Positions 1 to 64,000 of a DNA stretch of 64,000 bases are shown here, piece after piece; within the stretch, counting starts at the first letter, position 1; every line of letters starts with the position of its first letter. The notes under the pieces were generated by a model that had not been told where the DNA came from, did not search any database, and saw only the letters and a list, made by a program, of their open reading frames with translations. The position numbers were made by a program, and so were the translations under genes. This stretch comes from an uncultured Desulfomonile sp. (GTDB lineage Bacteria; Desulfobacterota; Desulfomonilia; Desulfomonilales; Desulfomonilaceae), in the NCBI GenBank assembly GCA_903952205.1, contig CAJBEZ010000060.1, positions 62,001-126,000 on the forward strand, in the 5' to 3' direction.

Positions 1-644
1 ACCCTGAAATACTTGAAATGATACCTGATTCAGCGGAAAAACACGACTCTTCAAAATTAAATCTTGACGAGATAACAAATATTTTCGCTGACGCAATGGG
101 ACGAGACATCGATGTCGTTAGACTCCATTCAGGGGATCCGGCGATATTCGGGGCGATTCGAGAGCAGATGATGCGATTGGACGCTCTAAAAATTGCATAC
201 GAAGTCATCCCGGGTGTGAGTTCGTTCCAGGCCACGGCGGCTGCGCTGAAAATAGAACTGACAGCGCCTGAAATATCCCAGACCATAATACTCACAAGGA
301 CAGCGGGCAGGACACCTATGCCTGAAGGTCAGGACCTTGAAAGTCTTGCCGGTATTCGGGCGACACTATGTGTCTTTTTATCTGTAGACAAGATTGACGA
401 TGTGGCCGTCCGGCTTCAGAAAATCTACGGACCTGATTGCCCCGCCGCCGTCGTACGCAGAGCCTCGTGGCCGGATCAACTTATAGTTAGCGGGACTCTG
501 TCCGACATTGCCGACAAGACCAAGGCGGCGCGAATCACCAAAACAGCCATGATAGTCGTTGGACCCGCGCTTGGAAAAAACCTGCCGGCTTCAAAACTCT
601 ACGATGCCAGGTTTAGTCATGAATTCCGAAAAAGCGTCGATTGA
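1..644 (+). CDS. cobM: precorrin-4 C11-methyltransferase (CobM/CbiF), 5' end outside the window
   Basis: SAM-dependent methyltransferase that methylates C-11 of the corrin precursor (cobalt-precorrin-4 in the anaerobic route). The frame is open to the window edge, and the N-terminal SAM-binding glycine-rich motif of the tetrapyrrole methylases is missing, so the gene starts upstream. The visible part keeps the SGDPAIFG motif and the VIPGVSSFQATAAAL segment typical of CobM/CbiF. The ATG at 18 is only an internal Met. The 3' end overlaps the start of cbiG, as expected for a translationally coupled cobalamin operon. Confidence 0.9.
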   Translation, partial: PEILEMIPDSAEKHDSSKLNLDEITNIFADAMGRDIDVVRLHSGDPAIFGAIREQMMRLDALKIAYEVIPGVSSFQATAAALKIELTAPEISQTIILTRTAGRTPMPEGQDLESLAGIRATLCVFLSVDKIDDVAVRLQKIYGPDCPAAVVRRASWPDQLIVSGTLSDIADKTKAARITKTAMIVVGPALGKNLPASKLYDARFSHEFRKSVD

Positions 645-1422
645 AAGCGCCGGAACAGCTTTAATCACTTTATCGGACGAGGGAGCGGCCCTGGTTGAAA
701 GACTGTGCTACATCCTGGAGAACCGATTGATATTTCTGCACGCGAACGTGGACCCCCGGTTTTCCGGAAAAAGATTCGATCGCCTACTGGATATCTCCGG
801 CAACATTTTCTCGAGTTTCAGGAACATAGTCTTCATAGGGCCAACTGGGGTTGCTGTTAGGGCATTCGGGCGTTTGGCGTCCCACAAGACCATAGACCCT
901 GCCATAGTAGTCGTGGATGTGTGCGCTAGGTACGTCATAAGCCTGTTGTCGGGCCACGAGGGTGGGGCAAATGATCTGGCGATAGTAGTGGCTAACCACC
1001 TCGACGCCGAACCGGTAATCACAACCACCACGGAAGCGCGCAAGGACCTTATCGTCGGAGTTGGATGCCGAAAGGCAGTCCATTACTCTGTTATTGTCGA
1101 AGCTATAACGTCAACCCTTTCTATGGAAGGGTTGGATATGTCCAGAGTCCGCTTCATAGCCTCAGCCGACATAAAAAAGACCGAGTCAGGCCTTATTGAG
1201 GCGGCCAGGTTTCTTGGAATTCCCCTGAGATTTGTCTCCTCCGAGGAGATTACACGGAAGCATTACGCTTTTGAGATATCAGATCTTGTTTACTCGCAGT
1301 TTGGGCTGCCGGGCGTAGCGGAACCCAGCGCGATACTTGCGGGGAGGAGGACGGAATTAATAGTACCGAAAAGAAAATCAAACGGAGTAACGGTTGCGGT
1401 TGCAAGGGAAAACTGTACGTAG
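619..1422 (+). CDS. cbiG: cobalt-precorrin-5A hydrolase (CbiG)
   Basis: Opens the delta-lactone ring of cobalt-precorrin-5A, losing the C-20 fragment as acetaldehyde. It marks the oxygen-independent B12 route. The 267-residue product shows the family features GPTGVAVRAF, a VVDVCARYVISLLSGHEGGAND core and a C-terminal GVGCRK region. I chose the ATG at 619 because a short AGG lies 9 bases upstream; the ATG at 604 is the alternative. The gene overlaps cobM by 26 bases, and its own 3' end carries the start region of cobJ. Confidence 0.9.
   Translation: MNSEKASIESAGTALITLSDEGAALVERLCYILENRLIFLHANVDPRFSGKRFDRLLDISGNIFSSFRNIVFIGPTGVAVRAFGRLASHKTIDPAIVVVDVCARYVISLLSGHEGGANDLAIVVANHLDAEPVITTTTEARKDLIVGVGCRKAVHYSVIVEAITSTLSMEGLDMSRVRFIASADIKKTESGLIEAARFLGIPLRFVSSEEITRKHYAFEISDLVYSQFGLPGVAEPSAILAGRRTELIVPKRKSNGVTVAVARENCT
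1341..1358 (+). promoter_or_regulatory. strong ribosome binding site before a possible ATT start of cobJ
   Basis: GGGGAGGAGG (1341-1350) lies inside the end of cbiG, 5 bases before an ATT codon at 1356. The cobJ frame is open from 1275, yet it contains no ATG, GTG or TTG until 1566, which is well inside the methylase domain. This site is therefore the best candidate start. A CTG at 1413 preceded by AAGGGA is the alternative. Confidence 0.5.
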
Positions 1423-2135
1423 TCGGAATAGGGCCGGGAGCCGTCGATGATCGTACGAAAAGGGCGGAAGCCGCTATCCGGCAAAGCGACGTCATAGTCG
1501 GATACTCCAGATATCTTAGCCTTATAAGTGATCTGACCAGAGGGAAGGTCCTTGTATCGTCTGGAATGACGCGTGAGGTCCAGAGGTGCAGAGAGGCCAT
1601 TAGGCGCGCTTCTGAAGGCCAAACGGTGTCACTTGTTTCCTCAGGCGACCCTGGGGTATATGGCATGGCGGGTTTGACTCTCCAACTGGTGGCGCAGGAG
1701 GGATTTGAGCTGGATGTCGAAATTGTCCCTGGCGTAACCGCTGCGCTGTCTGCCGGGGCTAAGCTCGGGGCCCCTTTGATGCTTGATTTCTGCGTCATCA
1801 GCCTCAGTGATCTGCTCGCTCCCTGGTCAGTCATTCAGACACGCCTGACCGCAGCGGCTCAAGCGGACATGGTGACAGCTCTATACAATCCCCGGAGCAA
1901 AAAGAGGGTGAAACAACTGGAAGAGGCTGCGGAAATATTCAGAAGATTCAGAGATGGCGGGACCCCTGTCGGCATAGTCACATCGAGTGGGACGGACAAT
2001 GAAACCATTGTGATTTCCGATCTCGACAATTTTCTGGGACATGAAATAGGCATGCTTAGTGTGGTAATCATAGGCTCATCGACTTCCACAATCGCCAACG
2101 GCCGTTTTATTACCCCTCGTGGTTACAGGATATGA
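1356..2135 (+). CDS. cobJ: precorrin-3B C17-methyltransferase (CobJ/CbiH), non-standard start codon
   Basis: Methylates C-17 and contracts the ring in corrin synthesis. The reading frame contains the full tetrapyrrole methylase: LYVVGIGPGAVD from 1413, the SSGDPGVYGMAG motif, EIVPGVTAALSAGAKLGAPL, and the usual C-terminal TPRGYRI. No standard start codon precedes the essential N-terminal SAM-binding motif. I used the ATT at 1356, behind a strong Shine-Dalgarno, giving about 259 residues, close to the family norm. A start at the internal ATG 1566 would delete the SAM loop and is unlikely. The stop overlaps the cobK start (ATGA). Confidence 0.85.
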   Translation: MNSTEKKIKRSNGCGCKGKLYVVGIGPGAVDDRTKRAEAAIRQSDVIVGYSRYLSLISDLTRGKVLVSSGMTREVQRCREAIRRASEGQTVSLVSSGDPGVYGMAGLTLQLVAQEGFELDVEIVPGVTAALSAGAKLGAPLMLDFCVISLSDLLAPWSVIQTRLTAAAQADMVTALYNPRSKKRVKQLEEAAEIFRRFRDGGTPVGIVTSSGTDNETIVISDLDNFLGHEIGMLSVVIIGSSTSTIANGRFITPRGYRI

Positions 2136-2938
2136 TTTTGTTGTTGGGGGGAACCTCAGAATCAGTGGACACCGCAAGACTTCTTGTGGACCATGGATTT
2201 GAATTTATCTTTTCGATGGCTACCGAGATTCCCATGGCTCTCCCTGAGTCGGCACTACTGACCGTAACGCGTGGAGTTATGGATAATACCGCCATGGAAA
2301 GTCTGATTCATGAGAGTATGATAGCCGCAGTGGTTGACGCCACTCACCCCTACGCGGTTGAAGCAACTAAAAACGCTATGCGCGCATGTAAAAATACCGG
2401 CGTAAGGTACTTCAGGCTGTCCAGACGTTCATCGGTTCCCGACGGTTCCAATATAATCCGGGCGAAGAACCATGAGGAAGCCGCTAACAAAGCCGGCGAC
2501 GCAGGTCGGACAGTTTTGTCCACCATAGGCGTTAGAAATCTCGCCGTATATGAGTCAGTCTGCTCGGCAAGAGCTATTCGCCTGATAGTGCGGGCACTGG
2601 GGAGCGTAGAGTCTCTAAACGCCATTAAATCTCTTGGGGTTCCTGGTCAAAACATCATAACAGGAAAGGGCCCATTTTCTTTCGAGGAAAACGTCTCAGC
2701 AATCAGGAGATTTGGAGTAGGGACATTAGTGACAAAGGATAGCGGTGTACGTGGGGGAACCGATGAGAAAATTCGAGCCGCTATCCAGGAAAAATGTCTT
2801 GTAATATTGGTTCAGAGGCCTGACCCGCAAGGAGGGGAAGTTTTTCTTGAACCGTCTGAACTGGTCGGTTCCTTGAAAAACTATTTGGGGGCGACATCCT
2901 CAAAAAGGGATGGGGTCACTTCCATCACAATATTGTAG
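2132..2938 (+). CDS. cobK: precorrin-6A / cobalt-precorrin-6A reductase (CobK/CbiJ)
   Basis: NAD(P)H-dependent reduction of the corrin macrocycle after ring contraction. The 268-residue protein starts with the glycine-rich ILLLGGTSES motif, contains the CobK/CbiJ hallmark VDATHPYA and the ITGKGPFSFEEN region, and ends with LVTKDSG followed by a family-typical tail. It is coupled to cobJ through an ATGA overlap. Its last 58 bases run opposite the end of thyX, so the two coding regions converge and overlap. Confidence 0.92.
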   Translation: MILLLGGTSESVDTARLLVDHGFEFIFSMATEIPMALPESALLTVTRGVMDNTAMESLIHESMIAAVVDATHPYAVEATKNAMRACKNTGVRYFRLSRRSSVPDGSNIIRAKNHEEAANKAGDAGRTVLSTIGVRNLAVYESVCSARAIRLIVRALGSVESLNAIKSLGVPGQNIITGKGPFSFEENVSAIRRFGVGTLVTKDSGVRGGTDEKIRAAIQEKCLVILVQRPDPQGGEVFLEPSELVGSLKNYLGATSSKRDGVTSITIL

Positions 2939-3603
2939 AGCATGACCGCTATTCTACGAACTTCCCATTCGGCGTCCCTGGGAAGCCTCAAGCGCAGAAA
3001 GTCTCTTAAGGCCCTGGCGTTTATCCACCAGATCCTTTCCTGCGACGACGCCACCGGGATGGCTCGTCTTGCATCCTCTTTGTGCAGTTTGCTGGAATTG
3101 CGCAGGTCGTCGTAGAGTTCGTAAGCTCTCCTGTTGTTTTGGCTCAATTTGTCCAAAGTTTCCTTTACAATCTTTTCCTCGGTAATGTAATTCAGGATTG
3201 GATAGACAAAAGCGACTCCCTGAGATTGGAACCTCCGGCTCGAACTGACGTGCCCCTGTCCTATTCTGTGTCTTGAAATCTGAGCCCCACACGCCTTGGA
3301 AATTCCGGAAACCCTGAAATTGAATTGTAGCGATTCAATTGGGGTAAGGTGGCCAAGATCAATAAGTTTCCTGTTAAGGGACTTTCTCCTCTCCAGATCA
3401 TGAGCCATTTTCTCCCGACTGCCATAACTGATTGCAGCGGACCATGCGGGCATGGTTTCAATTGGGTCCCAGAAATCTCTTGAATCTGAAGGCTTGTTCA
3501 AATTATCCAAGGGTACCGTGACGGCTTCTAGAACAACCTCCGGCTCTACATTTCCAAAACATTCGATTCTAAGCTGTTTCCAAGGGTCATCAATCCTGAT
3601 CAT
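2881..3603 (-). CDS. thyX: flavin-dependent thymidylate synthase (ThyX)
   Basis: Converts dUMP to dTMP with methylenetetrahydrofolate, FAD and NADPH, replacing ThyA. The diagnostic RHR-x7-S motif is present (RHRIGQGHVSS, residues 111-121), as is the C-terminal NARALRDFLRLR substrate-binding block. Its length of 240 residues is normal. It converges on cobK with a 58-base coding overlap. No thyA is visible in the window. Confidence 0.95.
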   Translation of the reverse strand: MIRIDDPWKQLRIECFGNVEPEVVLEAVTVPLDNLNKPSDSRDFWDPIETMPAWSAAISYGSREKMAHDLERRKSLNRKLIDLGHLTPIESLQFNFRVSGISKACGAQISRHRIGQGHVSSSRRFQSQGVAFVYPILNYITEEKIVKETLDKLSQNNRRAYELYDDLRNSSKLHKEDARRAIPVASSQERIWWINARALRDFLRLRLPRDAEWEVRRIAVMLYNIVMEVTPSLFEDVAPK

Positions 3604-3693
3604 TCTGAAACCTTTCTAAATCAAAAAACGATTTACGGATATAAACAGACCATTTCAAAACTACCACGGTCCCTGTCCGCACAAGACTGAATC

Positions 3694-5178
3694 CTAAATA
3701 TTAGCCCACTCATGAACATTTCCGACGTGTGGCCTCTTTTTTGAAAGCCTCGCTAGCGCGATTTTCCACATCTGTTCGAAATCCGAACTTTCGCTAGGAT
3801 AGTGACACCATCCAACTGTTACGGAATGGACAATCTCCACTCCATCAACGTGAGTGGTTTGCAAACTGAAAAGGCCCAGGACCCTTTGAATTAAATGTGT
3901 CGCCTCATCAATCGGCGCATTCTCAATGAACGAACCAAACCCACCGGTCCTGAACTTTCCCGCGAGTGTTTTGCGCTTGTCAATATTGAGAAGTCTTTCG
4001 GTAAAAACAGTAAGGAACCTCTTCATCCTCGTCATGTCATGTTCGAGATATATGGAGTCAATATTCTCGATTTGGACGAGTATCAGAAGACATGGCGTTC
4101 TTTCTGAGGCAAGTTGCGAGAACCTTGCTCCTGTTTGGAACCTGAAAAAACTTTCATTCATTAGGCCGGATTCGCCGTCGTAGAGCCGAACCGCCTTCAG
4201 CAGTTTCTCATTTACAACATTTCTTCTTACTATGGCCAGGATCGCCCCAATGAATTCCCACATAAAACGATCCTTGTCCAGAAGAGGATACTCCTTACTG
4301 GACGCCAGCAACAGGAAACCGTCTACACCCTCGCTTCTTGTCCAGGGAACTATGACGGCGCTCTTTACCGGGAAACCCAGCGCCTCGCCGACATGAAAAA
4401 CAGGAACAAACGCTTCGCCGGGTTTGGGACTTCCCATAATTACCGATTGAGCATTTTCAATTGACCATTTTGCCCAACCGGGCCGTAACTTTACTATGCG
4501 CCCCTTGCCGAGGGACTTGGAAAACCCCGCGGCGGATCTTACGCGGCAAGTCATGTTTGGTAGCGAAACTGTGGCTACAAGAGCTCCGTCAAACCTGCCC
4601 TTATTTACAAGAGACATGGCGAGTTCGTCAAAAAATGTCTCTGAAATGCCTGACGCAAGGCGGTACTCATTGAGCATCTCGGCCAGAGCGGCAAACTCCG
4701 ATCTTGTAGTGTCAAGCCCGTCTGAAGATCTGACCATTGTTAGGACGCCTTCTATGGCGCGGGCTATCTCCTTAATAAAACGGATATGGCCAGGCTGGAA
4801 AGCTGGCAGCTCGGTTGTGTCCACGACTAAGGCCGCATGATCTGAGACGGGGGCCACAACCATGGCAAGGACGGGTTCGGGTTTTGAATAAATCTCCTGC
4901 ACAAGCAGTGGAACGCCGGCATGGGTCTCGTGGCTTATCGAAGGTTTTGTAAACAGGGCTGATATACGTGATTTTTCGGATGATACCATTGATTCCGACA
5001 GGAAATGCTTGCTGAGTGTACGGTACGAAACAACTCGAAATGATCTGTCGGAGTTTGATCTCATGTAGATCGCTACAGTAAAAACCTCGAGTGATTCCAC
5101 AACGGCTGAAACCAGGGCATTTAAAGAGTGAATCAAGTCTGGGCTGTAATTCAAGGATTGTGGGAGAGAACTTGTCAA
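3694..5178 (-). CDS. GAF-GAF protein with degenerate GGDEF domain
   Basis: Soluble signalling protein of 494 residues. I read two GAF-like segments (about 15-150 and 175-320) followed by a GGDEF-fold segment. That segment begins with YDGESGLMNESFF (about 333-345), matching the domain's usual entry motif, but its signature is GGFGSF (412-417) instead of GG(D/E)EF. It is therefore probably not an active diguanylate cyclase and may bind a nucleotide or act as a sensor. Its ATG overlaps the stop of the upstream diadenylate cyclase by 4 bases, so the two are co-translated. Domain calls come from reading the sequence; GAF ligand residues cannot be named. Confidence 0.75.
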   Translation of the reverse strand: MTSSLPQSLNYSPDLIHSLNALVSAVVESLEVFTVAIYMRSNSDRSFRVVSYRTLSKHFLSESMVSSEKSRISALFTKPSISHETHAGVPLLVQEIYSKPEPVLAMVVAPVSDHAALVVDTTELPAFQPGHIRFIKEIARAIEGVLTMVRSSDGLDTTRSEFAALAEMLNEYRLASGISETFFDELAMSLVNKGRFDGALVATVSLPNMTCRVRSAAGFSKSLGKGRIVKLRPGWAKWSIENAQSVIMGSPKPGEAFVPVFHVGEALGFPVKSAVIVPWTRSEGVDGFLLLASSKEYPLLDKDRFMWEFIGAILAIVRRNVVNEKLLKAVRLYDGESGLMNESFFRFQTGARFSQLASERTPCLLILVQIENIDSIYLEHDMTRMKRFLTVFTERLLNIDKRKTLAGKFRTGGFGSFIENAPIDEATHLIQRVLGLFSLQTTHVDGVEIVHSVTVGWCHYPSESSDFEQMWKIALARLSKKRPHVGNVHEWANI

Positions 5179-6614
5179 TTCTTTTCCGTTTCGAATATCA
5201 CGCTGACGTGGACTGGATCAATGGAATCGATTCTAAGCCCATCGGGTTTTACGACCACTGGCATTCTTATCTGCTGACGCAACGCTAGTTCCGAGACGTT
5301 GACAGGATCAGTAGTGACCGACTGTAGCCTCTTTAAGTCACCCTGAGAAGCCCTAATCTTGACTTCTATCGGAGACACACCAATCTTGGTGTTGTCTGGA
5401 AGGGCCCCCACTATCGTCGGGACAACCTTAAAAACCTTAACTGACGCCGCTTCTATGTTAAGTTGGAGGTCTGATGGTCTGATCTGGGAGATGGTGATCC
5501 CCGGAGGAACCTGAAGATTATTGGATGTGAGTCTAAAAAAATTTAGCCCGGGTATAACTCTACTCAGATCAACAACCGCCCTTACAGAACCAGGGTTTAA
5601 ATTTTCGAGGCCTGAGGCGGAACCCTTGATTCTGACATCAATTCTATCCATCCATGGTCCTACTATTTCGGTGGAGGACGGCAGGTTAGTATACTGAATT
5701 GGAACTGATATCCCGATCTCTGATCGTTGCGGCCCAACTATCAGGAACCACAGAAAGACGGAGGTGCCGAGTGCCAGGAGCTTGAGCCGCCAATTTGAAG
5801 TGAATCGTGACGCCAGGCTTCGAGGAGATTTTTCATCTCCCGAGAAGCGATGATTGGCCAGGCTCTTTTCAAGGGCCTGCCTGAAGTCACTGCGGCGTTT
5901 GAAGAGCGTGATCTCCGAGCCATCGACCAGTGAAACATCACCTCTTTCTTCCGAAATTACCACGCAGACGGCGTCAGAGCGTTCAGAGATACCTATGGCC
6001 GCCCTGTGGCGAGTCCCGAACTTTGAACTGAGGTCTTCGTCACGTGAAAGCGGCAGGATACAGGACGCCGCCTTGAGTCTATCATGATAGACCAGCGCTG
6101 CGCCGTCATGAAGAGGGGAGCTTTTCTGGAAAATGGCCTGAAGCAATTCGGCCGACAAAGCGCTATCCAAGTCCTTGCCCTTAACGATAAGGTTGTCAAG
6201 CGCGTCCAGTCTCTGGAAAACTATCAGCGCCCCTGTCTTTTGCCTCGCCAGTTCTGTTACAGCGTTAACCACATCCTCCAGCACGTCTGAATCGGCGCCC
6301 TGGTGCTGCCGATTCTTCCAGTGCCTTATGGGAGACGCCCTGTCGAGCATTTGACGGATTTCAGGCTGAAACACTATTACCAGGACTATAATTATGGCGG
6401 CCCAAACATATTGGAGGAGAATCGAAGTGAGAATCAGGCCAAGCTTGCTTGCCAGAAAATAGAAAATACCGGTTCCAATGAGCGTAACCAGTATCTGGAA
6501 TGACCTGCTTCCCTTGAACCAGATCGCCACAAAATACATCAGAAACGCGATAAACCCTATGTCGATAAGGTTAATGAAGCTTATTGAAAGAATCCATTCC
6601 TTGATGAACGGCAT
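5175..6614 (-). CDS. cdaA: membrane diadenylate cyclase CdaA fused to a YbbR/CdaR-like region
   Basis: Makes cyclic di-AMP from two ATP. The N-terminus has three hydrophobic helices (about 10-32, 38-58, 62-83), then the DAC domain with both catalytic motifs, DGA (170-172, in LHDGAAL) and RHR (202-204, in GTRHRAAIG). Another membrane helix follows at about 276-294, then roughly 185 residues of YbbR-like repeats, which would face the periplasm. In Firmicutes CdaA and CdaR are separate, interacting proteins; here both parts are in one 479-residue chain. The downstream GAF/degenerate-GGDEF gene is translationally coupled. Confidence 0.93.
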   Translation of the reverse strand: MPFIKEWILSISFINLIDIGFIAFLMYFVAIWFKGSRSFQILVTLIGTGIFYFLASKLGLILTSILLQYVWAAIIIVLVIVFQPEIRQMLDRASPIRHWKNRQHQGADSDVLEDVVNAVTELARQKTGALIVFQRLDALDNLIVKGKDLDSALSAELLQAIFQKSSPLHDGAALVYHDRLKAASCILPLSRDEDLSSKFGTRHRAAIGISERSDAVCVVISEERGDVSLVDGSEITLFKRRSDFRQALEKSLANHRFSGDEKSPRSLASRFTSNWRLKLLALGTSVFLWFLIVGPQRSEIGISVPIQYTNLPSSTEIVGPWMDRIDVRIKGSASGLENLNPGSVRAVVDLSRVIPGLNFFRLTSNNLQVPPGITISQIRPSDLQLNIEAASVKVFKVVPTIVGALPDNTKIGVSPIEVKIRASQGDLKRLQSVTTDPVNVSELALRQQIRMPVVVKPDGLRIDSIDPVHVSVIFETEKN

Positions 6615-7110
6615 TTATGCCTCTGTAAATCTTATTCAATTAGTAAATGCTGCAGCCGATTAGCTGCAAATGGATGGTAGTTATCAAGACCACATTTCGA
6701 AGAGTTTTGCAAGTAATACCATTGACCTGCCCACACGTGTCCACAGAACCTGTGGATAACTTCTGAGTAATCCTGTTGATAAATTCAAAAAGCCAAGTGT
6801 TCTTCCTTACCTTACACATACTGCGCCATTTGTGGGCGCCAAAAATATCTAATGAAATCAACAGCAACTATAACGTGCTGTAATCTATGAGATACCTGGG
6901 ATATCGATAATCACGTCATTCATACTTATAAACAGCTGTTGATAAATTACCTTCTGAACTCTCAGAACCGCTCTAAATTGCAGAGGCTTTTGCTACCCAA
7001 GGAAATATCCAATCCTGTCATCATCGTCCAAAAGCGACCCGACAATTTAGTCAAATAAATCCATGACATATCTGGTTCAATTACACATGGTCGCTTCATT
7101 GGATGCGCTT
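6615..7110. other. intergenic region with DnaA-box-like sites
   Basis: No convincing gene in 496 bases. TGTGGATAA at 6751-6759 is the exact complement of the consensus DnaA box TTATCCACA. TGTTGATAA at 6774-6782 and 6937-6945 each differ from it by one base. GTGTCCACA at 6737-6745 faces the perfect box in inverted orientation, with two mismatches. The region lies upstream of cdaA (minus strand) and downstream of the DppF-like gene. It may be a DnaA-regulated promoter region or part of a replication origin; neither dnaA nor dnaN is nearby. Confidence 0.4.
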
Positions 7111-8127
7111 TCAGTGACCAGGAGCCCTGACGTGGCAGGATGCGCTATGTCCGCCGCCCATGTCTTTAAGCTCCGGAGCAATTTCAGAGCACATTTTTAT
7201 CTTAAACCGGCAGCGAGTGTGAAACCGACAACCCGTTGGAGGATTGATAGGGCTTGGGACATCCCCTTCGAGTATTATCCTTCGGCGTTTGGTCGTTGGG
7301 TCCGGTACTGGGGCAGCGCTCCAAAGGGCCTCAGTGTAAGGATGTAAAGGGTTTCTGTATATTTCTCGTCTGGGACCGGTTTCCACAATCTTTCCCAGAT
7401 ACATAACGGCCACACGATCTGAAATGTGCTCGACCACAGAAAGGTCGTGGGACACGAACAGATAAGTCAGGTTGTATTTATCCTGTAAATCCTCCATCAA
7501 ATTAAGGACCTGTGAGCGGATGGAAACATCGAGAGCCGAAACTGGTTCGTCAGCGATGATGAGGCTGGGATTAAGAGCGAGGGCCCTGGCTATTCCGATC
7601 CTCTGTCGCTGGCCTCCTGAAAATTCATGAGGATACCTTTCTGCGAATTCCGGTCTTAAGCCCACTTCACTCATAAGTTCCCTGACCCTGTCGGCCCTGT
7701 CTGCCCTTGATCCAATTCTGTGAATCACAAGCGGTTCCATTATGGCGCTCTTTACAGTTCGACGAGGATTAAGAGATGAGTAAGGGTCCTGAAATATGAT
7801 CTGCATTTTTCTTCTCAGATTCTGCATGTCTTCGAAACCGATCCGCGATATGTCCCGGCCCTCAAACCACACTTTACCGGAATCGGCGGCCTCCAGCTTG
7901 AGTATGAGTCTCCCGAGCGTGGTTTTACCACAGCCTGATTCACCTACCAAACCCAGTGTCTCACCCTTGAAAATACTTAGATCCACTCCGTCGACCGCAC
8001 GCAGCTTGAGGCCTCTGCCCCGGAAAAAGGAGCGCTCCACTCGGAAACTCTTTACAATGTTGTCTACCCTTACGAGTTCGCCGGCTTCATCATAAGCCTT
8101 GTCAATCTGCGTCGAATATGAAACCAC
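7111..8127 (-). CDS. DppF/OppF-type peptide ABC transporter ATP-binding protein
   Basis: ATPase subunit of a dipeptide/oligopeptide importer. It has Walker A (GESGCGKTT, about 62-70), a Q-loop (IIFQDPYSSLNP), the signature FSGGQRQR (about 169-176), Walker B (LIIADEP) and an H-loop (SHD). The C-terminal Opp/Dpp extension has the cysteine-rich CRFHTRC...C...C pattern, which in relatives binds an Fe-S cluster. I chose the GTG at 8127 behind GGAGAT. An ATG at 8193 is possible but would overlap the divergent gene. No permease, binding protein or DppD partner lies beside it, so it is an orphan subunit in this window. Confidence 0.88.
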   Translation of the reverse strand: MVSYSTQIDKAYDEAGELVRVDNIVKSFRVERSFFRGRGLKLRAVDGVDLSIFKGETLGLVGESGCGKTTLGRLILKLEAADSGKVWFEGRDISRIGFEDMQNLRRKMQIIFQDPYSSLNPRRTVKSAIMEPLVIHRIGSRADRADRVRELMSEVGLRPEFAERYPHEFSGGQRQRIGIARALALNPSLIIADEPVSALDVSIRSQVLNLMEDLQDKYNLTYLFVSHDLSVVEHISDRVAVMYLGKIVETGPRREIYRNPLHPYTEALWSAAPVPDPTTKRRRIILEGDVPSPINPPTGCRFHTRCRFKIKMCSEIAPELKDMGGGHSASCHVRAPGH

Positions 8128-8146
8128 ACCGGATCTCCATTTATTG

Positions 8147-9133
8147 ATGTCGATCTTGGCGACCGTCAAAATCCGTGATATACGGTCACGCAAAGAAAGT
8201 CAAACGAGGTTGGTTATCATAGAAGTCCTCTACGTTATAATAGGCGTTGCGCCGGGTATCCTCTGGTTGCTGTATTTCTTCATTATTAACCAGAATGAGG
8301 AGAGATCGGCTGAAAGCATATTCCGCGTTTTTGTCTGGGCGGCAATTTTTACCATTCCCACAGCCATTCTGGAGCACGCTCTGGCCGCGAGCGTTCACAA
8401 GGAAACCTTCCAGGAATCCATGTTCTCAAGCTTCTTCCTGATTGCGCCAGTTGAGGAATTCTTCAAGTTGCTCGCCGTTTGGGTCGGCGCTTACCGCCGG
8501 TCTGATTTCCGATCACCTATGGACGGGTTGACTTACGCTGTTACCGCGGCTCTTGGTTTTGTTGCGGTTGAGAATGCTCTTTACATCCTTCGTTTCGGGC
8601 CGGCCACAGTTTGGCTACGATTGTTCTACGCCACACCGGCTCATATTCTCTTCGCCGCCTTGTGGGGCTATTCGCTGGGTATGGCCCGATTCGCTCCGTC
8701 TGGCGAAGTCTTAATCGTTTTAAGAGGGTTTCTCCTTTCAGTCGCTTGTCACGGACTTTATAATTTTCTGGTCGCCTTAGCGCCGTCGAAGGCGAGGATC
8801 CATCTTGTCCCGCTTCTGATGGCCCTGCTTATTGTCGTCATAGCGCATGTCAGGAAACTGTACAGGATGTTTCCCTATGAAGATTTGGGAGAGACGCTCC
8901 TTATAATCTGTCCGAACTGCGAAGCATATTCGCCTCAATCCAACGCGACGTGCTCAAGGTGCGGGGCTTCTCTGTCAAATCTTGAGCCTGACAGTCCGAG
9001 GTTCTGCTGGAAGTGCCGACATCAGGTCTCCGCGGATTCAGCTAGATGTCCAAGATGTTATGTGAGACTCAGGAAAAAGGACTCCAAAGAAAAGACCCCA
9101 GCGGTTTTGAAAGAAGAGGCCATTAAGGCATGA
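8147..9133 (+). CDS. PrsW-like intramembrane protease with C-terminal zinc ribbons
   Basis: Multi-pass membrane protein of the PrsW/CAAX-protease-like clan. Conserved motifs sit in the helices: EE (103-104, in APVEEFFK), E142 (VENALY), H166 (TPAHILF) and H202 (CHGLYNF). PrsW in Bacillus cleaves an anti-sigma factor; the substrate here is unknown. After the last helix come two CxxC...CxxC zinc ribbons (from CPNCEAYS to CPRCYV) and a lysine/glutamate-rich tail, probably cytoplasmic. The start at ATG 8147 is a choice; a TTG at 8099 would run into the divergent ABC gene. Confidence 0.8.
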   Translation: MSILATVKIRDIRSRKESQTRLVIIEVLYVIIGVAPGILWLLYFFIINQNEERSAESIFRVFVWAAIFTIPTAILEHALAASVHKETFQESMFSSFFLIAPVEEFFKLLAVWVGAYRRSDFRSPMDGLTYAVTAALGFVAVENALYILRFGPATVWLRLFYATPAHILFAALWGYSLGMARFAPSGEVLIVLRGFLLSVACHGLYNFLVALAPSKARIHLVPLLMALLIVVIAHVRKLYRMFPYEDLGETLLIICPNCEAYSPQSNATCSRCGASLSNLEPDSPRFCWKCRHQVSADSARCPRCYVRLRKKDSKEKTPAVLKEEAIKA

Positions 9134-9204
9134 CTTGAGACAAGGCGAAGTTTTGCGGAGACATCACTCCGTAAAAAAAGATTTGTTATTTGCCGGTTTT
9201 TTGC

Positions 9205-9234
9205 TTGACAAGTATGGACATCGCGCGGCATAAA
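9205..9234 (+). promoter_or_regulatory. possible sigma70-type promoter
   Basis: TTGACA at 9205-9210 and CATAAA at 9229-9234 are separated by 18 bases. They lie about 45 bases before a small ORF with a good ribosome binding site. The -35 matches the consensus fully and the -10 matches 4 of 6 bases. Confidence 0.4.
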
Positions 9235-9280
9235 TCCTAGGTTAATATATGATGCGTTATGGTCATAAAAGGACGATCCA

Positions 9281-9457
9281 ATGGACTGGACTTTTCCTAC
9301 GAAAAAAGAATATCTTCGAATAGTTGGAAAACTATCCTACCCGTCCGGGTCCGTGGGTCGTGTTTCTCCTGTTCTTATAAAAAATAAATTGTATGACGGA
9401 GGGATTCGCCTGAGCGAGGAGATCTTTGATCTGCTCCTCGTAAGGTTGAGGTCCTAG
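9281..9457 (+). CDS. small 58-residue protein, unknown function
   Basis: ATG at 9281 is preceded by AAAAGGA with 7-base spacing, and a possible promoter lies further upstream. The product begins MDWTFPTKKEYLRIVGKL and ends LLLVRLRS, mixing basic and hydrophobic residues with no membrane helix or known motif. It lies ahead of speD and could be an independent gene or a leader peptide. Evidence is only the ribosome site and the open frame; I do not recognise a family. Confidence 0.45.
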   Translation: MDWTFPTKKEYLRIVGKLSYPSGSVGRVSPVLIKNKLYDGGIRLSEEIFDLLLVRLRS

Positions 9458-9508
9458 CCGCACTGGGTTGGAGGAGCCCTGATCCTCTTAATCGGCTTTT
9501 GATTCGCC

Positions 9509-9595
9509 GCGCTTGGCGCATGGTGTGGGCAAAGGCCGAAAACTCAAGTGTAAGCGCCCTCTCACCCGTTTCTTTTGATCCGGGTGTAGCGGAGG
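9509..9595 (+). ncRNA. possible structured leader RNA upstream of speD
   Basis: Two adjacent hairpins can be drawn. GCGCTT (9509-9514) pairs with AAGCGC (9552-9557) around an internal region of about 37 bases. CACCCG (9563-9568) pairs with CGGGTG (9581-9586), extended by CCTC (9558-9561) with GAGG (9592-9595) across an asymmetric internal loop. The element ends about 64 bases before the speD start. It matches no riboswitch class I can name; the claim rests on base pairing only. Confidence 0.35.
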
Positions 9596-9658
9596 CGGTA
9601 TTTTTGCATCCGTAAAAGTTTCGAGAGGCGATTAGGTCACTCGGTACGGGGGATGACT

Positions 9659-10075
9659 ATGAAAGCTTTAGGGATTCATCTCTTGATCGAGCTTTGCTCT
9701 TGTAATAGGCAGAAGTTGGACGACATGGACTACCTTGAGAGGATCATGGCGCAGGCGGCGGAAGTAGCAGGCGCTACAGTGCTGAAGACTGCGTTTCAGA
9801 ACTTCAATCCTCAAGGGGTTTCCGGCGTCGTCGTTATAGCGGAATCACACCTAACAATTCATTCATGGCCTGAATACGGCTATGCGGCTGTAGATATTTT
9901 CACGTGCGGGACCAAGGTAGATCCTTGGAAAGCCGCCAGTTTTCTTAAACAGGAACTCGAAGCGCTGGACATCCAGATCAAGGACTTCGAGCGAGGCATC
10001 CCATGGGGAATGCAAGAACCTCGACCGGGTCTTGGAGTTATCGAACATGCTGCGTGTGGCGGTGTTAACTGTTAG
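9659..10075 (+). CDS. speD: S-adenosylmethionine decarboxylase proenzyme (SpeD)
   Basis: Pyruvoyl enzyme that decarboxylates SAM to supply aminopropyl groups for spermidine. It is the short bacterial/archaeal type, 138 residues. The self-cleavage site is Glu62-Ser63 in AESHLTIHSWPE, the same position as in Thermotoga SpeD, with Cys in FTCG as the expected catalytic residue. I start at ATG 9659, with GGGGG six bases upstream; the in-frame ATG at 9653 would sit directly on that site. The next gene starts inside its 3' end. No speE is visible here. Confidence 0.93.
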   Translation: MKALGIHLLIELCSCNRQKLDDMDYLERIMAQAAEVAGATVLKTAFQNFNPQGVSGVVVIAESHLTIHSWPEYGYAAVDIFTCGTKVDPWKAASFLKQELEALDIQIKDFERGIPWGMQEPRPGLGVIEHAACGGVNC

Positions 10076-10538
10076 TGACCGTTCGTCTGAAGGAGTTCGG
10101 CCCGATATGTCCGGACCTGCGCTAGTAGATAAGGTTCGAAGCCTTTCCTGGCTGGTTGTCGAAACCTCAGTTTGTCCGGATGAAGAGGCGCGTATTAGAG
10201 AACGGTTGATCCAGTGGGCTGACGGCGACGTGGCAGACCTAATCCTGACAACTGGAGGGACAGGACTAGCCCCCAGAGACGTAACACCCGAAGCTACCCA
10301 GACGGTAGTAACCCGTCTGGTCCCCGGCATACCCGAGGCGATGAGGGCCGACAGCCTTAAAAAAACCCCGCACGCAGTAATTTCGCGAGGCGTTGCAGGG
10401 GTCAGAAGTCGGTCCCTCATCATTAATCTTCCCGGAAGCCCAAAGGCTGCGGTGGAAAATCTGGATGCAGTGGCTGCCGCTCTCGAACACGCTGTATCAA
10501 AAATTCAGGGTGACCCTTCGGACTGCGCGCAGATTTAG
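10047..10538 (+). CDS. mogA: MogA/MoaB-family molybdopterin adenylyltransferase
   Basis: Molybdenum cofactor enzyme that adenylylates molybdopterin before metal insertion. It has the VAVLTVSDRSS start, the TTGGTGLAPRDVTPEA core and the LPGSPKA motif, with the normal family length of 163 residues. ATG 10047 has GGAG upstream (10034-10037). It overlaps the end of speD by 29 bases, so the two are probably co-translated although the pathways are unrelated. MogA and MoaB cannot be told apart confidently by eye. Confidence 0.88.
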   Translation: MLRVAVLTVSDRSSEGVRPDMSGPALVDKVRSLSWLVVETSVCPDEEARIRERLIQWADGDVADLILTTGGTGLAPRDVTPEATQTVVTRLVPGIPEAMRADSLKKTPHAVISRGVAGVRSRSLIINLPGSPKAAVENLDAVAAALEHAVSKIQGDPSDCAQI

Positions 10539-10600
10539 CGATACATTTTTACCGATGTCCCTCCGCATATCCGGCAGATTCAAAAAGAGCTGATAAAGTC

Positions 10601-11116
10601 ATGAAGCGTAAAAGTTCGTTTTTTCCGACGCCGGCCGGATCCATCCTTATGGGAGCTCTGAGAAGAATGGGGCTCGGCTCTTCTCTGGCCCGCCAGTCAA
10701 TTGTGAATCGATGGCCAAAAATAGTAGACAGGGTTATCGCCAAAAGGGCAAAAGCTGAAAGGCTGGTCGACGACACACTTTATGTGGTTGTTGACTCGTC
10801 AGTATGGATGAATGAACTGTCGGCCAACAAGTTTACATTGCTAGAAAAGATCAACGCAACCCTGGAGCCCGGTGTTCCGGGGATCAGAGACATCAAGTTC
10901 ACACAGTCTTCCTGGAACCGCATGAGCAGGAAGGATTTACAGGCACAGGAGACTCCGGAAGTTAAACCCGTCCCAGTGGACGAAAAGGCCCTTGAAGTTT
11001 CAACGCGTGGAATTGATAATATCAGGGACTTGGAGATCCGGGCCATACTTGAGCGGATCATTCGAAAGGACGCTCAGCTCAAAGCGTCATCGTCCCATCC
11101 ACCAGTGGCTGAATAG
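10601..11116 (+). CDS. DUF721 (DciA-like) protein
   Basis: The N-terminal 110 residues match the DUF721 pattern: a short helical start, a RWPKIVDRVIAKRAKAERL block and a LYVVVDSSVWMNELS strand-helix segment. DUF721 includes DciA, which helps load the replicative helicase in many bacteria lacking DnaC. The last 60 residues are charged and low in complexity. It lies 62 bases after the mogA-like gene on the same strand. Confidence 0.75.
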   Translation: MKRKSSFFPTPAGSILMGALRRMGLGSSLARQSIVNRWPKIVDRVIAKRAKAERLVDDTLYVVVDSSVWMNELSANKFTLLEKINATLEPGVPGIRDIKFTQSSWNRMSRKDLQAQETPEVKPVPVDEKALEVSTRGIDNIRDLEIRAILERIIRKDAQLKASSSHPPVAE

Positions 11117-11171
11117 AGACTCATTTGTTTGGCTTTCGAGCGACAGTTGTCCGGCGATCAAATGCGAACTC

Positions 11172-11642
11172 TCAGTTAATCTTAGGCTGCCCTTCCCGAA
11201 TCATTCCTATTCCTATAGAACCGCCAGAGAATGGCAGTAGTAACCATATCCGGTTTTCATCTCTCTTTCTGACAGGAATCAACTGGGTTCCCCTTTCAGG
11301 GAAGACAGGATCATAAATGATCAAACCCTTTTCCGATATTTCCCATCTTCCTTTGGCAGGCCTAAAAAGGTTGATCATTGTGTAAGTTCCATCTGAATTG
11401 ATTTCCAGGGCAGCGGGCTGTTTTTCCGAAGTCGTTACCCGTGATTTCTCCTTATCTGTGAGACCCCACTTGGAAAACTGGTCAAGCCACTTCCATTTTC
11501 CTATCATGAAATCAGCGCCAACAATCTCAGAGACCCCAACGAGGCCCATCGTAGAAGGAACAGCCGGAGTCTCCATCGGCGCCACGCCGGAGAAAAGTGG
11601 CATAAGAGTAAGAATAAGCACTTGAAGATCAAGCAAAAGCAT
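11172..11642 (-). CDS. small secreted lipocalin-like protein, unknown function
   Basis: 156 residues with a hydrophobic N-terminal segment (about 2-20) suggesting export. The mature part has the pattern IGKWKW ... LEINSDGTYTM ... GRWEISEKGLIIYD, that is, alternating strands with a GKW/GRW pair as in small lipocalin-like domains. A similar layout appears in the lipoprotein at 32283-32753. The ATG has GGGAG only 2 bases away; a TTG at 11636 has better spacing. Function unknown. Confidence 0.65.
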   Translation of the reverse strand: MLLLDLQVLILTLMPLFSGVAPMETPAVPSTMGLVGVSEIVGADFMIGKWKWLDQFSKWGLTDKEKSRVTTSEKQPAALEINSDGTYTMINLFRPAKGRWEISEKGLIIYDPVFPERGTQLIPVRKRDENRIWLLLPFSGGSIGIGMIREGQPKIN

Positions 11643-11737
11643 TTCTCCCAGACGACAAGATGTGGATCATGACTCAAAGTCAAGTCCGGTGGAAATTGCG
11701 GCAAGTATATATTAAATAGAATCTGGTCGGCAACGAG

Positions 11738-12415
11738 GTGAGGGAAAAAGAATTGCGATCAAAACCAGAGCAAGATTCATTGAAGCTAAAGCTTGGGATG
11801 ATTTACAGGCTCCTTTTGGAAAGGTTCGGCCACAGGAACTGGTGGCCGGCGGAGAGCCCTTTTGAGGTCTGTGTCGGAGCGATTCTAACCCAGAACACGT
11901 CGTGGAAGAACGTTGAAAAGGCAATCACAAACCTTAAAGCAGCAAATTGTCTTGACGCAGTAAGCTTGGATGATATTTCAGCGGATGACCTGGCTACACT
12001 TATCAGGCCGGCGGGTTACTTCAACATAAAGGCGAAGCGTCTAAAAAATTTCATCACGCGTCTTGTTTCGCATCATGGAGGTTCGCTTGACAGTATGTTT
12101 GCGTCATCATTACAGGAATTAAGAATTGAACTACTTTCAATCAACGGGATAGGCAAAGAGACGGCCGACTCCATGATACTCTACGCGGCCAACAAGCCAA
12201 TCTTTGTGGTTGACGCCTACACGAGAAGGGTGCTGGAGCGCCACGGCATTGCCGGACCAGAAGTGGATTACGATGGGATTCAGGCTATATTTCACGGTAA
12301 TCTCAAGGAAGATGTAGCCATGTTCAATGACTATCACGCGCAGTTCGTGGCGGTTGGATCAAGTTACTGTGGGAGAAAGGCGAGATGCTCGGGATGTCCC
12401 GTGGAAGGGATGTAA
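11738..12415 (+). CDS. endonuclease III-related DNA glycosylase (HhH-GPD family)
   Basis: Base-excision repair glycosylase of the endonuclease III superfamily, closest in pattern to the COG2231/MagIII group. It has the helix-hairpin-helix INGIGKETADSM and the catalytic aspartate region FVVDAYTRR. The C-terminal cysteine cluster reads C-x5-C-x2-C and then the protein ends, so only three of the four cysteines of a classic Endo III iron-sulfur loop are present. The GTG at 11738 lacks a good ribosome site; TTG 11753 behind GAGGG is an alternative. Confidence 0.8.
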   Translation: MREKELRSKPEQDSLKLKLGMIYRLLLERFGHRNWWPAESPFEVCVGAILTQNTSWKNVEKAITNLKAANCLDAVSLDDISADDLATLIRPAGYFNIKAKRLKNFITRLVSHHGGSLDSMFASSLQELRIELLSINGIGKETADSMILYAANKPIFVVDAYTRRVLERHGIAGPEVDYDGIQAIFHGNLKEDVAMFNDYHAQFVAVGSSYCGRKARCSGCPVEGM

Positions 12416-12428
12416 GGATTTAGCTGAG

Positions 12429-13310
12429 CTAGTAGTAAATTCCAAACTGGAAGAAAGGACCCTGCCACTGAGCCTTGAGGCTCGTAGATAGGGGAAGGTT
12501 AGAGTCTATAGAAACTGAACGGAAACCTGCCTCTATCCCGACGGAAAATGTGGAATGGCCAAAGGCGCTGAAATCCCAGACGGAAGGTCTCGCCCCTGCC
12601 ATAACTTCCCATTCCAGCATTCTCGTTTCATATTGAGCGCCGACAATCTGTTTCCAGTAAGGAAAAGGGAAGCCAATCTTGGCGTTAACTATAATAGGCA
12701 CTTCCCGAATTCTTGCCGGAATTGCGAATACGTGGAGCCCAATGGTGGCAGGCCCCCCACTTGTAACAAATCGGTACTGTGCAGGTTTGTCATCCTGAAA
12801 AGTCAAGGGATTAACGTTAAAATCAAAATCTACACCACAGCGGAGAAATGGATACCTGACAAGGTCCAGGTCAGCCCCAAGTCTTGTACTGCTCAAATCC
12901 AGTTCGGATAACCTATAGTCGTCAGTTCCATTGTGTAGCATTCCTCGAAAAATGAGATCCTCGTCAACTCTTAACCGCAACCCCACTCTGTCCACCTGAA
13001 GTTGAAACAGCGCTGAATTGATTGGCGTAGGTTGTGGGTCAAAATTATATCCTCCGCCAGTCGATCCCGTCTCAGGGGCCAGAAGATCATAATCTTGTCC
13101 ATCACGGGAGAAAGTACCAGAGACCAGCCGAGGGACAAAATAACGGTATTCAATCTTGAATCGGTAATCAGACCAGTCCCACCAAGTCCCTGATGAGAAC
13201 CATGAAGACAAATCTTGAGAATGAGATGTGGAAGGGGCGCAACAAAGACAGACCATCACAAAGAGCGCAAATGGAAGAACCGCCGCAGTAAAATTTAATT
13301 TCGGCTTCAA
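12429..13310 (-). CDS. outer-membrane beta-barrel protein, unknown function
   Basis: 293 residues with a signal peptide ending near SHSQ (about residue 31). The rest is alternating hydrophobic/polar strands with many aromatic residues, and it ends in FFQFGIYY, a terminal aromatic strand as in BAM-assembled barrels. No named family recognised. It converges with the DNA glycosylase gene (13-base gap). Confidence 0.7.
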   Translation of the reverse strand: MKPKLNFTAAVLPFALFVMVCLCCAPSTSHSQDLSSWFSSGTWWDWSDYRFKIEYRYFVPRLVSGTFSRDGQDYDLLAPETGSTGGGYNFDPQPTPINSALFQLQVDRVGLRLRVDEDLIFRGMLHNGTDDYRLSELDLSSTRLGADLDLVRYPFLRCGVDFDFNVNPLTFQDDKPAQYRFVTSGGPATIGLHVFAIPARIREVPIIVNAKIGFPFPYWKQIVGAQYETRMLEWEVMAGARPSVWDFSAFGHSTFSVGIEAGFRSVSIDSNLPLSTSLKAQWQGPFFQFGIYY

Positions 13311-13481
13311 TCCATACCTCTTTATGAAAATTCAGGAAAAAGAATAATAACAGTAATCTATTGCATCGCACTATATAGCAAATCCGAATAAAGTGTCAAG
13401 GAATTACTCCTGAAGCGGGCCGCATGATCATGGCTAACGCTGGGCTGATCTAATAAACTACGCTAGATAAATGGTTTATCA

Positions 13482-13515
13482 TTGCGTTTTTTATATAATT
13501 TGGTATTATAATACC
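13482..13515 (+). promoter_or_regulatory. possible promoter with palindromic -10 region
   Basis: GGTATTATAATACC (13502-13515) is a perfect 14-base palindrome containing TATAAT at 13507-13512. TTGCGT at 13482-13487 is a weak -35 with 19-base spacing; a second TATAAT is at 13494-13499. The coiled-coil lipoprotein gene starts 27 bases further on. Confidence 0.35.
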
Positions 13516-13541
13516 ACTAATTCTCTAACCCGGAGGTTTCC

Positions 13542-14342
13542 GTGAGACTCCTTAATAAGGCCATAATAACGTTATGTATTCCTGCCACAATGTTTTTTTC
13601 AGCCTGCACGGATGACACCGCGGAACTGAAAACCAGGATGGCGGACCTTGACAAGAAAATCCAGAAACAGGAAAAGGATCTACGGGAATTCTCAACCAAA
13701 TTGGCGCCGACAAAAGATTTCAGCGCTGATATTCAGCGCCTGGAAGATCAAAATGAACGGGTTTCTCAGGTAATAAAGACCAAGGTTGACCCTCTCAACA
13801 GTAAACTCGAGGAATTCCGTGAATGGGCGCAGGATGCCCAGAAAGAGAGAGAAGGGGTAAAGGAAAAGCTCAAAACCCTCGACGCCGGTTTAACAGAACT
13901 GAAGAAAAAAACCGAATCACGCGGAAAGGAACTCGCCGCAAGTTCCAAGGAATCATCGGTCGAGAAAAAAACAATTGACGCGATGACAAAGCGGGTGGAC
14001 GAACTGACCAAAGGACTCGCCGAAGTGCGCAAGGAAGTCCTGGATAACAATACCAAGCTGATCAACGCCGTAAAGAAGACCTTGCCAAAGGTTAAGGAAG
14101 CCGCTGTGGCGGAACTCAAGGAGAAAATCCAGCCACTGGAGGACTCACTATCTTTACTCAAGGGTGGAATCGAAACAGAACGTAAGAACATCACATCCAA
14201 AGCCCAGGGAGCGTCAGCCGAGGCCTCAAAGGACGTCCATGGATTGCTCGCAAAGATCAGGGAACTCGAGGACGCAGTGGCTGGGCAGAAATCAGCGCTA
14301 CTCGACATCGGGGCCAAACTGCACGAGCTTGAAGGCAGGTAA
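13542..14342 (+). CDS. coiled-coil lipoprotein
   Basis: 266 residues: a signal peptide with lipobox FSAC (Cys22), then almost entirely charged heptad-like helix (Lys/Glu/Leu rich, residues 28-266), predicted to form a long periplasmic coiled coil anchored to a membrane by lipid. The GTG start at 13542 is preceded by GGAGG with 7-base spacing, which decides the start. A strong terminator follows 16 bases after the stop, so it is monocistronic. Likely structural or tethering role; no family named. Confidence 0.8.
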   Translation: MRLLNKAIITLCIPATMFFSACTDDTAELKTRMADLDKKIQKQEKDLREFSTKLAPTKDFSADIQRLEDQNERVSQVIKTKVDPLNSKLEEFREWAQDAQKEREGVKEKLKTLDAGLTELKKKTESRGKELAASSKESSVEKKTIDAMTKRVDELTKGLAEVRKEVLDNNTKLINAVKKTLPKVKEAAVAELKEKIQPLEDSLSLLKGGIETERKNITSKAQGASAEASKDVHGLLAKIRELEDAVAGQKSALLDIGAKLHELEGR

Positions 14343-14358
14343 GGGCTGCCACTGAATT

Positions 14359-14386
14359 AAAAAAGCGGGATTTATCCCGCTTTTTT
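14359..14386. terminator. bidirectional rho-independent terminator
   Basis: AAAAAAGCGGGA (14359-14370), loop TTTA, TCCCGCTTTTTT (14375-14386): a perfect 12-base stem with T-tracts on both strands. It serves the lipoprotein gene on the plus strand and the aminotransferase on the minus strand. Confidence 0.93.
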
Positions 14387-14412
14387 TGTTGCTCTGTCCG
14401 CACGTTGCTGAA

Positions 14413-15597
14413 TCAGCTTTTAGCTTCTCTTATGGCTTCCTCAAACCCCTTGAGCGCCCCCTCAATAGTTGCGTCGGAAACACAGTAGGCGATCCGGAAA
14501 TATCCCGGGCCTCCAAAGCCAGTTCCTGGAACTGTAAGAATGAGCTTCTCCTGAAGAAGGTTAACAAAAGCAACATCATCTTCTAATGGAGACTTGGGGA
14601 AAAGATAGAACGCCCCCTCAGGCTTTACAATGTCGTAACCAAAGCTTGTAAGAGCTTCAAATAGTCTGTCGCGGCGATGTTGATAGACCGAAATGTCCAC
14701 CACGGCGTCCAGGCAGGTCTGCACCGCACGCTGAATGAGCGCCGGCGCGTTTACAAATCCCAGGATGCGGTTGCAAAGGACCAGCCCGTCATAGGTCTGC
14801 CGGGCATTGTCCATTTCCGGGTTCATGGCAATGTAGCCAAGCCTTTCCCCGGGGAGAGAGAGATCCTTTGAAAAGGACGTCGCCACGATGCTGTTCGGGT
14901 ACGCTTTTAGAACGCTTGGAACACTGACCCCGTCGTATGTGATTCCACGGTAAGGCTCATCGGATATCAATACGATGGCCCTACCGAGTTCCTTACTCTT
15001 TGAAACCAGAAGTCCGGACAGTTCGTCTATTTCGGATTGACAGTAAACCTTGCCCGTCGGATTGTTCGGCGAGTTGATGACCACTGCCGCTGTGCATGGG
15101 TTGATGGCGGATTCGATCGCCTTGATGTCAAGAGCGAAGTCGGATTTTGTTGGGACAAGGACTGCCTTTCCCCCATGATTGTCAACGTAGAATACATATT
15201 CCACAAAAAAAGGTTTTGGGATGACTACTTCATCGCCTGGATTCATGATGGCCTTGAGCGCTACGTTCATGGCTCCACCGGCCCCCACTGTCATGACGAT
15301 TGTTTTCTCATCGATCGCGACACCTTCGTCTCTGGCTATTTTCCGGGCTACAGCCGCTCTGGTCTCCGGCAAGCCGGCGTTTGGCATGTATGCGTGGACT
15401 CCGGGCGTGGAAACGGACGCCGCATTCCTTATGGCGTCCTTGACCGAAGCGGATGGTTCGAGGTTGGGGTTCCCGAGACTAAAATCAAAAACATTTTCGG
15501 CTCCGTGTTTACTTTTAAGGGTGGCCCCCTGCTCGAACATTTTCCTGATCCATGAAGATCGTTCCATGAATTCAGCGATTTTTCCAGAAACCGGCAT
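14413..15597 (-). CDS. class I/II pyridoxal-phosphate aminotransferase
   Basis: Aspartate-aminotransferase-fold enzyme, 394 residues. It has the PLP-binding NSPNNPTG motif, SDEPYRG, the Schiff-base lysine in SFSKDLSLPGERLGY, and a C-terminal FRIAYCVSD with the substrate-carboxylate arginine. Substrate cannot be read from sequence; aspartate, aromatic or branched-chain amino acids are all possible. The start is fixed by GAGGAGG just upstream. A 9-bp hairpin lies in its leader (15635-15674). Confidence 0.88.
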   Translation of the reverse strand: MPVSGKIAEFMERSSWIRKMFEQGATLKSKHGAENVFDFSLGNPNLEPSASVKDAIRNAASVSTPGVHAYMPNAGLPETRAAVARKIARDEGVAIDEKTIVMTVGAGGAMNVALKAIMNPGDEVVIPKPFFVEYVFYVDNHGGKAVLVPTKSDFALDIKAIESAINPCTAAVVINSPNNPTGKVYCQSEIDELSGLLVSKSKELGRAIVLISDEPYRGITYDGVSVPSVLKAYPNSIVATSFSKDLSLPGERLGYIAMNPEMDNARQTYDGLVLCNRILGFVNAPALIQRAVQTCLDAVVDISVYQHRRDRLFEALTSFGYDIVKPEGAFYLFPKSPLEDDVAFVNLLQEKLILTVPGTGFGGPGYFRIAYCVSDATIEGALKGFEEAIREAKS

Positions 15598-15634
15598 GTA
15601 TAAAAACCTCCTCGGGAATTTCCGTACAAACGAA

Positions 15635-15674
15635 AGCCCGGCTCAAAAATCTGCGTTCAGTTATAAGCCGGGCT
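15635..15674 (-). promoter_or_regulatory. hairpin in the leader of the aminotransferase gene
   Basis: AGCCCGGCT (15635-15643) and AGCCGGGCT (15666-15674) form a perfect 9-bp stem with a 22-base loop, about 40 bases before the start codon. There is no T-tract immediately after it, so it is not a plain terminator; it may be an attenuation or stability element. Confidence 0.4.
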
Positions 15675-15867
15675 CTCGACCTTGCATCAGCCCTTTATTT
15701 CTAAGGGTTCCTAAGCATACCACATAATGTCTTAATACGTCAATGAAAACTCAACATGATCAATGATCGGCGATCACCCTGGCCGCTGTCGTTGGAACTA
15801 CTCCGCAGAGGTTGTAAACCGTCCAAAGAACGCATAAAGTAACCCATTGGCGGATTGTAAGAGCGTT

Positions 15868-16431
15868 ATGATGAAATTTACGAAGGAGTCCTGGGGAAAC
15901 AGGCTTGGTTTTGCTGTTTCCCTGGTAATTTTAATCCTGGCTTTTCCGGGCTGGGCTGCGGCGGATGACTTTGCCCGCGGTGTTCAGGCTCTGGATATGG
16001 GTCAGGATGAACAGGCCGTAAGTCTTTTCAGTTCGTACCTTTCCCGAAGGCCCCAGACCTATGAAGCACTGTTAAACAGGGGAACAGCATTCGCACGCAA
16101 TGGACGGATTTGTCGTGCGGTTACCGACTGGAGCGCTGCCGCCGAGGTAGCCCCCCTGTTTGCCTACGGCGTGTATATAGACGACGTTATCAGGGTGGTG
16201 GCCCCGAAAAACAGCCTCATAAAATATGTCGCCAATATAGAACTGTACCCCGAAAAGGCTGCGTCTGTAGCCATGGCTGGGGCTACCCTTCTGGATCTTG
16301 GTCACCGCTCCGCTGCTGTTGATCTGTTCAAGAGATCCACACTCCTGACCAAGAACCCGTTATTCAAGACAGACCTGGAATTCTGGATAAAGACCCTTGA
16401 TCCCACACAGAAAACCGCTGGGGAAAAGTAA
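15868..16431 (+). CDS. exported TPR protein
   Basis: 187 residues with a signal peptide (hydrophobic 14-31, likely cut after WAAA). Two or three tetratricopeptide-like helix pairs follow (ARGVQALDMGQDEQAVSLF, YEALLNRGTAFARNGRICRAVTDW, AGATLLDLGHRSAAVDLFKRS). Probably a periplasmic adaptor. The ATG at 15868 is preceded by TAAGAG; an ATG follows directly at 15871. No partner gene is evident. Confidence 0.75.
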   Translation: MMKFTKESWGNRLGFAVSLVILILAFPGWAAADDFARGVQALDMGQDEQAVSLFSSYLSRRPQTYEALLNRGTAFARNGRICRAVTDWSAAAEVAPLFAYGVYIDDVIRVVAPKNSLIKYVANIELYPEKAASVAMAGATLLDLGHRSAAVDLFKRSTLLTKNPLFKTDLEFWIKTLDPTQKTAGEK

Positions 16432-16559
16432 TCGCCCAAATTGCCCCTGGATGGGGGTTATGTGAATCCGACGTTGTCTTTCAGAAACAATATGACCTTC
16501 CATAATATGGGCCTACGGATCGAAGTCACAGCGATGCCGCGACAGATTCCAGTTTTTTG

Positions 16560-16586
16560 TTGACATAAAACTCAATAATATTTAAT
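16560..16586 (+). promoter_or_regulatory. possible promoter of the oxidoreductase operon
   Basis: TTGACA (16560-16565) with TTTAAT (16581-16586) at 15-base spacing, in an AT-rich stretch 35 bases before the first gene. The -35 is perfect and the -10 matches 5 of 6 bases, but the spacing is short. Confidence 0.4.
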
Positions 16587-16620
16587 TTGGACAATTACCC
16601 TTTATATCGGAGTAAAAAGC

Positions 16621-16881
16621 GTGAAAGGCCGTATTGAAATCAATCGGGAACGCTGTAAGGGATGCGGACTTTGCATCCTTGTATGCCCCAAGAAGAAAGT
16701 CGAAATTTCTCCTAAACTTAATACCAAAGGTTACTACCCCGCGTGTTTCCTCGAAGAGGATGTAGTTGAAAACGACAAGATCGAATGCACCGGCTGCGCC
16801 ATGTGCGCTGTTATGTGTCCGGATGTCGCCATCGAGGTTTACCGTGAGGAGAAAAAGACATCTAAAGATGAAACTGATTGA
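16621..16881 (+). CDS. 2-oxoacid:ferredoxin oxidoreductase, delta (4Fe-4S ferredoxin) subunit
   Basis: Small electron-carrier subunit of 86 residues with two cluster motifs, CKGCGLCILVCP and CTGCAMCAVMCP, typical of KorD/VorD. The GTG start has GGAG 9 bases upstream. It passes electrons from the thiamine centre of the downstream subunits to ferredoxin. The alpha gene follows after 12 bases. Confidence 0.92.
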   Translation: MKGRIEINRERCKGCGLCILVCPKKKVEISPKLNTKGYYPACFLEEDVVENDKIECTGCAMCAVMCPDVAIEVYREEKKTSKDETD

Positions 16882-16893
16882 GAGGAATTAAGA

Positions 16894-17964
16894 ATGTCCG
16901 CTAAAACCCTCATGCGCGGCACTCATGTGCTTGGAGAGGCCGCGATAAGAGCTGGTTGCAGAGCATACTTCGGTTATCCGATAACACCGCAAAATGAACT
17001 GCCTGAATACATGGCCTCAAAATTCGCAAAAATGGATGACGCTGTTTTCATTCAGGCGGAGAGCGAAATAGCCTCAATCAACATGGTTATCGGCGCCGCC
17101 GCCGCCGGAGCGCGTGCGATGACATCCTCATCCAGCCCCGGGATTAGTCTCAAACAGGAAGGCATATCGTATCTGGCGGCCATGGAACTGCCGGCCGTGA
17201 TTGTCAATATGATGAGGGGCGGCCCTGGTCTTGGCAACATTGCTCCCGCCCAGGGAGACTACTTTCAGGCGACCCGCGGTGGCGGCCATGGGGACTACCG
17301 CGTGATAGTCCTTGCCCCGGCGTATGGACAGGAAATAGCCGACATGACACGGCAAGCGTTCGATCTTGCCGATTACTATCGGACCCCGGTCATGATCCTG
17401 GGTGACGGAATGATGGGGCAGATGATGGAACCGGTTTTGTTTCCCGAACCTGTCGATCCATCCTCTTTACCCAAAAAGGAATGGGTCGTTAACGGATCCA
17501 AGGGACGCGGCAGCCGGGTTATCCTGTCACTCCTGCTTGATCCCCCGAGAGAGGAAGAGCATAACTGGAAGCTGGCTCGCAAGTACCAGGCGATTACGGA
17601 AACTATTCCCGATCAGGAAATGTACCTCACTGATGACGCGGAACTAGTTGTTGTCGCCTATGGGACAGCGGCAAGAATAGCAAAGGGAGCTGTTCATCGG
17701 GTTCGACAGTCCGGGCTTAAGGTCGGACTCTATAGACCAAAGACTCTGTGGCCGTTTCCTTCAAAGCCCCTGGCAAAACTGTGCGATCATGTGGGCCAGT
17801 TTCTGGTATTTGAGATGAGTACTGGCCAAATGGTCGAAGATGTGAGACTGGCGGTTGAAGGACGAAGGGAAGTGTCCTTTTACGGCAGGCCAGGCGGTGT
17901 TGTCTCCACTCCGGAAGAAGTCGCCGCAATTGTCTCAAGCGCCTACCACGGCAAATCAAATTAA
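16894..17964 (+). CDS. vorB: 2-oxoacid:ferredoxin oxidoreductase, alpha subunit (VorB/KorA type)
   Basis: Catalytic alpha chain, 356 residues. GYPITPQNELPEYM and QAESEIASINMVIGAAAAGARAM are the hallmark pyrimidine-binding segments. The SSSSPGISLKQEG and RGGPGLGNIAPAQGD motifs follow, with a C-terminal domain carrying VVAYGTAARI. The sequence style resembles VorB (2-oxoisovalerate) chains, but 2-oxoglutarate (KorA) cannot be excluded. It oxidatively decarboxylates a 2-oxoacid to the acyl-CoA in the cytoplasm. Confidence 0.9.
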   Translation: MSAKTLMRGTHVLGEAAIRAGCRAYFGYPITPQNELPEYMASKFAKMDDAVFIQAESEIASINMVIGAAAAGARAMTSSSSPGISLKQEGISYLAAMELPAVIVNMMRGGPGLGNIAPAQGDYFQATRGGGHGDYRVIVLAPAYGQEIADMTRQAFDLADYYRTPVMILGDGMMGQMMEPVLFPEPVDPSSLPKKEWVVNGSKGRGSRVILSLLLDPPREEEHNWKLARKYQAITETIPDQEMYLTDDAELVVVAYGTAARIAKGAVHRVRQSGLKVGLYRPKTLWPFPSKPLAKLCDHVGQFLVFEMSTGQMVEDVRLAVEGRREVSFYGRPGGVVSTPEEVAAIVSSAYHGKSN

Positions 17965-18038
17965 TCGGCCGCAATCGAGTGGCTGTCCTTGACCGGGTGA
18001 TCGTTCCCAGGTCGAGATCCTGAATTGGAGCAGGCAAA

Positions 18039-18776
18039 GTGAAGAAAATATTCTCAAGACCCGACGCTCTTAAGGACAATCCTTTCCACTACTGTCCAGG
18101 ATGCGGTCACAGCATAATCCACAGGCTTGTGGCCGAAGTGATAGATGAACTTGGAATCAGGGACAGGACGATAGGGGTCCCTCCGGCCGGTTGCGCCGTA
18201 CTCGCCTACAATTATTTTGACGTGGACATGTGTGAGGCGCCGCACGGGCGGGCAGCGGCGGTTGCGACCGGTATGAAACGAATACTTAAGGACAGTGTGG
18301 TTTTCACCTACCAGGGTGACGGAGATATAGCCGCAATTGGGACCGCTGAGACTATCCATGCGGCCAATCGTGGCGAGAGGATCACCGCAATATTTGTAAA
18401 TAACGCTGTTTACGGAATGACCGGTGGACAGATGGCGCCGACGACTCTGCCGGGTCAGGAGACCACGACAACTCCAGGGGGGCGTCTTCAGGTAAGGGAC
18501 GGGTATCCATTGGATTTGAGCGGGATGCTGGCGTTGGCCGCAGGCAGCGTATACATCGAGCGAACCGCTGTGACTTCTCCCAAGGGAATAATCAGGACAA
18601 AAAAGGCCATCAAAAAGGCGTTTGAGACACAACTGGAGGACAAGGGCTTTTCATTGGTGGAAGTGTTGTCGCCCTGCCCGACGAACTGGAAAATGAGCCC
18701 GAAGGATTCAATCCGTTGGGTGGATGAAATTATGACTAAAATATTCCCTCTCAAGGTAATTAAAGATGTCGCTTAA
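18039..18776 (+). CDS. vorA: 2-oxoacid:ferredoxin oxidoreductase, beta (TPP) subunit (VorA/KorB type)
   Basis: Binds thiamine diphosphate: HYCPGCGH near the N-terminus and the GDGDIAAIGTAETIHAANRG Mg-TPP motif ending in VNN. 245 residues, normal for VorA/KorB. The GTG start at 18039 lies 74 bases after the alpha gene. Its last codons overlap the gamma gene by 11 bases, so subunit translation is coupled. Confidence 0.9.
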   Translation: MKKIFSRPDALKDNPFHYCPGCGHSIIHRLVAEVIDELGIRDRTIGVPPAGCAVLAYNYFDVDMCEAPHGRAAAVATGMKRILKDSVVFTYQGDGDIAAIGTAETIHAANRGERITAIFVNNAVYGMTGGQMAPTTLPGQETTTTPGGRLQVRDGYPLDLSGMLALAAGSVYIERTAVTSPKGIIRTKKAIKKAFETQLEDKGFSLVEVLSPCPTNWKMSPKDSIRWVDEIMTKIFPLKVIKDVA

Positions 18777-19311
18777 GATAATTTTCTCAGGTTTTGGTGG
18801 TCAGGGTGTGCTCATGATGGGGTATGTCCTGGCTTACGCTGGAATGAACGAAGACAAACACGTAACATTTCTGCCCGCTTATGGCGCAGAAGTCAGGGGC
18901 GGCACGGCGAACTGCACCGTGGTCGTTTCTGATGAGGAAATAGCCTCGCCTATAGCGTCCTCTCCGGAGTTTGTGGTGGCAATGAATTATCCGTCCATGG
19001 TGAAGTATCAAAACATGGTGAAGTCAGGCGGAACCATGTTTCTGAATTCGGATCTTATAACCGAAAGGCCGGCTCGGGAGGACATCAACCTGGTACTGGT
19101 GCCGGTCAACACGCTGGCTCACGACATGGGCGCAGACCGATCACTGAACATGGTCATGCTCGGAGCCGTGAGGGAAGTGACGAACATGGTTTCGGAGAAC
19201 TCAGTTCTTGGCGCCATAGAAACTGTGCTTGAAGGCAAAAAGAAAAAGCTCGTTGAGACCAATCAGAATGCCATAAGTGTAGGCTCTGAATTTATTCGTC
19301 AATCAAAGTGA
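18766..19311 (+). CDS. 2-oxoacid:ferredoxin oxidoreductase, gamma subunit
   Basis: 181 residues starting with the gamma-chain motif FSGFGGQGVLMMGYVLAYAG, followed by YGAEVRGGTANCTVVVS. Completes the delta-alpha-beta-gamma set. Overlaps the beta gene by 11 bases. Confidence 0.9.
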   Translation: MSLKIIFSGFGGQGVLMMGYVLAYAGMNEDKHVTFLPAYGAEVRGGTANCTVVVSDEEIASPIASSPEFVVAMNYPSMVKYQNMVKSGGTMFLNSDLITERPAREDINLVLVPVNTLAHDMGADRSLNMVMLGAVREVTNMVSENSVLGAIETVLEGKKKKLVETNQNAISVGSEFIRQSK

Positions 19312-19356
19312 CTCGAAAAATCAAGATTTGATGGCTCATCATTGTTGGAGGTTTGT

Positions 19357-19794
19357 ATGAAGACGGTTAGAGAGGTCGCCATTGAGATTCCCAATAAACC
19401 TGGGGCTCTTTCAAACATAATTGAGTTGCTGGGTTCCAATGGAATCTACGCCTTGGGGCTAAATATCTATGTGTCAGGAGATCATGGGAACCTGAAACTT
19501 GTGACGAGCGACCCTCCCAGAACACAGAACATACTTGAATCGGCGGGTTTCTCCGTATCTATAAACGAAAGGGTTGTAGTCGAGACGCCAAAACATCCAG
19601 GCGCCTTGACCGCGGTTCTCAAGCCGCTCAAATCGGTCGGCGTTAACCTCGAGAACATGTATTACCTTCAGGGGGTATTCGCTCCACTGCAAAGGCCCCT
19701 ACTGGTCCTTGCGGTAGACGATAACGCCAAGGCTTTTGAGGCTCTTTCCCAGGAATGGATAAGCGTTAAGGACGAAGAAATCCTTAACTATTGA
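19357..19794 (+). CDS. tandem ACT-domain protein
   Basis: 145 residues with two ACT folds: REVAIEIPNKPGALSNIIELL (about 4-24) and RVVVETPKHPGALTAVLKPL (about 73-92). Small stand-alone ACT proteins are thought to bind amino acids. Its place 45 bases after the oxidoreductase operon suggests it senses a substrate or precursor amino acid of that pathway (inference). The ATG at 19357 has GGAGG 5-6 bases upstream. Confidence 0.85.
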   Translation: MKTVREVAIEIPNKPGALSNIIELLGSNGIYALGLNIYVSGDHGNLKLVTSDPPRTQNILESAGFSVSINERVVVETPKHPGALTAVLKPLKSVGVNLENMYYLQGVFAPLQRPLLVLAVDDNAKAFEALSQEWISVKDEEILNY

Positions 19795-19819
19795 CGACTA
19801 CAGGACGCGTCATGGGCCG

Positions 19820-20704
19820 CTAGCGCATTCTTGCGGCCCGTTTCTCCCCTTGGCCAACCCTCCGGCTGTCAACCCCCATTGTCTGTTTCAAGAAAGCCAC
19901 CATACGTTCGAACGCGTCCAGCAAAGCCGGTTTCATGAATCGGTTCTCAGTATGCAAGTCATAATAAATATTGAACATATGCTTCTGTTCGGGGTATATG
20001 TTCAACTCGAACCGGCGCATGCTTGTCTTGAGATTGAGAGCAAGTTCTTTTGCGTATTTGACATTGTAAACATCGTCTTGTCCTCCATGAAAGATTTCCA
20101 CGGGGGGAAGCCTGAAGGGTTCGTAGGGCATGATCCAGGGCCAGCCACCATAATTCCAGACTACAGCCTTAACGCGTGGGTCCCTGCACGCCCACGAAAG
20201 CACTGCGTTCGCAGCCTGGGAGAAACCGCTGAGAGCGATCTTCTCCCGATCTACCAAGGGCCATGCGGCCAAGTAGTCCACACAGGCTTTGAAAGATTTC
20301 AAATACCACTCCTTGCCTAACGCTAACTTGGCTCCCACGTATCCCTGATTAAAAGTGCCGAGCGCATATCCGAAATCACGGTCCCATGTCCACGGTCCCG
20401 GGGACATGGATTCCGGGTAATTCGAAGGATCAACCAGAAGGACCACAAACCCCCTGTCAGCAAGACACTGGCAGTGATCATGGTATTGAAAGATCCTGGT
20501 TCCTCCAACCCCGACACCAATGACCACGGCAGGCAGACGGCCCTTAAACTCAGACTGGGGGAGAAAAATGAATCCCGGAAGGTTGGTGTTGGAATCAAGC
20601 GGGATCGCCACTCTGGCGCAATACGCCCAGACCGCCTTGCCTGGAACTATCGCCAGAAGGGCCAGCAGGACAATAGAAGCGACAACTAAACACCTAACTT
20701 TCAT
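19820..20704 (-). CDS. exported alpha/beta hydrolase of the dienelactone hydrolase type
   Basis: 294 residues with an N-terminal signal sequence (hydrophobic 5-26, WAYC region). Hydrolase features: nucleophile Ser in LSGFSQAA, Asp in HGGQDDVYN, His in PEQKHMFN, in the right order for a catalytic triad. Substrate unknown. It converges with the ACT gene. Confidence 0.8.
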   Translation of the reverse strand: MKVRCLVVASIVLLALLAIVPGKAVWAYCARVAIPLDSNTNLPGFIFLPQSEFKGRLPAVVIGVGVGGTRIFQYHDHCQCLADRGFVVLLVDPSNYPESMSPGPWTWDRDFGYALGTFNQGYVGAKLALGKEWYLKSFKACVDYLAAWPLVDREKIALSGFSQAANAVLSWACRDPRVKAVVWNYGGWPWIMPYEPFRLPPVEIFHGGQDDVYNVKYAKELALNLKTSMRRFELNIYPEQKHMFNIYYDLHTENRFMKPALLDAFERMVAFLKQTMGVDSRRVGQGEKRAARMR

Positions 20705-21209
20705 ACGTACCTTCGGATTGATCCCTTGAATCCCGAATCGGAATCAAATCAATTAGTTAATAGTAAATAATAAAATAACGACAATATTATCACCACGTTA
20801 CTAAACAGTCAAGAAATTAATTCGGGTTTATATATAAACTATAAGATCACTTAAATGACACAAGACTCAAACTTTAATTTACAAAACGCTCAGTTTACAG
20901 AGATGTAATCGATGCTGGATGAACGTGAGTAATGTCGTCCTGGGGAAAACGGCCATAACGAGACAGAATTCCGCATAATGGTTGAATTTAAGCCGGCCTT
21001 GGCATATCATCCAAAACAATCCCGAGCGCTGTTCCATTTTTTGAGTTGGATATCTGTTAGGTGTCTGACATTATATGGGAAGGCTTGTCCCTCCATCCGC
21101 CATTGGTCGGCGTAGCCGCTTAACAGAAGCTGTCAGATCGACTTTTATCAATATATCGTAAGCAGATCGGTATTGACCCGATTAATACATAGATTGGCCG
21201 GAGTGCATC
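20705..21209. other. 505-base intergenic region upstream of icmF
   Basis: Upstream region shared by the divergent hydrolase and icmF. AT-rich from about 20755 to 20890. GTATT and AATAC arms flank a 9-base spacer about 30 bases before the icmF start, a weak operator-like inverted repeat. No ORF with a good ribosome site, and no recognised RNA. Confidence 0.4.
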
Positions 21210-24200
21210 ATGAATCTGTCGTCTGCGCCTTACGAGCCTAAAAATCATATCAGGGTAGTTACAGCCGCGTCACTTTTTGATGGGCATGACGCCGCCATAA
21301 ACATCATGCGTCGCATACTTCAGGCTTCAGGAGCGGAGGTTATTCACCTGGGGCACAACAGGTCCGTTTCGGAGATTGTGTGCGCCGCTGTTCAGGAAGA
21401 CGCCCAGGCGATTGGAATCAGTTCCTACCAGGGCGGTCACATGGAATTTTTCAAATACATAATCGACCTTCTTCGGGAGTTTGACAGCACGCAAATAAAG
21501 GTTTTCGGGGGCGGGGGCGGTGTCATAGTTCTCGAAGAGATACAGGAACTGGAATCCTACGGGGTGACCAAGATATTCAGCCCTGATGACGGCCGCCAAT
21601 TAGGGCTGCAGGGGATGATCAACAGGTTCCTCGAGTTGTCCGATTTTCCGGTTTCAGACGGTCGCTTAAATGATTATCTGTCGAGGCTGGACCCTAAAGA
21701 CTGGAAATCCGTAGCCAAAATGATCTCCACTGTTGAGGTCGCGAAAGAGTACGGGAACGGGGATCTTGCCGAGATACGGACACTGCTGAGGAATAGGTTT
21801 GAAGACAGGGTAGTCCCTGTCCTGGGGATTACCGGTACAGGTGGCGCAGGTAAGTCTTCGCTTACCGATGAAATCACCCTGCGTTTTTTAAACGACCAGC
21901 CTGACAAGACAGTTGGCATAATATCTGTTGACCCAACACGTAGAAAGACTGGCGGCGCATTGCTCGGCGACCGGATCAGAATGAATTCCATACATACGGA
22001 CAGGGTTTACTATCGATCCATGGCGACTCGAAACCAGGGGATGGAGGTCCCGTCGCACATGGAGGAAGCGATCGAAGTTCTGAAAGCCGCCGGCTTCGAC
22101 CTCATAATAGTCGAAACAGCGGGCATTGGTCAGGGTGACGCTGCGGTAGTTCCTCTTTCGGACGTTTCTCTTTATGTCATGACTTCGGAATTTGGCGCTC
22201 AGAGTCAGCTCGAGAAGATCGACATGCTGGACTTTGCAGACTTGATAGCCATCAACAAGTTTGACAGGCAAGGTTCTGAAGACGCTCTGCACGATGTCAG
22301 AAAGCAGGTTCAGAGAAATCGCCTGAGTTTTGGTCTGGATCTGGAAAGTTTGCCTGTTTATGGAACGATAGCATCACGGTTTAATGATGACGGAGTAACC
22401 TCTTTGTATGTTGGTCTAATCGGTGAACTCAATCGGAAGTTGGATTTGAGCTGGCAAACATCAATGACAGCCAAACATGACAGAATGCCTTCATCAAGGA
22501 CCATTATAATACCTTCGGAACGATCAGGCTATCTTTCCGAGATAGCCGCCATGGTTAGGAAATATCATTCCTGGGGAGCTGTACAGGAAAATCTAATCCG
22601 ACGATTGTGGAGACTGGACGCTGTAGAGAAGGAGTTCAGGATCGATAATGTCGGAGAAAACTCTGAAGCGTTCTCCAAGATCAAGAAACTCCAGGAAGAG
22701 ATCGAAAAAGAGCTTGATCCCAGGGCGCTCAAGCTCGTAGGTGAGTGGGAAGACATTAGGGAGGCGTATTCAGGCGATGATTACGTCTTCACTGTTAGGG
22801 GTCGAAAAATCCCGGTTAAATTGAAAATAAAGACACTCAGCGGAACACTGCTTCCTCGCATAGCTCTTCCCAAATATGAGGACCCTGGACAGTTACTCAG
22901 GTGGAGACTCAGGGAAAACCTTCCCGGCATGTTTCCCTATACCGCCGGAGTCTTCCCTTTCAAAAGGCAGGACGAAGATCCCACACGAATGTTTGCCGGC
23001 GAAGGAGATCCCTTCAAGACAAATCGAAGATTCAAGTATCTCTCCCAGAACAGCGTTGCCAAAAGGCTGTCTACCGCATTTGACTCCGTGACACTATACG
23101 GTCAGGATCCTGACGAGAGGCCCGACATCTATGGGAAAATTGGAACATCGGGAGTATCAATATGTACGCTGGATGATGTGAAGGAGCTTTACGCAGGGTT
23201 CGATCTCAGCGCAGCCAACACGTCGGTTTCAATGACGATAAACGGCCCGGCTCCGATCATGCTCGCCATGTTTTTTAACAGCGCTATTGAACAGAAACTC
23301 GACGTTGTCAGACGAGAAACTGTTCTGGAACCTACTCCGGACGTTGTATTAAAAGTCAAATCCGAAGTGCTCTCAAATATCAGGGGAACCATTCAGGCGG
23401 ACATACTCAAGGAGGACCAGGGCCAGAACACCTGTATTTTCTCGACGGATTTCTCTCTGAGGATGATGGGAGACATTCAGGATTTTTTCATAAAAAATAA
23501 CGTAAGAAACTTTTACTCGGTGTCTATTTCCGGGTATCACATAGCCGAAGCTGGAGCCAATCCGCTAACCCAGCTAGCCTTAACTCTGGCTAATGGTTTC
23601 ACCTATGTGGAATATTATCTTTCACGTGGAATGAAAATCGATGACTTTGCTCCCAACCTCAGTTTCTTTTTCTCCAATGGTATGGAGCCCGAATACAGCG
23701 TTATAGGAAGAGTGGCCCGGAGAATTTGGGCTGTCGCCATGAGGGACAAGTATGAAGGCAATGAACGTTCCCAGAAACTCAAATATCATATCCAGACCAG
23801 CGGCCGTTCACTACATGCCCAGGAGATTCAGTTCAACGATATAAGGACGACGCTGCAGGCGCTAATCGCCATCTATGACAACTGCAACTCTCTGCACACC
23901 AATTCCTACGACGAAGCGATAACCACGCCCAGCGAAGAATCAGTCCGGAGAGCTCTCGCCATACAGATGATCATTAATAGGGAATGGGGAATCTCACGGG
24001 TTGACAACGTGAACCAGGGATCATTCATTATCGATGAACTTACTGATCTTGTTGAAGAAGCCGTCCTATCGGAATTCGACCGGCTTTCCCAGCGCGGCGG
24101 GGTCCTTGGAGCTATGGAGACAGGCTACCAAAGGACTAAGATTCAGGACGAGTCCCTATATTATGAAACTCTGAAATCTACAGGGGAATATCCGATAATT

Positions 24201-24485
24201 GGAGTAAACACTTTCCTCAATTCAGACAAGGTCTATCTGGAGCAGTGCGCTCTTGAACTGGCCAGAGGCACTGAAGAGGAAAAACAGTCCCAGTTGAGAA
24301 GGCTTAGAGAATTTAAGGAGCGCAACAAAGAACATTCGGGGCCTGCTCGTGAACAACTGTACAGAGTTGCGCAATCCGGGGGGAACATTTTCGAGGAACT
24401 TATGGAGACTGTAAATTACTGCTCACTGGGTGAGATTACCCAGACTCTTTACAGGGCCGGCGGTCAGTATAGACGAAACATGTGA
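21210..24485 (+). CDS. icmF: fused isobutyryl-CoA mutase IcmF (B12 domain, G-protein chaperone, mutase domain)
   Basis: Adenosylcobalamin-dependent carbon-skeleton mutase interconverting isobutyryl-CoA and n-butyryl-CoA, 1091 residues. Order: B12-binding domain with the cobalt ligand in FDGHDAA (His26); MeaI-type P-loop GTPase chaperone with GTGGAGKS (209-216); and the mutase barrel. Substrate residues read as Phe595 (RMFAGEG) and Gln739 (GQNTCIF), matching the Phe/Gln pair of IcmF and not the Tyr/Arg pair of methylmalonyl-CoA mutase. GGAG precedes the ATG. No mcm subunits are adjacent. The cobalamin operon at the left end supplies the cofactor pathway. Confidence 0.94.
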
Positions 24486-24510
24486 ATTTAAGGGGATATT
24501 GGGCTCTGTC

Positions 24511-25854
24511 CTAGAAAGCAGCGAGACCTGCGCTTTGATCGTTTTTTTCAGTGGTTGTGTTTTCAGAAGGATCAGCGATTACGACGGTTTTTGGTGGTGT
24601 AGCCCATCCGGACGGTTTGTGCAAAACACGAACCCTGCAAACGCCTGGTTGCATTATAATTGCACCGTAATAGGTCCCTTGATCGTCCGTCACGATCTCG
24701 GAATAATCCCTCCATGGACTTTGTGAGATCTGTAAGGTGAGGGTAGAATAGGGCAGATTTGGAAATCCTCCGGTGAAGGTGACGGTATCTCCAACTACCG
24801 AAGCCATGAGAGTAGATCGCTGTTCAAGGCGATCCCTCGGCAGATCGTGCTTACGACTGACTTTTGAATAAAGGTTGTTGCGAAGCTTTCTGTTGTAACG
24901 GGTATCAGAATAGGTGTACGGCGCTGAAAAAGGGTTCTTTGAATCCAGTAGAGCTTTCCAGTCAAATGCCAACTGAATACCAGCGGTGAAACTGTAATTG
25001 CTCCCACCCCCGCTGTCCTCGCCCCGTTCAAATCTCATGTTCATGGAACCGTCGCGCGAATTCATCGAAAGCCCTGTCCTGTACCCTGATGAATTGTATT
25101 TCAGGCCGGTATACTTGTGGGCAGACGCGTCCAACCGGAAATCAAGCCAGGATGACACATTTGGCAGCAGAAAGTTTATCCTGGCGTCGGCGCCCAGAGG
25201 TAGACTCTCTTTTAAAACAGATATGCCATCATTTTTCAGTTCTTCGCGTGTGTTGGTGGGGAAATAGGCGTTGGCCGAAAATGTTACGTCTGAAAAATAG
25301 CCGGGCAAAGCCGAGAACTCCACTCCGAAACCAGCCTGTCGCAAGAATTCGGTTCCGGGTTTCCTGTCCCTTGTCCAGTCGTGAAACGCATGAAAACCTA
25401 CCATCGATTCTGAGGTAATAAGCTGGCGGATCCCCGCCCCAACCGAAAAGCTCTCGTTACGACCGGTGATGGAAACGCGTGGAGCAAAGAAAACGCTTTT
25501 GTCGTTCCATGCCTTGACGGGAAGGAAGCAGTCAAGTTTCATCGTTGGAAGACCCTGCCACTTGTCAAAACCGGCGTCGAAATCTAAATTATTCTTCAAG
25601 GGGCTTGGCAAGGCCATGCGGAGCCCATAATTGAATGTATAGGGCAGGAATCGCTCGCCATGGTCCATTTTTTTCTCATTAAATTGCTGGTGTTCAAATT
25701 GCGCTGCAATTACTGGAGGTTCTACCGTGGACGGTGACTGGATCCGATTCAGGGACGGGGAGGCCGCAATTACCTGTGACGAACACAATAAATAAAATAC
25801 TATTAAGATCAAATAAGTTTTGGTTTTTATCAATTTGAAAGATGATATTATCAT
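24511..25854 (-). CDS. inverse-autotransporter-like outer-membrane barrel (intimin/invasin type)
   Basis: 447 residues with signal peptide (about 9-31), then a barrel with inverse-autotransporter features: FNYGLRM, LDFDAGFDKWQGLPTMKLD, and repeated GRNESFSVGAGIRQL / MVGFHAFHDWTRD pairs resembling the intimin beta-domain. The last 100 residues contain an Ig/carboxypeptidase-regulatory-like segment (VGDTVTFTGGFPNLPYSTLTLQ ... GTYYGAII). The passenger is very short compared with intimin. The assignment is by pattern; adhesion is inference. Confidence 0.65.
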   Translation of the reverse strand: MIISSFKLIKTKTYLILIVFYLLCSSQVIAASPSLNRIQSPSTVEPPVIAAQFEHQQFNEKKMDHGERFLPYTFNYGLRMALPSPLKNNLDFDAGFDKWQGLPTMKLDCFLPVKAWNDKSVFFAPRVSITGRNESFSVGAGIRQLITSESMVGFHAFHDWTRDRKPGTEFLRQAGFGVEFSALPGYFSDVTFSANAYFPTNTREELKNDGISVLKESLPLGADARINFLLPNVSSWLDFRLDASAHKYTGLKYNSSGYRTGLSMNSRDGSMNMRFERGEDSGGGSNYSFTAGIQLAFDWKALLDSKNPFSAPYTYSDTRYNRKLRNNLYSKVSRKHDLPRDRLEQRSTLMASVVGDTVTFTGGFPNLPYSTLTLQISQSPWRDYSEIVTDDQGTYYGAIIMQPGVCRVRVLHKPSGWATPPKTVVIADPSENTTTEKNDQSAGLAAF

Positions 25855-26101
25855 AATAACACACTGTTTTTACGAATATATATACGCTAATAAGTTTATG
25901 AGTTGTTGTCAAGTGAAATCGTGAGTTTTCTCTATTTCAGCAACCTGGGAAGTTAGGAAGTTGCTGGAGTCAGGGATAGCCGAGCGCAACCTCGGGTTGA
26001 CCTCGAGACATCCAAAGGGTATAAAAATTGCTCGACCTGATCGAGCGTTTCAGGGGAAATTTTTTACAGGCTTAACCGCATAATATCTTGAGGTTGTCGC
26101 A

Positions 26102-27223
26102 ATGAGTTCAGTCACCCCGGATTGGGCAAGAGAGGTTGTTTTGCCCCATGTGCTTTCAATTCCCGAATACATTCCTGGAAAGCCGGTAGCGGAAGTCGAG
26201 CGAGAATTAGGAATATCCGGGGCTATTAAACTTGCGTCCAACGAGAATCCACTCGGGCCTTCCCCAAGAGCCTTGGAAGCCATATTGGCGAACGCCGGAA
26301 CGGCTAATATTTATCCGGAGTCTTCGGCTCCCGATCTTAGGTCTGCCATTGCAGCAAAGTTTGGGTTGGCTTCAGATCAGATAATTTTGGGAAACGGATC
26401 TGACGAGATTATGCAGATGCTGTCCCACGTCTTTGTTGGACTGGACGATGAAGTCATAATGCCTGAAAAGGCTTTTTCCATGTACAAGATCGTCACCAGG
26501 CTTTTCGGGGGAATTTCAAAGATGATTCCGTTGAAAGGGTTCGGCCCGGACCTGGAGGCCATGGCTAGTAGTATTGGGCCTAGAACCCGGCTCCTGTTCG
26601 TGTCTAATCCTCACAGCCCAACGGGGGTAACATTTGACAGGGCAAGTTTTGAAAAATTACTTGAACAGGCTGATAGCAGCAATGCCATAATAATTCTCGA
26701 CGAGGCCTATCGGGAGTATTGCAACGCGTCGGATTGTGTGAATGGCATGGATTATATACGTCAATCGGATCACCTGATTGTATTGAGGACCTTTTCAAAA
26801 ATATATGGTCTTGCAGGTTTAAGAGTTGGATACGGAGCCTCCCATCGGTGGCTGATTCAACTTCTGAATCGAGTAAAGCCGCCATTCAACGTAAACCTTT
26901 TGGCTCAGATTGCTGCAATTGCCGCTATTTCGGATGATGAGCATGTTAATAGATCCTACGAATTGAATCTCGTAGGGAGAACGTTTATTTGTGAAGGGCT
27001 TCGTGAATTGGGATTTAAGGCCATTGATTCTCAGGCTAATTTTGTGGCTTTCCAACCGACATGTGACGCTGGAAATCTATATTTGGCGCTGCTGAAGGAA
27101 GGCATAATCGTGCGTCATCTAAAAAGCTTTGGGCTTCCGGACTACATCAGGGTTACTGTTGGACTGGAAGAACAGAATAGGAAGATGATGCAAGCCGTCA
27201 GGAAAGTTATGCCTCTCATTTAG
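26102..27223 (+). CDS. hisC: histidinol-phosphate aminotransferase (HisC)
   Basis: PLP enzyme of histidine synthesis, 373 residues. LASNENPLGPSP, LGNGSDEIM, VSNPHSPTG, ILDEAY and the lysine in RTFSKIYGLAGLRVGYG are all present, as in HisC. No other his genes are nearby, a common situation for HisC, which may also act on aromatic oxoacids. It heads a same-strand group with cmk and rpsA. Confidence 0.92.
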   Translation: MSSVTPDWAREVVLPHVLSIPEYIPGKPVAEVERELGISGAIKLASNENPLGPSPRALEAILANAGTANIYPESSAPDLRSAIAAKFGLASDQIILGNGSDEIMQMLSHVFVGLDDEVIMPEKAFSMYKIVTRLFGGISKMIPLKGFGPDLEAMASSIGPRTRLLFVSNPHSPTGVTFDRASFEKLLEQADSSNAIIILDEAYREYCNASDCVNGMDYIRQSDHLIVLRTFSKIYGLAGLRVGYGASHRWLIQLLNRVKPPFNVNLLAQIAAIAAISDDEHVNRSYELNLVGRTFICEGLRELGFKAIDSQANFVAFQPTCDAGNLYLALLKEGIIVRHLKSFGLPDYIRVTVGLEEQNRKMMQAVRKVMPLI

Positions 27224-27303
27224 CACGGGTTTTAAAAGGGGACGGTCGTTTTTTCAAGTAATGTTTTCAGCGGTTCAGTCTCCACATTGATTCAAGGAGA
27301 GAA

Positions 27304-28002
27304 ATGGCGCAGGACAGAACATTTTTTGTAATAACAATAGATGGTCCAGCCGGGGCGGGAAAGACTACCATAGCGAGAAACCTGGCTCAGCGACTAGACT
27401 TTTGCATGCTGGACAGCGGCGCTCTGTATAGAACTCTAGCCTTGGCTCTTCTGAGGGCCGGCGTCAAGCCTGAAAACCAATCCGTGCCTGCGGAACTGCT
27501 AGAATCAATTGAAATATCCGTTGAGCCTGACATAGGTGGTATGAGATTAATGCTTCAAAGCGAGGATGTGAGTTTGCGCATCAGGTCTGAGGAAGTTGGT
27601 AACGCCGCCTCAAAGTTTTCCGCCAAACCTGAAGTCAGAAAGGCTCTTTTGGATATCCAACGAGCAGTGGCCAGGAAATGCGACATTGTAGCTGAGGGAA
27701 GAGACATGGGCGCGGTGGTGTTTCCATTTGCTCAGGCCAAGTTTTTCATTACCGCCGACCCTGAGGAGCGAGCTAAGAGGAGATATTCGGAACTAATGAG
27801 AAAGGGTGAAAAGCCTTTTTACGAACAGGTGCTTTCAGACATGGCAGCCAGAGACCAAAGGGACGAAACGAGGGCTTTGGCGCCGATGATTCCTGCCGAC
27901 GACGCCACGATAATTGACACTACAACTTTAACGCCCCAGGATGTTACCGAGAGAATCCTGGAGAGAATAGAGGTGATTGCAGGAAGGGCTTTCAAAGGAT
28001 AG
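27304..28002 (+). CDS. cmk: cytidylate kinase (Cmk)
   Basis: Phosphorylates CMP/dCMP. P-loop GPAGAGKTT, LDSGALYRTLAL, the AEGRDMGAVVFP motif and the ADPEERAKRRYSE lid are characteristic. 232 residues is standard. CAAGGAG precedes the ATG. The cmk-rpsA order seen here is widely conserved. Confidence 0.95.
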   Translation: MAQDRTFFVITIDGPAGAGKTTIARNLAQRLDFCMLDSGALYRTLALALLRAGVKPENQSVPAELLESIEISVEPDIGGMRLMLQSEDVSLRIRSEEVGNAASKFSAKPEVRKALLDIQRAVARKCDIVAEGRDMGAVVFPFAQAKFFITADPEERAKRRYSELMRKGEKPFYEQVLSDMAARDQRDETRALAPMIPADDATIIDTTTLTPQDVTERILERIEVIAGRAFKG

Positions 28003-28131
28003 CGGGCGGAAAAAGTTTGATCCGGTCCAAGTTTCTCTTGTAACAATTGTGTACATCGGATATATATATACGATTAATCAGCTTAGTTGAAATACCGACG
28101 GCCGACAAAAGAGTCTGGGGGTGTTTACTGG

Positions 28132-29874
28132 ATGGAAAATTTGGAAACCCAATCTATTGACAATTTGACTAACGAAGAAGAAGAAGGGCAGGATACCACT
28201 AAAGAAGAAAATTTTGCGGAACTTGTCGAAAGTAGTTTTCACAAGGCCCAGGAAGGCCAGATCGTTACAGGGGTAGTTGTGCAAATTACGCCTGAATTCG
28301 TAATGGTTGATGTTGGCTCCAAGTCCGAAGGACAAATTCCTCTTGATCAATTTTTGGACGTTGATGGCAAACCTACCGTCGCAGTAGGTGACGATGTCGA
28401 GGTATTCCTTGAAGGAATGGGAGACAGCGGCGGCGGTGTTAGGATATCAAAGACCAAGGCAGACAAGATCAAGATATGGGATGAGATAGCCGTAATTTGT
28501 GAAACCGAAAAGACAATCGAAGGCAAAGTAGTCGCTAGAGTCAAAGGCGGCATGCAGGTGGATATTGGCGTTCCAGCGTTCCTTCCAGGCTCGCAGATTG
28601 ATCTTAAACCCGTCAGGAATTTTGACAAATACATCGGAGAAACTTTCGAATTCAATGTCTTGAAATACAATCGGAAGCGTGGAAACATAGTTCTTTCAAG
28701 GCGTCCTCTTCTTGACAAAACCAGGGACCAACGGAAAGATTTTATCTCGAACGCGCTTGAAAGTGGAGAGATATTCAGAGGACAAGTTAAGAATATCACA
28801 GACTACGGAGCCTTTGTTGACCTGGGCGGAATTGACGGCCTGCTTCACATCACAGACATGTCATGGGGTAGGATCAACCATCCAGCCGATATGATCAAGG
28901 TTGGGGATGAGATCGAGGTTAAGGTCCTTAAATTTGATGAGGATAAAGAGCGAGTTTCTCTCGGGCTCAAGCAACTCACCCCGGACCCGTGGGAAACGGC
29001 CGACCAGAAATATCCCAGTGAATCGAAATGGATGGGGAAGGTCGTCAGTATTACGGACTACGGTATTTTCGTTGAGTTGGAAACTGGTGTGGAGGGACTT
29101 GTTCACGTATCCGAAATGGCTTGGACAAAAAAGCCCAGGCATCCATCGAAGATGGTGCATATCGGTGAAGAAGTGGAAGTTATGGTCCTCAATGTTGACA
29201 AAGAACAAAAGCGCATTTCGCTGGGTATGAAGCAACTGCGCTCCAACCCATGGGATGTGATCGCCGAACGTTATCCGGAAGGTACAAAGATTGAGGGCAA
29301 GATCCGTAATGTGACTGATTTTGGCATCTTCGTGGGAATTGATGAAGGTATAGATGGCCTTGTACACATTTCAGACATTTCCTGGACCCAGCGCATCAAA
29401 CACCCCGGCGATTTTTACAAGAAAGGACAAACCGTGCAGGCGGTAGTTCTTAATATCGACAAAGAGAACGAAAGATTTTCTCTTGGCATAAAGCAAATGG
29501 CGGAAGATCCCTGGGAGACAGTACCGGAGCGATATCCTCCGGGGGCGAAAGTCAGTGGCAAAGTTTCTTCAATTACTGATTTTGGCGTTTTCCTTGAAAT
29601 AGAAGAGGGTATTGAGGGCATGATTCATGTTTCTGAACTATCGAAAGACAGGGTCAGTTCCCCTCATGATTTCACGAAAGAAGCGGCGGAGTTGTCGGCG
29701 GTAGTGCTGAAGGTCAACAAGAAAGACAAGAAGATAGCGCTATCAATCAAGAGTCTTGAAAAGACTCAGCAGGACTATGAGCAAAAAAGCTATGCCAGCA
29801 GCCAGGATGTAGTAGCTTCGAATTTAGGCGATCTGCTCAAAGAAAACTTGGGGGCTTCGTTAGGCAAAGAATAG
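28132..29874 (+). CDS. rpsA: 30S ribosomal protein S1 (RpsA)
   Basis: 580 residues with six S1 RNA-binding repeats, the later ones easily seen as ITDYGAFVDLGGIDGLLHI, ITDYGIFVELETGVEGLVHV, VTDFGIFVGIDEGIDGLVHI and ITDFGVFLEIEEGIEGMIHV. I place the start at ATG 28132 behind GGGGG; an upstream in-frame ATG-less extension adds no conserved sequence. Binds mRNA and helps initiation on the 30S subunit. No terminator with a T-tract is evident in the 169 bases after it. Confidence 0.95.
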   Translation: MENLETQSIDNLTNEEEEGQDTTKEENFAELVESSFHKAQEGQIVTGVVVQITPEFVMVDVGSKSEGQIPLDQFLDVDGKPTVAVGDDVEVFLEGMGDSGGGVRISKTKADKIKIWDEIAVICETEKTIEGKVVARVKGGMQVDIGVPAFLPGSQIDLKPVRNFDKYIGETFEFNVLKYNRKRGNIVLSRRPLLDKTRDQRKDFISNALESGEIFRGQVKNITDYGAFVDLGGIDGLLHITDMSWGRINHPADMIKVGDEIEVKVLKFDEDKERVSLGLKQLTPDPWETADQKYPSESKWMGKVVSITDYGIFVELETGVEGLVHVSEMAWTKKPRHPSKMVHIGEEVEVMVLNVDKEQKRISLGMKQLRSNPWDVIAERYPEGTKIEGKIRNVTDFGIFVGIDEGIDGLVHISDISWTQRIKHPGDFYKKGQTVQAVVLNIDKENERFSLGIKQMAEDPWETVPERYPPGAKVSGKVSSITDFGVFLEIEEGIEGMIHVSELSKDRVSSPHDFTKEAAELSAVVLKVNKKDKKIALSIKSLEKTQQDYEQKSYASSQDVVASNLGDLLKENLGASLGKE

Positions 29875-30043
29875 CTATTTGCATACATTTTCAGGCCTGT
29901 GATGAATATTCTCTAAATTATTAACTATCACGTGTTGGCGGCGCTAAACTCTTGGATGTTTTATTACTCCCGGCCGCCGACATGGGTTGTCCGAAATATC
30001 ACCATCCCAACTAATACAGTCATAGTCTATAACTACTCTTTTT

Positions 30044-31504
30044 TTAGAGTTCCTGCTCACTCATCGAGAGGTATCTCCTTACAGCTTCAAGAGCCTGCTC
30101 TCGATTCATAATGTTGCCAAGGCTTTGCTCTGTGGAAAGCCATCTCAAGGTAGACCCGAGCCTCGGTCCCTGCTTGAGATCGAACTCCGACATAAGTTCT
30201 GTACCGTTTAATAACGGCCTCATTGGCGTCTTTTCCTGCTCAATCAGAATTTCCAGGACCTGCCTGGCTCTCACTACCGACCTTTTACATTCATCGGCGC
30301 TTCTGGCTGGTCCTTGTGAAGCGAAAAGATCGGCCAGGTGCAAAAGGGCAAGTCCAATAGCGTCACGCCCAAAATTATGGCAAAACCTAATCATAGTTCG
30401 CTGGGAAACGTTTTCCGAAGAGAGAATGGAAGTTCGCATATGGCCTTCGACCCACAAGCGTAATACGGAGATTTCTCTTGAAGCCAGTTTGATCCAGTTT
30501 CCCACCTCCGCAGCGATAGATCCGGAAATTTTCTCATGGCGAAGAAATCTGCGTCGGCCGTGGGTGTCGATGGTCAAAGACGACGGTTTGCCGGAGTCAT
30601 GGAAGAGCACGGCCAATTTAAGCAACCAGATTCGCTGTCTGTTCGGCACTAGCTGTTCAGTGAGATAGTCGAGAACAATTTCCGACAAATCTCCAAAAAA
30701 ATCCTGCAAATGTGTGATAATCCATTCCAGGTTTTTCAGGGCCGACTGTGTGTGGCGCCAGACGTCGAGATGATGAAAGTCATTCTGGATTAATCCTAGA
30801 GTGGGAACAAGTTGCGGAAACATACCCCAGAACAATCCAAACTCGGCCATCTCAGACACTATATCGTGACAGTTCAAAGACAGAATTACTGCGAGTTCAT
30901 CCCTTATGCGTTCACCTGAAACAGATTGAATCCTGTGCGCCAGGTTTTTGATTTGCATTAATGCGCCGGAGTCAATACGAAAATCGAGTTGGGCCTCAAA
31001 TCTGAATGCCCGGAGCATTCTGAGCGGATCATCATCAAATGAAGCGTCTGATGAAACTCTCAGGACACGGTTTACCAGATCTTTCCGACCGCCAACCGGG
31101 TCAATTATAGCTTGGGAAAATCGTCCGCTCAGGATGTCCCAAAGATGTACACCCATTGAATTAATTGTAAAATCGCGAGCGCAAAGATCGTCGGAAATAG
31201 TCAAGCCCTTGAAACTGGAAACGTCTATGATCGACGCGGAAGTATTGGGCGCAATCACTCGCCCGACACGGCGAACTTTATCCATTGGCACGAACGTTGC
31301 CCTTACACTTAACGATTCGGCGAGCAATCTTGCTATTTCGTATCCGTCTCCTTCTACCGCAATGTCGACATCTGAAATTCCGTCAGTACCGGCTAGCGAG
31401 TCCCTTACGGCTCCTCCTACCAGGTAACTTTCATTACACAGTTGTAAACAGTTGTGAAAAATGTCCTGAAAGATTTGTTCATGAAACATAAGATCAGGAC
31501 TCAT
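30044..31504 (-). CDS. cca: CCA-adding tRNA nucleotidyltransferase with HD domain
   Basis: Adds or repairs the CCA end of tRNAs. Head domain: YLVGGAVRDSLAG and DVDIAVEG metal site, ARDFTINSM, and DDDPLRMLRAFRFEAQL. The C-terminal half carries an HD phosphohydrolase motif, FHDSGKPSS, in the family arrangement. 486 residues. Poly(A) polymerase is the alternative for this superfamily; the HD domain and length favour CCA-adding activity. Confidence 0.9.
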   Translation of the reverse strand: MSPDLMFHEQIFQDIFHNCLQLCNESYLVGGAVRDSLAGTDGISDVDIAVEGDGYEIARLLAESLSVRATFVPMDKVRRVGRVIAPNTSASIIDVSSFKGLTISDDLCARDFTINSMGVHLWDILSGRFSQAIIDPVGGRKDLVNRVLRVSSDASFDDDPLRMLRAFRFEAQLDFRIDSGALMQIKNLAHRIQSVSGERIRDELAVILSLNCHDIVSEMAEFGLFWGMFPQLVPTLGLIQNDFHHLDVWRHTQSALKNLEWIITHLQDFFGDLSEIVLDYLTEQLVPNRQRIWLLKLAVLFHDSGKPSSLTIDTHGRRRFLRHEKISGSIAAEVGNWIKLASREISVLRLWVEGHMRTSILSSENVSQRTMIRFCHNFGRDAIGLALLHLADLFASQGPARSADECKRSVVRARQVLEILIEQEKTPMRPLLNGTELMSEFDLKQGPRLGSTLRWLSTEQSLGNIMNREQALEAVRRYLSMSEQEL

Positions 31505-31554
31505 GGCTCTGAAGGGGGAATGTCGAACGGATGGTGGAACAGGCAGGCAAAAGA

Positions 31555-32286
31555 TTACATCTGAGCCTGGACGAGTTCAAATCGTATGTTACCAACAATT
31601 GGAGTAGATGTCAGGAGTAGAGGAATTCTGTTTTCGTCATTGGAGATCCAAAGCTTCCCCTTAGCAATTTCCTTGGGTTCTCTTCCCAGGCGCTCGAGTC
31701 GAAGATTCATGCGAAGAGCCTGCTGACTTCCCGCTTTGACCCTAACCATTTCAGTCCCCTCTGGAGAAACATGCAGACGCGCTTTATCCTTACCATCGTA
31801 AATGTCGACGAACATGGGTTTGTCAAAATCCTTCTGATTACGGAGAAGGTAAACAGCGGAAATGGGGTCGCGCAGGCCTGAGGATTTTTCTGAGTGGCTT
31901 TCCAACTCGCCCCCATTATTCTTGTTGACCAAGACGGTCTGCTTCTTGTGGTCAAATGAAAGGTCAACAACCTCAGAGCGGAGAAGATTTGATTTCAAAT
32001 GAAATTGATACGACTCCGGATGGAAATTCCTCGTAGAAAAAGTAGCCCGGATTTGGCTCCAGATTTCAAGGATAGTTTTCACCGCGCCGTCAGAAACTGC
32101 CTGGGCCAAAACGCTTACTTTCCCGTCCTCGGATTTCATGGTGATGTCTCCGTGCCCAGCCTTTGAGCCATTCCATGTTACTTCGTATCGCAGAATTTCA
32201 GAACGGTCTTTGGCGAATGAGGCTAAAGGCATCAACATAGCCAGGGCTGAAGCGACAATCAGAACTTTGACCAACTGAAATTTCAA
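31555..32286 (-). CDS. exported DUF3108 protein
   Basis: 243 residues with signal peptide (LVKVLIVASALAMLMPLASFA). The mature part fits DUF3108: LRYEVTWNGSKAGHGDITMK, LRDPISAVYLLRNQ, and a C-terminal KLWISNDENRIPLLLTS. A TTG start at 32286 with GGAG upstream gives a clean signal peptide and a TTGA overlap with the preceding gene. A longer reading from 32367 adds residues that overlap that gene. Envelope role unknown. Confidence 0.8.
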   Translation of the reverse strand: MKFQLVKVLIVASALAMLMPLASFAKDRSEILRYEVTWNGSKAGHGDITMKSEDGKVSVLAQAVSDGAVKTILEIWSQIRATFSTRNFHPESYQFHLKSNLLRSEVVDLSFDHKKQTVLVNKNNGGELESHSEKSSGLRDPISAVYLLRNQKDFDKPMFVDIYDGKDKARLHVSPEGTEMVRVKAGSQQALRMNLRLERLGREPKEIAKGKLWISNDENRIPLLLTSTPIVGNIRFELVQAQM

Positions 32287-32753
32287 TTGAGTCTTCTCCA
32301 GTGGAACTTTTTGTTTTGATCCGGCATAGATATTACCAACGAATCGGATGCTGCCTCGAATGGCCATTTCACGGTGTTTCCGGCGTCATCAGTTATATTG
32401 ATCTGGTCTTTGTCAACTGAGTATTTTCCCTGCCGGCTTTTCACACTGTCCGAATGCTCATTGTCTAGACGAATAAAATTGATCTTGCCGTCATCGGTAA
32501 ATTCAATCTGAGTTTTGGTGAGATCTTTGGGATTTTGGCGATCTCCCTTGTCGTTAATCTGGTAAAGCAATTCCCATTTGCCCAATATGGCCCGATCTGA
32601 CGATCGTATACCAGCGGCGACCTGTTCGGACTCTGTGGGGGCATTTCCTTCAAGGCGAGCGCTCTTGGGGAGTGAAGCTGTAAGACACGAAACACAAATA
32701 GACGCGACAAAAACAAAAACGCCAAGTCTAATTATTTTTACAAGACTAGTCAT
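32283..32753 (-). CDS. lipocalin-like lipoprotein, unknown function
   Basis: 156 residues with a lipoprotein-type signal ending SICVSC (Cys23). The mature domain has GKWELLYQI ... IEFTDDGKINFIRL ... GKYSVDKDQINITDD, a small beta-barrel pattern shared with the protein at 11172-11642. Its stop overlaps the TTG start of the DUF3108 gene, so the two are translated together. Confidence 0.75.
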   Translation of the reverse strand: MTSLVKIIRLGVFVFVASICVSCLTASLPKSARLEGNAPTESEQVAAGIRSSDRAILGKWELLYQINDKGDRQNPKDLTKTQIEFTDDGKINFIRLDNEHSDSVKSRQGKYSVDKDQINITDDAGNTVKWPFEAASDSLVISMPDQNKKFHWRRLN

Positions 32754-32825
32754 ACATTAGTTACCAGTTCCCCCTGGATGAGATGTGGCGTTCCAAAAAG
32801 CGGTGGTCGACCGAGCTTCTTTCAA

Positions 32826-33824
32826 CTACCAAAGATTGGGAAGAGACTTGGGTTGTAGGTTCTCAATCGCCTGTGATACCCCAACTGGTGGAACAGGCTG
32901 AACAGGATCTGCTCTGGCAGTTACTGTGGTCTCGGATTCAGGTTTATCCGGCTTGGCTACTGGTTTTTGCACCGGGAACTCACCTCTCGCCAACCTGGTT
33001 AGAAATCCATTGTCGATGACAATGCAGTAAGAACCAACACTCAATGTATGAAAGACGGCTTCAGCGTCCTGCCAATCCAGTCCAAGGCAACCGTGAGTCA
33101 ACCGCCCTCCGGTAGCCTCGGCGTAATGAATGTATCGCGATCCATCCACTACCAATTTATACCTAAAAAACCCAGGCACGCGCCGATCCTCCCATCTGGA
33201 AGGTATTGGCTCGCGCTCTTCAATGAAATACCAATCTGGTCTGATCCAATCATCCACAGCTGTCTTGCTCTTTATAGGAAATACACCAACAGGAGTTTCA
33301 AATGCTCCTACATGGGTCTTTCCTTTTCCAATTGCTACGGGTCCGATGCGGAGTAACCCGCCGTCCCTATTGTATAAATAGAACTGATAGTTCCTCTTGT
33401 CTATAATGATAAATGCTTTGCCGTTTTTGTTCCTGATCAGCCCACCAATATCTCTGGCGTCAAGCAAAGCCCTCTGTATCTGCCCCTCGTCGTGGATACG
33501 ATGCCCGTAATAATCGTCATACATTTGGGGTTGAGATGGGATGGAAGTATTTTCAGGTTGGGCCGTACGCGCCGCCATTTGCTCCTGTAAGATTCTTTCG
33601 GCGTCCCTGGAATCGTATTGCAAATTAGGCGAAGGATAGCCGGCAGGGTATTCCTGGTAATTGGAAGCGCCTTGGTTTGCAGACCTGGGGTTATACCTCT
33701 GAGAATCACCATAATTGTAAGAATCGTTCGGGTAGTATGAGTTGTCGTAATATTGGGCAAGAGCCGTTGAAACAGTTCCACAAAACAGAAACAATATCAC
33801 TCCGTATTTTATAACGTTACGCAT
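32826..33824 (-). CDS. exported L,D-transpeptidase (ErfK/YbiS/YkuD family)
   Basis: 332 residues. Signal peptide (about 5-24), a Tyr/Asn/Ser-rich low-complexity linker to about residue 75, then a YkuD domain ending in the active-site motif GGRLTHGCLGL (catalytic Cys in HGC). A proline-rich tail follows. Cross-links or modifies peptidoglycan in the periplasm. The ATG at 33824 is chosen for its AGAGGG site; ATGs at 33845 and 33863 lack one. Confidence 0.88.
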   Translation of the reverse strand: MRNVIKYGVILFLFCGTVSTALAQYYDNSYYPNDSYNYGDSQRYNPRSANQGASNYQEYPAGYPSPNLQYDSRDAERILQEQMAARTAQPENTSIPSQPQMYDDYYGHRIHDEGQIQRALLDARDIGGLIRNKNGKAFIIIDKRNYQFYLYNRDGGLLRIGPVAIGKGKTHVGAFETPVGVFPIKSKTAVDDWIRPDWYFIEEREPIPSRWEDRRVPGFFRYKLVVDGSRYIHYAEATGGRLTHGCLGLDWQDAEAVFHTLSVGSYCIVIDNGFLTRLARGEFPVQKPVAKPDKPESETTVTARADPVQPVPPVGVSQAIENLQPKSLPNLW

Positions 33825-33943
33825 GGTTAAGACCCTCTTCTCCATGGCCACAGAGAAAAACACCTCATCAAACTGAAATTACATTTTTTATAAAGTAATT
33901 CATATATCGTGTCAACCCACAAGGGATTACAGAATAAACTCAA

Positions 33944-35305
33944 TCACTGTAGAAGCCCATATTTCTTCATCTTGTATTGAAGGTTGCTCCTAGATATTCC
34001 GAGGATCTTCGCCGCCTGAGCCTGGATCTGTCCTGCTTTTTTCAGTGCGTCTCTGATCATCCTCTCTTCAATGGTGTCCAGTGCGTCCATGAGCCCCGTG
34101 CTATCTCCAATGTTGACGTCAGATCCATTGTTGGACCCAGCGAACGATCTTATCTGGTTGGGCAGATCTTCAGGGAGTAGAGAACGTCCCTTCGACATAA
34201 GAATAGCGTATTCAATAGCGTTTTCCAATTCTCTGACGTTTCCCGGCCAGGAATAGGAGCAGAGAATTCTCATGGTTTCCGGCGGGATTTCCGGTAAGGG
34301 TCTGTTCATACTTTTACAAAAATTGTTCAGGAAATATGATGTCAAAAGTGGAATATCCGTGACCCGGACTCTGAGGGGAGGCATGACAACCTGGACTACA
34401 TTGAGTCTGAAATAGAGGTCAGAACGAAACAGGCCTGCTTCTACCTGGCGCTGAAGGTCTTTGTTGGTTGCGGCGATCAGTCGTATATCAACCCGAATGT
34501 CACGGTTTCCTCCCACCCTTTGAAACTCCTGCTCCTGAAGAACTCTGAGAAGTTTCACCTGGAGATTCAGAGACATTTCTCCTATTTCATCGAGAAACAG
34601 AACACCACCATTTGCAACTTCAAATTTGCCTTGCTTGTTGGATATGGCGCCAGTGAACGCGCCCTTTTCATAACCAAACAACTCAGACTCAAGGAGGGTC
34701 TCTGGGATAGCGGCGCAATTAATCGAAATAAAAGGCTGGCGGGATCTGGAAGACGCCTTGTGTAGGGATTTTGCAATAACTTCCTTGCCGGTTCCAGACT
34801 CGCCGTAAATCAGAACAGTGGCGTTTGTGTCAGCCACTCTCTTCACTATCTGGAACACCTTTTCCATGGCCTCAGAATCCCCAATTACCGATCCCCACAC
34901 TTCATCAGTATTAGACTCTATTTTACGCCGGTTTCGGTCCATTGCCCTTTTCTGGACGGCCCTTGCCACTGCGCGCTTGATATCGTCGTTGTCAAATGGC
35001 TTCTGAATATGATCGATGGCCCCTTTCTTCATTGCCAAAACGGCTTGGTCTACTTCGGCGAATGCTGTCATGAGAATAACTGGTAACCCAGGATCGATTG
35101 CAACAACCCTTTCAAGAAACTCAATGCCGTTCATGCCGGGCATTTTGATATCGGACAGCACGGCGTCAATCTGGTCTTCCTTCAATTTTTCCAGGGCTTC
35201 GTTCCCAGAGGAAGCTGTTACTACCTTGTAACCTTCATCGGCCAACAGGTCTTCCAGTACAAAAAGATAGTTTCTTTCGTCGTCAACAACTAATATAGTC
35301 GCCAT
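33944..35305 (-). CDS. NtrC-family sigma54-dependent response regulator
   Basis: 453 residues: receiver domain (phospho-acceptor Asp52 in LSDIKMPG; DD at 8-9; Lys in QKPF), AAA+ domain (Walker A GESGTGKE 168-175, sigma54 contact motif GAFTGA 215-220), and a C-terminal Fis-type helix-turn-helix (AAKILGISRSNLQYKMKKYG). Resembles AtoC/ZraR types. Its partner kinase lies 23 bases upstream in the same operon. Targets unknown. Confidence 0.94.
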   Translation of the reverse strand: MATILVVDDERNYLFVLEDLLADEGYKVVTASSGNEALEKLKEDQIDAVLSDIKMPGMNGIEFLERVVAIDPGLPVILMTAFAEVDQAVLAMKKGAIDHIQKPFDNDDIKRAVARAVQKRAMDRNRRKIESNTDEVWGSVIGDSEAMEKVFQIVKRVADTNATVLIYGESGTGKEVIAKSLHKASSRSRQPFISINCAAIPETLLESELFGYEKGAFTGAISNKQGKFEVANGGVLFLDEIGEMSLNLQVKLLRVLQEQEFQRVGGNRDIRVDIRLIAATNKDLQRQVEAGLFRSDLYFRLNVVQVVMPPLRVRVTDIPLLTSYFLNNFCKSMNRPLPEIPPETMRILCSYSWPGNVRELENAIEYAILMSKGRSLLPEDLPNQIRSFAGSNNGSDVNIGDSTGLMDALDTIEERMIRDALKKAGQIQAQAAKILGISRSNLQYKMKKYGLLQ

Positions 35306-35328
35306 TTTGTTACCTTACAGGTGAGTGT

Positions 35329-36783
35329 CTATTCCATTACTGAGTCATGTTTTGGAAGAATAATCTCAAAAATCGCTCCTTTGCCTTCTTTGCTCGATAC
35401 CAAAATTTCTCCGTTATGAGCTGAGACGATGTTGTGAACCACCGCCAGTCCTAGACCGGTGCCCATCTGACTGGTTGTGAAGAAGGGCGTAAAGATTTTA
35501 TTGAGATCTTCATCTTTTATTCCACGACCATTGTCTGAGAAAACTATCTTAATGGTGGTCTTGTCGGAATTGATACCAACCCTGAAAGATCCTCCATTCT
35601 CAATGGATTCAAAAGCATTTATCGTAATGTTCAGGAAAGCTTGGTACAGTAGGTCTGAGTCGCCAATAACGACGGTCTCATGGCTGGCCTCATCCAATTG
35701 CTCAGACCAGGAAATATTCCTTGAGATAATCTCATGCTCCAGGATGTTTTTAACACGAGTCAGGACGTTAGTTAAATCAACAGGATTTGAGGCTGGAGAC
35801 CTAGGTCTGGCAAAATCAAGAAAATCGGTCAGAATAAGACTGAGGCGCGTCGCTTCTTCAAGAATGATGCTGGTAAATCTCTTTATCTTGGAAATATCCG
35901 GATTGGATTTACTGGCCAAAACCTCGGCGGAAGACTTTATAATACCTAGTGGATTTCTAATTTCGTGAGCTATGGTAGCCACCATTTGCCCGATGGACGC
36001 AAGCTTTTCAGACTGCTGAAGTTTTTCTTCCAGTTGCTTCTGTTCCGCCGCTCGATCCATGAGTATCCTTTCGCCACGACGCACGATAAGGGTGAGCATG
36101 ACGAAAAGAAAAGCCATGAGGCCGCTTGCGACTAAAAGAATTATTATTACATAGCGCTGAACATTTACATATTGGTCAGTAACATCCTGGGTTATCTGTA
36201 TGACTCCATAGATGGCCCCCAACATCCAGTAATTGCCAGTTCCTTCACGAAGTGGGTAGTATGTGTCGGCGAGCCATACGCCATACCAGTTGGCGGCCGA
36301 TCGGTCGCCCCGTCTAATCCTGGTTTGGTCTTTTCCATTGGAAAGGGCTTCGTCCACCGCTGGATTTTCACGCTCATATTTTCCTATGAGATCGTAATCA
36401 GTGCTGTACACGATCTTGCGATCCTTATCTATTATCTTAATTCTGTCGATTCGTAATCCGTAAGTGAAATCTTTTATCAAAGAGTCAAGAGCGCCGAATT
36501 GATCCCATTTTCTGAGATCCATGGTTTGCCCGCGAGCCTTCAGCGGAGCATAGAAACCTACGAAGATGTTGTAATTGAGGTTCTCCGCCAGTAGGCGGGC
36601 GTAATTCTCTGCGCCCTTTAACAAAGTTTCTACGCTACGGGTATACAAGAAGGTCCCAAGCGCAAGCGTCACCACAGCGATTACTGCGAAACCTGAAATA
36701 ATGAAGTATTTTAAAAGCCTGAAAGGCCCTCCGCCGGGAGCCTTAGGCCATTTTTTGATCTTATCGGTATTTTTTGATTCCAT
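35329..36783 (-). CDS. membrane sensor histidine kinase, partner of the NtrC-type regulator
   Basis: 484 residues. Transmembrane helices at about 25-47 and 211-234 enclose a periplasmic sensor of about 160 residues (Cache/PAS-like; RIIDKDRKIVYSTDY-like strand pattern). The cytoplasmic part has a coiled linker, HisKA (His273 in IAHEIRNPLG) and HATPase (DNGRGIKDEDLNKIF, GTGLGLAVV). Ligand unknown. Directly upstream of the regulator gene. Confidence 0.92.
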   Translation of the reverse strand: MESKNTDKIKKWPKAPGGGPFRLLKYFIISGFAVIAVVTLALGTFLYTRSVETLLKGAENYARLLAENLNYNIFVGFYAPLKARGQTMDLRKWDQFGALDSLIKDFTYGLRIDRIKIIDKDRKIVYSTDYDLIGKYERENPAVDEALSNGKDQTRIRRGDRSAANWYGVWLADTYYPLREGTGNYWMLGAIYGVIQITQDVTDQYVNVQRYVIIILLVASGLMAFLFVMLTLIVRRGERILMDRAAEQKQLEEKLQQSEKLASIGQMVATIAHEIRNPLGIIKSSAEVLASKSNPDISKIKRFTSIILEEATRLSLILTDFLDFARPRSPASNPVDLTNVLTRVKNILEHEIISRNISWSEQLDEASHETVVIGDSDLLYQAFLNITINAFESIENGGSFRVGINSDKTTIKIVFSDNGRGIKDEDLNKIFTPFFTTSQMGTGLGLAVVHNIVSAHNGEILVSSKEGKGAIFEIILPKHDSVME

Positions 36784-36929
36784 GGCTTCTTGTGTTGAAC
36801 TTGAGATGCGGCTGGGCGAGTTACGGTATTTCTTTTGATCCGTCTGGGCGGAAGTAAAAAGAACTCTCGATGTTAAGTCAAGTCACGCAACCAGTATTGT
36901 ATTTGGTCAAGACGGTCCATTTTAATGGT

Positions 36930-37463
36930 TCAAGCGTTGCCAAGGTCTTCCGGGTCCATTCTTTCAAGTATTTTTGTCAATTCCTCATCGGTCCGTTCTA
37001 CATCTTCCGGTGTGAGCACAACCTTGGATTTTGGCTCGTCGGCCTGCGCAACTTGGGTCATGCCCTGAATGACGTCTTCGTTGACGAATATCGGAACTCC
37101 TGCCCAGGTAGCCAGAACCAGCGAATCCGACGGCCTGGCGTCTACAGTCACCAGTTTGGAATCGGCGGTCTTGATGTATATGGTAGCGTAATATGTATGT
37201 TCTTTTAGATCGTCTATTTCAATATGTTCGATATGTGAACCAGTTTTATCGATAACGTTTCGGAGTAGCTCATGAGTAAGAGGTCGCTGGAAAATATCCT
37301 TGGAAATTGCGCGCTGCAAAGCCATGGCTTCAACGGGCCCAATCCAGATATACAGTTCCCTGTCTCCGCTCTTTTCACGAAGAACGACAACCGGCTGCAT
37401 GTTCCTGGAATCCGAGGCGATACTTTGTATTACCATTTCTTTAAAATTTTTCTCGGGTTTCAT
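36930..37463 (-). CDS. bifunctional nuclease family protein (BFN/DUF151)
   Basis: 177 residues. The family core is present: VVVLREKSGDRELYIWIG, EAMALQRAI, RPLTHELL and the conserved ARPSDSLVLATWAGVPIFV. Some relatives have RNase/DNase activity in plants; bacterial roles are uncertain. It lies 49 bases upstream of the TIM-barrel gene on the same strand. Confidence 0.88.
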   Translation of the reverse strand: MKPEKNFKEMVIQSIASDSRNMQPVVVLREKSGDRELYIWIGPVEAMALQRAISKDIFQRPLTHELLRNVIDKTGSHIEHIEIDDLKEHTYYATIYIKTADSKLVTVDARPSDSLVLATWAGVPIFVNEDVIQGMTQVAQADEPKSKVVLTPEDVERTDEELTKILERMDPEDLGNA

Positions 37464-37512
37464 TGGATACCTCTTTCAGGGCTACTGTTGGAAAAGCGTC
37501 GGGTAGGGCGCC

Positions 37513-38283
37513 TTATAACCCCAAGTCATTCCGGACATTTTGAAAGAGCCTTTCTAGTCGGTCCCTGGACAATATTAGCTCCTGTCGTTTCAGTTCCAGC
37601 GTAATGGTGTTGTCGTACCCAGACATCAGCAGCGCCGCTATTATGCTGTAAAAGTCTATGATACCATCTCCGATCGGTAAATGCAGGTCATCTTTAATTC
37701 CTGAACCACCGGAGTTGTCGTGCGCATGAACGTGATGAATTCTATCGCCAAGCCGGGTTATAATTTCAAAAGACCTGTTGGTCTCAGTTAACAACTGAGC
37801 ATGTCCGATATCCAGGGTGAGGGAGGCTTGAGGGATTTCCTCAAGGGCCGATTCCAAGTCTGAAGCTGATTCAGAAAGATTTTCCAGACTCAGCGCTATT
37901 TGTTTTTCCGCCGCATAGTAAAATAAATCTTTTAAAAGCGCTTTTTTCTCAACTATCTGGGATGTCGTGACGTATCGCGAATCCATCCAAAGATGGACAG
38001 TCAGAAAGGATGTCGCAAGTCGACACGCTGAATCAATTGTCTCCTTTAGCGAGGGACCGTAGTTTTTCAGAAGGTTTACGAGACTATTCGGATCTCCCTC
38101 ATGGGGTCCATGAGCTATTAACCAGAAATTCGATCCTCGAAAAGGCCCTGTATCGATATCCCTCCAATACTCTCGGGCTTTCTTATCCCTGAGGACTACT
38201 TCACCGAAATCGAATCCCGCCTCTCTAAGAAATACTAAGTCGTCAGACGCGCGAACGTGTCCTCCCAAAAACATGAGCCTCAA
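37513..38283 (-). CDS. TIM-barrel sugar isomerase / AP-endonuclease-2 family protein
   Basis: 256 residues with the xylose-isomerase-like fold: LTVHLWMD, LSLENLSES (metal Glu), TLDIGHAQLL (Asp/His), HVHAHDNSG (His) and the terminal TLELKR strand. These residues form the usual trinuclear or binuclear metal site. Substrate unknown: an isomerase/epimerase role is more likely than DNA repair, given the length and lack of endonuclease IV signatures. Confidence 0.8.
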   Translation of the reverse strand: MRLMFLGGHVRASDDLVFLREAGFDFGEVVLRDKKAREYWRDIDTGPFRGSNFWLIAHGPHEGDPNSLVNLLKNYGPSLKETIDSACRLATSFLTVHLWMDSRYVTTSQIVEKKALLKDLFYYAAEKQIALSLENLSESASDLESALEEIPQASLTLDIGHAQLLTETNRSFEIITRLGDRIHHVHAHDNSGGSGIKDDLHLPIGDGIIDFYSIIAALLMSGYDNTITLELKRQELILSRDRLERLFQNVRNDLGL

Positions 38284-38355
38284 TCCTTTCTACGCGTACG
38301 ATCCGTGAGGCGATTAATTGTTCGGCGCCAACAGCGCTAACCCTATCTACGCCGT

Positions 38356-39540
38356 TCAGTCGGTCGCTATTTCCCTATCAGTCAAATAGCAGGCGGGATC
38401 AGGAGCCCAAATGTCACCGTAAGCCGCTTCGGCCCTAACTCTAAAATTTCCTCCGCAGACATCCAGCCATTGGCAAGAAGCGCAACGCCCAGTAACGAAT
38501 TTTTTCTTATTCTTCAGTTTTTGAAGAAATTCATCATTGGGATCCGTCCAGATCTCACTGAACGTACTATTCCTGACATTTCCAAAACTAAGATGTCTCC
38601 AGAACTGGTCAGCATGAACCGCCCCATCCCAAGACACGCAACCTATGCCTCTACCGGAATTATTTCCTTCATTCATTTTGAGAAGCTCGATCACCTGTTG
38701 CGCCCTTTCCGGGTTTTCCTGAAGGAGTCTCAAATAGATGTAAGGGCCATCCGCATGGTTGTCCACAGTTAATGTCTCAACGGCAAGGCCCTTTTTATGC
38801 AAGTCCAAAGTTCTATCCATTATGAGATCCACCACTTTTCTTGTCTGGTAGTGGTCCAGATCTTCATTCATGAGGTCTGCTCCCCTGCCTGCGTAAACCA
38901 GATGATAGAAACAGATGCGCGGTATTTTCTGTTCTTCCACCAAGTCAAATATCCCATCAACTTCCTGGAAGTTCCTTTTATTAATAGTGAATCTTAACCC
39001 GACCTTCAACCCTGCGGACTTACAGTGGTAGATTGCCCTCAAAACTTTTTCGAAAGTCCCTTTGACACCCCTGAATGAATCGTGGACCTTTTCAAGGCCG
39101 TCCAGACTGATTCCCACATATGATAGCCCTATGTCCTTGAGAGCCAATGACATCCTCTCGTCTATCAACGTGCCGTTTGTCGACAACACTGCTCGGAGGC
39201 CCGACTTTGTAGCATGCCTGATCAGTGTAAGAATATCAGGTCTTATAAGGGGTTCACCGCCGGAAAACAATATGACGGGAGATCCAAAAGAGGCCAGGTC
39301 ATCAATAAGTGTCAATCCCTCATCAGTGGATAATTCATTTTCGTAAGATTTGTCCTCTGATCGTGAGTAACAATGCACGCACCTTAGATTGCAGCGCTGC
39401 GTTACGTTCCACACAACCACCGGCTTTTTGTCTTTGGAAAATTGAAGAAGATGGGATGGCAGGTCCTTGGACATTCTTCCGTAACGCAAAGGATCTGAGG
39501 CTTCCACTGCGCCACAATAGAGTTTAGATACGCCAATCAT
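38356..39540 (-). CDS. ahbC: radical SAM/SPASM enzyme of the AhbC/NirJ group (siroheme-route heme synthesis)
   Basis: 394 residues. Radical SAM cluster motif CNLRCVHC (Cys50, 54, 57) inside VVVWNVTQRC, SGGEPLIRPD, and a C-terminal SPASM-type cysteine set (GCVSWDG; CASCQWLDVCGG; final CY). The N-terminus, starting MIGVSKLYCGAVEASD and with DLPSHLLQFSKDKKP, fits AhbC, which removes acetate side chains of didecarboxysiroheme to give Fe-coproporphyrin. NirJ-type heme d1 enzymes are close relatives, so the exact reaction is inference. The tetrapyrrole operon lies 10 kb away. Confidence 0.82.
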   Translation of the reverse strand: MIGVSKLYCGAVEASDPLRYGRMSKDLPSHLLQFSKDKKPVVVWNVTQRCNLRCVHCYSRSEDKSYENELSTDEGLTLIDDLASFGSPVILFSGGEPLIRPDILTLIRHATKSGLRAVLSTNGTLIDERMSLALKDIGLSYVGISLDGLEKVHDSFRGVKGTFEKVLRAIYHCKSAGLKVGLRFTINKRNFQEVDGIFDLVEEQKIPRICFYHLVYAGRGADLMNEDLDHYQTRKVVDLIMDRTLDLHKKGLAVETLTVDNHADGPYIYLRLLQENPERAQQVIELLKMNEGNNSGRGIGCVSWDGAVHADQFWRHLSFGNVRNSTFSEIWTDPNDEFLQKLKNKKKFVTGRCASCQWLDVCGGNFRVRAEAAYGDIWAPDPACYLTDREIATD

Positions 39541-39642
39541 TAAATGACTCCTGAAAAAAAGCTGCCTTGATAGTAAACAGTAATAGCAAAGGTTGCAACT
39601 CGGGAGTTGTCACAATGCCTGATTTGCCACCTCTAGCGGATT

Positions 39643-40089
39643 TCACGCGCTGTGTTCTTCCGCTGTCAGGAAGTCATTGAGAATTTTGCTATGGTCGAAA
39701 GCCAACTCAGCCGGGAACTCCTCTCGTGCAAAAACCTGAATTTGAGCCGCGTCGTCTCCAGCATGAGGCGCCCCCCTGCCGGTGGCGACAAATACGGTCG
39801 AAATAGTATGATACCTCGGATCACGATTTGGCGCTGAATATACGGACAGCAACTTGAGATCAGATATTTCGAGAGATGTTTCCTCTTTTGCCTCTCTTAT
39901 GGCCGCGTCTTCCGCTGATTCACCGTAATCGATAAATCCTCCAGGCAGCGCCCATCCATAGGGAGGATTTTTCCTTTGGATGAGAACTATGCCTCCCTGA
40001 ATCTTGATGATTATGTCCACTGTGGGGAGAGGATTCCTGTAAACTGATATAATGGAACCGCAGTCGGGACAGACCAATTGACTTTTCAT
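39643..40089 (-). CDS. Nudix hydrolase
   Basis: 148 residues. Complete Nudix box: G-FIDYG-E-SAEDAAI-REAKEE. An N-terminal CPDCGS knuckle suggests a small metal site, as in ADP-ribose pyrophosphatase-like members. Substrate undetermined. It is separate from groES, which runs the other way. Confidence 0.87.
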   Translation of the reverse strand: MKSQLVCPDCGSIISVYRNPLPTVDIIIKIQGGIVLIQRKNPPYGWALPGGFIDYGESAEDAAIREAKEETSLEISDLKLLSVYSAPNRDPRYHTISTVFVATGRGAPHAGDDAAQIQVFAREEFPAELAFDHSKILNDFLTAEEHSA

Positions 40090-40231
40090 ACGTCACATCC
40101 TTAGAGAGGGTCCGCAAAGTTTAGAAATATTTTTCCCAAGGTATCCTTGCGGATATTAATGAATCTGTAGACAGACAACAAAAAAATGCGCAGCGAATTA
40201 TTATGAGAGGGGTTGACAAAACGGACTATAA

Positions 40232-40258
40232 TTGGCACTCATATACATTGAGTGCTAA
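40232..40258 (+). promoter_or_regulatory. CIRCE operator (HrcA binding site) of groESL
   Basis: TTGGCACTC, nine bases, then GAGTGCTAA: one mismatch from the CIRCE consensus TTAGCACTC-N9-GAGTGCTAA. It lies 49 bases before the groES start and overlaps a TATAAT at 40227-40232, so HrcA repression of the heat-shock operon is expected. Confidence 0.95.
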
Positions 40259-40307
40259 CAAGCGTCTAGCGCTCCTACTATATCTCAAAAAATTTGCGGA
40301 GGTAATC

Positions 40308-40598
40308 ATGAAATTTCGTCCTCTTTATGATCGGGTCCTCGTTGAGAGGGTCGAATCAGAGGAAGTAACAAAAGGTGGAATTATACTACCTGACACGGCT
40401 AAGGAAAAACCCCAGCAGGGTAAGATCATTGCAGTTGGTAAAGGCAAGAAGACTGAAGACGGAAAGATCATTCCTCTGGAACTCAAGGAAGGCGACACAA
40501 TCCTGTTTGGAAAGTATTCCGGATCAGAAATAAAAGTTGATGGCGTTGAATACCTCATCATGCGTGAAGACGACATTCTGGGACTGGTAGAAGCCTAA
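40308..40598 (+). CDS. groS: co-chaperonin GroES
   Basis: 96 residues beginning [15 protein letters not shown], with the mobile loop [15 protein letters not shown] and the C-terminal [11 protein letters not shown]. The ATG at 40308 follows GCGGAGG. A longer in-frame reading starts at 40203 but runs through the CIRCE site and is not real. Lid of the GroEL folding chamber; first gene of the heat-shock operon. Confidence 0.97.
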
Positions 40599-40637
40599 TC
40601 ATGTGACAAAAAGTCCAACTATTTTCACGTTATCTAA

Positions 40638-42302
<1,665 letters not shown>

Positions 42303-42310
42303 TACGATTG

Positions 42311-42328
42311 ACGTTTCAATTGAAACGT
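42311..42328. repeat. perfect 18-base palindrome after groEL
   Basis: ACGTTTCAATTGAAACGT begins 8 bases after the groEL stop, just before the terminator. It may form a small hairpin in the mRNA tail or be a protein site. Confidence 0.6.
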
Positions 42329-42334
42329 GGGAAA

Positions 42335-42362
42335 GCGGTCGGAGATTCCGGCCGCTTTTTTT
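42335..42362 (+). terminator. rho-independent terminator of groESL
   Basis: GCGGTCGG (42335-42342), loop AGATT, CCGGCCGC (42348-42355) with one G-T pair, then seven T. Confidence 0.9.
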
Positions 42363-42378
42363 AATTGAATGGACGAGA

Positions 42379-42855
42379 TCAGCTCTTTTCTTTATACCTT
42401 ATCAGGGGTCCAAAGAATTCCGTTTCACAATAATGGCATTTTAGGGTCAGAGGGCTTTTGTCCACCACGAAAAACTTGCATGGAACCTGTTCGTGATTCG
42501 TAATGCAGAAGCGGTCTGGGCAGATAACGACGTCTCCTACATTATCCGGCACTTCGACCTTGTGCTTTTCTGTTACGCTGCCTTCCTCAATTCTGGAGAT
42601 TGTGGCCATTGGAGCGATTAACGCGACCACATTGAGCATGTTACGCGTCAGGCTGAGATTCTCCACCTTGATGATGTCCTTCTTTTCAAGCGATTTGGAA
42701 TCAAAATGTATGCCTATTGCGATTATGTTCCCGGTTTTTCTGGCAAGAGCGTTAAGCCCGAGGACCTGTGAAATCAGAAGGGCTTTTCCCGCTGGTATAT
42801 GGTCTATCACTATGCCGGATTCAATCTTCGCAATAGTTATTGGGCGATATTTCAT
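42379..42855 (-). CDS. pyrI: aspartate carbamoyltransferase regulatory subunit (PyrI)
   Basis: 158 residues. Four zinc cysteines in CPDRFC ... CHYCE, the allosteric N-terminal domain with VIDHIPAGKAL and GLNALARKTGN, and normal length. Binds nucleotides to control PyrB. Its ATG overlaps the pyrB stop (4 bases). Confidence 0.95.
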   Translation of the reverse strand: MKYRPITIAKIESGIVIDHIPAGKALLISQVLGLNALARKTGNIIAIGIHFDSKSLEKKDIIKVENLSLTRNMLNVVALIAPMATISRIEEGSVTEKHKVEVPDNVGDVVICPDRFCITNHEQVPCKFFVVDKSPLTLKCHYCETEFFGPLIRYKEKS

Positions 42856-43790
42856 GTGATGGCTCCAAGTATGAGGGCAAGGAGTGTTTCCCTTACCAGA
42901 AGTCCGTTCCTCGCTTGCTGAAAGTAATAAGCGTAAGGTGTTTCATCAACATCCTGGGCAATCTCAGTGACTCTCGGCAAGGGATGCATTATTTTCATGT
43001 TTGGTCTCACCTTGTTAAGCATTCCCGCTTCGAGTCTGTAAATACTTCTGAATTTTTCAGCGAGAGCCCTTTCCTGAAGGCGTTCCATTTGAATTCTCGT
43101 CATGTAGAGAATATCTACATCCGCAATATGGTCCTCTATACGGCGGGCCTCTATGAAAGAAATTCCCCTCTTCTGGGACGCTCTGGCGCATTTGTCGACC
43201 AAAGCGCGAGGCATGGCGAGGTCTCTGGGGGAGATGAAAATAAGACGACAGTCCTGATATTTTAAAAGGGCTTCAGTAAGAGAATGCACTGTCCTGCCAT
43301 TAACAAGATCACCGACCATAGCTACGCAAAGGCCGTCAAGACGACCCTGGGTTTCCCTGATCGAGTATAGGTCAAGCAGTGTCTGGGTTGGGTGCTGATT
43401 CGGTCCGTCCCCCGCGTTTATTACCGGCGCATCGGCAGCTTCGGCCGCAACGCGGGCAGCCCCCTTCAGGTGGTGTCGAATTACTATGATATCAAATCCG
43501 TAGCCGTCGTGCATCTTTACCGTATCCCACAGGGATTCATCCTTGACGGTTGAAGTTATATTGGCGTCATAAAACCCCCCGATTTCACCGCCCAGATTCC
43601 TCATGGCTACTTCGAAAGATGTACGAGTCCTTGTTGATGGTTCAAAGAACAGCATGGCGGAGACTTTGTTCCGGCAAAGGGATGATTTGTCGGGATGATT
43701 CTGGATCGCCGGAACTCGTGCCAGGATGTAGTCAATCTCATCACGTGACAGGTCATTCATGGAGATGATGTCGCGGCCTTTAAAAATCAT
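42852..43790 (-). CDS. pyrB: aspartate carbamoyltransferase catalytic subunit (PyrB)
   Basis: 312 residues. Carbamoyl-phosphate site FEPSTRTRTSFE, TSTVKDES loop, GDGPNQHPTQTLLD, and HPLPRV near the C-terminus. Second step of pyrimidine synthesis. Coupled to pyrI; the dihydroorotase gene lies 30 bases upstream. Confidence 0.95.
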   Translation of the reverse strand: MIFKGRDIISMNDLSRDEIDYILARVPAIQNHPDKSSLCRNKVSAMLFFEPSTRTRTSFEVAMRNLGGEIGGFYDANITSTVKDESLWDTVKMHDGYGFDIIVIRHHLKGAARVAAEAADAPVINAGDGPNQHPTQTLLDLYSIRETQGRLDGLCVAMVGDLVNGRTVHSLTEALLKYQDCRLIFISPRDLAMPRALVDKCARASQKRGISFIEARRIEDHIADVDILYMTRIQMERLQERALAEKFRSIYRLEAGMLNKVRPNMKIMHPLPRVTEIAQDVDETPYAYYFQQARNGLLVRETLLALILGAIT

Positions 43791-43820
43791 TTTAATAACC
43801 CCGGAATGTTAGTCAAAAGC

Positions 43821-45155
43821 TTATGCAATGGTGGTTTTGTCAAACTCGAGACGATGATCGAAAGATCTGCCACCAATTATCGTTTTCGTTACGTGGGCCG
43901 GCAAAGAAATATTCTGAAAAGGAGACCAACAGCAGCGAGTGAAAAGATTAAGGTTGCCGGTTGGGTTGTTGGGTCGGCGAACGATGGTTTTCCGGTTCAA
44001 ATCCAGAAGTGAGAAAGAGGCTTTGAAGCCCTCTTGAATAGATCCTGTTTTTGGATCTGGAAAAGGCGATATTATCCTGACAGGTTCTGATGAAAGGATC
44101 TGAGCAATGCGCTGACAATCGAAGTCGCAGTCATGAATCAACCACCCAGCGAATGGACCAAGTGTGTCCAGATGGGGCATCCCCGGAGCTCCGGCCATCT
44201 TTTCAGACAATAGATGGGGAGCGTGGTCGGACGCTAATGCCTGAATCTCACCCGACCGAAGAGCTTCTATCATGTACTGCCTGTCTTCTTCAGACCTTAT
44301 TGGCGGATTGCAGTTCAGAATATAAGGCTCAATTTCGATTCTCCGCCCGGCAGCCAAGTAACCTACTTCGTCAACGCTAAAAAATAAATGGTGGGGAGTA
44401 ACCTCTGTTGTCACTTTAATGGTGGCTTGTTTGTTGTAACAGGAAATTGATTCTACAGCGGATGTTGTAGAAATATGGCATATATGAGAGATCAAACCAT
44501 ATTTGTGGGTGATCTCCAGAATTCGTTCCACTGCGCTGATTTCAGCTTCAGGAGGTCTTCGTTTCCAATGTTCCGTAAAGCCCGCATTGTTGATCAACAC
44601 ACGGGGATCCTCAGCGTGAAAGAAAACCCGCTGCCCCCTGTAACGCCTTAAGACACCTTCCAGGTCTGACCAGGAAGAAAAACCTGACTGGCTGGAATGA
44701 GTGTCAAGATAGACCTTATAAGGGAGATTCGCCCATGGTTCGGATGTCAGGGTAATTGATGCGAACAATATTACCGGACATTCAGAACTCTCGCTGAGTA
44801 AGGATTTCTGTCGGAATCTCAGTTCATTATCCGGAGCGACAGGATCATTTGGCATAGCGGCAAAGCATGTAATCCCACCATTGATAGCCGCCTTTCCGGC
44901 GGTTTCGAAGGTTTCCTTCAAACAGGCGTTTTCCCATTTCTCGAAAAGATTCTTGTTTTTATGGTCCGGCCTGGGAAACTCTCGGGCATGGACATGAATA
45001 TCTATGAAACCTGGGAACAGTATCAGAGAGTCATTTTGCACGGCTGAGGCGGGGGTTAGGGACTCAATAATCCCTCTGTCGGTGTCGACGACAACTCGGG
45101 TCGATTTTACGCCATCCGGGAGGACTGCTAGATACGATAGTTCCATTTTATCCAT
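43821..45155 (-). CDS. pyrC: dihydroorotase-like amidohydrolase (PyrC)
   Basis: 444 residues. Metal-site motifs HVHAREF, the histidines in CHISTTSAVE and TEVTPHHL, and ASDHAPH are present in amidohydrolase order. The GFIDIHVH start fits type I dihydroorotases. Its place directly ahead of pyrB-pyrI supports the third step of pyrimidine synthesis. Parts of the middle are divergent from the usual dihydroorotase pattern. Start codon choice (45155 or 45146) is uncertain. Confidence 0.85.
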   Translation of the reverse strand: MDKMELSYLAVLPDGVKSTRVVVDTDRGIIESLTPASAVQNDSLILFPGFIDIHVHAREFPRPDHKNKNLFEKWENACLKETFETAGKAAINGGITCFAAMPNDPVAPDNELRFRQKSLLSESSECPVILFASITLTSEPWANLPYKVYLDTHSSQSGFSSWSDLEGVLRRYRGQRVFFHAEDPRVLINNAGFTEHWKRRPPEAEISAVERILEITHKYGLISHICHISTTSAVESISCYNKQATIKVTTEVTPHHLFFSVDEVGYLAAGRRIEIEPYILNCNPPIRSEEDRQYMIEALRSGEIQALASDHAPHLLSEKMAGAPGMPHLDTLGPFAGWLIHDCDFDCQRIAQILSSEPVRIISPFPDPKTGSIQEGFKASFSLLDLNRKTIVRRPNNPTGNLNLFTRCCWSPFQNISLPAHVTKTIIGGRSFDHRLEFDKTTIA

Positions 45156-45203
45156 TTCGAGCCGCCGTGAGATCCTGATCGTGACCTGAAGGGGATGTCA
45201 AAA

Positions 45204-45728
45204 TTAGAGGCTGCTCATGCTTTGAATGATGGCCCTGCAGAAAGCCGGTAGATCTTCTGGTTTTCTGGATGTGATTAAGGCGCCGTCCTGTACCATCTCA
45301 GAGTCCTCCCACAGGGCCCCGGCATTCACCAGATCGTCCTTGATGGCCACGTAGGACGTGAGTCTTTTTCCGCGAACAACATTTGCGCTGGCCAGCATCC
45401 ATCCCCCATGACAGATAGATGCCAGAATTTTCCCATTTTCCGAGGCTTCTCTAACTAATTGCACCATCTCCGGATGTATTCTCATTCTATCCGGCGCGTA
45501 TCCACCGGGAATGATGACTAGGTCGAAATCTTTCCCTCTGACTTCTTTCGCACACTTGTCAGCGGAAATCTGAACGCCATATTTCCCATGGTAAGTTGAA
45601 GCGGTTCCAGATCCAACCACATGAACAAGGACGCCTTCTTCCTTTAGGCGGTAATACGGAACCCAGACCTCTAAATCGTTGTAAAGGTCTTCAACCAGTA
45701 TCGCCGCTCTCTTGTTTTTCAGTTTCAT
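45204..45728 (-). CDS. DJ-1/PfpI family protein
   Basis: 174 residues. Nucleophile elbow ICHGGW with Cys106-His107, LVIIPGGYAPD and the GALWEDSEMVQDGALITSRKP tail typical of the PfpI/YhbO group (protease or deglycase claims exist for relatives). Stress-related cytoplasmic enzyme; substrate unknown. 48 bases downstream of pyrC's start on the same strand. Confidence 0.9.
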   Translation of the reverse strand: MKLKNKRAAILVEDLYNDLEVWVPYYRLKEEGVLVHVVGSGTASTYHGKYGVQISADKCAKEVRGKDFDLVIIPGGYAPDRMRIHPEMVQLVREASENGKILASICHGGWMLASANVVRGKRLTSYVAIKDDLVNAGALWEDSEMVQDGALITSRKPEDLPAFCRAIIQSMSSL

Positions 45729-45769
45729 ATTCGCCTCGATTCATCATCTCTTTTGAGTATCGTAGTTGA

Positions 45770-46114
45770 CTATTCAATTTCAATTGAAACAATTCGCATC
45801 TCGTCCTTGCCCTGAAAAATGTTCAATATTCCATTTGAGCAGTCCGGGCAAAATGGAGCGTAGCTATCTAGATCTACTTGTTGTCCACAATCAAGACAAA
45901 CACCTTTGATTGGGATAATTGATATATCGAGTGTAGCTCCCGCCACCGGGCCTTCCCTTGTCAACGCCTGAAAGGCAAACTCAATGGCTTCAGGCATTAC
46001 AGCAGTCATGGCTCCGAATTCAAGTTGTATTTTGACAACTCTTTCTCCTTCGTGAATCTTGAGTTGTTCCTCGATTATTGCCAATATACTCTGTACTATT
46101 CCCAGTTCATGCAT
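45770..46114 (-). CDS. hypA: hydrogenase nickel chaperone HypA
   Basis: 114 residues. Nickel-binding N-terminus MHE and the zinc loop CLDC ... CPDC. Delivers nickel to [NiFe]-hydrogenase. No hypB-F or hydrogenase genes in the window, so it is isolated here. Confidence 0.93.
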   Translation of the reverse strand: MHELGIVQSILAIIEEQLKIHEGERVVKIQLEFGAMTAVMPEAIEFAFQALTREGPVAGATLDISIIPIKGVCLDCGQQVDLDSYAPFCPDCSNGILNIFQGKDEMRIVSIEIE

Positions 46115-46181
46115 CTGATACTCTGTCGTTAAGATTGGCTCTATATAATGAACTCTGTATAGTCTTCCTCAAGTGACCGGA

Positions 46182-46538
46182 TTAACGCGCCCACTGGGGT
46201 ATTTGCCATTGAGTCCCGGGATTCACTTCCTGGAAAAGCCTGTTGCCGACCAGGTCGAGAAATAGTCTGTATGTTTTTTGGACATCGCTGTTGGAGTGGA
46301 CACTGAATCCAAGCGTTCTGCCTTTGTAGGAATATATGGTGTAGATCAGTCCATCAGGTGTAGAATAGAACTCCATCTTGGTTTCTTTACCAGGAACTTC
46401 AGGAGCGTGATCCGACCATTGTGTAGTAAGTTCTTTCATCTTGGAAACATCAGGTAGAGCGAAACTCTGTTGCGCCTCGGCCGGACACACCACCAATAGA
46501 ATCAGCAACGACAAGATCGGAAATACAGCTTTTGACAT
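46182..46538 (-). CDS. small exported protein, unknown function
   Basis: 118 residues with a signal peptide (about 5-22, cut near AEA). The rest is a short mixed-sequence domain with MEFYSTPDGLIYTIYSYKGRTLGFSVH, suggesting beta strands. No family recognised. Confidence 0.6.
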   Translation of the reverse strand: MSKAVFPILSLLILLVVCPAEAQQSFALPDVSKMKELTTQWSDHAPEVPGKETKMEFYSTPDGLIYTIYSYKGRTLGFSVHSNSDVQKTYRLFLDLVGNRLFQEVNPGTQWQIPQWAR

Positions 46539-46685
46539 TCGTCAACCCCTCAACTGATATATTGTCTAATTCTATAGCAAGCTGTTTCCAATTGTAAAGA
46601 ACAGGAAGTCCTGCAATCAGATTGGGCATTTGAGTTTATAACCTTAAATTTAGTTAGTGTAAAAAAATTCTCGCAGGAGGTTGTG

Positions 46686-47186
46686 ATGGTTACGCCGGAC
46701 TGGCTTCAAGGACAAGAATTAAGAGAATACACAGATTTTCTTTTTTGGCATTATAGAGTCATGGATTCTTTCTGGTATATTTTTGTGGAGCAAGAGCATG
46801 GGACCGATGAAGCCAATCGTTTAAACGAGAAAGTTTGGAGAAGAATCGCCGGTATGGCTGCAAAAGACATAGTCAAAAGGTTTAAAATAGGCGAAAAGGG
46901 GTTAGATGGTTTTGTAAGAGCTTTGAAGTATTTCCCGTGGACGATAATGGTAGGATACGAAATTGAAAACAAAGACTCTGAGGTAGTCATATCTGTGCCT
47001 AGTTGCCCTACACAGGAAGCCCGCCTGAGAAGGAACTTGGGGGAATACTCATGTAAGGAAATGCACCGAGGAGAGTTCGAAGGTTTTACTAAAGCGATTG
47101 ATCCGGCCATTCGAGTTGAATGCATACACGCTCCACTGGATCCTCATCCAGCCGAAAGATTCTGTCAATGGAGGTTCACTGTCTGA
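46686..47186 (+). CDS. uncharacterised protein (DUF6125-like pattern)
   Basis: 166 residues, soluble. N-terminal helical part ([20 protein letters not shown]), then [12 protein letters not shown], a conserved-looking [25 protein letters not shown] block and [19 protein letters not shown]. Four cysteines could bind a metal or react. The DUF6125 link is from memory of the pattern and uncertain. Strong GGAGG before ATG 46686. The ATPase gene follows after 48 bases. Confidence 0.6.
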
Positions 47187-47234
47187 TGGGTTGCGTAAAT
47201 GCCGGACCTTTTCAGAATATAGAAAGGCGGCGTA

Positions 47235-47966
47235 ATGTTTCTTACCGGTATAGGATTTATGAGTGACAGGTTTCCTGTTCATGATGTGTTCCCTTTCAAT
47301 ATTAAGGCTTTTCAGACGACAGGGCATATTGAATTAACATCCAGAATCTGCTTTTTCTCTGGCGAAAACGGAGTCGGCAAGTCGGCTCTTCTTGATTCAA
47401 TAGCAAGAAAATGCGGCTATTTACCCTGGGGAGGGAGTAAGACGCATAGAGCACATTCTAACCCGTACGAGTCTCAACTGGCCAAATTTGTGAGGCTGGA
47501 TTTTGCCGTTAAACCCAAATACGGGTTTCATTTCAGAGCGGAAGCTTTTTTCAATTTTGCGTCTTCACTTGATGACATAATAGTGGATGATCCTGACAGG
47601 ATTGGATATTTTGGAGGGCAATCTTTAAATGCCCAATCGCACGGCGAGTCGTTTCTAAGTTTCTTCAAGAGCTACTCTTGCGGCATAGACGGCCTTTATC
47701 TGATAGATGAGCCGGAATCGGCCCTGTCACCAAGGAGCCAGGTTGAATTTGTGAGAGTATTGTTAAGCAATGTGTCTTCATCAAACAAACAGTATCTTAT
47801 CGCTACGTTATCCCCTATAATACTAGCTTGCCCAGGGGCTCAAATTTTTAGCTTTGATGGATCGGAAATCAAGGCCATTCCTTTCCTCGACACACAAGTT
47901 TTCAAACTGTACAAGAATTTCATGGATGATCCTGAAGGTTTTTTCAGTCTTCAAGGTAAATGCTGA
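47235..47966 (+). CDS. ABC-type predicted ATPase (COG3910-like)
   Basis: 243 residues, stand-alone nucleotide-binding domain: Walker A GENGVGKS (43-50), signature QSHGES, Walker B LYLIDEPESALS. The switch region reads ATLSPIILACPGA; relatives usually have His at this point (ATHSP), so the H-loop histidine seems replaced by Leu. Function of the family is unknown. It lies between an uncharacterised gene and a PAS kinase (18-base gap to the kinase). Confidence 0.8.
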   Translation: MFLTGIGFMSDRFPVHDVFPFNIKAFQTTGHIELTSRICFFSGENGVGKSALLDSIARKCGYLPWGGSKTHRAHSNPYESQLAKFVRLDFAVKPKYGFHFRAEAFFNFASSLDDIIVDDPDRIGYFGGQSLNAQSHGESFLSFFKSYSCGIDGLYLIDEPESALSPRSQVEFVRVLLSNVSSSNKQYLIATLSPIILACPGAQIFSFDGSEIKAIPFLDTQVFKLYKNFMDDPEGFFSLQGKC

Positions 47967-47984
47967 ACAAAACGGAGCCATGAT

Positions 47985-49112
47985 TTGGACACAATCATCA
48001 TAAAAAATATTCTGGATAGTCTGGCGGACTGTATAATCGTCATTAACAGTGACGGAGACGTTATGTACGCCAACAAAAAAACGAGGGACATCCTGGGATA
48101 TTCATTCGATGACCTTAGAGAAAACGGATTGGGCTTGGTATTTTTTGTTCGTGATGAAAATTACGAATTCAACCAGATTCTTACCAACGCAATATGGAAT
48201 AGGGCCGTAAATGACTACAGCGAAGTAGATTACTTTCCCCCGGATGGTGGAAAGAAAAGACTGGCGGCTACAACTTCATATCTTATAGAATCGAATTCAG
48301 GCAAGACCCAATTCATTGGATTTGTGGCTATTTTCAGGGATATCACGGAAGTCTTCACGTTACGTCAGAAAGAGAAAAAGTTGTTGGAGGACAGGGAGCG
48401 GGTTGCAACTGAGAAAATGAGGAGTCTAAACAAATTGGCCATGGGGGTTGCCCACGAAATCAGGAATCCCGTAGTCATGATTGGTGGGTTTGCTGGTCGA
48501 ATAATCAAGCTTGACGGTAACAACATGGAAGCCATATCGTACGCTCACAAAATCCTCGAGGGAGCGAGAAGACTTGAATCTCTGGTAGAGGAGGTTCAAG
48601 GCTGCGCCAATTTGGCCAATATCAAAGCAGTGAAAGGTTCTTTGGCGGAAGTGGCGTTTGAAACTGTTAAGGAAATGGAAAGCCACGCATCAGAGAAGTC
48701 GATAAAACTTTTATTTCATGACCTAAGCTCAAAATCCGGCATATCTAGATTTGACCCGGATATGATGAAAATTGCCATTGGTAATCTGCTGCAAAATGCA
48801 ATAGATTTTTCTTCAGTAGGTTCGGAAGTCGATATCTTTGTACATGAAAATGATAATGAGACAATCTTGGGTGTTAAAGACTATGGAGCAGGAATAGCTG
48901 ACGCGGAACGTGAATTTGTCTTTGACCCGTTTTTTTCCACCAAACCACAGGGAACCGGGATGGGATTGGCTGTAACAGAAAGAATTGTTCATGAACACGG
49001 GGGGAGAATCCAACTCGACTCTATCCCTGGAAAAGGCTCCCTTTTCAGGATAAGCATCCCCAACAACTTTGTGACAGGCATATATTCGTCTCTTCACGTT
49101 GACGAAAAGTAA
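47985..49112 (+). CDS. soluble PAS-domain histidine kinase
   Basis: 375 residues, no membrane segment. PAS (about 8-125, ILDSLADCIIVINSDGDVMYAN), coiled linker, HisKA (His157 in GVAHEIRNPVV) and HATPase (GNLLQNAIDF, VKDYGAGI, GTGMGLAV). TTG start with GGAG 8 bases upstream. No response regulator beside it. It sits just before the tetrapyrrole operon, with a 135-base gap. Confidence 0.88.
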   Translation: MDTIIIKNILDSLADCIIVINSDGDVMYANKKTRDILGYSFDDLRENGLGLVFFVRDENYEFNQILTNAIWNRAVNDYSEVDYFPPDGGKKRLAATTSYLIESNSGKTQFIGFVAIFRDITEVFTLRQKEKKLLEDRERVATEKMRSLNKLAMGVAHEIRNPVVMIGGFAGRIIKLDGNNMEAISYAHKILEGARRLESLVEEVQGCANLANIKAVKGSLAEVAFETVKEMESHASEKSIKLLFHDLSSKSGISRFDPDMMKIAIGNLLQNAIDFSSVGSEVDIFVHENDNETILGVKDYGAGIADAEREFVFDPFFSTKPQGTGMGLAVTERIVHEHGGRIQLDSIPGKGSLFRISIPNNFVTGIYSSLHVDEK

Positions 49113-49247
49113 CCTTGGCCGATCATTTCACAAAATGATAGCAAAGATTGGCTAGAGCGGAGAGTTCTTCGTAAACCCTTCTGGAATCCCACTGAAGATG
49201 ATAGTATAAAAAGATATGGTCTATGGCCAAACAGGGTTAAGAATTTT

Positions 49248-49934
49248 ATGAGACCTTATCCATTGATGATGAATTTGCAGAACAAGCGCGTCATAGTTAT
49301 AGGCGGTGGCAGGGTAGCGTTTCGTAAGACTACAGGGCTTCTCGATAGCGGAGCCCAGGTGGTTGTCATATCACCAAAACTGATACCGGAGATGGATCGA
49401 CTCAGAAATCAGGAAAAAATCGACTGGAAAGAAGCTCACTTTGATGAAAGCATTCTGGATGATTATCGCGACGCGATTCTGATTTTTGGAACTACCGACG
49501 ACCGTCAGGTCAACTTGCAGATATATAATGCGGCCTACAGCAGACGATTGCCGTGTAATATTGCTGATGTGCCGGATCTATGCACATTTATTGTGCCGGC
49601 GGTAATCTCCCAAGGGGATCTAATGATAGCAGTCAGCACCGGAGGGGCTTCTCCAGCTTTGGCGAGGAAGATCAGAGAGGAGTTGGAAAAGCAGTATGGT
49701 CCGGAATATGGAAAGATGACAAAATTGATGGGTGACTTAAGAAAACGTGTGCTGAATTCGAGTTGCGATTCAGATGAAAACCGGAAACTATTTTCGGAGA
49801 TTGTTGATTCTGAACTTCTGGAAGCTATCCGACAAAGCGACTTTTATCATGCCATGGAAATTCTCAAAAAGATATTGCCTATGGAAATAGACGTGGAGAA
49901 CGCGGTGGGAGACAGTTGCGGAGATCAACTTTAG
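49248..49934 (+). CDS. precorrin-2 dehydrogenase (SirC / CysG N-terminal type)
   Basis: Oxidises precorrin-2 to sirohydrochlorin with NAD. Rossmann start VIVIGGGRVAFRKTTGLLDSGAQVVVIS and the GTTDDRQVNLQIYNAA and STGGASPALARKIR motifs are typical. 228 residues. Feeds both siroheme/heme and B12. First gene of the operon with ccsA-like, hemA, hemC and cobA/hemD. Confidence 0.92.
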   Translation: MRPYPLMMNLQNKRVIVIGGGRVAFRKTTGLLDSGAQVVVISPKLIPEMDRLRNQEKIDWKEAHFDESILDDYRDAILIFGTTDDRQVNLQIYNAAYSRRLPCNIADVPDLCTFIVPAVISQGDLMIAVSTGGASPALARKIREELEKQYGPEYGKMTKLMGDLRKRVLNSSCDSDENRKLFSEIVDSELLEAIRQSDFYHAMEILKKILPMEIDVENAVGDSCGDQL

Positions 49935-49947
49935 CTGGGAAGAAACA

Positions 49948-50793
49948 GTGCATCTGATGTTTTTCAAAGTGTCCGCGATACTCTATTTGATCTCTTCCAT
50001 CATCTATGCGGCGTTCTTGCTGAGATCAAAAGGAACTACCTGCCTCTCCGGTTTTTGCTTTGTAGCGGCAGGCTTCGTGACTCATACCTCTTCGATATTG
50101 CATCAATTCTGGGTGCTGGGGTTTTTCCCAATGGCCACTCCCTTTGACGCAATATCTCTTTTTGCCTGGGGTGTCATAGCCATTTTTGTAGCCTTGCAAT
50201 TTTGGGATAGAAATCCGGTTTTGGGAGCCATGGCCGCTCCAATAGCGACAGTGCTCATGCTGGTCGCTTCAACATTCTCTTACCAGATCAGTCAGCCTAT
50301 AGTGCCTGTCCTCAGAAGCTGGTGGCTTCCAATCCACGTTTCCTTTGCGATTGCGGGCAATTCGGTTTTCACAGTCATGGCTATGGCTGGGGCAATGTAT
50401 ATATTTCAGGAACGTTTGATCAAACGAAAAAAAATAGGAAGATTTCACAAAATTCTACCGTCACTCCAGACACTTGACACATTGAACCGGAGGGCGCTGC
50501 CGATTGGGTTTTTCTTTCTCACCCTTGGGATCATTTCCGGGGCTCTTTGGGCGAGTAGCGCTTGGGGTTCATACTGGACCTGGGATCCTAAAGAGACGTG
50601 GAGTCTTATCACGTGGTTCGCGTACGCTGGGATGGTTCACCAGAGACTTGCCCTCGGGTGGCGAGGTAAGAAAGCCGCATTGCTTGCTATAGCGGGCTTT
50701 TTTCTGGTCATGTTCACATTTGTAGGTGTCAGTCTCCTGCTGGGAGGACATCATTCGTTTGTCGGCCTTTGCGGTGAGACGGTTCTCTCATGA
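49948..50793 (+). CDS. CcsA/HemX-like membrane protein
   Basis: 281 residues, about eight membrane helices, with the tryptophan-rich motif WGSYWTWDPKETWSLITW shared by CcsA-type cytochrome c assembly proteins. In several bacteria a HemX homologue sits beside hemA and affects GluTR level. GTG start; its stop overlaps hemA (ATGA). Either heme handling or HemA control is possible. Confidence 0.88.
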   Translation: MHLMFFKVSAILYLISSIIYAAFLLRSKGTTCLSGFCFVAAGFVTHTSSILHQFWVLGFFPMATPFDAISLFAWGVIAIFVALQFWDRNPVLGAMAAPIATVLMLVASTFSYQISQPIVPVLRSWWLPIHVSFAIAGNSVFTVMAMAGAMYIFQERLIKRKKIGRFHKILPSLQTLDTLNRRALPIGFFFLTLGIISGALWASSAWGSYWTWDPKETWSLITWFAYAGMVHQRLALGWRGKKAALLAIAGFFLVMFTFVGVSLLLGGHHSFVGLCGETVLS

Positions 50794-52133
50794 CCCAGAC
50801 GAAACATGATTTCATGGTTTTGGGTGTAAATCACACCACTGCGCCGGTATTGGTCAGGGAAAGAATAACTTTTCCCGGAAATCAGGACGGGGCTGTAACT
50901 CGATTGGTAGCACAGACCAGGGGGATTGAGGAATGTGTGATCCTCTCAACCTGTAACAGGGCCGAGATCATAGCCGCCGTAGATGATTCTGAAGAAGTTT
51001 CTGAAAGACTCATTCAACTGGTTGCTCAAATTCACGGGCTTGGAGCGGATTCACTGATACCGCATCTTTATGTGAAGAGGAGATCAGACGCTGTCAGGCA
51101 CGTTTTCAGAGTAACTTCAAGTCTTGATTCTATGGTTCTAGGTGAACCGCAAATAGTGGGACAGGTCAAGGCCGCTTTCAAGAGAGACGCTGCCGCCAAC
51201 GCCACCGGACCCTTGATCAACAGGCTCATGCACAGGGCGTTCTTCACTGCCAAACGCGTTCGAACAGAGACGGGGGTAGCTCTATCGGCTGTCTCAATTG
51301 CCTATGTGGCGGTTGAGTTAGCGAAGAAGATTCTAGGAGATCTCGAACACAGCGAAGCTTTGTTGATAGGCGCAGGAGAAATGGCCGAACTCACGGCACG
51401 CCACCTTGCTGGCAACGTAAGAAAGCCCATCAGAATCATAAACAGGACAATTGAAAACGCCTGCGCTTTGGCCGCTCAGTTTGAGGGAACCGCAGAGCCG
51501 ATAGACCGGCTTTATGAAGCTCTGACCACTGCGGATGTAGTTATAACCTCTACGGGAAGTTGCGATCCAATCATTATGTTTAGTGACATGAAGGCTGTAA
51601 TGAAAAGAAGGCGGCACAAGCCCATCTTCATAATCGACATCGCAATCCCCAGAGACATTGAACCTAGAGTCAATGATCTAGACGGGGTTTATCTTTACAA
51701 CATCGACGACCTTCAGGCCGTGGTCGATGAAAATATTGGTGAGAGACGCGCTGAGGCTGAAAAAGCCGGCAATATAGTGGATGATGAAGTAAGAAAGTTC
51801 ATGAATTGGAACATGTCTCTCGAATGGGCGCCCACAATAGTGGCCCTGAAAAACAAATTTGAAGAGATCAGGATCAATGAAATTGGTCGTCTGAATGGAC
51901 GACTTGCCGAGTTGAACGATACAGAGAGAGAAGCGATTGATATATTGACAAAGTCTATTATCAACAAAATAGCGCACGGCCCGATCTCCTTTATGAAGCA
52001 ATCTCTGAAAACATCGCGACATAATCAGCATATAGATTTTGTTCAACGGGTCTTCGACCTTAACTCTTTTGTTTCCGGTTCGGAATCGGAGGAAGCGCAA
52101 ATTTTAGATCATGAAACTGACCATCGGAACTAG
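50790..52133 (+). CDS. hemA: glutamyl-tRNA reductase (HemA)
   Basis: First committed step of the C5 route to 5-aminolevulinate. Catalytic Cys55 in STCNR, LGVNHTTAPVLVRE start, GEPQIVGQVK and the NADPH domain LLIGAGEMAELTARHL. 447 residues. Overlaps both neighbours (ccsA-like by 4 bases, hemC by 23). Confidence 0.96.
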   Translation: MTQTKHDFMVLGVNHTTAPVLVRERITFPGNQDGAVTRLVAQTRGIEECVILSTCNRAEIIAAVDDSEEVSERLIQLVAQIHGLGADSLIPHLYVKRRSDAVRHVFRVTSSLDSMVLGEPQIVGQVKAAFKRDAAANATGPLINRLMHRAFFTAKRVRTETGVALSAVSIAYVAVELAKKILGDLEHSEALLIGAGEMAELTARHLAGNVRKPIRIINRTIENACALAAQFEGTAEPIDRLYEALTTADVVITSTGSCDPIIMFSDMKAVMKRRRHKPIFIIDIAIPRDIEPRVNDLDGVYLYNIDDLQAVVDENIGERRAEAEKAGNIVDDEVRKFMNWNMSLEWAPTIVALKNKFEEIRINEIGRLNGRLAELNDTEREAIDILTKSIINKIAHGPISFMKQSLKTSRHNQHIDFVQRVFDLNSFVSGSESEEAQILDHETDHRN

Positions 52134-53061
52134 AGGAAGCGCTCTGGCTATGTGGCAGGCGCGCCACGTCGCCGATTTGCTCAAGACGGTAGATTCAAAA
52201 TTTGAAGTAGACCTGAAAATAATTAAGACACAGGGTGACAAAATTCTCGACGTTCCTCTTGCTCATATTGGAGGAAAGGGGCTATTTACCAAGGAAATAG
52301 AGGACGCTCTATTGGACGGATCAGTTGATCTGGCGGTCCATTCAATGAAGGACGTCCCCACGGAGATTCCACAAGGACTTAGTATTGCCGGTATTTTGAA
52401 ACGTGAGGACCCCCGAGACGTGTTCATCTCGCGCGATACACGGAGAATAATTGAATTGAAGCCTGGTGAAAAGATTGGCACGTCTAGTTTGAGGAGAAGG
52501 GCTTTTCTTATGAGCTGTTTCTCCGGTCTTGAAGTTGTATCGATTCGAGGAAATGTCGACACGCGAATCAGAAAGATCGAAACGGATAATCTTGCCGGCG
52601 CCCTATTAGCTGCTGCCGGCATCATTAGAATGGGCTTCACTGACAGGATACGGGAATTCTTGTCTATAGAAGATATGATTCCAGCTATTGGGCAGGGAGC
52701 CATAGGTATAGAGACCCGAATAGCTGACGACAGAGTGCGGGAAATCGTTTCCGAGTTGAACGACGGCGAGACTAGGAAATGCGTAGAGATTGAGCGCTGT
52801 TTTCTCAAAAGGATGGGTGGAGGCTGTCAGGTTCCTATGGCTGCGTATTGTGAGCCATTGGACGACGGAGTAAGGCTTACCGCTGCGGTTACACATCCGG
52901 ATGGAACACCTATTTTTAGGGAAACATACACGGGGCCTGGAGATGACAGTCTTATTGGGGCTGTTGTGGCGGACAGACTGATTCAGATGGGCGCTGACGC
53001 AGTCCTTAGAGCTGTTCTTTCTGATGATTGGCGTCCTTGCGCTGTTGATGGTGTGTTGTGA
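52111..53061 (+). CDS. hemC: hydroxymethylbilane synthase (HemC)
   Basis: Polymerises porphobilinogen into the linear tetrapyrrole. GTRGSALAMWQA start, HSMKDVPTEIP, SLRRRAFL, and the dipyrromethane-binding Cys in MGGGCQVPMAAY. 316 residues. Start inside the end of hemA. Confidence 0.96.
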   Translation: MKLTIGTRGSALAMWQARHVADLLKTVDSKFEVDLKIIKTQGDKILDVPLAHIGGKGLFTKEIEDALLDGSVDLAVHSMKDVPTEIPQGLSIAGILKREDPRDVFISRDTRRIIELKPGEKIGTSSLRRRAFLMSCFSGLEVVSIRGNVDTRIRKIETDNLAGALLAAAGIIRMGFTDRIREFLSIEDMIPAIGQGAIGIETRIADDRVREIVSELNDGETRKCVEIERCFLKRMGGGCQVPMAAYCEPLDDGVRLTAAVTHPDGTPIFRETYTGPGDDSLIGAVVADRLIQMGADAVLRAVLSDDWRPCAVDGVL

Positions 53062-53172
53062 TGACATATCGGCGTATTTGATAGTCTGGGTCCAATGCAT
53101 TGGGAAGCCTGGTTTTAGACTGCCAAGACTTTATATCAACTAAGAGCGAACATAGGACAGAGACGGTTAAGC

Positions 53173-54741
53173 ATGAAGCATAATCATGATAGCAAATCTC
53201 GTGGAATTGTGTATCTGGTAGGGGCAGGTCCTGGTGACCCCGGATTGTTAACCCTGAAAGCGGCTGAAGCCATCGCCTCTGCTGACGTAATTGTTTATGA
53301 TTACCTCGCAGGCCACAATTTTGTTGATAAAGCCAATCCAGACGCTGAACTTATTTATGTCGGCAAGACAGGTAAGGTCCATTCCGTTGAACAGGTTGAT
53401 ATAAATCAGTTATTAGTTTCTAAAGCTTTGGAAGGTAAAATCGTCGTTCGTCTAAAAGGCGGCGATCCGTATGTGTTCGGAAGGGGAGGGGAAGAAGCTG
53501 AAAAACTTGCGAGCGCGGGTATCACTTTTGAGGTGATACCGGGTATAACCTCCGCCATAGCAGCCCCCGCTTATGCTGGAATTCCAGTTACCCATAGGGA
53601 TCATGCTTCATTGGTGACTTTCGTTACTGGACACGAAGATCCGTCAAAGGATGAATCCGCCATAGACTGGTCAATCCTTGCCAGGAACCCTGGGACGCTA
53701 GTCTTCTTGATGGGAGTTAAAAACATAGAAAACATTTCAAAGAGACTCCTCGCCCACGGCATGTCCCCTGACACACCGGCCGCCTTAGTCAGGTGGGGAA
53801 CCACTCCTAGACAGGCTTCCCTGGCGTCGGATCTTGAGCATATTGCTTCTGAATGCCTGAAAAGGGGATTATCAGCGCCAGCCGTACTGATAGTCGGTTC
53901 GGTTGTAAAACTAAGGAAATCGCTGTCTTGGTATGAATCCAAGCCTCTATTTGGTAAGAAGATCGTGGTGACGCGTTCTAGAGAGCAATCCAGGAAAATG
54001 GCTGACAAGATTTCAAGACATGGCGGGGAACCCATTCTTTTTCCTACCATAGAGATAGTTGCTCCGATCGATTATGGGCCATTGGAAAGAGCAATGGAAA
54101 CAATTTCCGATTATGACTGGGTGCTCTTTACATCTGAGAATGGAGTGGAAAGATTTTTCAAACATTTCTTTGATCTTGGTAAAGATATTAGGGACCTGGC
54201 CGGTCCCATATTTGGAGCCATAGGTCCGGTAACAGCCAAGGCCATTCGTTTGAAAGGCATAAGAGTAGACATGCTGGCCAAGGAATTCGTGGCTGAGGGT
54301 ATTCTGGAATTCTTTGAGAACCAGGACCTGGACGGAAAACGTTTCCTGATACCCAGAGCGGAAAAGGCGCGAGACGTGCTTCGAGATGGTCTTATAAAAA
54401 AAGGCGCTATGGTCGACATCGTGCCCGTTTACCGAACCATTCGCCCGTCCGGGGACGATGTAGACACCATTAGAAACCTGTTTCTCAATAAGTCTGTTGA
54501 TGCCGTGACCTTCACTTCTTCTTCCACTGTTGATCATTTTGCAGATATGATGAATGGTCCGGACATGTCGAATTTGCTCCATGATACGGTTGTAGCCTCT
54601 ATAGGCCCAATCACGTCAGACACACTTGTTAAATATGGAGTAAATCCGTCTGTCCAAGCCAAAGAATTTACTGTGGATGGTTTGATTGAGGCGTTGGTCG
54701 ACTATTATGACAAGGGGCGTTCAACTGAACTGATTCCATGA
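53173..54741 (+). CDS. cobA-hemD: fused uroporphyrinogen-III C-methyltransferase / uroporphyrinogen-III synthase (CobA-HemD)
   Basis: 522 residues in two parts. Residues about 10-250 are the SUMT methylase (VYLVGAGPGDPGLLTLKA, RLKGGDPYVFGRGGEE, VIPGITSAIAAPAYAGIPVTHR). Residues about 257-515 are HemD (KKIVVTRSREQS, LFTSENGVERFF, VTFTSSSTVDHF). It closes the ring and methylates it to precorrin-2. Used for siroheme, B12 and, with AhbC, heme. The fusion is known in deltaproteobacteria and clostridia. Confidence 0.95.
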   Translation: MKHNHDSKSRGIVYLVGAGPGDPGLLTLKAAEAIASADVIVYDYLAGHNFVDKANPDAELIYVGKTGKVHSVEQVDINQLLVSKALEGKIVVRLKGGDPYVFGRGGEEAEKLASAGITFEVIPGITSAIAAPAYAGIPVTHRDHASLVTFVTGHEDPSKDESAIDWSILARNPGTLVFLMGVKNIENISKRLLAHGMSPDTPAALVRWGTTPRQASLASDLEHIASECLKRGLSAPAVLIVGSVVKLRKSLSWYESKPLFGKKIVVTRSREQSRKMADKISRHGGEPILFPTIEIVAPIDYGPLERAMETISDYDWVLFTSENGVERFFKHFFDLGKDIRDLAGPIFGAIGPVTAKAIRLKGIRVDMLAKEFVAEGILEFFENQDLDGKRFLIPRAEKARDVLRDGLIKKGAMVDIVPVYRTIRPSGDDVDTIRNLFLNKSVDAVTFTSSSTVDHFADMMNGPDMSNLLHDTVVASIGPITSDTLVKYGVNPSVQAKEFTVDGLIEALVDYYDKGRSTELIP

Positions 54742-55065
54742 CAATTGCTTCATGTTAAGAACTTTCAGAGGTAATCTGATTCCTTCCGCCATGTTCCAAC
54801 TGTCCTCACAGATCGGTAAAATTCCCCTGATTGACACCCCTGGCGCTCTGTGATAGATCAAACTCTGCCTGACTGCCCGTTTGCCAAATCGGAGTAGGTT
54901 CGATTACCCCTCGGCAGCCAGTCATTCGCTTACAAATTAAGAGAAAGATCCTGAAAATTCTGAAACAGTTCACTGTTGGTGGTTGACTACAATAGCTATG
55001 GATCTTTTACGCATCCAATCGTACTTTGTTAGTACAGATATTAATTTCTGGGGTAGGATTGAAAA
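54742..55065. other. 324-base intergenic region before secA
   Basis: No ORF with a good start and no clear terminator. GGTTCGATT followed by CCTCGGCAGCCA (54898-54920) looks like a tRNA 3' end, but no matching 5' acceptor strand is found upstream. Probably the secA promoter region. Confidence 0.4.
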
Positions 55066-57711
55066 ATGTTTTCTTCGATAGCTCGAAAACTTTTCGGAAG
55101 TAAAAATGACCGGGAATTGAAAAGGATTGATCCGATAGTTGGGGAAATCAACGAACATGAATCCAAGATGAAGAACCTCCGGAATGAAGACTTCCCCTTG
55201 ATGACACTAAAGTTTAAGGAGAGGCTCAATTCTGGAGAAGAATCGCTCGATGACCTAGCGCCAGAAGCATTTGCGCTAGTCCGGGAAGCGTCAGTAAGAG
55301 CTCTGGGAATGAGGCATTTTGACGTCCAGTTAATAGGCGGTTTGGTGCTGCACCAGGGCAAGATAGCTGAAATGAAAACCGGCGAAGGCAAGACCTTGGC
55401 CGCTACCCTTGCGGTGTATCTTAATTCCCTCACAGGAAAGGGAGTACATGTCGTTACGGTTAATGACTATCTTGCTAGACGAGACTCTGAATGGATGGGG
55501 GAAATATACAAGTTTCTCGGATTGTCGGTTGGCGTCATCGTTCATGATCTGGATGATGAGCAAAGAAGACTAGCCTACGGATCTGATGTCACTTATGGAA
55601 CCAACAACGAGTTTGGGTTTGACTATCTTAGAGACAATATGAAGTTCGCTTTGGAAGATTATGTGCAACGTGAACTTCATTACGCAATAGTCGATGAAGT
55701 TGACAGCATCCTGATAGATGAGGCGAGGACCCCTTTGATAATATCCGGGCCCACTCATGAGAACACAGATCGCTACTACAAAATTAATCGTGTCATACCA
55801 GGATTGCAGAAGGATGTCCATTATACACTTGACGAAAAGGCAAGAAGCGTTGTCCTGACTGAAGAAGGCATTGCTCGTGTGGAAAGATCTTTGGGAGTCA
55901 ATAATCTTTACGATCCAGCCCAGATGGAGACGCTCCATCATGTGAATCAGGGTTTAAAGGCCCACACATTGTTTAAGAACGATGTAGATTACATAGTCAA
56001 GGATGGACAGGTTATAATTGTAGATGAATTCACGGGGAGACTTATGCCGGGTAGACGTTACTCCGATGGGCTTCATCAGGCCTTGGAAGCCAAAGAGGGA
56101 GTAAAGATAGAGAATGAGAACCAGACCCTCGCTACAATAACCTTCCAAAATTATTTCCGTATGTACGACAAATTGTCCGGAATGACGGGTACAGCCGACA
56201 CGGAAGCCGCCGAATTTCACAAAATTTATAATCTGGAAGTCGTAATTATACCGACCAATTTGCCCATGATAAGGACTGATCATCCTGATCTAATTTACAA
56301 AACTGAAAATGAAAAATTTGAGGCGGTGATTTCCGAGATCCGTAATCTCTACGAAACTGGGCAGCCTGTACTGGTTGGAACGATTTCAATAGAAAAATCT
56401 GAATATCTTGCCAAGCGACTTAAGAAATACGGCATACCTCACAATATTCTCAATGCGAAAAATCACGCTCTTGAAGCTGAAATTGTAGCACAGGCGGGAC
56501 GTTTTAAGGGTGTAACAATCTCGACCAACATGGCGGGTCGAGGCACTGACATAATTTTGGGAGGGAATCCTGTTTTTATGGCCCGTTCAAAGTCTGGGAA
56601 AGGTGAGAATTCCGAAGAATTCGAAAAGTACCTTGCTGAATTCAAGTCCAAGTGCGAGCAGGGAAGGACTTCAGTTATTGAAGCTGGAGGTTTGCACATA
56701 CTTGGAACTGAAAGACATGAGTCCCGTCGTATCGACAATCAGTTGAGGGGAAGATCAGGGCGGCAGGGGGATCCTGGCTCCAGTCGTTTTTGCGTAAGTC
56801 TCGAAGATGATCTGATGCGTATTTTTGGCGGAGACCGAGTAAAGATGATTATGGAACGAGTTGGCATGCAGGACGGAGAGCCCATAGAGCACAAGTACAC
56901 TTCAAAGGCCATTGAAAATGCCCAGAAAAAGGTTGAAGCGCATAACTTTGAAATCAGAAAACACCTCATAGATTTTGACGATGTTATGAACAAGCAGAGA
57001 GAGGTCGTTTATTCCCAACGAAAGTTTATCCTTGCAGGGTCTGACTTAAAGACTACGGTCTTTGAAATGATAGAAGACGTAGCTGATGAAACAATTCGGC
57101 GCTTCACGAACGAGAAGACTCATTTCGAGGATTGGGACATAATAGCGCTATCCGAATTATTATATGGTCAATTCGGTATCAGGTTTGATTTCATGGCCCT
57201 TCCGGAAGCGGAGCAGACGGAAGTTGGACTTGTTGACCACGTGATTGAAAGAGTTAAAGATCAATATGAGAAAAAAGAAGCTGAGATATCCTCTCCAATA
57301 ATGCGTGAACTTGAAAAATTCATAATGCTGCAAGCCGTTGATTCGCAGTGGAAAGATCATCTTCTCAGTATGGACCATCTAAAGGAAGGCATTGGTTTGA
57401 GAGGCTATGGGCAAAGAGATCCTCTGAAAGAATATCAGAAAGAAGGTTATGATCTGTTTCTTGATATGAGTTTCAGAATCAAGGAAGAGACCGCACGGAA
57501 CCTCTTGCTTGTGAAACTGGCTATGCCGAACGAAATCGAAGAGATGAACGAGTCCAGGGAAAGGGAATTGCAGAGCGTTCACGCCAATCTTACCGGTTCG
57601 GATGCGGCCGTAGAGCCTCAGCGTCGCACGGTACAAAAGATAGGCCGTAATGCTCCTTGCCCATGCGGTTCTGGCAAGAAATACAAGAAATGTTGCGGAA
57701 AAGGCCAGTAA
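55066..57711 (+). CDS. secA: preprotein translocase ATPase SecA
   Basis: 881 residues. Walker [16 protein letters not shown], Walker B region [14 protein letters not shown], the [10 protein letters not shown] motif, [15 protein letters not shown], and a C-terminal zinc knuckle [13 protein letters not shown] that binds SecB and lipids. Drives export through SecYEG. Good length and complete. Confidence 0.98.
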
Positions 57712-57832
57712 AATGAGGAGACGTGAAATTTTCTCTGGCATGCTTTCAATTTGCATGCCTCATAGATTGATCAAAGGAATTAAAGATTAGTAAGGCGGGA
57801 TTCTTGACGAACAACAACATTGGAGAAACGCA

Positions 57833-58699
57833 ATGATCTCTTTTCAGCGAGACCATTTTGTTAACACCGAAGATCTGGTCTTTCCTTTCAGTGATGACAT
57901 CAGCGGCACTATAAGGGGATATCGTATATTCACAGCCTGCAGGACAGTCAACGGAAGGATCTTCAGGCTGGAAGACCATTTGGACCGTCTTTACAAATCA
58001 GCTTCGTCAATTTATATGACGCCTCCACAGACTCGCCCGGATATCAAGAAGGTCCTCATGGAAGTGGTTGAACGAAATATGCGGGAGAGACCGGAGAACC
58101 TACTGATAGATATAATTTTTAGCGGTGGACTGGATGGAGAAACGATGAAGCAGTCAGGTCGGAAGGCCCACCTTTACGTCGTTGCCCAACGGATGGTCGC
58201 TCCACCCCGGGAATACTACGATAACGGGGTTACTCTGGCCACTTTTGCTCATCAAAGGATGCTTCCGGATGTCAAGCTGTTAAATTATATTGGGGCCGTG
58301 ATCGCTCATCAAACCGTTGTACCTAGATACCAGGCCTACGACGTGTTGTTTCTGTGTCCTCTTGACAATAATACAATACTGGAAGGATCAACATTCACAA
58401 TGTTCTTTGTGACCAAGGAGGGTGAGATTGTTACCCCTCCTTTAGACGGTCGTATTCTTGACAGCGTAACTCGCAGAGCGATCTTCGAAGTTTTACGTCC
58501 AATATCGGGAATGAAACTTTCCGAGCGCACGGTTTCTGTCGACGACTTAGGCGAGTTTGAAGAAGGATTTCTGGCTTCGACCACACGTAACATCCTTCCG
58601 GTGGTCAAACTCAATGATGTGGTCATAGGATCCGGGAAGCCTGGACCGATAACACTTAGAGCGAGTCTGATTCTTAATGATTACGTGCAATCCTATTGA
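57833..58699 (+). CDS. class IV aminotransferase (IlvE/PabC fold)
   Basis: 288 residues. GYRIFTACRTVNGRIFRLEDHLDRL start, the PLP lysine in DVKLLNYIGAV, and the LEGSTFTMFFV motif of the family. Branched-chain aminotransferase, aminodeoxychorismate lyase and D-amino acid transaminase share this fold; substrate is not resolved by sequence. Single gene after secA. Confidence 0.82.
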   Translation: MISFQRDHFVNTEDLVFPFSDDISGTIRGYRIFTACRTVNGRIFRLEDHLDRLYKSASSIYMTPPQTRPDIKKVLMEVVERNMRERPENLLIDIIFSGGLDGETMKQSGRKAHLYVVAQRMVAPPREYYDNGVTLATFAHQRMLPDVKLLNYIGAVIAHQTVVPRYQAYDVLFLCPLDNNTILEGSTFTMFFVTKEGEIVTPPLDGRILDSVTRRAIFEVLRPISGMKLSERTVSVDDLGEFEEGFLASTTRNILPVVKLNDVVIGSGKPGPITLRASLILNDYVQSY

Positions 58700-58965
58700 G
58701 ATCAACTTTAGTTCACTGCTATTGTTCTTTCTAGTGAACAAACGCTAGGGTTATTAACAGGTTAGTTTTCCACAATAAAACATTATTTCTGTAGGTTATG
58801 CCTTTGTTCGAACTCTTCGGACATGTGCAGGATTTCGCTTGACAGAAGTGACCGCGTGGCAATATGCTCTAATCTGATTTGTATCTGTTGAATTTTAAGA
58901 ACTCTGGCCATCCTTGATCATACTGGATGACCAACATTTTTAAGTCGAAATCAGGAGGTGTTTGC

Positions 58966-60084
58966 GTGAGCGTACCGGACAAGATATTGACTTGGCAAAT
59001 GGTTAAGGGACCGACCTACGACGTCGAGGCTCGTAAAGTCACAGCGCCGGGAGAGTTGGAGAAAAAAGAGATTCCTGTGCCTGACCTGGGGCGAGGAGAG
59101 GTCTTGGTGCAAATAGCCGGCTGTGGAGTATGTCATACAGACATGTCATATTTTTACGATGGAGTGCCCACGGTTACGAAACCGCCTTTGACCTTGGGCC
59201 ACGAGATTTCGGGGACTGTAGTGGCCGGTGGTCCGGGAGCCGAATCCTGGGTCGGCAAGAACGTCATAGTGCCTGCGGTGATGCCATGCAACTCCTGTGA
59301 CATATGCGATAAAGGAAGAGGGAACCGTTGCTTGGCTCAAAAGATGCCGGGTAACTCTCTAGGCGTTTATGGGGGATTTTCAAGCCATATCCCAGTCCCT
59401 TCCGCTGATTTGTGTGTGATAGATGATCTTAAAGGAAGACCTCTTGAAAATTATGCGGTTATAGCGGATGCGGCTACCACTCCATATCAGGCTGCCAAGA
59501 GGGCCGACCTGAAGGCTGGTGATCCGGTCCTGATTACCGGTGTGACTGGCGGAGTCGGTGTGTATATGGCTCAGGTAGCGAAGGCTTTCGGGGCTTATCC
59601 TATTGTGGGGATGGCACGCCATGAAGAAAAGCTCCAGAGGGCCCTTGATCTGGGAGTAGATTATGTCATCAATACCCGGGACAAGGATTTCAAAGCGGTT
59701 CAGGAGGAATTCAAATCGATCTCAAAGCAGTCTAAGGTGAGACACAATGTTGGCTGGAAAATTTTCGAGTGTACAGGCGTAGGATCTGCTCAGGACTTGG
59801 CTCTGGGATTGCTTGGCTTCATTGGAAAACTAGTGGTAGTAGGTTTCGGACTCCAGAAAAATTCCTACAGCATTTCGAGGTTGATGGCTTTTGACGCTGA
59901 AATTATAGGAACATGGGGATGTCTGCCGGAATATTATCCTAAGGTTTTGGAAATGGTCCAGTCTGGGGCCATAAAAATAGATCCGCTCTTGGAAACCCGA
60001 CCTATGTCCACTATTAAGGAAGCGTTCAAGGAAGCTCACAGTGGTGGCTTAACGAAACGAATTGTGTTGACGCCGGATTTTTAA
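58966..60084 (+). CDS. had: zinc alcohol dehydrogenase, probable 6-hydroxycyclohex-1-ene-1-carbonyl-CoA dehydrogenase (Had)
   Basis: 372 residues, MDR family. Catalytic zinc in CGVCHTD and GHE; structural zinc cysteines CNSCDICDKGRGNRC; NAD site TGVTGGVGVYMAQVAKAFG. The TWQMVKGP start and insert around VRHNVGWKIFECTG fit Had of anaerobic benzoyl-CoA degradation; oah and bamA-type neighbours are absent, so the assignment is moderate. GTG 58966 with AGGAGGTG upstream decides the start over an in-frame ATG at 58927. Confidence 0.75.
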   Translation: MSVPDKILTWQMVKGPTYDVEARKVTAPGELEKKEIPVPDLGRGEVLVQIAGCGVCHTDMSYFYDGVPTVTKPPLTLGHEISGTVVAGGPGAESWVGKNVIVPAVMPCNSCDICDKGRGNRCLAQKMPGNSLGVYGGFSSHIPVPSADLCVIDDLKGRPLENYAVIADAATTPYQAAKRADLKAGDPVLITGVTGGVGVYMAQVAKAFGAYPIVGMARHEEKLQRALDLGVDYVINTRDKDFKAVQEEFKSISKQSKVRHNVGWKIFECTGVGSAQDLALGLLGFIGKLVVVGFGLQKNSYSISRLMAFDAEIIGTWGCLPEYYPKVLEMVQSGAIKIDPLLETRPMSTIKEAFKEAHSGGLTKRIVLTPDF

Positions 60085-60123
60085 ACCTGGGTTAAATGTT
60101 TGCGTTGTTTCTTTGAAACCCAA

Positions 60124-60160
60124 AAAGCCCCCCGCTCGTAAGGTTGGAGCGGAGGGCTTT
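60124..60160. terminator. bidirectional rho-independent terminator
   Basis: AAAGCCCCCCGCTC (60124-60137) pairs with GAGCGGAGGGCTTT (60147-60160) with one mismatch and a 9-base loop. On the minus strand it is followed by a T-tract and ends the methyltransferase gene; on the plus strand it follows had. Confidence 0.85.
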
Positions 60161-60187
60161 ATAAAATCTCAAACCGAAGTGCTCAAA

Positions 60188-60880
60188 TCAAGCATTTTCC
60201 GGTCTCTTCGCTACTGCGATACGATAAATGTCGTAGACATCGTATAACTTTATTTCAGTGAATCCTGATCTTGTCAAATTCTCCACAATTTCGTCGGTAG
60301 TTTCGTAAACGTCACAGACCTCGCCTCGAGACCCGAACAGTCCAACTAAACCACCGGGTTTCAAGAAATCAAACATGCAAGAATAAATTTGGGGCCGCAA
60401 ATGAGGTTTTACATGAGGAATCATGAATGAGCTGATGACCTTATCAAAAGCTTCGTCTGGTCGATAATCCTCTACAGATGAAGCGAACAGACAAGTGTTT
60501 GAAATACATTTCTTTCGGGCCTTGTCTTCAGCCAGTTCAATCATGTGCGGAGACAAGTCTATGCCCACAACTTCCTTGGCTCGCGGGGCCGCCACCACCG
60601 TGGCCGAACCCGTGCCGCATCCTACGTCCAGAACCCGGTCGTTTTTCTCAACGACGAGTTCCACCAACTTTCTCAGGCCCTTTCGATATCCGGGATCTAT
60701 GGACCACTGCAAATCGTAGCTCTTTCTTCGGTACTTATAATAAAGCTGAATGGCCCTTTCAGAAGGCATCAATTTGACAACGGTAGTACCTTGAATATAA
60801 GCTGTTCTTAGCGCTTTGATCAGCGGTCTTAAAAGTTTTTGGAGCGGTGCGTTGTCCTCGCTCACCATTGTTCCATTCAT
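60188..60880 (-). CDS. class I SAM-dependent methyltransferase
   Basis: 230 residues. SAM motif VLDVGCGTGSATVVAA, motif II VVGIDLSPHMIELA, and FLKPGGLVGLFGS. N-terminal 60-residue helical extension. Substrate unknown. Alone on the minus strand, 83 bases from pth. Confidence 0.85.
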   Translation of the reverse strand: MNGTMVSEDNAPLQKLLRPLIKALRTAYIQGTTVVKLMPSERAIQLYYKYRRKSYDLQWSIDPGYRKGLRKLVELVVEKNDRVLDVGCGTGSATVVAAPRAKEVVGIDLSPHMIELAEDKARKKCISNTCLFASSVEDYRPDEAFDKVISSFMIPHVKPHLRPQIYSCMFDFLKPGGLVGLFGSRGEVCDVYETTDEIVENLTRSGFTEIKLYDVYDIYRIAVAKRPENA

Positions 60881-60963
60881 TTGTGCGGTTACCCCCTACA
60901 AACGTTCCATAGGTTTAAAGATAAACTTTTATTACAAATGCTTCGAATAGGCAAGAGAAAACC

Positions 60964-61590
60964 TTAATCTGGAAAATCCAGAATAGAAAAATCGTTGTCT
61001 GTTGAGTGAATAATGCTTTTCGCATACTCGGTTCCGTGGCTGACGATGAGTTTTGTCGCTTCTACCGCCAATTGAACAAGCCGATTCGCAATAGGTCTCT
61101 CAGAAAGTGTGAAAGGGTGAAGAACAAAATCTTCCGGGTCTACTCCGAGCGGTGGTCGCCCGATCCCTATGCGGACCCTTGTGAAATCGCGAAAACGGAG
61201 ACTATCCGCTATGGAACGAATCCCCCTGTGGCCGCCGTCACCACCACCGATTTTTATTCGCACACGACCGAACTTTATGTCAAGCTCATCATGTATTACT
61301 ATCAGAGTAACCATGTCCAATTTCTTGAAGGAAATAATTTTGTGTACTGATTTTCCGCTTAGATTCATGTAAGTTTGAGGCTTTACCAGAGTCAACTCGC
61401 TCCCAGAATAAGCGATTGAACAGGTCAATGCGTCATGCTTCGACGAAGACCACATCCCTCCAAGTTCTTCGGCTAAGACATCAACTACCATGAATCCAGC
61501 GTTGTGTCTGTGGTTGGCGTATTTGAATCCAGGGTTTCCAAGTCCAACCACAATGAAGCTTCTATTGTGAAAGCAATCCAAAGACTTCAC
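60964..61590 (-). CDS. pth: peptidyl-tRNA hydrolase (Pth)
   Basis: Recycles peptidyl-tRNA. 208 residues. VVGLGNPGFKYANHRHNAGF with the catalytic His, LVKPQTYMNLSG, VIHDELDIKFG and GGGDGGHRGIRSI are all conserved. Eight or nine residues longer at the N-terminus than E. coli Pth. Confidence 0.96.
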   Translation of the reverse strand: MKSLDCFHNRSFIVVGLGNPGFKYANHRHNAGFMVVDVLAEELGGMWSSSKHDALTCSIAYSGSELTLVKPQTYMNLSGKSVHKIISFKKLDMVTLIVIHDELDIKFGRVRIKIGGGDGGHRGIRSIADSLRFRDFTRVRIGIGRPPLGVDPEDFVLHPFTLSERPIANRLVQLAVEATKLIVSHGTEYAKSIIHSTDNDFSILDFPD

Positions 61591-61657
61591 ATTTTGATCC
61601 TTTTCTGTTAGACGTCGTCTAATCGAGATTAGCCTTTTATGTCAAGCTCAATGTGTA

Positions 61658-62032
61658 ATGGATGAGACTCAGTTCCGCAAGAAAGCCCTCGAAGCTCTGC
61701 AACAAATTCCGGAAGGTTTCCGAGAAAATTTGGAGAACCTCGAAATTATTGTAGAAGATTTTGCCGAACCTGACACATTGCTTAGCCTCAACCTAGGATC
61801 CAGGTGGGAATTGCTAGGGCTTTATTCTGGGCAACCGTTAAGCGCACGCAGCTTCTTCGACAACTTTAATCCGCCGTGTCGAATCCACCTTTTCCGTTTA
61901 CCCATACTGAGATCAATTGATGATGAGACAAGATTGGTTGAAGTCATTCGCGATGTAATGCTACACGAGATAGGTCATCATTTCGGTTTCAATGATCAAG
62001 ATCTTTACTCATTTTCGGAGTCACTGTTTTGA
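61658..62032 (+). CDS. small zincin-like metalloprotease (PF06262 type)
   Basis: 124 residues. Active site HEIGHHFG (His103, Glu104, His107) near the C-terminus. Family of minimal zinc proteases with few known substrates. Its stop overlaps the TTG start of the NtrY-like kinase, so both are co-translated. Confidence 0.82.
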   Translation: MDETQFRKKALEALQQIPEGFRENLENLEIIVEDFAEPDTLLSLNLGSRWELLGLYSGQPLSARSFFDNFNPPCRIHLFRLPILRSIDDETRLVEVIRDVMLHEIGHHFGFNDQDLYSFSESLF

Positions 62033-64000
62033 CAAAAGCGCTGAAGGCTGAGATCGAAAAGAAAAAACGGAAGCGAGAACTGATCGTTTCCATGATTTCT
62101 GCGCTTGCGCTCGTCGGGTTGTTTTTCGTTGGTTATGAATTGGCGCGATCTGGTGGAGAAGGTCCTATGAGCGGCCATCTTCTTATTTTTGGCCTTCTAG
62201 CAGTAGTTCTTCTGTTACTGATTCTCATCATCTTCTTTTTGATCCGTAACATTTTCAAACTGTTATTCGAACGTCGAGGCAAGGTCCTTGGAGTAAGGAT
62301 CAAGACTAGGTTGATACTGGCATTTGTGGCGCTCACGCTTGTCCCAACCGTCGTCCTTTTCATTGCGAGCGCGAGTGTTCTTCACACTACCATAGATAGT
62401 TGGTTCGCCGTACAGATAGAGGAAGCCCTAACGTCCTCTGTGCTCATAGGGCAGGCGTATCATCAAAAAGCGTCTGAAAACGTTATCAAGAGCGCTGAAA
62501 GATTGGCCAACGAAATTCAACAGAGAAAACTCAATGTAAATGGCCAGGATGATCAAATCAAACATTTCCTTGAGACTGAAATACATACCCTTGGTTTAAG
62601 CCGTGCCCATGTCTTTCTTCAAGGACACCAACATCCGCTGGGTGTGTCCTCGTCTAATTCCACTGATTCAAGCGCTGTCCCCGTTATGGCAAGTTTTCTC
62701 AAGATTGGATTTGGAGGTTCCACCGCTTCTACTGTAGTAAAGCTCGATTCTGGAGAGGATCTTGTCAGGGGGGTTGCGCCCATAGTCTTCAATGGGCCAA
62801 ATAGGGTTTCAGGAGTGGTAGTCGTTGATCACGTAATTCCTCAAACCCTTTCCAGTAGACTTTTTGGCATAACAAAAGCATATGATGACTATCAGGAAGC
62901 CAAGCGGCTCAAAGGGCCCGTCAAGACCACCTACCTCCTGATATTGCTAATTGTAGCGCTTCTGGTCATTTTTGTGGGATTCTGGTTCGGTATGAGTATG
63001 GCCCGAGATATCACTGATCCTCTTCAGAGCCTTGCCAAGGGAACGCAGCAGATAGCTTCTGGAAATCTCGATGTCTTCGTGGAACCCGTGGGAGACGATG
63101 AGTTGGGGGCTCTAGTTCGTTCCTTCAACAAAATGGCTTCCGATCTCAGAGAAGGCAGGGATGAACTTCTAAGAGTGAACGCCGATCTTGAGAACAGGCG
63201 AAAATATATACAGACAGTTCTTAAAAATGTAGCGGCGGGAGTTATCGCCATTGACGCCGATCAAAAAGTCACAGCCTTCAACGAATCATCTCTTAGGCTC
63301 CTGGGTGTTGCAGGGGAACTGCGGTTGGGAAGGCCTCTTTTTCATCAACTGGCTCCAGATGTTTCCGCTCGACTCAATGAAGCAGTGATCGAACTTAGAG
63401 AATCAGAATCAGGAGCTATTGAGAGACAGCTTGCCATTTCACCTTTGGGTAAGACCCTTACGCTTTTGTGTTTTGCGAACATTTTCAAAGATGACGTCGG
63501 GACTGAATTAGGCGTGGTTCTAGTTTTCGAAGATCTCACCTTTCTTGTAAAGGCCCAGAGAATGGCCGCATGGAGAGAAGTAGCGCGGAGAATCGCTCAT
63601 GAAATAAAAAACCCCCTCACTCCGATCCAACTCAATGCTCAGAGAATCAGACGCAAATATTTGCCGTTTTTGGGTATCGAAGGCGCCATCCTCGATCAGT
63701 GCACCAAGTCCATTATAGACCAAGTGGAACAGCTCAAAAACATGGTTAATGAATTCTCAAAGTTTGCAAGGATGCCCGGGGCTAACCCGATTTCCGGCAA
63801 ATTGAACCAAATTGTCGGTGAAGTAGTCGATTTGTATCGTTCCGCCAATGAACGCATTGTTATCCAATTCCATCCTGATGAATTGATTCCGGTCTTTGAG
63901 ATTGACGGCGAACAATTAAAGAGAGCGATAATGAACCTTCTTGACAATGCTATTACGGCTGTGGGACCAGTCGGCAGGGTTGAGATTAAAACAGAATATG
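62029..64000 (+). CDS. ntrY: NtrY-type membrane histidine kinase, 3' end outside the window
   Basis: Over 650 residues visible. Three N-terminal hydrophobic helices (about 17-40, 50-72, 95-115), a periplasmic region, another helix near 305-325, HAMP, PAS (about 405-500) and HisKA with His524 in RRIAHEIKNPLTPIQL; the HATPase begins near the window end. TTG start at 62029 with GGAG 8 bases upstream, overlapping the protease stop. In NtrY proteins this arrangement senses nitrogen or redox; the partner NtrX would lie beyond the window. Confidence 0.88.
   Translation, partial: MTKALKAEIEKKKRKRELIVSMISALALVGLFFVGYELARSGGEGPMSGHLLIFGLLAVVLLLLILIIFFLIRNIFKLLFERRGKVLGVRIKTRLILAFVALTLVPTVVLFIASASVLHTTIDSWFAVQIEEALTSSVLIGQAYHQKASENVIKSAERLANEIQQRKLNVNGQDDQIKHFLETEIHTLGLSRAHVFLQGHQHPLGVSSSNSTDSSAVPVMASFLKIGFGGSTASTVVKLDSGEDLVRGVAPIVFNGPNRVSGVVVVDHVIPQTLSSRLFGITKAYDDYQEAKRLKGPVKTTYLLILLIVALLVIFVGFWFGMSMARDITDPLQSLAKGTQQIASGNLDVFVEPVGDDELGALVRSFNKMASDLREGRDELLRVNADLENRRKYIQTVLKNVAAGVIAIDADQKVTAFNESSLRLLGVAGELRLGRPLFHQLAPDVSARLNEAVIELRESESGAIERQLAISPLGKTLTLLCFANIFKDDVGTELGVVLVFEDLTFLVKAQRMAAWREVARRIAHEIKNPLTPIQLNAQRIRRKYLPFLGIEGAILDQCTKSIIDQVEQLKNMVNEFSKFARMPGANPISGKLNQIVGEVVDLYRSANERIVIQFHPDELIPVFEIDGEQLKRAIMNLLDNAITAVGPVGRVEIKTEY

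Follow-up and report, generated by a model that had tools for sequence, protein, structure and literature searches.

The window, by which we mean the whole stretch of 64,000 nucleotides analysed from the genome of an uncultured Desulfomonile sp., carries on its minus strand a gene for a diadenylate cyclase and, overlapping its end, a gene for a 494-residue protein that we call P. The features of this locus are as follows.

5175-6614, minus strand: CdaA-type diadenylate cyclase with fused C-terminal YbbR (CdaR-like) region, 479 aa (TIGR00159, PF02457, PF07949)
5913-6266, minus strand: DAC catalytic domain of CdaA, residues 117-234 (PF02457, 5e-39)
6099-6107, minus strand: DGA motif of CdaA (sequence)
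6003-6011, minus strand: RHR motif of CdaA (sequence)
5199-5429, minus strand: YbbR repeat of CdaA, residues 396-472 (PF07949, 4.9e-10)
5175-5178, minus strand: TTGA, the 4-nt overlap of the cdaA stop (TGA) and the P start (TTG) (sequence)
3694-5178, minus strand: P, a GAF-GAF-pseudo-GGDEF protein, 494 aa, TTG start (open reading frame, predicted structure, homologs)
4729-5142, minus strand: first GAF domain of P, approximately residues 13-150 (predicted structure; GAF_2 match in homolog L040)
4219-4638, minus strand: second GAF domain of P, approximately residues 181-320 (predicted structure, match to 3trc)
3736-4182, minus strand: pseudo-GGDEF domain of P, residues 333-481 (PF00990, 1.8e-4; structure)
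3937-3951, minus strand: RTGGF of P, residues 410-414, at the GG[DE]EF position (HMMER and structure alignment)
2881-3603, minus strand: thyX (flavin-dependent thymidylate synthase), next after P in the window's genus (sequence search)

The cyclase is intact, as the first-pass annotation of this DNA had held: it scores 201.9 bits against the NCBIfam equivalog TIGR00159 (cut-off 188.8), exceeds the Pfam DAC cut-off too, and has both the DGA and the RHR motif. The N-terminal membrane domain PF19293 reaches only 18.3 bits, under its cut-off of 23.8, in a region that TIGR00159 covers. Missed at first was the YbbR region fused to the cyclase, whose repeat is predicted to be extramembrane and follows a hydrophobic segment read from the sequence at residues 274-293. 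CdaA and YbbR form a single polypeptide throughout Desulfomonilaceae, with complete frames of 478-547 aa; the DAC genes listed for the phylum mostly encode 250-330 aa, and frames above 400 aa occur in only a few other lineages. This CdaA is the only DAC gene in the window's genome, as against a second one in several Desulfomonilaceae (G010, G012, G017). A candidate c-di-AMP phosphodiesterase of the PgpH-type 7TMR-HD class is encoded elsewhere in the genome (G000:C68:20033-20617), and because each of the order's 18 genomes has such a protein, c-di-AMP turnover is plausible. The gene at 8099-9133 encodes a membrane protein that ends in a zinc-ribbon-like tail, by eye a PrsW-type protease; relatives (L037, L042) keep it beside the oppF-like ABC gene. 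A search of the window for Rfam families gave no match.

By sequence search, P matches GAF and GGDEF weakly, under the Pfam cut-offs, while its homolog L040 matches Pfam GAF_2 at 1.6e-7. The two GAF-like segments and the GGDEF fold that had been read from the letters alone were borne out by an AlphaFold model built from 38 sequences (pLDDT 85.5), in which two GAF folds precede one GGDEF fold; a pTM of 0.52 leaves the relative placement of the domains uncertain. The GGDEF region superimposes on 6d9m (Z 19.8, rmsd 2.3 over 157 residues) and 4urs (Z 19.3), and the second GAF domain (residues 156-326) on 3trc (Z 18.4, rmsd 2.9 over 165 residues). Tandem-GAF and GAF-GGDEF structures were among the leading Foldseek matches. 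Purifying selection acts on the gene, as a dN of 0.23 between it and the nearest relative indicates, at a saturated dS.

The GGDEF domain had been described as degenerate, with the signature GGFGSF. Degeneracy holds, and the register does not: HMMER and structure both place the GGDEF motif on RTGGF (residues 410-414), so that GGFGSF starts only at the third residue of the motif, and HMMER, with 4urs as reference, places the metal-binding Asp on Gln369. Neither the metal Asp nor an intact GG[DE]EF is present in P or in any of the 38 family members compared, which rules out an active diguanylate cyclase. The RxxD product site (I-site) is likewise missing from P at the expected place, where residues 401-404 read KRKT in the HMMER and structure register. 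Inactivity shared by all 38 members suggests that the site was lost long ago and that the domain has been kept for another purpose or is dispensable. Dispensability is also suggested by the many family members of about 300 residues that have no GGDEF domain.

Within the order, P is encoded in 10 of 18 genomes and lies directly behind cdaA-ybbR in all ten. A search of the genome contigs with the single sequence of P gave no match; a profile search recovered nine named loci in metagenome-assembled genomes, all adjoining cdaA. The pair is kept in all ten Desulfomonilaceae homologs, down to 28-31% identity of P, in agreement with the expectation that relatives would share it, and the Desulfomonilaceae P proteins form one clade in the tree (support 100/100). 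The overlap of stop and start, noted in the first-pass annotation with exact outer limits for the pair, recurs with a length of four nucleotides at every junction read, as TTGA, GTGA or ATGA. An overlap kept while start codons change is a hallmark of translational coupling; together with the low dN it rules out a chance overlap or a spurious reading frame.

The family cluster appears to have had a third member. In G009 the order is cdaA-ybbR, P and an mreB paralog; at locus L040 the paralog follows P, in an order that we took as ancestral. Four genomes without P (G010, G011, G016 and G017) have mreB directly after cdaA-ybbR. The arrangement is most simply explained by a cluster of cdaA-ybbR, P and mreB from which single members have been lost. 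In the window's genus this mreB has decayed: in G005, G006 and G008 it still follows P, but at a distance of about 3.7 kb taken up by thyX and cobalamin genes, and both its second phosphate motif (DIGGGTTEV replaced by VLLGGGVCEV) and the conserved EEPMAAA are gone. The copies at L154 (3901-5022), L155 (4405-5529) and L156 are degenerate MreB paralogs, or pseudo-actins, with lost ATPase motifs. In the window's own genome, no mreB was found in the flank of P, where the rest of the cluster is present with genes that by eye are siroheme-decarboxylase-like, NUDIX-type and D-aminoacyl-tRNA deacylase-like. The site of this loss adjoins inserted cobalamin genes. The genome has only two strong MreB matches, both elsewhere. 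Since P is intact there despite the loss, it must have another partner or target in this genome, for which the cyclase is the obvious candidate.

We searched 395 Desulfobacterota genomes with a profile of P, which retrieved one homolog per genome, mostly through the GAF part, and then with a broader GAF-GAF profile. The latter detected the family as a single copy in 83 of the 395 genomes. A clear gap at 1e-40 separates its scores from those of other GAF proteins, and a match well above this gap defined membership. P matches this profile at 2.8e-76 but is itself one of its rows; the link between P and the phylum family was found independently with profile A1, which held no phylum row. A gene for MreB lies directly downstream on the same strand in 68 of the 78 matches of the first profile and in five further members, so that mreB is the next gene in 73 of the 81 family members outside Desulfomonilaceae. 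Four f38 genomes, whose GAF genes adjoin mutL and a radical SAM gene, depart from this arrangement, as do three incomplete genomes belonging to a single genus and one member at a contig end; the borderline members G274 and G294 also have a nearby mreB. No DAC gene was found in the 78 flanks examined outside Desulfomonilaceae, which rules out a cdaA-P pair kept across the phylum, and with it the co-occurrence of the two genes across Desulfobacterota that had been proposed. DAC genes occur in 354 of the 395 genomes (90%), a near-universal distribution that makes a comparison of DAC presence with the GAF family uninformative. Taken together, the neighbouring second mreB and the DAC-free flanks indicate that the phylum-wide partner is the MreB paralog and not the cyclase. 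The link of P to the cyclase is, as the single clade of Desulfomonilaceae P proteins indicates, an addition at the level of this family of bacteria.

The neighbouring mreB is additional to the housekeeping copy. Among GAF-positive genomes outside Desulfomonilaceae with completeness of at least 90%, all 22 tested had a housekeeping MreB and another MreB, compared with a second MreB-like gene, in most cases very divergent, in 5 of 35 GAF-negative genomes (Fisher p 2e-11 by genome). Counted by bacterial family, with kinship handled by this grouping alone, the comparison is 15 of 15 against 5 of 34 as entered (Fisher p 1e-8); the GAF-negative genomes in fact represent 33 families, and the p value was computed with 34. 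No divergent GAF genes were found beside the second MreBs of GAF-negative genomes. The f38 genomes have a second MreB too, unlinked to the GAF gene. In an MreB tree all housekeeping copies fell into one clade (support 100/100), and all GAF-linked or cdaA-linked copies, with the unlinked copy of G266, fell outside it, although this outside set is not thereby a single clade. Outside the window's genus the paralogs keep the ATPase motifs DLGTANT, DIGGGTTEV and GGGALL, in some cases with one residue substituted, and most of them have FIN as their last residues. Three genomes of one genus (G046, G082 and G117, 62-79% complete) have the GAF protein and only one detected MreB; at their loci (L097, L093 and L102) the GAF gene is without an adjacent mreB. 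G106 (L076) has mtnA, the GAF gene and mreB in that order, and G301 has an MreB-like gene directly behind mtnA (L191, 2906-3910), so the GAF gene seems to have been lost in G301.

We propose, as a reading that we hold to be reasonably probable on comparative grounds, that P belongs to a family of soluble GAF-GAF-pseudo-GGDEF proteins which spans Desulfobacterota and works with a dedicated second MreB paralog. At the level of sequence, four elements of this proposal are established: P is one of the family, the diguanylate cyclase site has been lost, the family shows synteny and co-occurrence with the second MreB, and in Desulfomonilaceae the module has been joined to cdaA-ybbR. Because its relatives pair with a second MreB and not with a cyclase, regulation of a specialised bacterial cytoskeleton is the likelier role for P; in this view it descends from a protein that regulated or scaffolded a dedicated MreB paralog, and it probably works in that way still. 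Input would come through the GAF domains, sensing a small molecule, and the dead GGDEF domain would act as effector or offer a docking surface, and so control the assembly, localisation or stability of an MreB-like filament. In Desulfomonilaceae the module would have been placed secondarily under the c-di-AMP cyclase/YbbR operon and translated from there, an arrangement that would tie it to the state of the envelope, and in the window's own genome P would have to act on another target, either the translation-coupled cyclase or one of the remaining MreBs. Several observations weigh against an MreB partnership. Synteny and co-occurrence are no proof of contact; inside Desulfomonilaceae P is tied more strongly to cdaA (10 of 10) than to mreB; P persists without that mreB in its own genome, and mreB without P in G010 and three others; and the three incomplete genomes named above have the GAF protein with one detected MreB.

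The operon coupling that had drawn attention to this locus is real, and the idea of a new signalling pair made of cyclase and partner is partly supported, though not as the main reading. In its most specific form, P would be a dedicated regulator of CdaA-YbbR in the place of GlmM, binding the DAC domain and adjusting c-di-AMP synthesis to a GAF ligand. That P persists beside cdaA in its own genome, where the mreB paralog has been lost, is the best argument for such a role, which also accords with the uniform adjacency and kept overlap in Desulfomonilaceae and with the known regulation of CdaA by operon-encoded proteins (PMC8573169, PMC6368335). We nevertheless consider it doubtful, given that relatives of P elsewhere lie near no DAC gene (0 of 78 flanks), that DAC occurs in 90% of the phylum genomes and the family of P in only about one fifth, and that several Desulfomonilaceae have the same CdaA-YbbR without P. 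It is also rather unlikely, in our judgement, that P physically links the membrane cyclase/YbbR protein to the second actin in Desulfomonilaceae, thereby coupling c-di-AMP synthesis to filament assembly, with the P family as a whole being a dedicated regulator of the second actin across Desulfobacterota. Nucleotide binding by GAF domains and by inactive GGDEF domains is familiar from other proteins, and P might accordingly be a receptor of c-di-AMP, c-di-GMP or GTP, as its preserved pseudo-GGDEF fold and the plausible turnover of c-di-AMP in the order would allow; we think this improbable to a similar degree, since the metal Asp and the intact motif are missing in 38 of 38 members, the product site is absent from P where it would be expected (other binding modes being possible), and many members dispense with the GGDEF domain. 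Least probable is that the neighbourhood reflects mere co-transcription, with P a housekeeping or generic sensory protein unrelated to CdaA or MreB: the neighbourhood does vary by lineage, as beside mutL in f38, but the f38 genomes still have a second MreB, though unlinked, and the co-occurrence of GAF gene and second MreB goes far beyond chance.

GdpP, a phosphodiesterase of c-di-AMP, shares with P a degenerate GGDEF domain in a c-di-AMP context; unlike GdpP, P has no DHH/DHHA1 phosphodiesterase domain, PAS domain or membrane segment. In Firmicutes, cdaA, cdaR (YbbR) and glmM form an operon linked to cell wall synthesis (PMC8573169, PMC6368335, PMC5207132). The locus studied here shares a CdaA-type cyclase, a YbbR protein and an operon partner with it, but YbbR is fused to CdaA, the coupled gene encodes a GAF-GAF-pseudo-GGDEF protein, and no glmM was seen in the P-cdaA cluster. 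The nearest architecture, a GAF domain followed by a GGDEF fold, is that of Dcsbis (PA2771; PMC4937426; 4zmu), which Foldseek matched to P over the second GAF and GGDEF domains; Dcsbis is active, whereas P and the 38 family members compared have neither the catalytic Asp nor GG[DE]EF. The usual neighbour of the P family resembles the MreB paralogs Mbl, MreBH, MamK and Mad28 (PMC12713370; Mad28 likened by description only) in being an MreB-like actin that carries ATPase motifs and occurs in addition to the housekeeping MreB, but it lies outside an mre operon or magnetosome island and is tied to a GAF-pseudo-GGDEF gene. The literature searched, whose coverage leaves out most subscription journals, yielded no paper on an MreB-GAF-pseudo-GGDEF module, in keeping with the earlier impression that no system of this type had been described.

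Little is known of how cytosolic sensor proteins regulate MreB, and c-di-AMP has hardly been studied in Gram-negative sulfate reducers. A two-gene module of MreB paralog and GAF-pseudo-GGDEF protein, present in about one fifth of the sampled Desulfobacterota, offers a handle on the function of the second MreB. With a c-di-AMP cyclase in the same operon in Desulfomonilaceae, a possible link between c-di-AMP and the cytoskeleton becomes directly testable in this family.
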